This document shows positions 1 through 22,927 of a stretch of 22,927 nucleotides of DNA, in pieces; within the stretch, counting starts at the first letter, position 1, and each line of letters starts with the position of its first letter. Under the pieces are notes generated by a model. That model did no database searches, was not told where the DNA came from, and worked only from the letters and a program-made list of their open reading frames with translations. The DNA comes from a virus. The translations under genes were made by a program, and so were the position numbers. The stretch covers positions 1-22,927 of IMG/VR virus record IMGVR_UViG_3300009605_000158. One strand, written 5' to 3'.

Positions 1-2013
1 AAACAGATCACTGCTTATACAAAGGCTGTAATCCCAATTGACACCAGGCTTAAAAGAATTGATCCTTCACTTAAACGGGCAATGCGAGATTTTGAATTTA
101 AAAATGACCTCCAAACTCAGGCAGATCGTAAAGCGGTAGAGCCATTTGTTAACAAGATGCATAAACTGCCAAATCAGGTGCGTGCAGACCTTGACTTAGC
201 CCTCAAAAATTCAGATGCTGATATGGCATATACAATTGCCCTTAAACACAAATTTGATCAGGAATATATTGATATGATAAATACCATTGGTGAGATTTAT
301 CAACGTGCCAAGGATTCAGGTATGGATATTGGATTTATTGAGGATTACTTCCCACGCAAAGTGGTAAACCTGGATGGACTTTTGGGGTCATTTAATAAAG
401 AAGTACAGGGCGTTATTGATAGTGCGATTAGTAAGAAGGAAAAAAGTTTAGATCGAGAATTGGAAGCAGATGAGCGTGCTACTGTTATTAATCAAATAAT
501 AGGAAGGCAGCCATCTAAGACACGTCCTGGATATGCCGATAAGCGTACTGTTATAAATGTTGATTCAGAAATAAACCAATTTTATGAAGATAGTGAAGTC
601 ACCTTATATAATTACATAGATAGTATGAATGAAGCTATAGCGGTCAATAATTTCTTTGGTAAGGGTACAAATAAGATGGATTCTATTGGTGCATATGTTG
701 ATAGGCTGGTGAGTGAAGGAAGAATTAAGAAAGAGCGACAGCAGGAAGTTGTTGATATACTTCGCTCAAGATTTAGCAGGGGTGCTAATAATAGCTGGGT
801 AGCTCCAGTTAAAAATATAACATACATTGGTACTATGGGCTCTACCTATTCAGCAATCACTCAGCTTGGTGATTTTGCATATTCACTGGCCAATGCTGGA
901 TTTGTTCCAACACGGACACTCACAGCGGCAGCCAGGTCTGCTATTGGTAAAAGTAAGATTAAGGTTGAAGATATTGGTGTAGAAAAAATAGCCCAGGAAT
1001 TTGAAACCAAAAGTGGTACAGGGAAGGTAGTTGATTTTGTATTTAAATGGACTGGATTAAAGAAATTAGATAGAATGGGTAAGGAATCTATTATTAATAC
1101 CTATATAGCAAAAGCAAGGGCCCAGGCAAAAAGAAACAGTCCAAAAATAAAGCGAGACATAGCAGAAATATTTGGTGAAGATTTAGGTGTCCAGGCAGAT
1201 GTGCTAAACGACCTTAAATCTGGTGAGATTACAGAGAATGTACTGATGATGGCATTTAATAAGCTGGTTGATTATCACCCCGTTACACTGTCCAGTATGC
1301 CCCAGATATACCTGGAAAATAAAAGTGGCAATTCCAGATTGTTCTATCAGTTAAAAACTTTCACGATCAGGCAGTTGGATGTATTTAGAAATAAAAGATG
1401 GGATACATTTAACAAATCTAAATCCCCTACAGAGAGAGCGACAGCACTTGCCGATTTAATTAGGGTAGGGGGACTGTTGTTTGTATGTCAAGCTGGAACG
1501 GATGTTATTAAAGATTGGATGGCAGGGCGTGAAGCTCATTTTGACGAATTGGTTATAGATAATCTACTGAAATTAGCTGGTGCTAACAGGTTTACCGTGT
1601 GGCAGGCTCGCACATATGGTGTGACTGAAGCTGCTGTTAAATATGTATTACCACCACAGGCGAGTATGTTAAGGCGTATCCAGTATGATGCTATGAGCAT
1701 TTGGGCTGCTATGACAGATGAAGATGACCCGAAAACTATTAAGGATGAAGACACAAAAGTTGCAGATGCTTTTAAAAATTTACAATCAGTTAACTTCATT
1801 CCATTTATAGGTAAACACTACTACTGGCATTGGGGCGGTGGTTCCAAAAAAGTTATCACACAGGAAATGGAATATTGGCAGAAGAAGATGAAATCTCGCA
1901 GCCTTAACGAAAAAGAGATTGAAAAATATCTACAGTTTGTGGATATGGCATATGCTGCTGGTATGATTACTGGAGGGACCAGGTACAACAAATATGAAAA
2001 GGCATACAAATGA
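1..2013 (+). CDS. C-terminal part of a large phage virion-type protein (5' truncated)
   Basis: The frame is open from the first base of the window, so the gene begins upstream and about 670 codons are visible; the first in-frame ATG (82) is probably internal. The visible part is mostly helical and soluble. It contains a segment ending in IEDYFPRKV (near residue 120) and a weakly hydrophobic stretch around GGLLFVCQAGTDVIKDW. Segments such as GSTYSAITQLGDFAYSL and YQLKTFTIRQLDVFR resemble the C-terminal regions of very large phage proteins (internal or ejection proteins, or large polyvalent proteins); I infer this from general appearance, without a named-family match. It overlaps the next gene by ATGA and sits directly before the lysis-type genes, as expected at the end of a late structural operon. 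No catalytic motif was recognised. Confidence 0.75.
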   Translation, partial: KQITAYTKAVIPIDTRLKRIDPSLKRAMRDFEFKNDLQTQADRKAVEPFVNKMHKLPNQVRADLDLALKNSDADMAYTIALKHKFDQEYIDMINTIGEIYQRAKDSGMDIGFIEDYFPRKVVNLDGLLGSFNKEVQGVIDSAISKKEKSLDRELEADERATVINQIIGRQPSKTRPGYADKRTVINVDSEINQFYEDSEVTLYNYIDSMNEAIAVNNFFGKGTNKMDSIGAYVDRLVSEGRIKKERQQEVVDILRSRFSRGANNSWVAPVKNITYIGTMGSTYSAITQLGDFAYSLANAGFVPTRTLTAAARSAIGKSKIKVEDIGVEKIAQEFETKSGTGKVVDFVFKWTGLKKLDRMGKESIINTYIAKARAQAKRNSPKIKRDIAEIFGEDLGVQADVLNDLKSGEITENVLMMAFNKLVDYHPVTLSSMPQIYLENKSGNSRLFYQLKTFTIRQLDVFRNKRWDTFNKSKSPTERATALADLIRVGGLLFVCQAGTDVIKDWMAGREAHFDELVIDNLLKLAGANRFTVWQARTYGVTEAAVKYVLPPQASMLRRIQYDAMSIWAAMTDEDDPKTIKDEDTKVADAFKNLQSVNFIPFIGKHYYWHWGGGSKKVITQEMEYWQKKMKSRSLNEKEIEKYLQFVDMAYAAGMITGGTRYNKYEKAYK

Positions 2014-2477
2014 TTGAATCAATTAAAGATATTATAGATGACGTATTAAACCAACTGGAAAAGGTGGGTATTCCAAATACAGAGGAAGCACGAAACCTGG
2101 TATTTGAAACCGGGATGGCTGAAACAGGCTATAGACATTTGGAGCAAATGCAGGCTAAGAAAGGTGCTGGTGCTCTTTCATTTTTCCAGATAGAACCTTG
2201 GGTGTGTGAAGATATATGGGATAATTATATAACATACAGAAAGCCACTTATTGAAGCTGTGTATAGGCTTGGTCTGATTGAGGATAAAATACCATTTTGT
2301 GTGTTTAGTAATATTGCAGTTGCTTCAGCATTTTGTAGAATTAACTACCGTAGAAAACCCGGTGCTATTCCTAAGACTATGCCGGGGCGTGCACAATATT
2401 GGAAAGAGCACTGGAATACATATAAGGGACGTGGAACCGTGGATCACTACGTTGGTGCTAATATGGGGTTAGAATAG
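2010..2477 (+). CDS. Lysozyme/transglycosylase-like endolysin candidate
   Basis: The protein has 155 residues and starts at an ATG overlapping the previous stop (ATGA), implying translational coupling. Residues around 30-65 read ETGMAETGYRHL, then GALSFFQIEPWVCEDIW. This resembles the lysozyme-like fold of phage lysins, with an early Glu (ETG) as candidate catalytic acid and a G-A-x-[SG]-x-F-Q-[IM]-E-P segment. The middle (FCVFSNIAVASAFCRINYRR) and end (YWKEHWNTYKGRGTVDHY) match a widespread family of phage hypothetical proteins found in lysis cassettes. It would cleave host peptidoglycan at the end of infection. No signal peptide is visible, so release would need a holin; membrane proteins follow directly. 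The enzymatic class (muramidase or transglycosylase) is inferred. Confidence 0.65.
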   Translation: MIESIKDIIDDVLNQLEKVGIPNTEEARNLVFETGMAETGYRHLEQMQAKKGAGALSFFQIEPWVCEDIWDNYITYRKPLIEAVYRLGLIEDKIPFCVFSNIAVASAFCRINYRRKPGAIPKTMPGRAQYWKEHWNTYKGRGTVDHYVGANMGLE

Positions 2478-2746
2478 TGGATTTAGCACTTCTGGATCAG
2501 TACGGATTACCAATATCTATGGTGGTGGCTTTCGGCTATTACATATGGAAGCAGAATCAATATATCCAGAAGGAATTAGATGAAAATATAGATACATCCT
2601 TCAGTCGTTTGGAGGGAATTATTATAGAGTTGATTAACCAGCAGAAGCTGACTCAAATGGAGCTGGCTGAAATTAAGGGCTACATCAGTGGGATTGAAAA
2701 CATATTAACCAAAATGAGTGGAAATGGATTGAGGAAAAAGAAATGA
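2477..2746 (+). CDS. Small membrane protein with coiled coil, holin candidate
   Basis: The GTG start shares its G with the TAG stop of the lysin gene (TAGTG), so the two are probably coupled. The 89-residue product has one N-terminal membrane segment (about residues 10-24, PISMVVAFGYYIWK). A charged, probably helical coiled-coil region follows, ending in a basic tail (RKKK). One N-terminal membrane helix plus a charged cytoplasmic tail is the architecture of BhlA/UviB-type bacteriocin/holin-like proteins. Together with the position right after the lysin this suggests a holin, but no diagnostic motif exists. The end overlaps the next start by ATGA. Confidence 0.65.
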   Translation: MDLALLDQYGLPISMVVAFGYYIWKQNQYIQKELDENIDTSFSRLEGIIIELINQQKLTQMELAEIKGYISGIENILTKMSGNGLRKKK

Positions 2747-2898
2747 TTAAACTTATCGTATTTACCGTACTGTTAAATCCAGAGTATAATAAGGAGTTCC
2801 ACTATTATAGTTTACCGTATGGTACGAAAATAGAAGCCAGAAGGCGTGGTGGCAAGGGAAATAAAAAACGTAAACGTGGAGGAAATGGACTCAGATGA
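2743..2898 (+). CDS. 51-residue basic protein of unknown function
   Basis: A short frame read by hand: its ATG overlaps the previous stop (ATGA) and its stop overlaps the following ATG (ATGA at 2895). The product begins MIKLIVFTVLLN, a short hydrophobic stretch, and ends in a strongly basic Gly/Arg/Lys tail (RRRGGKGNKKRKR). Its place in an unbroken chain of coupled starts and stops between holin-like genes is the main reason to believe it. Function is unknown; a membrane- or nucleic-acid-associated lysis accessory would fit. An overlapping frame (2846-3055) is a shadow. Confidence 0.5.
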   Translation: MIKLIVFTVLLNPEYNKEFHYYSLPYGTKIEARRRGGKGNKKRKRGGNGLR

Positions 2899-3071
2899 TT
2901 ATAGATACACTATCAAAATACCCAGAGATTGGGATTGGAAGCACGCTTGGCACTTCAGCCGTGCATTGGATGGGGGTGGTCAATCCTGTACTATCCACGA
3001 TCTCACTTATAATAGGCATCAGCGTGGGGTTAATTACACTTTATTTACAGATTAGAAAACTAAGCAAATAA
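2895..3071 (+). CDS. 58-residue single-pass membrane protein, second holin-like candidate
   Basis: The ATG overlaps the previous stop (ATGA). The product has a soluble start (MIIDTLSKYPEIGIGSTLG) and a clear membrane segment from about residue 27 to 51 (VVNPVLSTISLIIGISVGLI), then a short basic end (QIRKLSK). The hydrophobic distribution is far more protein-like than the competing frame at 2846-3055, which is rich in isolated H, W and D residues. A small one-helix protein beside a lysin suggests a holin, antiholin or lysis accessory; which one cannot be decided from sequence. Confidence 0.6.
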   Translation: MIIDTLSKYPEIGIGSTLGTSAVHWMGVVNPVLSTISLIIGISVGLITLYLQIRKLSK

Positions 3072-3074
3072 CCT

Positions 3075-3278
3075 ATGTTCCCAGTAATACTAAAACTATT
3101 AACCCCTACTCTAATAAAGACCATAATAAAATATGTCACAGAAGAAAACGAACTAGACATAGAGGTTAAGCAAATAAACAGAAGATTAGAAGCACTAGAA
3201 AAGATGTCCCATCCCAGAAGAAGACTAGTATGTCATCAAAAAGGTAAGCATACCAAAAAGTGTGAGCTAGTAGAATGA
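3075..3278 (+). CDS. 67-residue protein with amphipathic N-terminus and coiled coil
   Basis: Starts three bases after the previous stop without a clear Shine-Dalgarno, so it may depend on coupling. Residues 2-19 (FPVILKLLTPTLIKTIIK) form a hydrophobic/amphipathic helix. Residues 25-43 (ELDIEVKQINRRLEALEK) are a probable coiled coil, and the tail is Lys/His/Cys-rich. The layout resembles small phage lysis-region proteins, but no family is recognised. It is read in the same direction and spacing as its neighbours. Confidence 0.5.
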   Translation: MFPVILKLLTPTLIKTIIKYVTEENELDIEVKQINRRLEALEKMSHPRRRLVCHQKGKHTKKCELVE

Positions 3279-3284
3279 AGTAGA

Positions 3285-3527
3285 GTGGAAACCCTAGTAT
3301 TGATATTTGTCGCAATATCAATTCACTACATATCAGATTATATGAGTGAGCATCCAGAATACAAATGCCCTGAATACTGCGAAGTAGATCACGAGCATTT
3401 ACCAATAAAAAAGGAAAAAGAAAATGTTAGAAAAAATGGTAGTACAAGTCCTGAAGGACAACAAGGAAGAGATAGTAGACTACATAAACCAGAAGGTGGA
3501 CATCCCACTGATCGGGGAGAAAACTGA
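3285..3527 (+). CDS. Possible small membrane protein (GTG start), C-terminus uncertain
   Basis: Begins with GTG six bases after the previous stop. Residues 4-20 (LVLIFVAISIHYISDYM) look like a membrane helix, followed by a Cys/Glu/His-rich part (YKCPEYCEVDHEH). The last third (after about residue 47) is low-complexity and is overlapped for 104 bases by the better-looking gene at 3424 in another frame. Either this is a genuine long overlap or the true product ends differently. The N-terminal half is the only convincing part. Confidence 0.4.
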   Translation: METLVLIFVAISIHYISDYMSEHPEYKCPEYCEVDHEHLPIKKEKENVRKNGSTSPEGQQGRDSRLHKPEGGHPTDRGEN

Positions 3528-3594
3528 AAGAAAGATCATTTCTTCGTGTGCAGATGCCTGTCTGGAAGCGGTAGAGCAAGTATTATCTAAGTAA
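3424..3594 (+). CDS. 56-residue phage protein of unknown function (helical)
   Basis: ATG preceded by AAGGA with an eight-base spacer. The product (MLEKMVVQVLKDNKEEIVDY, then INQKVDIPLIGEKTERKI) has regular helix-like amphipathic spacing. Its 'K-x-D-I-P-x-I-x-E-x-T-E' core resembles small proteins found beside phage lysis genes; I recognise the pattern but no named function. It ends 12 bases inside the convergently transcribed integrase gene, marking the end of the rightward late unit. It is more convincing than the overlapping C-terminus of the 3285 frame. Confidence 0.6.
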   Translation: MLEKMVVQVLKDNKEEIVDYINQKVDIPLIGEKTERKIISSCADACLEAVEQVLSK

Positions 3595-4578
3595 GTAGTC
3601 CCGGAGTATCTCTTTTGGTACTTCATTCGCATAAATCTCTGTAGTCTTAACGCTTGAATGCCCTAAGAATTGCTGGAGCATATCTTTAGGCATCCCATTT
3701 CTCAGTGCTTTCTTAGCGTAAGTATGTCTAAATGAGTGTAGAGAAACCTTGTTTTTCTTACAATAATCCCTACCTAGTAGTTCGTTTATAAATTTAAGTG
3801 GTGTTCTACGTGCTGACTTCAGTTTAGCCCAGAAGAATAAAATATCCCCAGAGGACTCCACTATTTTCTGCACAGTTTCGTTAACTGGCACAGTAACCCA
3901 TTTCTCAGGTTTATGCATCCAAACTCTCATAAACATACCGTCTTTATCTTTGATGAAATTCTCCTGGGTTAAATCCCAGGCGTCAGTTGGTCTTAGTCCC
4001 GTTTCTAAAAGGAACACAAAGAACTTATGAAAAACACCCGATTTACGAAGAATTAACCCAATCTCCTCCACACTAAAAGAGTAGGGTAAGCGTACCTCTT
4101 CTTTCAAACGATCCACACGCAGAGCAACATTGGTTTTAGCTCTCTCATTCTTAACACAATATTCAAAGAATCTCCTAAAATGAACAATATGCCTATTAAC
4201 AGATGAATTAGCCATAGTACCCTGCAAGGTGGCTATATAATTCTCAATATCACTTACCCTGTACTCATCCACATATTCTTTAGATATGGTCGTATACAGC
4301 CGTTTCAGAGATGATAGAGCGTGTGATGCATTGCCACGTGTTTTGTGTCTACCCTTAAAAGCATTCTTGATATCATAGTGGCGAAACATAAACCTGTCAA
4401 GCTCATTTATGAATGAATATTGTTTAAGAGTGGAAGTTTTATTTTGTAAAACATCAAGCACGTATGCTTCAGCGAGTGCCTGTGCTTTCTGCTTATCTGG
4501 TGATAGGGCCTTACGTAAACGCTTACCTTGAATACGCTCATCCATATACCATATTTTGTGTCTTTTAAATAGTCTCAT
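3583..4578 (-). CDS. int: Tyrosine recombinase / phage integrase
   Basis: The 331-residue site-specific recombinase would integrate and excise the phage. An N-terminal arm-binding-like region (about 1-45) and a SAM-like core-binding region (about 55-155) precede the catalytic domain. Catalytic residues are visible: R196 in TGLRPTD, a Lys in the beta-hairpin (K223 or K226, HKPEKW), H281 and R284 in HSFRHTY, H307 in LGHSS, and nucleophile Y316 in TEIYANE. I chose the ATG at 4578 because AAGGAG lies six bases upstream; an in-frame TTG at 4608 lacks a ribosome site. Its start codon lies in a 9-bp hairpin (4572-4606). The gene is adjacent to a tRNA-Ser fragment (4662-4698), its likely recombination target. 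It converges on the lysis cassette. Confidence 0.97.
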   Translation of the reverse strand: MRLFKRHKIWYMDERIQGKRLRKALSPDKQKAQALAEAYVLDVLQNKTSTLKQYSFINELDRFMFRHYDIKNAFKGRHKTRGNASHALSSLKRLYTTISKEYVDEYRVSDIENYIATLQGTMANSSVNRHIVHFRRFFEYCVKNERAKTNVALRVDRLKEEVRLPYSFSVEEIGLILRKSGVFHKFFVFLLETGLRPTDAWDLTQENFIKDKDGMFMRVWMHKPEKWVTVPVNETVQKIVESSGDILFFWAKLKSARRTPLKFINELLGRDYCKKNKVSLHSFRHTYAKKALRNGMPKDMLQQFLGHSSVKTTEIYANEVPKEILRDYLLR

Positions 4579-4606
4579 TTGCTTCTCCTTGTGTCTTAAA
4601 TGAGAC
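4572..4606 (-). promoter_or_regulatory. Hairpin enclosing the integrase ribosome site and start codon
   Basis: On the minus strand GTCTCATTT is followed 17 bases later by its exact complement AAATGAGAC. The 9-bp perfect stem contains the integrase ATG (4578-4576) in its 3' arm, and the loop contains AAGGAGAAGC, the Shine-Dalgarno. In mRNA this could limit initiation, or the dyad could be a DNA operator or integrase site. Seen directly; the regulatory role is inferred. Confidence 0.55.
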
Positions 4607-4661
4607 AAAAACCAGTGCTTTTAAGGAGTCTTCACGAGGAGAGAAATAGCAGAGGAATATT

Positions 4662-4698
4662 TTAGCAATCCGCTGCATTACCGCTCTGCCAACTCTCC
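4662..4698 (-). other. attP: attP core candidate: exact 5' half of tRNA-Ser(GCU)
   Basis: Read on the minus strand, 37 bases fit positions 1-38 of a serine tRNA (no position 17): acceptor GGAGAGT, TG, D-arm GCA/TGC with A14, G15, G18, G19 and A21 in place, A26, anticodon 5' stem GCGGA and loop TTGCTAA with anticodon GCT (4666-4664). The match stops exactly at the end of the anticodon loop. The next bases (AATATTCC) do not pair with GCGGA, where a real tRNA would continue TCCGC. No variable arm, T-arm or CCA end follows, so it is not a gene. It lies 84 bases upstream of the integrase start. This is what an attP core with crossover in the anticodon loop looks like. Confidence 0.8.
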
Positions 4699-4710
4699 AA
4701 CGGTCATTTT

Positions 4711-4726
4711 CACGACCAGAGTCGTG
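4711..4726. other. 6-bp hairpin CACGAC-CAGA-GTCGTG next to the tRNA half
   Basis: A perfect 6-bp inverted repeat with a four-base loop, 12 bases beyond the 5' end of the tRNA fragment. It may be an integration-protein site or, if the host identity block extends this far, part of the pre-tRNA leader. There is no T-run, so a terminator role is unlikely. Confidence 0.35.
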
Positions 4727-4798
4727 AGAAATTCCCTATTTGGGCTCCGGCTTTTGCCGTGTTGTGTCTTACTTGGGTCTTTTTTAACATCTAAATTG

Positions 4799-4820
4799 TG
4801 GGTCATAATTCTTTGACCCA
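4799..4820 (-). terminator. Weak dyad at the repressor stop codon
   Basis: TGGGTC (4799-4804) and GACCCA (4815-4820) form a 6-bp stem over a 10-base loop at the 3' end of the repressor gene, including its stop codon. No clear T-run follows directly on the minus strand, so it is at best a weak or processed 3' end. A third related copy (TTGGGTCTTTTTT) lies nearby on the plus strand. Confidence 0.25.
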
Positions 4821-5438
4821 ACATATTTTATGTATGAATTGTATATCTTTTTTAGATATTGAAATATTATCTGAATTGTATTTTATAATTTCTATAGAAT
4901 CCCCATTTTCTTTTAGTTCGCCTATTATAACATCACCGTTATTTAATCTAAATATACACCTGTCTTTGGAGTGTGTTTCTAGGGTAGGTGATACTATAAC
5001 AATTTGGTGTGGTTTAAATGCTGGGTACATAGAATCACCCTCTATTAGTATTCCATAAGCATTCTGATCTGTCAGTCCGTGTGGTCTGCTGACATACATA
5101 TCTGCTTCACCCTGGGGATAATCGTCTACTGAATCTATGCCTAGTCCTGCTGATGCCATTCCAACTACTGGGATAACGCCACCAGGTGAGAGCATTTCAC
5201 GGGGGAGTGTGGCTTCCTGTTTTGGATTGCGAAATTCAATTGTTGCCCCATCTGTTTCACTTACCAGACCTAAGACTTCAGCGAGTCTGTCAACAGAACT
5301 CTTCCTCACGATTACATCCTCTTTTAGCCATCTATCTATTGTCAATCTAGACATTTCAGTCAGCCTGGCTAATTGAGATATATTATAATTGGAAGCCTTG
5401 ATTGCTTCCCTGATTGTATTTCCGAGTTTTAAATTCAT
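4803..5438 (-). CDS. cI: CI/LexA-type repressor (HTH + S24 peptidase)
   Basis: The 211-residue lysogeny repressor has an N-terminal helix-turn-helix around residues 18-40 (NISQLARLTEMSRLTIDRWL). Its C-terminal S24 self-cleavage domain shows the Ala97-Gly98 cleavage site (MASAGLG), Ser136 in GDSMYP and Lys176 in GELKENG, with spacing like LexA and lambda CI. RecA filaments would therefore trigger self-cleavage and induction. I chose the ATG at 5438, with GGAGAAGC upstream; a further 50 in-frame residues upstream are Tyr/Ile/Asn-rich translation of the AT-rich control region. It is divergent from the early operon (5603), the classical repressor/early-promoter arrangement. The start lies within an 11-bp hairpin. 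Confidence 0.95.
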   Translation of the reverse strand: MNLKLGNTIREAIKASNYNISQLARLTEMSRLTIDRWLKEDVIVRKSSVDRLAEVLGLVSETDGATIEFRNPKQEATLPREMLSPGGVIPVVGMASAGLGIDSVDDYPQGEADMYVSRPHGLTDQNAYGILIEGDSMYPAFKPHQIVIVSPTLETHSKDRCIFRLNNGDVIIGELKENGDSIEIIKYNSDNISISKKDIQFIHKICWVKEL

Positions 5439-5462
5439 ATGCTTCTCCGCAATAAATTTAAA
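5428..5462 (-). promoter_or_regulatory. Hairpin enclosing the repressor ribosome site and start codon
   Basis: In the repressor mRNA, UUUAAAUUUAU (complement of 5462-5452) pairs with AUGAAUUUAAA (5438-5428): 11 bp with one G-U. The AUG is the first triplet of the 3' arm. Between the arms UGC/GCA pairs again, leaving GGAGAA as an exposed hexaloop, exactly the Shine-Dalgarno. The arrangement parallels the integrase start hairpin. Confidence 0.5.
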
Positions 5463-5528
5463 TACTATATATAATATGGTGCAATATATATAATAATACG
5501 TATAATTGAAAATATTATTATGAGTATA

Positions 5529-5558
5529 ATTATAATTGTTACTAAATTGTACTATCAA
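5529..5558 (-). promoter_or_regulatory. Repressor promoter candidate (PRM)
   Basis: On the minus strand TTGATA (5558-5553), an 18-base spacer and a consensus TATAAT (5534-5529) point toward the repressor gene. The -35 box lies inside the spacer of the opposing early promoter, so the two would compete. The transcript would have a leader of about 85 bases containing the start hairpin. Confidence 0.45.
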
Positions 5559-5575
5559 ATTAGATAGGCTATATA
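5547..5575 (+). promoter_or_regulatory. Early rightward promoter candidate (PR)
   Basis: TTGTAC (5547-5552), a 17-base spacer and TATATA (5570-5575) precede the annealing-protein gene at 5603, whose AAGGAG is at 5593-5597. Sigma-70-like boxes in the repressor control region suggest the repressed early promoter. Confidence 0.45.
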
Positions 5576-5602
5576 TAACAATTAACATAATAAGGAGAAG
5601 CT

Positions 5603-6301
5603 ATGAACACATTCAGAGAAACTTTTAATAAACTTTCAGTTTTAGATGTAAATGAGCATACCGAGCAGAAGGGTAGATTTACTTATCTTTCCTGGACTTA
5701 TGCCTGGAAGGCCTTAGTTGAAAATACAGAAACTGCTGGTTATATATGGCAGGAAGACAAGGTTTTTGCAGATGGTACTATGGAAGTATCTTGTGTGTTA
5801 ACTGTTGATGGTCACTCGCTTCCTATGTGGTCTGCTGTGACTGATTATAATAACAACGCAATACCTAGTCCCAATGCTTATGAAATTAATACAGCTAGGA
5901 TGAGATGTTTGGTTAAATCTATGGCAATGTTTGGACTTGGCCACTATATATATGCTGGGGAAAGTTTCCCCGAAAATACTGGGACTCTGGCTCCTGCCTC
6001 AGATGCTTCTCCAAGTGATGATGCCGATCCAACGCTGGGGTCCCAAACCATTGAAAATGGATCCAAAACCATTTTGGAAGAAACCACCTATAAAAAAGTA
6101 TTAAAGTCAATAATCCCCTGCGGTGGCAGTAAGGGTAAAACTTATCAAGAAACATACGTAAATGATCCAGAGGAGGTGCTAAAGGCTGGTAAAAGGTTTG
6201 GTGGATTGACTACTCGAACTGAAGATCAAAGCGAGCATTTAACCAACCTTCGGATTATGGCAAAACACCATATGCAAAACAACAATGGTGTGCTTGCCTA
6301 A
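5603..6301 (+). CDS. Single-strand annealing protein (DUF1071/Sak-type recombinase)
   Basis: The 232-residue protein would anneal complementary single strands in phage recombination. The N-terminal domain (about 1-122) has family-like blocks: FTYLSWTYAWKALVE at 27-40, a central 'FADGTMEVSCVLTVDGH', and TARMRCLVKSMAMFGLG near 97-113 followed by YIYAGE. An acidic Ser/Asp/Pro-rich linker (about 127-150) leads to a C-terminal 80 residues of unknown role. AAGGAGAAGC precedes the ATG. It is the first gene of the early operon and is followed at once by a PD-(D/E)XK exonuclease, the usual partner of such proteins (compare RecE/RecT and Exo/Beta). The DUF1071 family assignment is from motif memory; the role is well supported by context. 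Confidence 0.8.
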   Translation: MNTFRETFNKLSVLDVNEHTEQKGRFTYLSWTYAWKALVENTETAGYIWQEDKVFADGTMEVSCVLTVDGHSLPMWSAVTDYNNNAIPSPNAYEINTARMRCLVKSMAMFGLGHYIYAGESFPENTGTLAPASDASPSDDADPTLGSQTIENGSKTILEETTYKKVLKSIIPCGGSKGKTYQETYVNDPEEVLKAGKRFGGLTTRTEDQSEHLTNLRIMAKHHMQNNNGVLA

Positions 6302-7111
6302 ATGGATGATTATCCTAGAATAGTACCATATAGCAGTTACGGGAGAGTATACGAGGTATCTAAATCCATATTCTTCCCTTCCGTTACAACAGTTCTACGT
6401 TTTGGGCTTCCGCTTGAGGAGTTTTTATTCAAGTGGTTTTTGGAGCAATCTCAGGGGGATTATCAAAGGCATATACAACATAACGGAGCCGCCAGTGAAG
6501 TTGGCACTTTCGTTCATTCTGCCTGGGATAAGATACTAGAAGGAGAGGAGATTGTTATCCCCGAAAATCCCCTGGAGGTTGTTCCTGGTAGAAACTATTA
6601 TCCATCATCTCAAGTAACAGTTGAAATACGTAAAGCACTACTTTCACTGATCTCATTCTGGGAAAAACAATCACCTAAAGTAATAGATAAAGAGATGCTT
6701 TTATATTCCCTTAAAATGAAGGCTAACGAGTTTCTATATCCCTTTATGGGTCGTTGTGATTTAGTCTTAAAACTAGGAAAAGACACCTGGATGTGTGATA
6801 TTAAAACCTCAAAAAATGTCAAGGGTGTGCTTTCCTACCAGGCACAACTTACGATGTATTCTATGCTTTGGAATGATATGCACCCAGACAGCCCAGTGGA
6901 CAGGATGGGTATTATATGGGCTAAAAAAGATTGGAAGGGGGACAACCCTCCTAAATCTGTACTGGAACTAATTGAGTATGAGTTTGATGCTAACTTGGTT
7001 AGGGACATATATGCCATCTTTAAGCGTACCTATGATGGTTTTGAGCTGGGTAAACCCAAGGTTAGAAAACCCCTTCCTACAACATTTTCACTGGAGATGA
7101 TAAATGGCTAG
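6302..7111 (+). CDS. PD-(D/E)XK exonuclease (RecB/Cas4-like)
   Basis: The ATG follows the previous TAA with no gap. The 269-residue product has the motif order of RecB-family nucleases: GTFVH at 68-72, a Glu in DKEMLLYS (E131), GRCDLV with D153, DIKTSK with D166 and K168, and an SYQAQLTMYSMLW motif at 178-190 (Gln/Tyr). These residues bind Mg2+ and cut DNA. Beside a single-strand annealing protein it is most likely the 5'-to-3' resecting exonuclease of a two-component recombination system. The general fold is confident; polarity and partner specificity are inferred. It overlaps the initiator gene by eight bases. Confidence 0.85.
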   Translation: MDDYPRIVPYSSYGRVYEVSKSIFFPSVTTVLRFGLPLEEFLFKWFLEQSQGDYQRHIQHNGAASEVGTFVHSAWDKILEGEEIVIPENPLEVVPGRNYYPSSQVTVEIRKALLSLISFWEKQSPKVIDKEMLLYSLKMKANEFLYPFMGRCDLVLKLGKDTWMCDIKTSKNVKGVLSYQAQLTMYSMLWNDMHPDSPVDRMGIIWAKKDWKGDNPPKSVLELIEYEFDANLVRDIYAIFKRTYDGFELGKPKVRKPLPTTFSLEMING

Positions 7112-7937
7112 ACCTAAAAGTCCACCTATGATAATTATTACAAGGGCTGTTTATGAGTTAGACTTAACCCCAAATGAAAAATTCGTATTAGCAAATATAG
7201 GTAACGTCATCACCTCTGGCGGTATATACCAATTTGATAACGAATGGATAACAACCTTCACAAAGGTTTCCAAAAGACAGGTTTCTACAATAATTAGAAC
7301 CCTAGTTGGGGGTGGTTTTATAGAGGTGGAATTAATTTACCGTGAAGGTACAAAGGAAGTTTTAAAGAGGGTGGTGAAGTTGACTTCTAGGGGTATGGAA
7401 GTCTGTAACCCTACCTCACGAAGTACACTTCCGGGGGGTATAGAAGTAGACTTCCTAGATAATAGAAAGTCTTTACTTAACAGTAAAGATAATAAAAAGA
7501 GTAATATAAATATAGCGTTTGCTGAATTTTGGGATTTATATAATAAAAAACGAGGTGATGTTGGCAAGATAGAAAAGAAGTGGAATGCTCTATCTGATAA
7601 AGATCGTCAACTTGCTATGGATTATATTCCAGGGTATATAAAATCAGAGCCTAACAAGCGTTATAGGAAAGACCCCACAACCTTTTTAAACAACAAATCT
7701 TGGAATGATGAGATATTGGAGCCGTTGAAACCTAAAAGTGAAACCAACGGTGTAGATGTATTTACCCCGATATTGAGAGAGATTAGGCGTGTTGGTGGTT
7801 ATGGTACTCCTGAGTTCAAGGAATGGGAAAAAGATGCCCAGCAGATGGTTAAGCAGCTTGGCTGGGGGAATTGCTGTACTATGACTGAGTTCGATTTAAG
7901 ACAAAGTGTAAACAATAATATAAGTCTAACCCAGTGA
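7104..7937 (+). CDS. Phage replication initiator / replisome organiser
   Basis: The 277-residue protein has an N-terminal winged helix-turn-helix (about 10-98): LTPNEKFVLANIGNVI, then VSKRQVSTIIRTLVGGGFIEV as the recognition helix region. After a variable linker, residues 138-205 show the common phage module AFAEFWDLYNKKRG..KIEKKW..L..KDR.. I..Y...RYRKDPTTFLNNKSWNDEI, shared by many lambda O-like and replisome-organiser proteins. It probably binds the phage origin and recruits a host helicase; no helicase or loader is encoded here. An origin might lie within its own gene, as in lambda, but no iterons were recognised. The start overlaps the exonuclease end by eight bases, and the end overlaps the next GTG start. 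Confidence 0.75.
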   Translation: MARPKSPPMIIITRAVYELDLTPNEKFVLANIGNVITSGGIYQFDNEWITTFTKVSKRQVSTIIRTLVGGGFIEVELIYREGTKEVLKRVVKLTSRGMEVCNPTSRSTLPGGIEVDFLDNRKSLLNSKDNKKSNINIAFAEFWDLYNKKRGDVGKIEKKWNALSDKDRQLAMDYIPGYIKSEPNKRYRKDPTTFLNNKSWNDEILEPLKPKSETNGVDVFTPILREIRRVGGYGTPEFKEWEKDAQQMVKQLGWGNCCTMTEFDLRQSVNNNISLTQ

Positions 7938-8179
7938 AAATTAAAGATATCGTACCAGTGCCCTCAGAGGAAATACGTAAGACCAGGAAGCTGTATTTCA
8001 ATCCAGAGAATGGTGAGTACGTGACTTACAGTAAAGCCTATGCACTAAAGCGTAAAGGTAAAGATATATTTCAAAATGCAGTAGACGTTCCAGATGAGGA
8101 TCGTACCCCAGTTCTGGAAGAGAGATTAAGACTAGTAAACCTAACATTGGAGTTTCTAACTAAAGCCATAAATGAGTAA
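7934..8179 (+). CDS. 81-residue early protein of unknown function
   Basis: GTG start overlapping the initiator stop (GTGA). The product is charged and soluble, with KLYFNPENGEYVTYSKAYALKRKGKDIF in its centre (like a short beta-hairpin plus helix) and a helical C-terminus (RLRLVNLTLEFLTKAI). No family is recognised. It sits between initiator and nuclease-like genes in a coupled chain (eight-base overlap with the next gene), so a replication or recombination accessory role is possible. Confidence 0.6.
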   Translation: MKIKDIVPVPSEEIRKTRKLYFNPENGEYVTYSKAYALKRKGKDIFQNAVDVPDEDRTPVLEERLRLVNLTLEFLTKAINE

Positions 8180-8708
8180 TCAATTTTTCCTTCAGGAGGA
8201 GGAAAATGAAAGAGGTCAATTCGACTGGAATGCTGATCTGTACGCAGATAAGCAACAACAGTTTGCCAATGACTTGGAGGATGCTATTGGCTATGAATTT
8301 TGGCCCACTAAGCCCCGATTTGCCGAATACGATTATCACATAGTTAACCCAATAGACACTAACTTTTCAGGAACTTGTAGTATTGTCCCAGGCACTCCCA
8401 TACTTGGGATAGCAGAACTCAAATACAGAACCAGTGGAGCTATAGACTATCCTGACACTGTAGTAGACACCGATAAAATGATTAAGATGAAGGACAGGGT
8501 AAGAAACACAAACCTCCCAGCCTACATATTCTTCCGTTTCACGGATGATGATAAATATTACCGTGTAGACCTGGAGGATACTTTTAAACAATCTTTAAAT
8601 AGAAATGCCAGCACAACTGCTGATGTCAAGTGGGAATTAAAACCCCTAACCCATATACCCATACATAAATTAAAATCAGTTAAAGACATAAAGGAGAAGG
8701 ATGGATAA
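8172..8708 (+). CDS. Possible PD-(D/E)XK-type nuclease or resolvase
   Basis: The 178-residue protein has segments that could be a restriction-nuclease fold: an acidic start to strand one (EYDYHIVNPID, about 49-59), then PGTPILGIAELKYRT, where ELK gives the E-x-K motif, and later YIFFRFTDDDKYYRVDLED as a beta-hairpin. A Holliday-junction resolvase or DNA-end nuclease would fit the recombination operon. The catalytic assignment rests on one short motif and context, so a non-enzymatic protein remains possible. It overlaps both neighbours by eight bases. Confidence 0.55.
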   Translation: MSNQFFLQEEENERGQFDWNADLYADKQQQFANDLEDAIGYEFWPTKPRFAEYDYHIVNPIDTNFSGTCSIVPGTPILGIAELKYRTSGAIDYPDTVVDTDKMIKMKDRVRNTNLPAYIFFRFTDDDKYYRVDLEDTFKQSLNRNASTTADVKWELKPLTHIPIHKLKSVKDIKEKDG

Positions 8709-9039
8709 ACCAGTAGAATATGTAGAGAAGAATTACCCAGCCACAGCGAGGGCTTTTAAAGCCTTTCAGAGGGAGCAGTATGAACTGTTCTGTAAAAAGC
8801 AGATGGACTATGGCCCGGGCAATATTGCTATGGGTACTACGCTAGAATCTGATCAGGATATTAACCTGGCACTTCAGGGTATTTGTGTTAGAATGAATGA
8901 CAAAGTGAACCGACTGGTCCACCTTGTATTAAAGCAAAAGAAAACCCCTCAAAATGAATCGGTTATGGACAGCTTTAAAGACCTCTCAGTATATGGGATT
9001 ATGGCTCAGATAGTAAACGAAAGATTTTGGGGAAAATAA
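8701..9039 (+). CDS. DUF1599 / nucleotide-modification-associated domain protein
   Basis: The 112-residue protein has the family pattern: FKAFQREQYELFCKKQMDYGPGNIAMG (about 19-45), then GICVRMNDKVNRLVHLV with the V-R-M-N-D-K block, and a helix DLSVYGIMAQIVNERFW. This all-alpha family (Nmad1/DUF1599, resembling MazG/dUTPase-like nucleotide-binding bundles) is found in phage nucleotide metabolism neighbourhoods. The exact reaction is unknown. GGAGAAGG directly precedes the ATG, and the gene overlaps the previous one by eight bases. Confidence 0.75.
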   Translation: MDKPVEYVEKNYPATARAFKAFQREQYELFCKKQMDYGPGNIAMGTTLESDQDINLALQGICVRMNDKVNRLVHLVLKQKKTPQNESVMDSFKDLSVYGIMAQIVNERFWGK

Positions 9040-9074
9040 CGCCAGCTTGCTGGTATAGAAAAAAAGGAGAATAA

Positions 9075-9428
9075 ATGGGACATTTCGTAATTGAAAAAAT
9101 GAGGAACGTGGACTGGGACAAGACCGTAGCTACTTTTAGTGTAGTCGTACTAGATGAGCATCAAAAGCCACTAGTTACTATTCACGATTGTAAGCTGGTA
9201 GATGGTGCTAAAGGCTTTTTTGTATCAGCCCCATCCAAAAAACTGAAGGAACCATTCACAGGTAAAGATGGCAAACAAAAGGAATGGATGGATTTAGCTT
9301 TCATTCACCAGGACCACCGTGAGGAGCTGAATGATTTGGCTTCAGAGATGTATGATCCAAACGCAACTCCCGATGGAACTAAAGTTGAAAAGACACTAGC
9401 AACTGCTGATGAGGACCTCCCATTTTAA
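9075..9428 (+). CDS. SpoVG-like DNA-binding protein with SSB-type tail
   Basis: The 117-residue protein has a central segment VTIHDCKLVDGAKGFFVSAPSKK (34-56) followed by EWMDLAF (70-76). This resembles the SpoVG pattern (I-x-I-H-D-x-K-V-x-x-G-x-x-G-x-F-x-x-x-P-S-K ... D-x-A). The C-terminus is ADEDLPF, the acidic-hydrophobic tip by which bacterial SSB recruits DNA-repair and replication partners. Position in the replication operon suggests it acts as the phage single-strand DNA-binding protein. It has its own ribosome site (AAAAAGGAG). The fold assignment is by motif and is moderate; the tail is seen directly. Confidence 0.6.
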   Translation: MGHFVIEKMRNVDWDKTVATFSVVVLDEHQKPLVTIHDCKLVDGAKGFFVSAPSKKLKEPFTGKDGKQKEWMDLAFIHQDHREELNDLASEMYDPNATPDGTKVEKTLATADEDLPF

Positions 9429-9782
9429 ATGGAATCTGAATCCTTACATTTAGTGAACAAGGGGCTGGCAGATGAAATTAAAACGCTGTCGGCCCGTGTT
9501 GCCACCAATGAGAAACTGCTTATCTTGTGTTTAGATATGATTAAGAATTTTGGTCACTTTATTCCAAATGCAGTAGAGAAATTTAACAAGGAATTTGATA
9601 GAATTCGGGGTGTAGGGGCAGACGATCAGGCTTTGTCGGATAAGCCAATAGACACCTATCTCGATGGGAATCCCAACCACCCTTTGGATGACAACCCCTT
9701 GGGCGAAAACCCCTTGGGCGAAAACCCGTTGGGTAACAATCCCCTGGGTGACCACCCCGAAGACTTACAAACGGATGAGTAA
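9429..9782 (+). CDS. Early protein with NPLG(E/D/N) pentapeptide repeats
   Basis: The ATG follows the previous stop with no gap. The first 60 residues are helical (possible coiled coil, SLHLVNKGLADEIKTLSARV). The C-terminal part has a tandem five-residue repeat: HPLDD, NPLGE, NPLGE, NPLGN, NPLGD (residues 84-108), then an acidic end. Function is unknown; the repeat may be a flexible spacer or binding surface. The last eight bases overlap the next start. Confidence 0.65.
   Translation: MESESLHLVNKGLADEIKTLSARVATNEKLLILCLDMIKNFGHFIPNAVEKFNKEFDRIRGVGADDQALSDKPIDTYLDGNPNHPLDDNPLGENPLGENPLGNNPLGDHPEDLQTDE
9678..9752 (+). repeat. Five tandem 15-base units (N-P-L-G-x)
   Basis: Five consecutive 15-base units, the central ones nearly identical (AACCCCTTGGGCGAA twice), encode H/N-P-L-D/G-E/D/N inside the gene at 9429. 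The copies have diverged mostly at third positions and the last codon, suggesting expansion followed by selection on the peptide. Confidence 0.85.
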
Positions 9783-10080
9783 AAAAGACGAAAAAATATT
9801 CAAGGCAGAACAATCAGCTAAAAAGAGAAAACAGAGAGATTGTACTCCCCAGGACAACTACGGAGACAATTACGTTACGGGCCAGGAGAAGTTACGGACC
9901 CAGGGGAAAGGTGGCTCCTACCGGGTGATTTCTGGATGGTATAGTAAGGAGATGACTGATAAGTTTAACAGAATATTTAAAAAACGTCAGAAGGAATACA
10001 CTCAAAACGTAGATCATACAGAAAAACCTGAATTTGATGAGGGTAGTGGAACAATCCCCCCGGAATTTGAGGATGAATAG
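9775..10080 (+). CDS. 101-residue basic/charged protein of unknown function
   Basis: I chose the ATG at 9775, which overlaps the repeat-protein stop by eight bases; the frame is open further upstream only as a shadow of the repeat. The product starts with a Lys-rich segment (MSKKDEKIFKAEQSAKKRKQ). It has a middle with GGSYRVISGWYSKEMTDKFN and a helical KRIFKKRQKEY-like region, and ends acidic (PEFDEGSGTIPPEFEDE). No family is recognised. The stop overlaps the following GTG (TAGTG). Confidence 0.55.
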   Translation: MSKKDEKIFKAEQSAKKRKQRDCTPQDNYGDNYVTGQEKLRTQGKGGSYRVISGWYSKEMTDKFNRIFKKRQKEYTQNVDHTEKPEFDEGSGTIPPEFEDE

Positions 10081-10571
10081 TGCCGAGAAAAATCCCAACC
10101 AAAACACGAATGAAGCACAGACTGGACAAGGCCGTGAGGGAGTACGTGAAAGCCAGGGATCAGTATACGTGTCAGACTTGCGGAATTCACAAAGACAGCA
10201 CACCTCTAGGTCAATTGGATCTGAGTCACAAAATATCCAGGTCAAATCTGATACTAAGATGGGACGAAAGAAACACAATAAGTCAGTGCAGGGCCTGTCA
10301 CCTGAACTGGGGTATGGGAATAACAAAGCCTATGAACTTGGGTATAGATCGTCTATTTGGAGAGGGTACATCCCAGCTATTAGAGAATATGGCACGGCAG
10401 TATCCAATATCCAAGGGGACGTATCTGGACTTGGTAGAGTTTCGATTGAAACTAGAGGACTACTACAAGAAGAAGTTAAGGCTTGTACAGGCAGAGGGTT
10501 ACAGTCAGTCAGATTGTATTGCAAAAATATTTACAGATTTTGGACTAAAAATAAAAGGGGATCACGAATGA
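10080..10571 (+). CDS. NinG/HNH-like recombination nuclease
   Basis: GTG start sharing a G with the previous TAG. The 163-residue product has a zinc-binding, HNH-like core: CQTCGIHKDSTPLGQLDLSHKISRS (about 32-56) with two Cys and the His of the first strand, then WDERNTISQCRACHLNWG (61-78) with the Asn and second Cys pair. This matches the layout of lambda NinG (Rap), which nicks recombination intermediates, and of HNH nucleases generally. In an operon already holding an annealing protein and exonuclease, a NinG-like role in branch resolution is the best guess; a free HNH nuclease is the alternative. Confidence 0.7.
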   Translation: MPRKIPTKTRMKHRLDKAVREYVKARDQYTCQTCGIHKDSTPLGQLDLSHKISRSNLILRWDERNTISQCRACHLNWGMGITKPMNLGIDRLFGEGTSQLLENMARQYPISKGTYLDLVEFRLKLEDYYKKKLRLVQAEGYSQSDCIAKIFTDFGLKIKGDHE

Positions 10572-10669
10572 TAGATAAAATAGAGAGGGCTGTAGTATTC
10601 ACGCTGCTTATCGGACTGTGCATTCTCACTTGGTACGTAATAATTACGATTGGGGTGAACTATGTCTAG
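10568..10669 (+). CDS. 33-residue single-pass membrane peptide
   Basis: ATGA overlap with the nuclease stop. Nearly the whole product is one membrane helix (residues 8-31, AVVFTLLIGLCILTWYVIIT) after a charged N-terminus MIDKIER. The long frame upstream in the same phase is a shadow of the nuclease gene. Small early membrane peptides of phages often act in superinfection exclusion or host membrane control; here the role is unknown. Confidence 0.55.
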   Translation: MIDKIERAVVFTLLIGLCILTWYVIITIGVNYV

Positions 10670-10793
10670 TTTACAGTTAAACAAATGTGTTGAGTGTTTC
10701 AAGCCCCTGGATGTTGGGCATATCTGTGACAGATGTCAGTGTGAAATCTCAGGAGACTTTGATCATTTAAAGGAACCGGAAAATGACGGATAG
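10662..10793 (+). CDS. 43-residue zinc-ribbon micro-protein
   Basis: Starts eight bases before the membrane peptide's stop. It contains CVEC (9-12) and CDRCQC (22-27), two metal-binding Cys pairs separated by nine residues, a compact zinc ribbon, then an acidic tail. Probably a nucleic-acid- or protein-binding accessory. Coupled start and stop positions and the Cys pattern support it despite its size. Confidence 0.55.
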   Translation: MSSLQLNKCVECFKPLDVGHICDRCQCEISGDFDHLKEPENDG

Positions 10794-10944
10794 AAAAGAG
10801 TGTACTAAGTGTAAAGAAAGTAAATCCCATGCAGAGTTTATTAAAACCTTCGGCCAGAGACATTCTATGTGTGATGACTGTAGGAAACAAAGCTCAAAGG
10901 ATGATTATTATAGAAGAAAGGCTTTAAAACAACCACTATTCTAA
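10783..10944 (+). CDS. 53-residue zinc-finger micro-protein
   Basis: Overlaps the previous gene's end by eleven bases. It has CTKC (7-10) and CDDC (30-33) Cys pairs with a basic helical tail (RKQSSKDDYYRRKALKQ), resembling the short 'CxxC-x19-CxxC' zinc proteins found in many phages next to HNH or methylase genes. A DNA-binding role is likely but unproven. It is followed with no gap by the next ATG. Confidence 0.6.
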   Translation: MTDRKECTKCKESKSHAEFIKTFGQRHSMCDDCRKQSSKDDYYRRKALKQPLF

Positions 10945-11151
10945 ATGGCTAAGTACAGGAAAAAGACAATAGACTATATTAACGACCATATAGATATGGA
11001 TGTCCGGGATTTAAAGATACGGATCACTAACGATTATCTTAAAACATTGAAATCAGACTTAACCTCAACTCAACGTATAATAAAACTAGCCAAAGAATTT
11101 AACCTCGGCATAAAAGCCATAGAACGCATACTAGCTAGTAAAGATGAATGA
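10945..11151 (+). CDS. 68-residue protein, possible helix-turn-helix
   Basis: ATG immediately after the preceding TAA. The C-terminal part TSTQRIIKLAKEFNLGIKAIERILASKDE reads like a helix-turn-helix (helix, turn at NLG, helix), and the rest is charged. No family is recognised. It overlaps the methyltransferase start by ATGA, so it may be co-translated with it. Confidence 0.55.
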   Translation: MAKYRKKTIDYINDHIDMDVRDLKIRITNDYLKTLKSDLTSTQRIIKLAKEFNLGIKAIERILASKDE

Positions 11152-12020
11152 AGATGTTAGATTTATTCAGCGGCATAGGTGGATTTCATCTTGGCCTGGA
11201 ACAAGCAGGATTCAAATTCGACTGGGTTGGTTTTTCGGAGATAGATAAATATGCCGTCCAGCAATACCAAAAAAGATTTCCAGAAGCCCAGTCCCTTGGA
11301 TCAATTACAGATATTCAGCCAGAGAGAGATTTGCCCAATCACATTGACATCCTTTGTGGAGGATTCCCTTGTCAAGCTTTCTCAATTGCTGGAAAACGGA
11401 AAGGATTCGATGACACCAGGGGAACTTTATTTTTTGAAATTGCACGGATTCTTAGACATTTCAGAGACGTTGGGAAACCAATCCCATACTTTATACTCGA
11501 AAATGTTAAAGGTTTACTTAACCACGAAGATGGACGAACATTTGCTACTATCTACGGAGTTCTTGCCGACCTTGGTTATACCGTTGAGTGCCAATTACTT
11601 AATACTCGTTGGTTTTTACCCCAAAATAGAGAACGAATTTACCTTGTCGGACATTTTAGAGGAGAATCCCGACCCAAAGTATTTCCTATCGAAGGGAAGG
11701 CAAAAAGAATTAATCAAATATTTATAGATGAATCAATGTATAGAATGGAAGGTAAATTAAGAAAGTATAACGGATATTCCCCAACATTGAACACATCTCA
11801 AGGTGGGGGCCATATTCCATTGGTAGTAGTAGAACGAGGGCAATACAACTCAAAGGGGAATATCAGAAACTTAACCCCAACAGAATGTGAAAGGCTGCAA
11901 GGATTCCCAGATGGATGGACAGAAGGGCAATCAGATACACAAAGATACAAACAGCTAGGCAATGCAGTTAGTGTTCCTGTTGTTAAAGCTATTGGGGAAA
12001 GACTTAACCAATATTTATGA
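11148..12020 (+). CDS. dcm: DNA (cytosine-5)-methyltransferase, orphan
   Basis: The 290-residue enzyme would transfer methyl from S-adenosylmethionine to C5 of cytosine. Conserved motifs in order: LDLFSGIGGFHLGLE (SAM site, 4-18), GGFPCQAFS with catalytic Cys75, DTRGTLFFEIARI, ILENVKG (ENV), QNRERIYLVG, a short target-recognition region (about 190-235) with SPTLNTSQGG, then RNLTPTECERLQGFP and KQLGNAVSVPV. The size is small, with one minimal recognition domain. No restriction enzyme gene adjoins it, so it probably protects phage DNA from host restriction. The recognition site cannot be read from sequence. Confidence 0.97.
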   Translation: MKMLDLFSGIGGFHLGLEQAGFKFDWVGFSEIDKYAVQQYQKRFPEAQSLGSITDIQPERDLPNHIDILCGGFPCQAFSIAGKRKGFDDTRGTLFFEIARILRHFRDVGKPIPYFILENVKGLLNHEDGRTFATIYGVLADLGYTVECQLLNTRWFLPQNRERIYLVGHFRGESRPKVFPIEGKAKRINQIFIDESMYRMEGKLRKYNGYSPTLNTSQGGGHIPLVVVERGQYNSKGNIRNLTPTECERLQGFPDGWTEGQSDTQRYKQLGNAVSVPVVKAIGERLNQYL

Positions 12021-12178
12021 TTAAAGACAACCACTACTACCAAAGACAGTTACAGATGGCTATTGAAGAGTTAGCCCATAAGGAAGCTATAATATTAACC
12101 TTACGTGCCAAGCTTGAGAATATGCACAAATATATAGATAAAACCTTTCAGGATAGAAATAAGAATGAAGAGAATTAA
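12017..12178 (+). CDS. 53-residue helical micro-protein
   Basis: ATGA overlap with the methyltransferase stop. The product (MIKDNHYYQRQLQMAIEELA, then HKEAIILTLRAKLENMHKYI) is almost entirely a predicted helix with heptad-like spacing, so a small coiled coil. It may be an accessory of the methyltransferase or an independent early protein; no family is recognised. Confidence 0.5.
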   Translation: MIKDNHYYQRQLQMAIEELAHKEAIILTLRAKLENMHKYIDKTFQDRNKNEEN

Positions 12179-12180
12179 AT

Positions 12181-12480
12181 ATGAAGGAATTTAGTTTGAC
12201 TTACAAGTTTGATTTAAAGCGTTTAACAATACACCAAAAAGACCGAGAGATATATCATATTTCAAGGGATCGGTGTGGTACATCAAAAGAAAGATTAGAT
12301 TGGGTGCTACAGGTAAACAGTAAAGTATGGATGAAAGATATATACCAATTCAATAGAGAATTTAGCAAGGCTTTAGACTATTGGTTTGAATTGGATGTGG
12401 AATATGCAAAAACCCTAAAACGTGTAGAGCTAAGTAGAAAATTTCCTTGGCTCGGAAAGTTAGACAACTCTAGGGCTTAA
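12181..12480 (+). CDS. 99-residue early protein of unknown function
   Basis: Starts two bases after the previous stop, with only a weak GAAGAG upstream. The product begins with beta-like segments (EFSLTYKFDLKRLTIHQKDREIYHISRD) and continues as aromatic-rich helices (WVLQVNSKVWMKDIYQFNREF). No motif or family is recognised. Base use and direction match its neighbours. Confidence 0.6.
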   Translation: MKEFSLTYKFDLKRLTIHQKDREIYHISRDRCGTSKERLDWVLQVNSKVWMKDIYQFNREFSKALDYWFELDVEYAKTLKRVELSRKFPWLGKLDNSRA

Positions 12481-12507
12481 ATATAAAGGGGGTACGCTTC
12501 AACCTTG

Positions 12508-13317
12508 ATGATACAGCATAGCAAATGGAAAGCCAGAGAGCAATGCAATCGAGTGCTTTTTAATTCTGCAAATCCACCTAGCTACCCCCAATCTTTTGTA
12601 GATGAGTCTATGGTTAAAGAATCTCTAAAAATAGATGTAAAACGTGCCTTAAATGAGTTAAAAGATAGGGAGAGGGATGTCCTGGAAGAGTATTATGGTT
12701 TCAACGGCAAACCTAAAACTCTAGGTGAAATAGCCAATAAATATGGATTGTCCCGTGAGCGTATCAGACAAATACACGTTAAGGCTATCCGTATATTAAG
12801 GGTAAAATCTACCTATGCCCGTAGTCCAATACGTCATTTACAATACTACATTGCTGGGAGTTATAAACTACCGGAGAGGAGTTTAAAACTACCGAAAAAA
12901 AAGATCTCACCAAAATTAACACGCAGGGCAGATGGTACTTTTCAAAGACTACCAAAAGCTATACATCTCGGTGATCCAGATGTCACCCATATACCAAAAC
13001 CCATACTAAAGGAAATTAAAAAGCCACTCCCAGCTTACGTAGAGCCTGAAAAACCTATAGTTCGCTGTCTTAATTGCCCAAACCCCAGAGTTAGTAAGGA
13101 TAATCTATGTGGTGGTTGTCAAGGTCTGAAGGATAGAGGATTTAAGTTGGTTTATTACGAGAAGTATTTAAAGAGGAATCGTAGGGCTATAGACTATGAG
13201 ACGTATATAAAGAGGAGACGTGCAAAGTGGGAGCGTAACGCTGAAAATAAAAATGATGCCAAAGAAGAGGGGTTATTTAGCCAGAGATTTATTGATAAAT
13301 TAAGCGAGATACTATGA
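12508..13317 (+). CDS. Sigma-70 region 4-like regulator with zinc finger
   Basis: The protein is about 269 residues; a TTG at 12505 is an alternative start, and GGGGGT lies upstream. Residues 31-98 follow sigma-70 regions 3.2-4: FVDESMVKESLKIDVKRALN, then LKDRERDVLEEYYG and the 4.2 helix-turn-helix GEIANKYGLSRERIRQIHVKAIRIL. Regions 1-3 are absent. After a Lys/Pro-rich linker comes a zinc finger (C187, C190, C201, C204) and a basic, Tyr-rich helix (YEKYLKRNRRAIDYETYIKRRR). It most likely redirects host RNA polymerase or activates late transcription; its position just before the packaging module supports this. The combination with a zinc finger is unusual. Confidence 0.8.
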   Translation: MIQHSKWKAREQCNRVLFNSANPPSYPQSFVDESMVKESLKIDVKRALNELKDRERDVLEEYYGFNGKPKTLGEIANKYGLSRERIRQIHVKAIRILRVKSTYARSPIRHLQYYIAGSYKLPERSLKLPKKKISPKLTRRADGTFQRLPKAIHLGDPDVTHIPKPILKEIKKPLPAYVEPEKPIVRCLNCPNPRVSKDNLCGGCQGLKDRGFKLVYYEKYLKRNRRAIDYETYIKRRRAKWERNAENKNDAKEEGLFSQRFIDKLSEIL

Positions 13318-13475
13318 AGCTACTAATACAGATACCACTTAAAAACAGTATGATGAAAAAGATTAAAAGGGGCGAGGTGGTACGTGCTATTCACCGCCTG
13401 GACGATCTAGATATATGCACGGAAATAAAAAAGGGTGACGTAGAGAACATCACCCTTAGAATGATAGAGGATTGA
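13314..13475 (+). CDS. 53-residue protein of unknown function
   Basis: ATGA overlap with the sigma-like gene's stop. Product MKLLIQIPLKNSMMKKIKRG, then EVVRAIHRLDDLDICTEIKK, ends in an acidic helix; no family is recognised. The last part of the gene overlaps a hairpin that acts as a terminator on the opposite strand. It is the last gene of the early rightward operon. Confidence 0.5.
   Translation: MKLLIQIPLKNSMMKKIKRGEVVRAIHRLDDLDICTEIKKGDVENITLRMIED
13427..13457 (-). terminator. Rho-independent terminator for the 13480-13898 minus-strand unit
   Basis: On the minus strand AAGGGTGA (13457-13450), an 11-base loop and TCACCCTT (13438-13431) form a perfect 8-bp stem ending in TT and followed by TTTT (13430-13427). 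It lies just downstream of the XRE gene's stop (13480) and inside the convergent plus-strand gene. On the plus strand there is no T-run, so it is directional. Confidence 0.7.
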
Positions 13476-13479
13476 ACCC

Positions 13480-13674
13480 CTAAATGTACCCTTTTCTATA
13501 TAGTACATCAAGATACTCCAAACACCTCTTAGCTTGAGCACTCATCTCACTATTACCCGACTCAATAGATGAGATAGCATACTTACTTTTATATCCCAGC
13601 TTATACGCCATCTCATCCTGATTAAGCTTCATTGCTTTCCGTAGTTTCTTTAGTTTGCTTCCCCAATCCACCAT
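13480..13674 (-). CDS. XRE/Cro-like helix-turn-helix regulator
   Basis: The 64-residue, single-domain XRE protein has WGSKLKKLRKAMKLNQDEMAYKLGYKSKYAISSIESG (4-39), the classic five-helix Cro/CI DNA-binding fold with Q18-D19 and the recognition helix around YAISSIE. It has no C-terminal oligomerisation domain, so it resembles Cro or antitoxin-type regulators. It lies five bases after the upstream gene and is followed by a terminator. It probably represses the divergent promoter region at 13899-14073. A toxin-antitoxin antitoxin role is possible if the upstream 72-residue gene were a toxin, but that protein shows no toxin motif. Confidence 0.85.
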   Translation of the reverse strand: MVDWGSKLKKLRKAMKLNQDEMAYKLGYKSKYAISSIESGNSEMSAQAKRCLEYLDVLYRKGYI

Positions 13675-13679
13675 TTAAT

Positions 13680-13898
13680 TTACAGAAACTGACCAGTTAA
13701 TTTATAGCCATAGTTTAAGTCAAGCATCCACGCCAACTCTTTATATTCGCTGCTGGATAGTTCAGTTAGATCACTAACCTGTACCCAATTATCACTTTCC
13801 ACGTCAGCATCACATCCTGCGACTATTAGTTGGTTATCTTTAACTGCATAGATACCAAAGTCCATTTCGGTAAGTAGTAATACATTTTCGGTCTTCAT
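13680..13898 (-). CDS. 72-residue acidic protein, unknown
   Basis: TTAGGAGAAGC lies just before the ATG, the same start context as integrase and repressor. Product: MKTENVLLLTEMDFGIYAVK, then acidic stretches (DADVESDNW) and DLTELSSSEYKELAWMLDLN. A small beta-then-helix protein; no family is recognised. It is first in a two-gene minus-strand operon with the XRE regulator. Its acidity could suit a DNA mimic or anti-regulator, which is speculation. Confidence 0.65.
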   Translation of the reverse strand: MKTENVLLLTEMDFGIYAVKDNQLIVAGCDADVESDNWVQVSDLTELSSSEYKELAWMLDLNYGYKLTGQFL

Positions 13899-14073
13899 TT
13901 TGCTTCTCCTAAGTTAATTAAGCCGTTGTTGGCTACCGGAAAGTTAAGCACAGCACTACTATTAAAGTCAAGTAAAAGTTTTGTTCTACGCTACCTACCC
14001 GATATAAAGAAAAGTTTCGTACCTATTAACAAATAGGGAAACTCTATGGTATAAATAGTATTAAAGTATAACA
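13899..14073. promoter_or_regulatory. Second divergent control region
   Basis: A 175-base gap between divergent genes. A plus-strand promoter candidate is TTAACA (14026-14031), 18-base spacer, TATAAA (14050-14055). A minus-strand candidate is TTGTTA (14032-14027), 18-base spacer, TTTATA (14008-14003). Their -35 boxes overlap on TTAACAA, mirroring the layout of the first switch. The XRE protein is the obvious candidate to bind here. Confidence 0.4.
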
Positions 14074-14325
14074 ATGGTAGAGACTTTATTCTTTCTAGGT
14101 GGTGTACTGACAGGCGTAATAGCGGTCCACACGGGTTATTTTGCTGGCACAAAGATCGTGCAAAAGACTTACGTAGAATTAACCCAGCTCCCCGATGAAG
14201 TCCTAAATACTATAGAGAAAGAACAAAACCAATCCCTTAGAGATCAAGAAGGCTATGACTGGGAAGGCTACGACAAATACATAAGTAGAATAGAAGATGG
14301 TTCAGATGATGTACCAGAGTCGTAG
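14074..14325 (+). CDS. 83-residue N-terminally membrane-anchored acidic protein
   Basis: First gene of the packaging-side operon. Residues 3-24 (ETLFFLGGVLTGVIAVHTGYFAG) form one membrane helix, the rest is acidic and soluble (EGYDWEGYDKYISRIEDGSDD). No Shine-Dalgarno is visible and the predicted transcript start is only about 12 bases upstream, suggesting a very short or near-leaderless mRNA. No family is recognised. Confidence 0.6.
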   Translation: MVETLFFLGGVLTGVIAVHTGYFAGTKIVQKTYVELTQLPDEVLNTIEKEQNQSLRDQEGYDWEGYDKYISRIEDGSDDVPES

Positions 14326-14586
14326 ATGACAAAGAGTCGTAAACAAATAAGCAGACTAATCCAAACCAAAGCACATTTCCAATGCGAGAGATGTGGAAAG
14401 AATATAAAGAATGCCGGACTATATGAATTCAGACAACAGCAATATATAAGTGACCACCTCCCAGAAATTAAGCGAGTTTGTCGAAACTGTTGCTACACTG
14501 AAAGCTATGGTAGTAAAGGTATGAGTATAAGAAAAAGGAATAATCAGATTGAACAACAATCACAAACAATATTACCACCGCTATAA
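14326..14586 (+). CDS. 86-residue zinc-binding protein (HNH-like remnant or packaging accessory)
   Basis: ATG directly after the previous TAG. It has CERCGKNIKNAG (20-31) and VCRNCCYTES (51-60), two Cys pairs as in HNH nucleases, inside a basic protein. HNH proteins next to terminase genes are common in phages and assist packaging cleavage, but the catalytic His and Asn order is not evident, so nuclease activity is uncertain. Followed without gap by the next ATG. Confidence 0.55.
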   Translation: MTKSRKQISRLIQTKAHFQCERCGKNIKNAGLYEFRQQQYISDHLPEIKRVCRNCCYTESYGSKGMSIRKRNNQIEQQSQTILPPL

Positions 14587-15015
14587 ATGGATGATACGCT
14601 AGATAAGGTAGGGATTAAGACTATGAAGAATAGCCAGGAAGCCAAAATAACAGGTGATGGTCATACTGAGGAGGCTCGTCCACAAAAACAGGAAAAAACA
14701 CTCTCAACACGGAACGCAGACGGGACTTTCAAGAAAGGTTTCTCCGGGAATAAGGGAGGAGCACCACGTAAGAACCAATCAATAGTGGAAAGATTCAGGG
14801 GTAACGAGAAGGCTCAAAGCGTCATAAATAAGCTTATAAACGTAGCTAATACCATAGATGACCCCAAGCCCCATAAGGATGCTATATCAGCGTGTAAGAT
14901 GATTGTAGAGCGTCTACTGCCATCACTAAAGGCATCAGAGTTACGTGTAGACACGGAAGGTGAGCAGGGATTTGTACTGCTGCCGACACCAGAAAAACCA
15001 GACAAGGATGAGTAG
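14587..15015 (+). CDS. Small terminase-like DNA-packaging protein
   Basis: The 142-residue protein has a disordered N-terminus (an internal ATG at MKNSQ is an alternative start), then NADGTFKKGFSGNKGGAPRKNQS (about 44-66). This is the 'F-x-x-G-x-S-G-N-x-G-G-x-P' block shared by many phage proteins that precede large terminase genes. A helical domain follows (SVINKLINVANT, DAISACKMIVERLLPSLKAS) and an acidic tail. It is taken as the terminase small subunit from motif and position, about 600 bases upstream of the large subunit. Direct DNA-binding motifs are not obvious. Confidence 0.6.
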   Translation: MDDTLDKVGIKTMKNSQEAKITGDGHTEEARPQKQEKTLSTRNADGTFKKGFSGNKGGAPRKNQSIVERFRGNEKAQSVINKLINVANTIDDPKPHKDAISACKMIVERLLPSLKASELRVDTEGEQGFVLLPTPEKPDKDE

Positions 15016-15082
15016 CACACGGATAGACTATCCTTGTTATGTCGAAGAGAAAGACAGTATTTGTGCCTTAAATGAGGTATGA
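15008..15082 (+). CDS. 24-codon micro-ORF
   Basis: Its ATG lies inside the end of the small-terminase gene (eight-base overlap), and its TGA overlaps the next ATG (ATGA). Product MSSTRIDYPCYVEEKDSICA plus four residues. Only the coupled start and stop positions support it; it could be a leader or spurious. Confidence 0.25.
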   Translation: MSSTRIDYPCYVEEKDSICALNEV

Positions 15083-15186
15083 AAATGGCAAACACGGACC
15101 CAATAATATGGATCGTCACGGTGATTATGATTCCGAAATGCCCCGTCAGCGAGTTGCCGTATACCCATATAGGTGCTCAACAGTAG
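15079..15186 (+). CDS. 35-codon micro-ORF with a membrane-like segment
   Basis: ATGA overlap with the preceding micro-ORF. The product starts MKMANTDPIIWIVTVIMIPK and ends at a TAG inside the first copy of a duplicated leader. The hydrophobic stretch might insert in a membrane. Support is positional only. Confidence 0.3.
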   Translation: MKMANTDPIIWIVTVIMIPKCPVSELPYTHIGAQQ

Positions 15187-15315
15187 GATTTCAATAAAAT
15201 TAAAAAGGATATTTAGATATGGCAATCACAGAAGAAGAATTACGTAAACAGCCCAGTAAAGCAGTAGCACAGTAGGATTTCAATAATTTTTAAAAAGGAA
15301 AATTAGATATGGCAA
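15180..15315 (+). repeat. Duplicated stop/leader/start segment (two about 46-base copies)
   Basis: Copy 1 (15180-15225) and copy 2 (15269-15315) share ACAGTAGGATTTCAATAA, an AT-rich part with AAAAAGGA, then TTAGATATGGCAA. Each copy contains an upstream gene's TAG stop, the ribosome site and the next ATG. The offset is 89-90 bases. It looks like a tandem duplication covering a short gene and its leader. Confidence 0.85.
15219..15275 (+). CDS. 18-codon micro-ORF between duplicated leaders
   Basis: ATG with AAAAAGGA upstream (identical leader to the next gene), product MAITEEELRKQPSKAVAQ, ending at the TAG in the second leader copy. It may be a shrunken duplicate of the start of the following gene, a translational leader, or noise. 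The strong ribosome site is its main support. Confidence 0.35.
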   Translation: MAITEEELRKQPSKAVAQ

Positions 15316-15575
15316 AAAGAAAGGTAAGAAAACCTTCCGATGTTTTAGAAGTAGTCAAGACAGCAAGTGAAGCTGATAAAGCTATGTATAACGTGCAGGG
15401 TAGCCAGAGGTACAAGAGGGTACGAAGAAATCAATTAAAGAAAAAAGCCCTTGCACAGCAATACGATACCGTCAATCCTGATCCCACTGGTCTAAAAGGG
15501 GATGAACGTAGGGAAAAGCTGAAAAAGTTATACAAGAAATATAAGCTTCAAGACAGACCTTATGATGTTAAATAA
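15309..15575 (+). CDS. 88-residue basic protein before the terminase
   Basis: AAAAAGGA precedes the ATG, in the second copy of the duplicated leader. The product is very basic: MAKRKVRKPSDVLEVVKTAS, then YKRVRRNQLKKKALAQQY, and ends in ERREKLKKLYKKYKLQDRPY. No family is recognised; the charge suggests nucleic-acid or capsid interaction. It sits between small- and large-terminase genes. Confidence 0.6.
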   Translation: MAKRKVRKPSDVLEVVKTASEADKAMYNVQGSQRYKRVRRNQLKKKALAQQYDTVNPDPTGLKGDERREKLKKLYKKYKLQDRPYDVK

Positions 15576-15617
15576 ATTTTAAATGAAAATCCTACTAGAC
15601 CACTATAGGAATGTCGT

Positions 15618-17030
15618 GTGAAGGTCTTATGGGAGCCACACCCCGGACAGCAGATGAGTGCTCTAAAAATTGATGAATCGGTATTTGAAATATTATACGG
15701 TGGTGCGAGAGGTGGCGGAAAAACTGATGCTGGCATTGCTTGGATGCTTAAAGGTACTGCTGATCCTGGTTTCACTGGTCTTGTTATTCGTAGGAACCAT
15801 ACTGATCTGCGGCAGTGGATTGATAGAGCAAAGGAGCTTTACCCCAATGCAAAGGTATCTGGAAAGCCTTCAATCTTTGAGTTCCCAAATGGCTCAAAAA
15901 TTTATACGGGACATTTAAAGGATCAAGATGCATACAGTCAGTTCCAGGGATGGGAATTACAAAGAATTTTAATTGAAGAAGCAGGGCAAATACCAAGTGA
16001 GGAATTTTATTTGAAATTGATATCATCAGCACGATCAACAATTAGTATACGGCCACAGGTCTTCTTAACTGCTAATCCTGGTGGTGTTGGTCATAACTGG
16101 CTCAAGAGACGTTTCCAGATAGGCCGTAAGGCTACTAATAAGGCATTTAAAGACCCCGTTAGTGAAAGATATAGGATATACGTGCCAGCAACCATTGATG
16201 ACAATCCAGCTCTAAAAAATGCTGATCCTGAATATGTTAAATATTTGGATAGTCTTCCAGAGCCGATGAGAAGTGCGTGGCGTTATGGTGATTGGGATAT
16301 TTTTGCTGGACAATATTTTTCAGAATGGAATCCAGCTTACCATGTTATGGATGAGAAGGCAGCTAAAAAATTAGGATATGGACAAGAACACAATCATAAA
16401 TATATTGGGATTGACTGGGGATTTGCAGCTCCATATGCAGCCATCTTTATGGAAGCTACTGACAAAGGTAGAGTATTTATTTTTGACGAATTATATGGAA
16501 AAGAAAGCCATCCAATGGAAGTAGGGGAAAGAATTGCTAAAAAATGCCAGGGGCACAATATAGAGATGTCTCTAGGTGATCCTAGTATGTGGACACGCAA
16601 CCCTATGAGCTGGAGACAGGAACACGCTTCAATGTATACAGATGCTTCAATTGCCCATGCTATGATGGGTCAGACTGATCAGCCATTTGTACCAAATTTA
16701 GTACCAGCCAACAATGATCGTGTTAACGGCTGGAGAAATATGGCCCAACTTATGAAAGTGGAGGAAGGCAAGGCTCCCAATTTTATTATTATTAAAGGTG
16801 CTGCCCCAAATTTAGCTAGAACCATCCCGGAGATGATATGTGATGAAAAACGCCCTGAAGATTTAGATACCAACATGGAGGACCATGCAGTCGATGCTTG
16901 TCGCTATGGGCTTCAACACGTTTCTGCTCCGATGGCTCCTAAGAAAGGCAAGTCAAAAGATCAACTCAGGTATGAGTCGCTTCTGGAAGCCCCAGAAGTA
17001 GGAACCTTTAATTATGAATGGAAGGAATGA
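15618..17030 (+). CDS. terL: Terminase large subunit (packaging ATPase/nuclease)
   Basis: The 470-residue motor pumps DNA into the prohead and cuts it. The ATPase part has Walker A GGARGGGKT (28-36), Walker B ILIEEAGQ (117-124) and the coupling motif FLTANPGG (149-156). The nuclease part has IGIDWG with D266, LGDPS with D321, and EDHAVDACRYG with D422/D426, an RNase H-like Mg2+ site. GTG start with TAGGA about seven bases upstream; an in-frame TAG at 15606 excludes an earlier start. It is followed by portal, scaffold and capsid genes, the standard head-module order. Confidence 0.97.
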   Translation: MKVLWEPHPGQQMSALKIDESVFEILYGGARGGGKTDAGIAWMLKGTADPGFTGLVIRRNHTDLRQWIDRAKELYPNAKVSGKPSIFEFPNGSKIYTGHLKDQDAYSQFQGWELQRILIEEAGQIPSEEFYLKLISSARSTISIRPQVFLTANPGGVGHNWLKRRFQIGRKATNKAFKDPVSERYRIYVPATIDDNPALKNADPEYVKYLDSLPEPMRSAWRYGDWDIFAGQYFSEWNPAYHVMDEKAAKKLGYGQEHNHKYIGIDWGFAAPYAAIFMEATDKGRVFIFDELYGKESHPMEVGERIAKKCQGHNIEMSLGDPSMWTRNPMSWRQEHASMYTDASIAHAMMGQTDQPFVPNLVPANNDRVNGWRNMAQLMKVEEGKAPNFIIIKGAAPNLARTIPEMICDEKRPEDLDTNMEDHAVDACRYGLQHVSAPMAPKKGKSKDQLRYESLLEAPEVGTFNYEWKE

Positions 17031-17383
17031 AAATTAAAAACTACAGCTTAAACTTTTTTGGAAGTATGAATGGTGATTTTAACGTCTCACCACAGGAATA
17101 TCATAGGTCCTTTCGTAACCAGACAGGTGCTAGCAGGGCATTTGTTGGTCCCTGGAATTATGCTGGCGGATCACCAGGAAGTGTGAAGCGTGGATATATA
17201 TCAGCCCAGGAGCAACCTAAAAAAGCTTCAATTCAGCGTGGAGGATTTGTTTCACCTCAAAACCAACCAATGTCCACATCTAGAAGTAGGGGTTTTGTTT
17301 CACCTGTGAATGATCTTTCAATTGGTAAAACTAAAACATACAGCTTTGGTACTAACCGTACTCAGGCTATAAGTGAGGAATAA
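17027..17383 (+). CDS. 118-residue protein with RG(F/Y)(I/V)S repeats
   Basis: I chose the ATG at 17027, overlapping the terminase stop (ATGA); an ATG at 17018 is possible. After FNVSPQEYHRS the protein contains a degenerate repeat: RGYISAQEQP (55-64), RGGFVSPQNQP (71-81) and RGFVSPVND (88-96), rich in Gln, Ser, Gly and Arg. It is otherwise low-complexity and probably disordered. Between terminase and portal, it may be a minor head or packaging protein; no family is recognised. Confidence 0.6.
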   Translation: MKIKNYSLNFFGSMNGDFNVSPQEYHRSFRNQTGASRAFVGPWNYAGGSPGSVKRGYISAQEQPKKASIQRGGFVSPQNQPMSTSRSRGFVSPVNDLSIGKTKTYSFGTNRTQAISEE

Positions 17384-17384
17384 T

Positions 17385-17486
17385 ATGCCTGAACTGGACG
17401 GAAAACACTATGCTTACAACAAAGGTGGTTATAAAAAATATATTAAAGCATTGAAGAAGAAACGGAAGAAAGCCAATGGCAAATAA
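17385..17486 (+). CDS. 33-residue basic micro-protein upstream of portal
   Basis: Starts one base after the previous stop (TAATATG) and overlaps the portal start by eleven bases. Product MPELDGKHYAYNKGGYKKYI plus KALKKKRKKANGK is strongly basic. Similar short 'Y-x-Y-x-x-x-G...K-K-x-x-K' proteins occur between terminase and portal genes of many phages; role unknown. Confidence 0.55.
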   Translation: MPELDGKHYAYNKGGYKKYIKALKKKRKKANGK

Positions 17487-19188
17487 AGATTATCCAGATG
17501 TGAATATGGAAGAGTACGATTCAGATGAACAGTCTCGGGTTAACTTTCTAAACAAAATGTTTGAGTCTGCTAAAGATTCCAGGAAGTATCTTATGTCCAG
17601 GTGGCGTAGAAATGAAGAATTGTACGAGGGTAAATTTTTAAAACCCTTCAACCTTCCTAAATATAAAACCCGTGTTGAGCCTAACGTAGTTCACTCTGTG
17701 ATTGAAACTATGTATGCTATTTTAACTGATCGTCCCCCAAAGGTTGATGTGATGCCTAAACGTGAAGATCAGATGTTAAAGGCCTACAATGCCCAGGAAG
17801 TAGTTGATTGGATTCTCCAGGAAAAGAAAGCCCAACGTGCAATCTCAGCTATGAAACGGGATGGTCTTATATATGGGAATGGATTTTTGAAGATTGCTAT
17901 GATAGATGGAGAGCTTGAATTTATAGTTCCCGATCCATTCACAGTTTATATTGATCCCCTGGCTACATCAATTGATAACGCTCAATGTGTTATTTTCGCT
18001 ACTCCAACCTACGTAGATGATATTAAAGAAAAATATGGTAAGACAGTAGGAGCTGAAGGTGCTTTAGATGAACAGCGTAGTTTTGTAAAAGCTCCAGATA
18101 AATATGCCACCGATAAATTTAACTGGGATGATGTAGAATCCCAGGGTCCCCAGGAAAATGCTAATAAGTCAGATTATCGTGGAGGGCAAGCATTGTTACT
18201 TGAGGGGTGGTATTATGAAGACGGTGAGCTGATGCTCGCAACTTGGTCTGGTGCAACTTTACTGCAATATGAACGGGCCCCCTATGATTTCATTCCTCTC
18301 GTAACCTTTAAAAATTATCCATCAGCACATTCGGTTTGGGGGAAGGGTGAGCCAGCCGTTATTGAGAGTTTAGCTGTGGGTGCTTCTATTGTCCTGTCAC
18401 AGGCTATTGACAATTTAATCCTACACGGCAACCCAGCTATTGTTATGTCAAAATCCCTGGCAAAGATTCCAGGCAACAGGGTATCCGATAAACCAGGAAA
18501 AGTTTACTATATAAATGGTCCTCACGAAAGAATTGAAAGACTCCCGGCTGGTAATATTTCATCATCAGCACTTCCAATGGCAGAGACTATGTTAAGCCTC
18601 ACAAATGAAACATCAGGAGTCCACGATGTAACTAAAGGTATGACACCTGGATCAGTTACAGCTTCCAGGGCTATTCAGCAATTAAATGAAGCATCACAAA
18701 CAGTTATTCGTGCAAAGGAAAGGGAGGTTGGGATTGATGCTATTATTGATATTTATAAAATGACCTTACAAATTATTTCAAAGAACTATCCCAAAGCTAT
18801 CTCAATTAGAAAATTTGCAGAAGATGGTAGTGGATACAAATTTGAAGAGATAAACCCGTATGATTTAGATCCCGATTTAGACTTTAAATATGTACCAGGA
18901 AGTTCATTGCCTGAATCCAGAGTAGGACGTAGAGATGAAGCTATTGACCTATTACAACTCGGTCTATTAGATGCTGAAAGCTTCTGGCGTTGGACTCAGG
19001 GTGATATAACCAAAGATATTTTAAATCAAATTGCCCAGGCAAAAGCACAACGTCAGCAGCAATTAGAAGCAGAGGTTGAAACCATTTCAAACTCAACTGA
19101 TGAAGATGAGATTATGGATAGTCTCCTTAGATACCGTGAGCTTAGTGGTGCAGCCCAGAATGATGTGCCAGAGGAACAAAATGCCTAA
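17476..19188 (+). CDS. Portal protein
   Basis: The 570-residue protein would form the ring through which DNA enters the head. Features of the family: an acidic start, then SRKYLMSRWRRNEELYEGKF, a conserved VEPNVVHSVIETMYAILTDRPP block, repeated beta-strands in the wing (EFIVPDPFTVYIDP), GEPAVIESLAVGASIVLSQA, and the long stem helix region TASRAIQQLNEASQTVIRAK. A C-terminal helical tail ends in acidic residues. It follows terL and precedes scaffold and capsid genes. No protease domain is fused. Identification rests on motifs plus position. Confidence 0.88.
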   Translation: MANKDYPDVNMEEYDSDEQSRVNFLNKMFESAKDSRKYLMSRWRRNEELYEGKFLKPFNLPKYKTRVEPNVVHSVIETMYAILTDRPPKVDVMPKREDQMLKAYNAQEVVDWILQEKKAQRAISAMKRDGLIYGNGFLKIAMIDGELEFIVPDPFTVYIDPLATSIDNAQCVIFATPTYVDDIKEKYGKTVGAEGALDEQRSFVKAPDKYATDKFNWDDVESQGPQENANKSDYRGGQALLLEGWYYEDGELMLATWSGATLLQYERAPYDFIPLVTFKNYPSAHSVWGKGEPAVIESLAVGASIVLSQAIDNLILHGNPAIVMSKSLAKIPGNRVSDKPGKVYYINGPHERIERLPAGNISSSALPMAETMLSLTNETSGVHDVTKGMTPGSVTASRAIQQLNEASQTVIRAKEREVGIDAIIDIYKMTLQIISKNYPKAISIRKFAEDGSGYKFEEINPYDLDPDLDFKYVPGSSLPESRVGRRDEAIDLLQLGLLDAESFWRWTQGDITKDILNQIAQAKAQRQQQLEAEVETISNSTDEDEIMDSLLRYRELSGAAQNDVPEEQNA

Positions 19189-19351
19189 ACCAGAAGGAAT
19201 AATCAATCTGGTTGATTGGTGTAAGAAAAATAATTATCCAGGGGTTACCAAGGAATGTATGCTTTCTGCATTCAATTCTGATAACCCAGAAATAGTAAAA
19301 CTAGCAAAACGTGAAAAAATAAAAGGAATGATAAAAAATGGCAGAAACTAA
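19181..19351 (+). CDS. 56-residue protein, unknown
   Basis: Its ATG overlaps the portal end by eight bases; a longer upstream frame is a shadow of the portal. Product MPKPEGIINLVDWCKKNNYP, then GVTKECMLSAFNSDNPEIVK, ends in KREKIKGMIKNG. Helical and basic, with a possible small helix-turn-helix look; no family is recognised. Overlaps the next gene by fourteen bases. Confidence 0.55.
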   Translation: MPKPEGIINLVDWCKKNNYPGVTKECMLSAFNSDNPEIVKLAKREKIKGMIKNGRN

Positions 19352-19643
19352 GAAAAAATATAAAGGCGGACCAGCACGAAAGTCTTACCTCCAAAATATG
19401 GCTGGACAAGGCCAAAGGTCTATCGGTACATATTCTAAATATGGGGATATTGATCCCAGCATAGTACACGAAGGTGATGCGACATACAGAGGTGTTACGT
19501 TAACAGATCACCCTAGCACTGTGAGATCACGATATTCAGTAAATGTAAAGCGTGGACACGGGAAGACTGTATTCAGGTTACAGGGAAAGCTGTATCAAAT
19601 TACAAATTTTTCTGGATCAACCAGTGAGGAAATACAAATTTAA
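19338..19643 (+). CDS. 101-residue head-module protein, unknown
   Basis: The product begins with a basic region (MAETKKKYKGGPARKSYLQN) and continues as beta-rich sequence (ATYRGVTLTDHPSTVRSRYS, GHGKTVFRLQGKLYQITNFS). No motif is recognised. The position between portal and scaffold suggests a minor virion or assembly protein. Confidence 0.6.
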   Translation: MAETKKKYKGGPARKSYLQNMAGQGQRSIGTYSKYGDIDPSIVHEGDATYRGVTLTDHPSTVRSRYSVNVKRGHGKTVFRLQGKLYQITNFSGSTSEEIQI

Positions 19644-19691
19644 TTAACAAACACAGACCAATCTTTTAAAGAAGTCTGGAAAGGAAAAACA

Positions 19692-20576
19692 ATGGCACAC
19701 GAAGATTACGATAATATTGAACTTTCGCAGGATGAACTGGATAGTTTGGATGATATTATTATTGGCCCGGAAACGGGTAAAGAAGAGAGCACAGACTCTC
19801 AAGCAAGCGAAAACGCTGTACAAACAGCAGAGGATACAACAACAGAGGAAGCTCCAATTGATGGAGAAACAGAACCTGTAGTTGAGGATGGTTTTGAGAT
19901 AGATGGTGAACGCTATGACCGTGAAGCAATTATGGCCTGGCGTGAGGATTCTACCAACAAAGAAAGCTGGCAGAAATCTAATACCGAGAAAGCTCAAAAT
20001 CTATCTAAGTGGAGCAAGCTCAGTGAGAAGATTAACGAAGACGATGATTTCCGTGAACATATCAAGGATTTTTTCTTTGATAATCCAGAAGCAACTAAAG
20101 CTTTGGGTTTGGATGGGGATATTGATATTCCTGGAGAGCCTGAAGAAGCTTCTGAGATTTCACCCGAACTAAACCAGCGGCTGCAAGTCCTGGAAGAAAT
20201 TGAAGGTGAGAGGATTATGGAATCCCGTGTTAATACTCTCGATACTCAGCTAACATCTCTTGAAGAGAAATTCCCTGAATACCTTGAAGGTGATAAGGTA
20301 GGGGATTTTCTGGAATTTGCAGATAAGAATGCGGATAGGTTTGTAGATAACGGCCTTCCCAATCTTGATCGAGCATTTAGAGAATGGAGTTATGCTGAGA
20401 TGCAAACTGAACTAGCCCACTATAAAAAGCTTGGAAAAAATAGTTCTCGCAATGAAGGCAAGGTCATAGGTACTGCCCAGGTTGGTGCAAAGGAAGTGAA
20501 AACTGCCAAAAAGTACAACTGGGACAATATAACTATGGACGATCCTGAGGTTGCGAAGTATTTTGAAAATGAATAG
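19692..20576 (+). CDS. Capsid scaffolding protein candidate
   Basis: The 294-residue protein is very acidic and largely helical, with a disordered, Glu/Thr-rich first 75 residues (SQDELDSLDD, ETGKEESTDSQASENA). Its central helices have coiled-coil character (ELNQRLQVLEEIEGERIMES, NTLDTQLTSLEEKF), and the C-terminus is basic (GKVIGTAQVGAKEVKTAKKYN). An acidic helical body with a basic capsid-binding end directly upstream of the major capsid gene is the signature of phage scaffolds. It has a GGAAAGGA ribosome site after a small hairpin (CAGAC/GTCTG). Confidence 0.75.
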   Translation: MAHEDYDNIELSQDELDSLDDIIIGPETGKEESTDSQASENAVQTAEDTTTEEAPIDGETEPVVEDGFEIDGERYDREAIMAWREDSTNKESWQKSNTEKAQNLSKWSKLSEKINEDDDFREHIKDFFFDNPEATKALGLDGDIDIPGEPEEASEISPELNQRLQVLEEIEGERIMESRVNTLDTQLTSLEEKFPEYLEGDKVGDFLEFADKNADRFVDNGLPNLDRAFREWSYAEMQTELAHYKKLGKNSSRNEGKVIGTAQVGAKEVKTAKKYNWDNITMDDPEVAKYFENE

Positions 20577-20618
20577 TCGATTTATCGACATATAACTAAC
20601 TAAAGAAAGGAGTTTATT

Positions 20619-21752
20619 ATGGCTCTTACAAATACCGTTAGTGCTCTATCACGGGAGAAGTTTCTTCCCGTTTTGGTAGATAATATATTCAATTCCAATG
20701 CTCTCTGCTTGAAGCTTTTAAAAAATGCTGAAAAGTTAGATGGTGGTGCAGCTATAAATGTACCAATTGAATATGCAGTAAACGGAAACTCAGGCTGGCT
20801 GGCTTCAGATGGTTCTACGGCCACAGCTCAAGCACGAACCGATGTTGCTCAGAAATCCGTATGGAACTGGGCTACTGCCTATAATAGTGTGAATATCTCA
20901 CAAAATGAGGTTCACATCAATATGGGTTCAAATCAAGTGCTTTCAATCTTGAAGGCAAAAATGAAGAATGCGGAAAAGACAATCAAAGACCTGTTTGGTA
21001 CTGGATTGTTTGCAGCTACTGGTGCAACCGATGCTGGATTAACATCCTTAAACGGTGCTGGTGCTTTGGCAAGTGGTGACTACACTGCTGAAGACAATGG
21101 TGGTGGTATTATCGAAGATCTGGGAGCAGACACAGCAGTCTGGCACGCCCCTGGTAACGTAGATAACTGTATCGTAGGATACAATCGTACATTGGGACAA
21201 ATCAATTCTGACTCACTCACATGGTGGGACAGTCAAATTGGTTCATTTCCAATATCTAGTGGCACAAGAACTGCTGCCGAGATGGTAGATGCGACTGACG
21301 TACAGACCTTCGCTGAGTTCACTTCAACAACCAATGGTGTTGCAGATGGGGTTAAAGCTATGACTAGAGCCTATTCTGCTGCAACTATTGACAATGATCA
21401 ACCGGATTTGATTGTTACTACTCAGCCGATTTTTGACGCATATGAATCGAGTTTGCAGGCCAACAAGAGATTTGCCGGTGATGCAACTTTAGCCGATGCT
21501 GGGTTTCAAACCCTTCGGTTTAAAGGTGCTACGATTGTCGTTGATAGTCACTGCCCAACTGGACAGATGTATTTTCTTAACACAAAATACCTCCAGTTTA
21601 AAGTGCATTCAAAAAGATTCTTCGCTATGGAAGATTGGAGAGCTCTCGAAGCATCCGATGTAATCCAAAGCAGAATATTCTTTATGGGTCAGCTCGTTTG
21701 TAGCTCCCCTAGAATGCAGGCGTTGATGGTAGACGGTCCGGCTGGTTACTAA
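20619..21752 (+). CDS. Major capsid protein
   Basis: The 377-residue protein has a strong AAAGGAG site and good codon usage, as expected for the most abundant virion protein. It begins ALTNTVSALSREKFLPVLVD and IFNSNALCLKLL, a helix-rich N-terminal arm. It then has a beta-rich E-loop-like region (GGAAINVPIEYAVNGNSGWL) and a long helix (SNQVLSILKAKMKNAEKTI). The end is beta-rich, FKGATIVVDSHCPTGQMYFL, then SRIFFMGQLVCSSPRMQALM. The pattern suits the HK97-fold phage_capsid group; the exact subfamily is not certain. It follows the scaffold. Confidence 0.88.
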   Translation: MALTNTVSALSREKFLPVLVDNIFNSNALCLKLLKNAEKLDGGAAINVPIEYAVNGNSGWLASDGSTATAQARTDVAQKSVWNWATAYNSVNISQNEVHINMGSNQVLSILKAKMKNAEKTIKDLFGTGLFAATGATDAGLTSLNGAGALASGDYTAEDNGGGIIEDLGADTAVWHAPGNVDNCIVGYNRTLGQINSDSLTWWDSQIGSFPISSGTRTAAEMVDATDVQTFAEFTSTTNGVADGVKAMTRAYSAATIDNDQPDLIVTTQPIFDAYESSLQANKRFAGDATLADAGFQTLRFKGATIVVDSHCPTGQMYFLNTKYLQFKVHSKRFFAMEDWRALEASDVIQSRIFFMGQLVCSSPRMQALMVDGPAGY

Positions 21753-21783
21753 GATAGCTAGTTAACTGTAAAATAATCCTGAT

Positions 21784-21824
21784 AGGGGGTGGTGGTTGAA
21801 CTGGTGTTCTCCTTACCATCCCCT
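21784..21824 (+). other. Two-tier RNA stem-loop after the capsid gene
   Basis: AGGGGGTGGT (21784-21793) pairs over ten positions with ACCATCCCCT (21815-21824), one G-U, enclosing a 21-base loop. That loop contains a further stem GAAC/GTTC (21798-21801, 21806-21809) with loop TGGT. No T-run follows; GGAGGGAC does. It is probably an mRNA 3'-end stabiliser, processing site or attenuator between the capsid and next gene. Confidence 0.6.
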
Positions 21825-21847
21825 GGAGGGACATAAAAAGGAAAAAT

Positions 21848-22597
21848 ATGGCATATAGTTATAATTATAATACAGGAGCAGGGGGAACGGCTAATCCCGG
21901 CAACGTAAAGATTCAAAACGTAGTGATTGGATATTACAAACGTACTGGTAAGGTTGTCTGTGAATTTGATGCCCGTGGACTGGATTGGAATACTGGTGAT
22001 GCAAATGAAATAACAGCATCCATCTTATATGGTGGAGCTGTTAAGAAGACCCAAGATTTAACCGTAACTGATGTATGGAAACGCCAGACAGTAGAATGGG
22101 AAGCTGGTAAGGATGCTGAGGATTCAACCTGTCAGAATCTACAAAATTTAGGTAGTGTAGCAGTAACCCTACGTGTGGATGATGAGAATGATTCTACTAC
22201 AGATACAGCTCACAACGTAATTATTGATCTTGATCCTAGTGAATACCATTTGACACTAATTAACCCACCATCATTCGGGGATGACTCAACCCCAGATGTG
22301 GTATGGAGTTTAACAGATTTATTTTCAGAGCAAAAGATGAGTCCAGTAGTAACCGTGGGAGCTTCTACAACAAATTCTATGACGGTTACATTTACCGATG
22401 CCACAACAGTATCAGGGCTTAGTGCCGGGTACATCAATTTAAACGGAGTAACATATTCAGATTCCAGCTTGGTGATGAACTCAGCAGATGCTGGCAAGGC
22501 TTATTGGAAGAAAGCCGATAAATACACAATAACAGCCCCAACTATGTCTGCTGGGGATAACACATTCACGTTGGCACTAACCTGCACAACAGTATAG
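21848..22597 (+). CDS. Beta-rich virion protein (head decoration or tail), unknown family
   Basis: The 249-residue protein is almost entirely beta-strand and Thr/Ser/Asp-rich. The first half (about 1-130) is jelly-roll-like: KIQNVVIGYYKRTGKVVCEF, QDLTVTDVWKRQTVEW, GSVAVTLRVDDENDST. The second half is Ig- or fibronectin-like: SPVVTVGASTTNSMTVTFTD, SGLSAGYINLNGVTYS, and closing TITAPTMSAGDNTFTLALT. A decoration protein on the capsid or a tail-surface protein would fit its position right after the major capsid gene. AAAAGGA ribosome site. No named family is recognised. Confidence 0.65.
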   Translation: MAYSYNYNTGAGGTANPGNVKIQNVVIGYYKRTGKVVCEFDARGLDWNTGDANEITASILYGGAVKKTQDLTVTDVWKRQTVEWEAGKDAEDSTCQNLQNLGSVAVTLRVDDENDSTTDTAHNVIIDLDPSEYHLTLINPPSFGDDSTPDVVWSLTDLFSEQKMSPVVTVGASTTNSMTVTFTDATTVSGLSAGYINLNGVTYSDSSLVMNSADAGKAYWKKADKYTITAPTMSAGDNTFTLALTCTTV

Positions 22598-22606
22598 GAG
22601 TAAAAA

Positions 22607-22927
22607 ATGGCAAATTTAAATACGAAAACAATAAGTGCTGGTGTTCTGGACATTTTAGCCGTTGACGGTGGAATTGATGCAAGTACAGCACGGCAAGTAA
22701 AAGATGGGGATGGAACAGGGAGTCCAATTTATATAACCACAGCCAAAGTCGGTATTGGGGTTACACCAGTTGGCACGTTTGATCTTAGGTTAGCAGATAA
22801 CAATGCTATGTTTATTACTGGTGACCAAGGTGTATGTGGTAAGTTCGGAACAAATTCTGACGGAAGTGGATATTTAAGTCTCTATGATGAAGCTCCTGCT
22901 GTAAAGGTACTGTTCTCAGGTAAGGAT
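22607..22927 (+). CDS. Tail-fibre-like protein, 3' end outside the window
   Basis: AGGAG lies seven bases before the ATG; 107 codons are visible and the frame is still open at the window end. The product starts ANLNTKTISAGVLDILAVDG, then has VGIGVTPVGTFDLRLADNNA, a pattern typical of trimeric fibre or adhesin stalks, and continues Gly/Ser/Asp-rich. A virion fibre or head-surface appendage is likely; the C-terminal domain (chaperone or receptor binding) is not seen. Confidence 0.65.
   Translation, partial: MANLNTKTISAGVLDILAVDGGIDASTARQVKDGDGTGSPIYITTAKVGIGVTPVGTFDLRLADNNAMFITGDQGVCGKFGTNSDGSGYLSLYDEAPAVKVLFSGKD

Follow-up and report, generated by a model that had tools for sequence, protein, structure and literature searches.

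Organization of the locus

The window, by which we mean the whole 22.9-kb stretch of DNA analysed, encodes terminase, portal and capsid proteins, which identifies it as a tailed temperate phage. On its minus strand, a repressor gene (5438-4803), the 5' half of a tRNA-Ser(GCU) gene (4698-4662) and a tyrosine integrase gene (4578-3583) follow one another, with one strand used throughout. The integrase catalytic residues R, H-x-x-R, H and Y were visible in ETGLRPTDAW, LHSFRHTYA and LGHSSVKTTEIYA. Elsewhere in the window, at 9664-9780, short tandem repeats ENPLGENPLGENPLGNNPLGDHP lie within a coding stretch of the open reading frame list. The features of the region, all on the minus strand, are the following.

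3583-4578, minus: tyrosine integrase, ATG start at 4578 (ORF translation, domain matches)
4589-4598, minus: arm-type repeat TAAGACACAA, integrase side (repeat search)
4631-4643, minus: further copy of the CTCTnnTCGTGA motif, integrase side (repeat search)
4638-4660, minus: degenerate inverted copy of tRNA positions 1-20, hairpin partner of the half (pairing and folding analysis)
4662-4698, minus: tRNA-Ser(GCU) 5' half, position 1 to anticodon loop, putative attP homology block (sequence match, Rfam, intact-gene comparison)
4664-4672, minus: probable core, where exchange would occur near tRNA positions 27-35 (from the identity limit and flanking symmetry)
4707-4730, minus: inverted repeat TTCTCACGAC-TCTG-GTCGTGAAAA, kept in the relative, candidate binding site (sequence comparison)
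4762-4771, minus: arm-type repeat TAAGACACAA, repressor side (repeat search)
4773-4781, minus: second, imperfect repeat AAGACCCAA, repressor side (read from sequence)
4803-5438, minus: CI/LexA-like repressor carrying an S24 peptidase domain and oriented toward attP (ORF translation, domain matches)

The 5' half of a tRNA-Ser(GCU) gene

The 37-mer GGAGAGTTGGCAGAGCGGTAATGCAGCGGATTGCTAA at 4662-4698 occurs once in the window, and shuffles of the sequence gave an expectation of 0 chance copies at up to three mismatches. It comprises the 5' strand of the acceptor stem, the whole D arm, the 5' strand of the anticodon stem (GCGGA) and the loop TTGCTAA. Intact tRNA-Ser(GCU) genes read TCCGT after this loop, and the identity of the phage with them ends directly after TTGCTAA. 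The shared block thus runs from tRNA position 1 to a point inside the gene, as in elements that integrate by a 5' tRNA fragment. A first-pass annotation of this DNA had recognized the tRNA-Ser(GCU) 5' half, and the exact, single 37-mer ending with TTGCTAA bears this out. It had also stated that unrelated sequence replaces the 3' stem; the stop of identity was confirmed, but the following sequence is not unrelated, since 4660-4638 is in large part the complement of tRNA positions 1-20.

No tRNA gene was detected by ARAGORN in the 22.9-kb window, which may be incomplete. Rfam returned a tRNA match below threshold (18.1 bits, with a gathering score of 29) that spans 4698-4637 and pairs GGAGAG with a downstream CTCTCC. 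Neither program found at 4662-4698 the complete cloverleaf with a T arm that a functional tRNA gene would have.

A relative with the same integrase

The integrase was found at 87-88% amino acid identity on one other viral contig, IMGVR_UViG_3300025131_000338 (loci L002, L147 and L204). This relative carries the tRNA half at the same place, with 36 of the 37 bases equal and a single change, C to T, in the D-loop; its tRNA identity likewise ends after TTGCTAA. About 90 bases upstream of the half are well conserved between the two phages. The bases right after the break differ, AATATTCCTCTGC in the window phage and TTTACCCTTTGT in the relative, and agreement resumes at TATTTCTCTCCTCGTGA.

The gene upstream of the half in the relative encodes a different, HTH-like protein with no Pfam match, again on the same strand as the half. 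Between window 4803-5438 and L002 3014-3748 the upstream gene is wholly different, while attP and integrase are kept; as judged from the two sequences, this difference is a module swap ending near attP.

Searches with the integrase, the nuclease and the attP motif yielded no phage relative beyond L002, and no homologue of integrase or attP was present in the terminase relatives L205-L212 (66-90% identity; contigs or fragments of 4-13 kb). Absence of the fragment from related phages had been named beforehand as grounds for abandoning the attachment site reading; the sole relative available keeps the half.

Architecture of the putative attachment site

The tRNA-gene fragment adjoins an intact tyrosine integrase gene, and the arm-type repeats TAAGACACAA, putative binding sites, flank the core on both sides, both as expected of an attP. 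The flanking repeats complete what is predicted to be an attP of about 200 bp between repressor and integrase. Identity with intact tRNA genes extends to base 37, and in both phages CTAAnnTA stands immediately 3' of CGGATTG, with the rough mirror CTGCATTA on the other side. This identity limit, together with the mirror, favours an exchange around positions 27-34.

The 37-mer is thus very probably the homology block of a phage attP that recombines with the host tRNA-Ser(GCU). The neighbouring genes, the repeats, the half kept in the relative and the matches to intact genes all support the earlier proposal of an attachment site built from the 5' half, the evidence from phages comprising two sequences only. 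Counting against it are the match of gut Alphaproteobacteria to the 37 bases, the lack of an integrated copy and of a clear promoter in the gap separating half and repressor, and the 3' arrangement of the distant integrase relative in G171, all described below.

The probable host

A relaxed-pattern scan of bacterial genome contigs gave at least 111 loci; among the matches listed, most were from Alphaproteobacteria, with a few from Marinimicrobia, Bacteroidota and others. Exact 37/37 halves within intact tRNA-Ser(GCU) genes were found in Marinimicrobia SP3060 (L040) and in three gut Alphaproteobacteria (L027, L054 and L074). The 37-mer was present in 11 of 245 Marinimicrobia genomes, once in each, and, with C and T counted as equivalent at the D-loop base where the two phages differ, all 11 copies showed 0 mismatches. 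These genomes are treated as one group, as read from the listing order and three titled loci. In 10 of them, tRNA-Ser(UGA) immediately precedes the tRNA-Ser(GCU) gene; the other (G162) has another tRNA further upstream. A terminator-like hairpin comes next wherever the contig continues.

Tetranucleotide usage of the phage correlated with that of the Marinimicrobia 37-mer loci (median r 0.46) and hardly with that of the other loci (0.02); the p value of 1e-6 is indicative only, given that the loci are related to one another and no more than 3-8 kb long. Relatives of the integrase at E<=1e-15 (26-43% identity) were also detected in 11 of the 245 Marinimicrobia genomes, and five of these (G160, G164, G171, G173 and G174) are listed in the same stretch as the genomes with the 37-mer. 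The terminase was discarded as a host marker, its matches of about 25-34% identity occurring in both groups. We conclude that the host is probably a marine bacterium of the Marinimicrobia (SAR406).

The same attachment site could instead serve an alphaproteobacterial host, which we regard as unlikely. The 37/37 halves of the three gut genomes would fit this, and the 111 or more loci of the scan indicate that further hosts exist; yet tetranucleotide usage sets those gut loci apart from the phage (r -0.14 to 0.13), and no integrase relative at E<=1e-15 was returned from 385 Alphaproteobacteria genomes, an empty answer that counts as weak negative evidence. The expectation that the 37 bases by themselves would identify the host was therefore borne out in part: they point to a Marinimicrobia group, but gut Alphaproteobacteria match as well. 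With Marinimicrobia as the probable host, an exact 37-base sequence ties an uncultured temperate phage to SAR406 and can be searched for in single-cell genomes.

Two further loci were noted during these searches. In SAR116, a pair of tRNA-Ser(GCU) copies at L085:329-2570, one of them intact, was considered as an insertion and rejected: the locus is a tandem duplication, with paralogous genes, of the tRNA-Ser(GCU) and its neighbouring gene, and the second of these tRNA copies is truncated, breaking off behind the anticodon arm. A terminase homologue at L271 (G026:C231:9453-10610) is read through 14 TGA codons, which suggests a TGA-recoding phage.

Predicted integration and restoration of the tRNA

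In the proposed model, the integrase would recombine the phage half with the matching half of the host tRNA-Ser(GCU), with a crossover at the anticodon stem-loop. The restored tRNA would then consist of the phage 5' half and the host 3' half and would lie behind phage sequence on the repressor side. The host's own 5' half would be displaced next to the integrase gene, and transcription from the host promoter, which lies ahead of tRNA-Ser(UGA), would run through this displaced half toward the integrase. Since the restored tRNA would start with the phage half, this geometry implies that it has to be transcribed from the phage flank, in which a repressor-type gene is oriented toward it. A promoter search revealed no clear site in the stretch that separates the half from the repressor; the best candidate lies inside the repressor gene (4952-4924, 10/12 with TG), and the relative gave no candidate on the strand of the half. 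Read-through from the repressor gene is therefore possible.

No integrated copy of the window phage was found in the 245 Marinimicrobia genomes, an absence that shows little, and the junctions are predicted ones. This absence, like the difference in the bases after the break between the two phages, would also suit a half that is the relic of a past integration or of an imprecise excision and is no longer an active attP. We consider this very improbable, given that 36 of 37 bases are kept across two diverged phages beside an intact integrase, that the half is still identical to living tRNA genes and that arm-type repeats flank it.

The inverted copy and the hairpin

The inverted copy across the core is the only unusual element of the putative attP. 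Folded as RNA, the 62 bases of half and inverted copy reached -25.4 kcal/mol (z -4.1) in the window phage and -26.3 kcal/mol (z -5.4) in L002. When only the bases downstream of an unchanged half were shuffled, equal pairing was obtained in 1 of 2,000 shuffles for the window phage and in 0 of 2,000 for L002. The repeated motif CTCTnnTCGTGA may account for part of this effect. Differences in the stem between the two phages preserve the RNA pairing through G-U or improve it, although covariation cannot be shown from two sequences.

Candidate roles of the hairpin are symmetrical protein binding on DNA and, at the RNA level, a fold formed by the displaced half. It is conceivable, but rather improbable, that the integrase transcript of the lysogen has a leader in which the displaced front of the host tRNA forms the hairpin, and that this structure limits read-through into the integrase from the host tRNA promoter or permits processing of the upstream tRNA-Ser(UGA). 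If functional, a hairpin built against a host tRNA sequence would be new.

A very improbable alternative is that half and inverted copy are mainly a structured RNA, a leader hairpin or a tRNA decoy, with attachment occurring elsewhere. A strong hairpin in both phages and the sub-threshold tRNA match would agree with it, but a hairpin needs no exact identity with a tRNA half that includes unpaired loop bases, the half is devoid of a T arm, and its place beside the integrase and the repeats fits an attP. The two roles are mutually compatible.

Comparison with known systems

In the Islander collection, 3' tRNA fragments mark 3,760 islands and 5' fragments 159, for a total of 3,919; 2,083 are anticodon-centred (PMC4383910). 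Like these 5'-fragment elements, the window phage has a putative attP with the 5' part of a tRNA, a predicted crossover of the anticodon-centred class and a tyrosine integrase; unlike them, it was not found as an integrated copy and has an extra inverted copy of the tRNA front across the core. Restoration of a tRNA behind element DNA has been described for archaeal pTN3-like elements and is seldom encountered in bacteria (PMC8371274). As predicted here, their restored tRNA is transcribed from element DNA and not from its original promoter; they are archaeal and split their integrase gene, whereas that of the window phage is unsplit (PMC8371274). The tRNA-dependent lysogeny of mycobacteriophages likewise involves integration into an essential tRNA gene, which is predicted here, but combines a shared core of about 10 bp with a whole replacement tRNA (PMC10865867). 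The window phage shares 37 bases, and no tRNA gene was seen in the 22.9-kb window, which may be incomplete; it thus lacks there the short core and complete same-isotype tRNA of that system.

Comparable halves occur in other phages. In a family of T7-like temperate phages, an integrase is followed by a tRNA-Ser(GCU) 5' half and then by the phage RNA polymerase gene (half at L117:942, L162:5956 and L174:2064, and on the minus strand of L125 and L182); these halves match Rhodospirillales-type genes (GGAGGGATGG...TTGCTAATCC). The five phages share with the window phage the tRNA half and the break just past the anticodon loop, but differ in having genomes unrelated to its own, another integrase, another gene order and no significant hairpin. 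A convergent acceptor complement noticed in them by eye was dismissed, its pairing not being unusual against shuffled downstream bases. A third, unrelated phage (L158:5343) also has an integrase and then a tRNA-Ser(GCU) 5' half, here without the acceptor complement.

The distant integrase relatives in Marinimicrobia adjoin tRNA genes. Two of them (L258 and L259), in which the tRNA 5' end is turned toward the integrase, were for that reason first read as 5'-side elements. This reading was withdrawn, since G171, the sole distant relative traced end to end, shows with both ends the classical 3' arrangement: a tRNA-Phe 3' fragment is displaced beside the integrase and the intact gene stands 10 kb away. 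That 10-kb integrated element (L265:1391-11390, G171 contig 22) carries a helicase/restriction-like gene. In G171 and the window phage alike, it is the end of the homology block that looks toward the start of the integrase, so that the two arrangements may be regarded as one geometry in which the tRNA is turned round.

With the Islander 5' islands and tRNA restoration behind element DNA already described, the putative attP of the window phage belongs to a known, uncommon kind. It adds a clear example of an arrangement that leaves a host tRNA, apparently present in one copy, dependent on the phage for its front end and presumably also for its expression.
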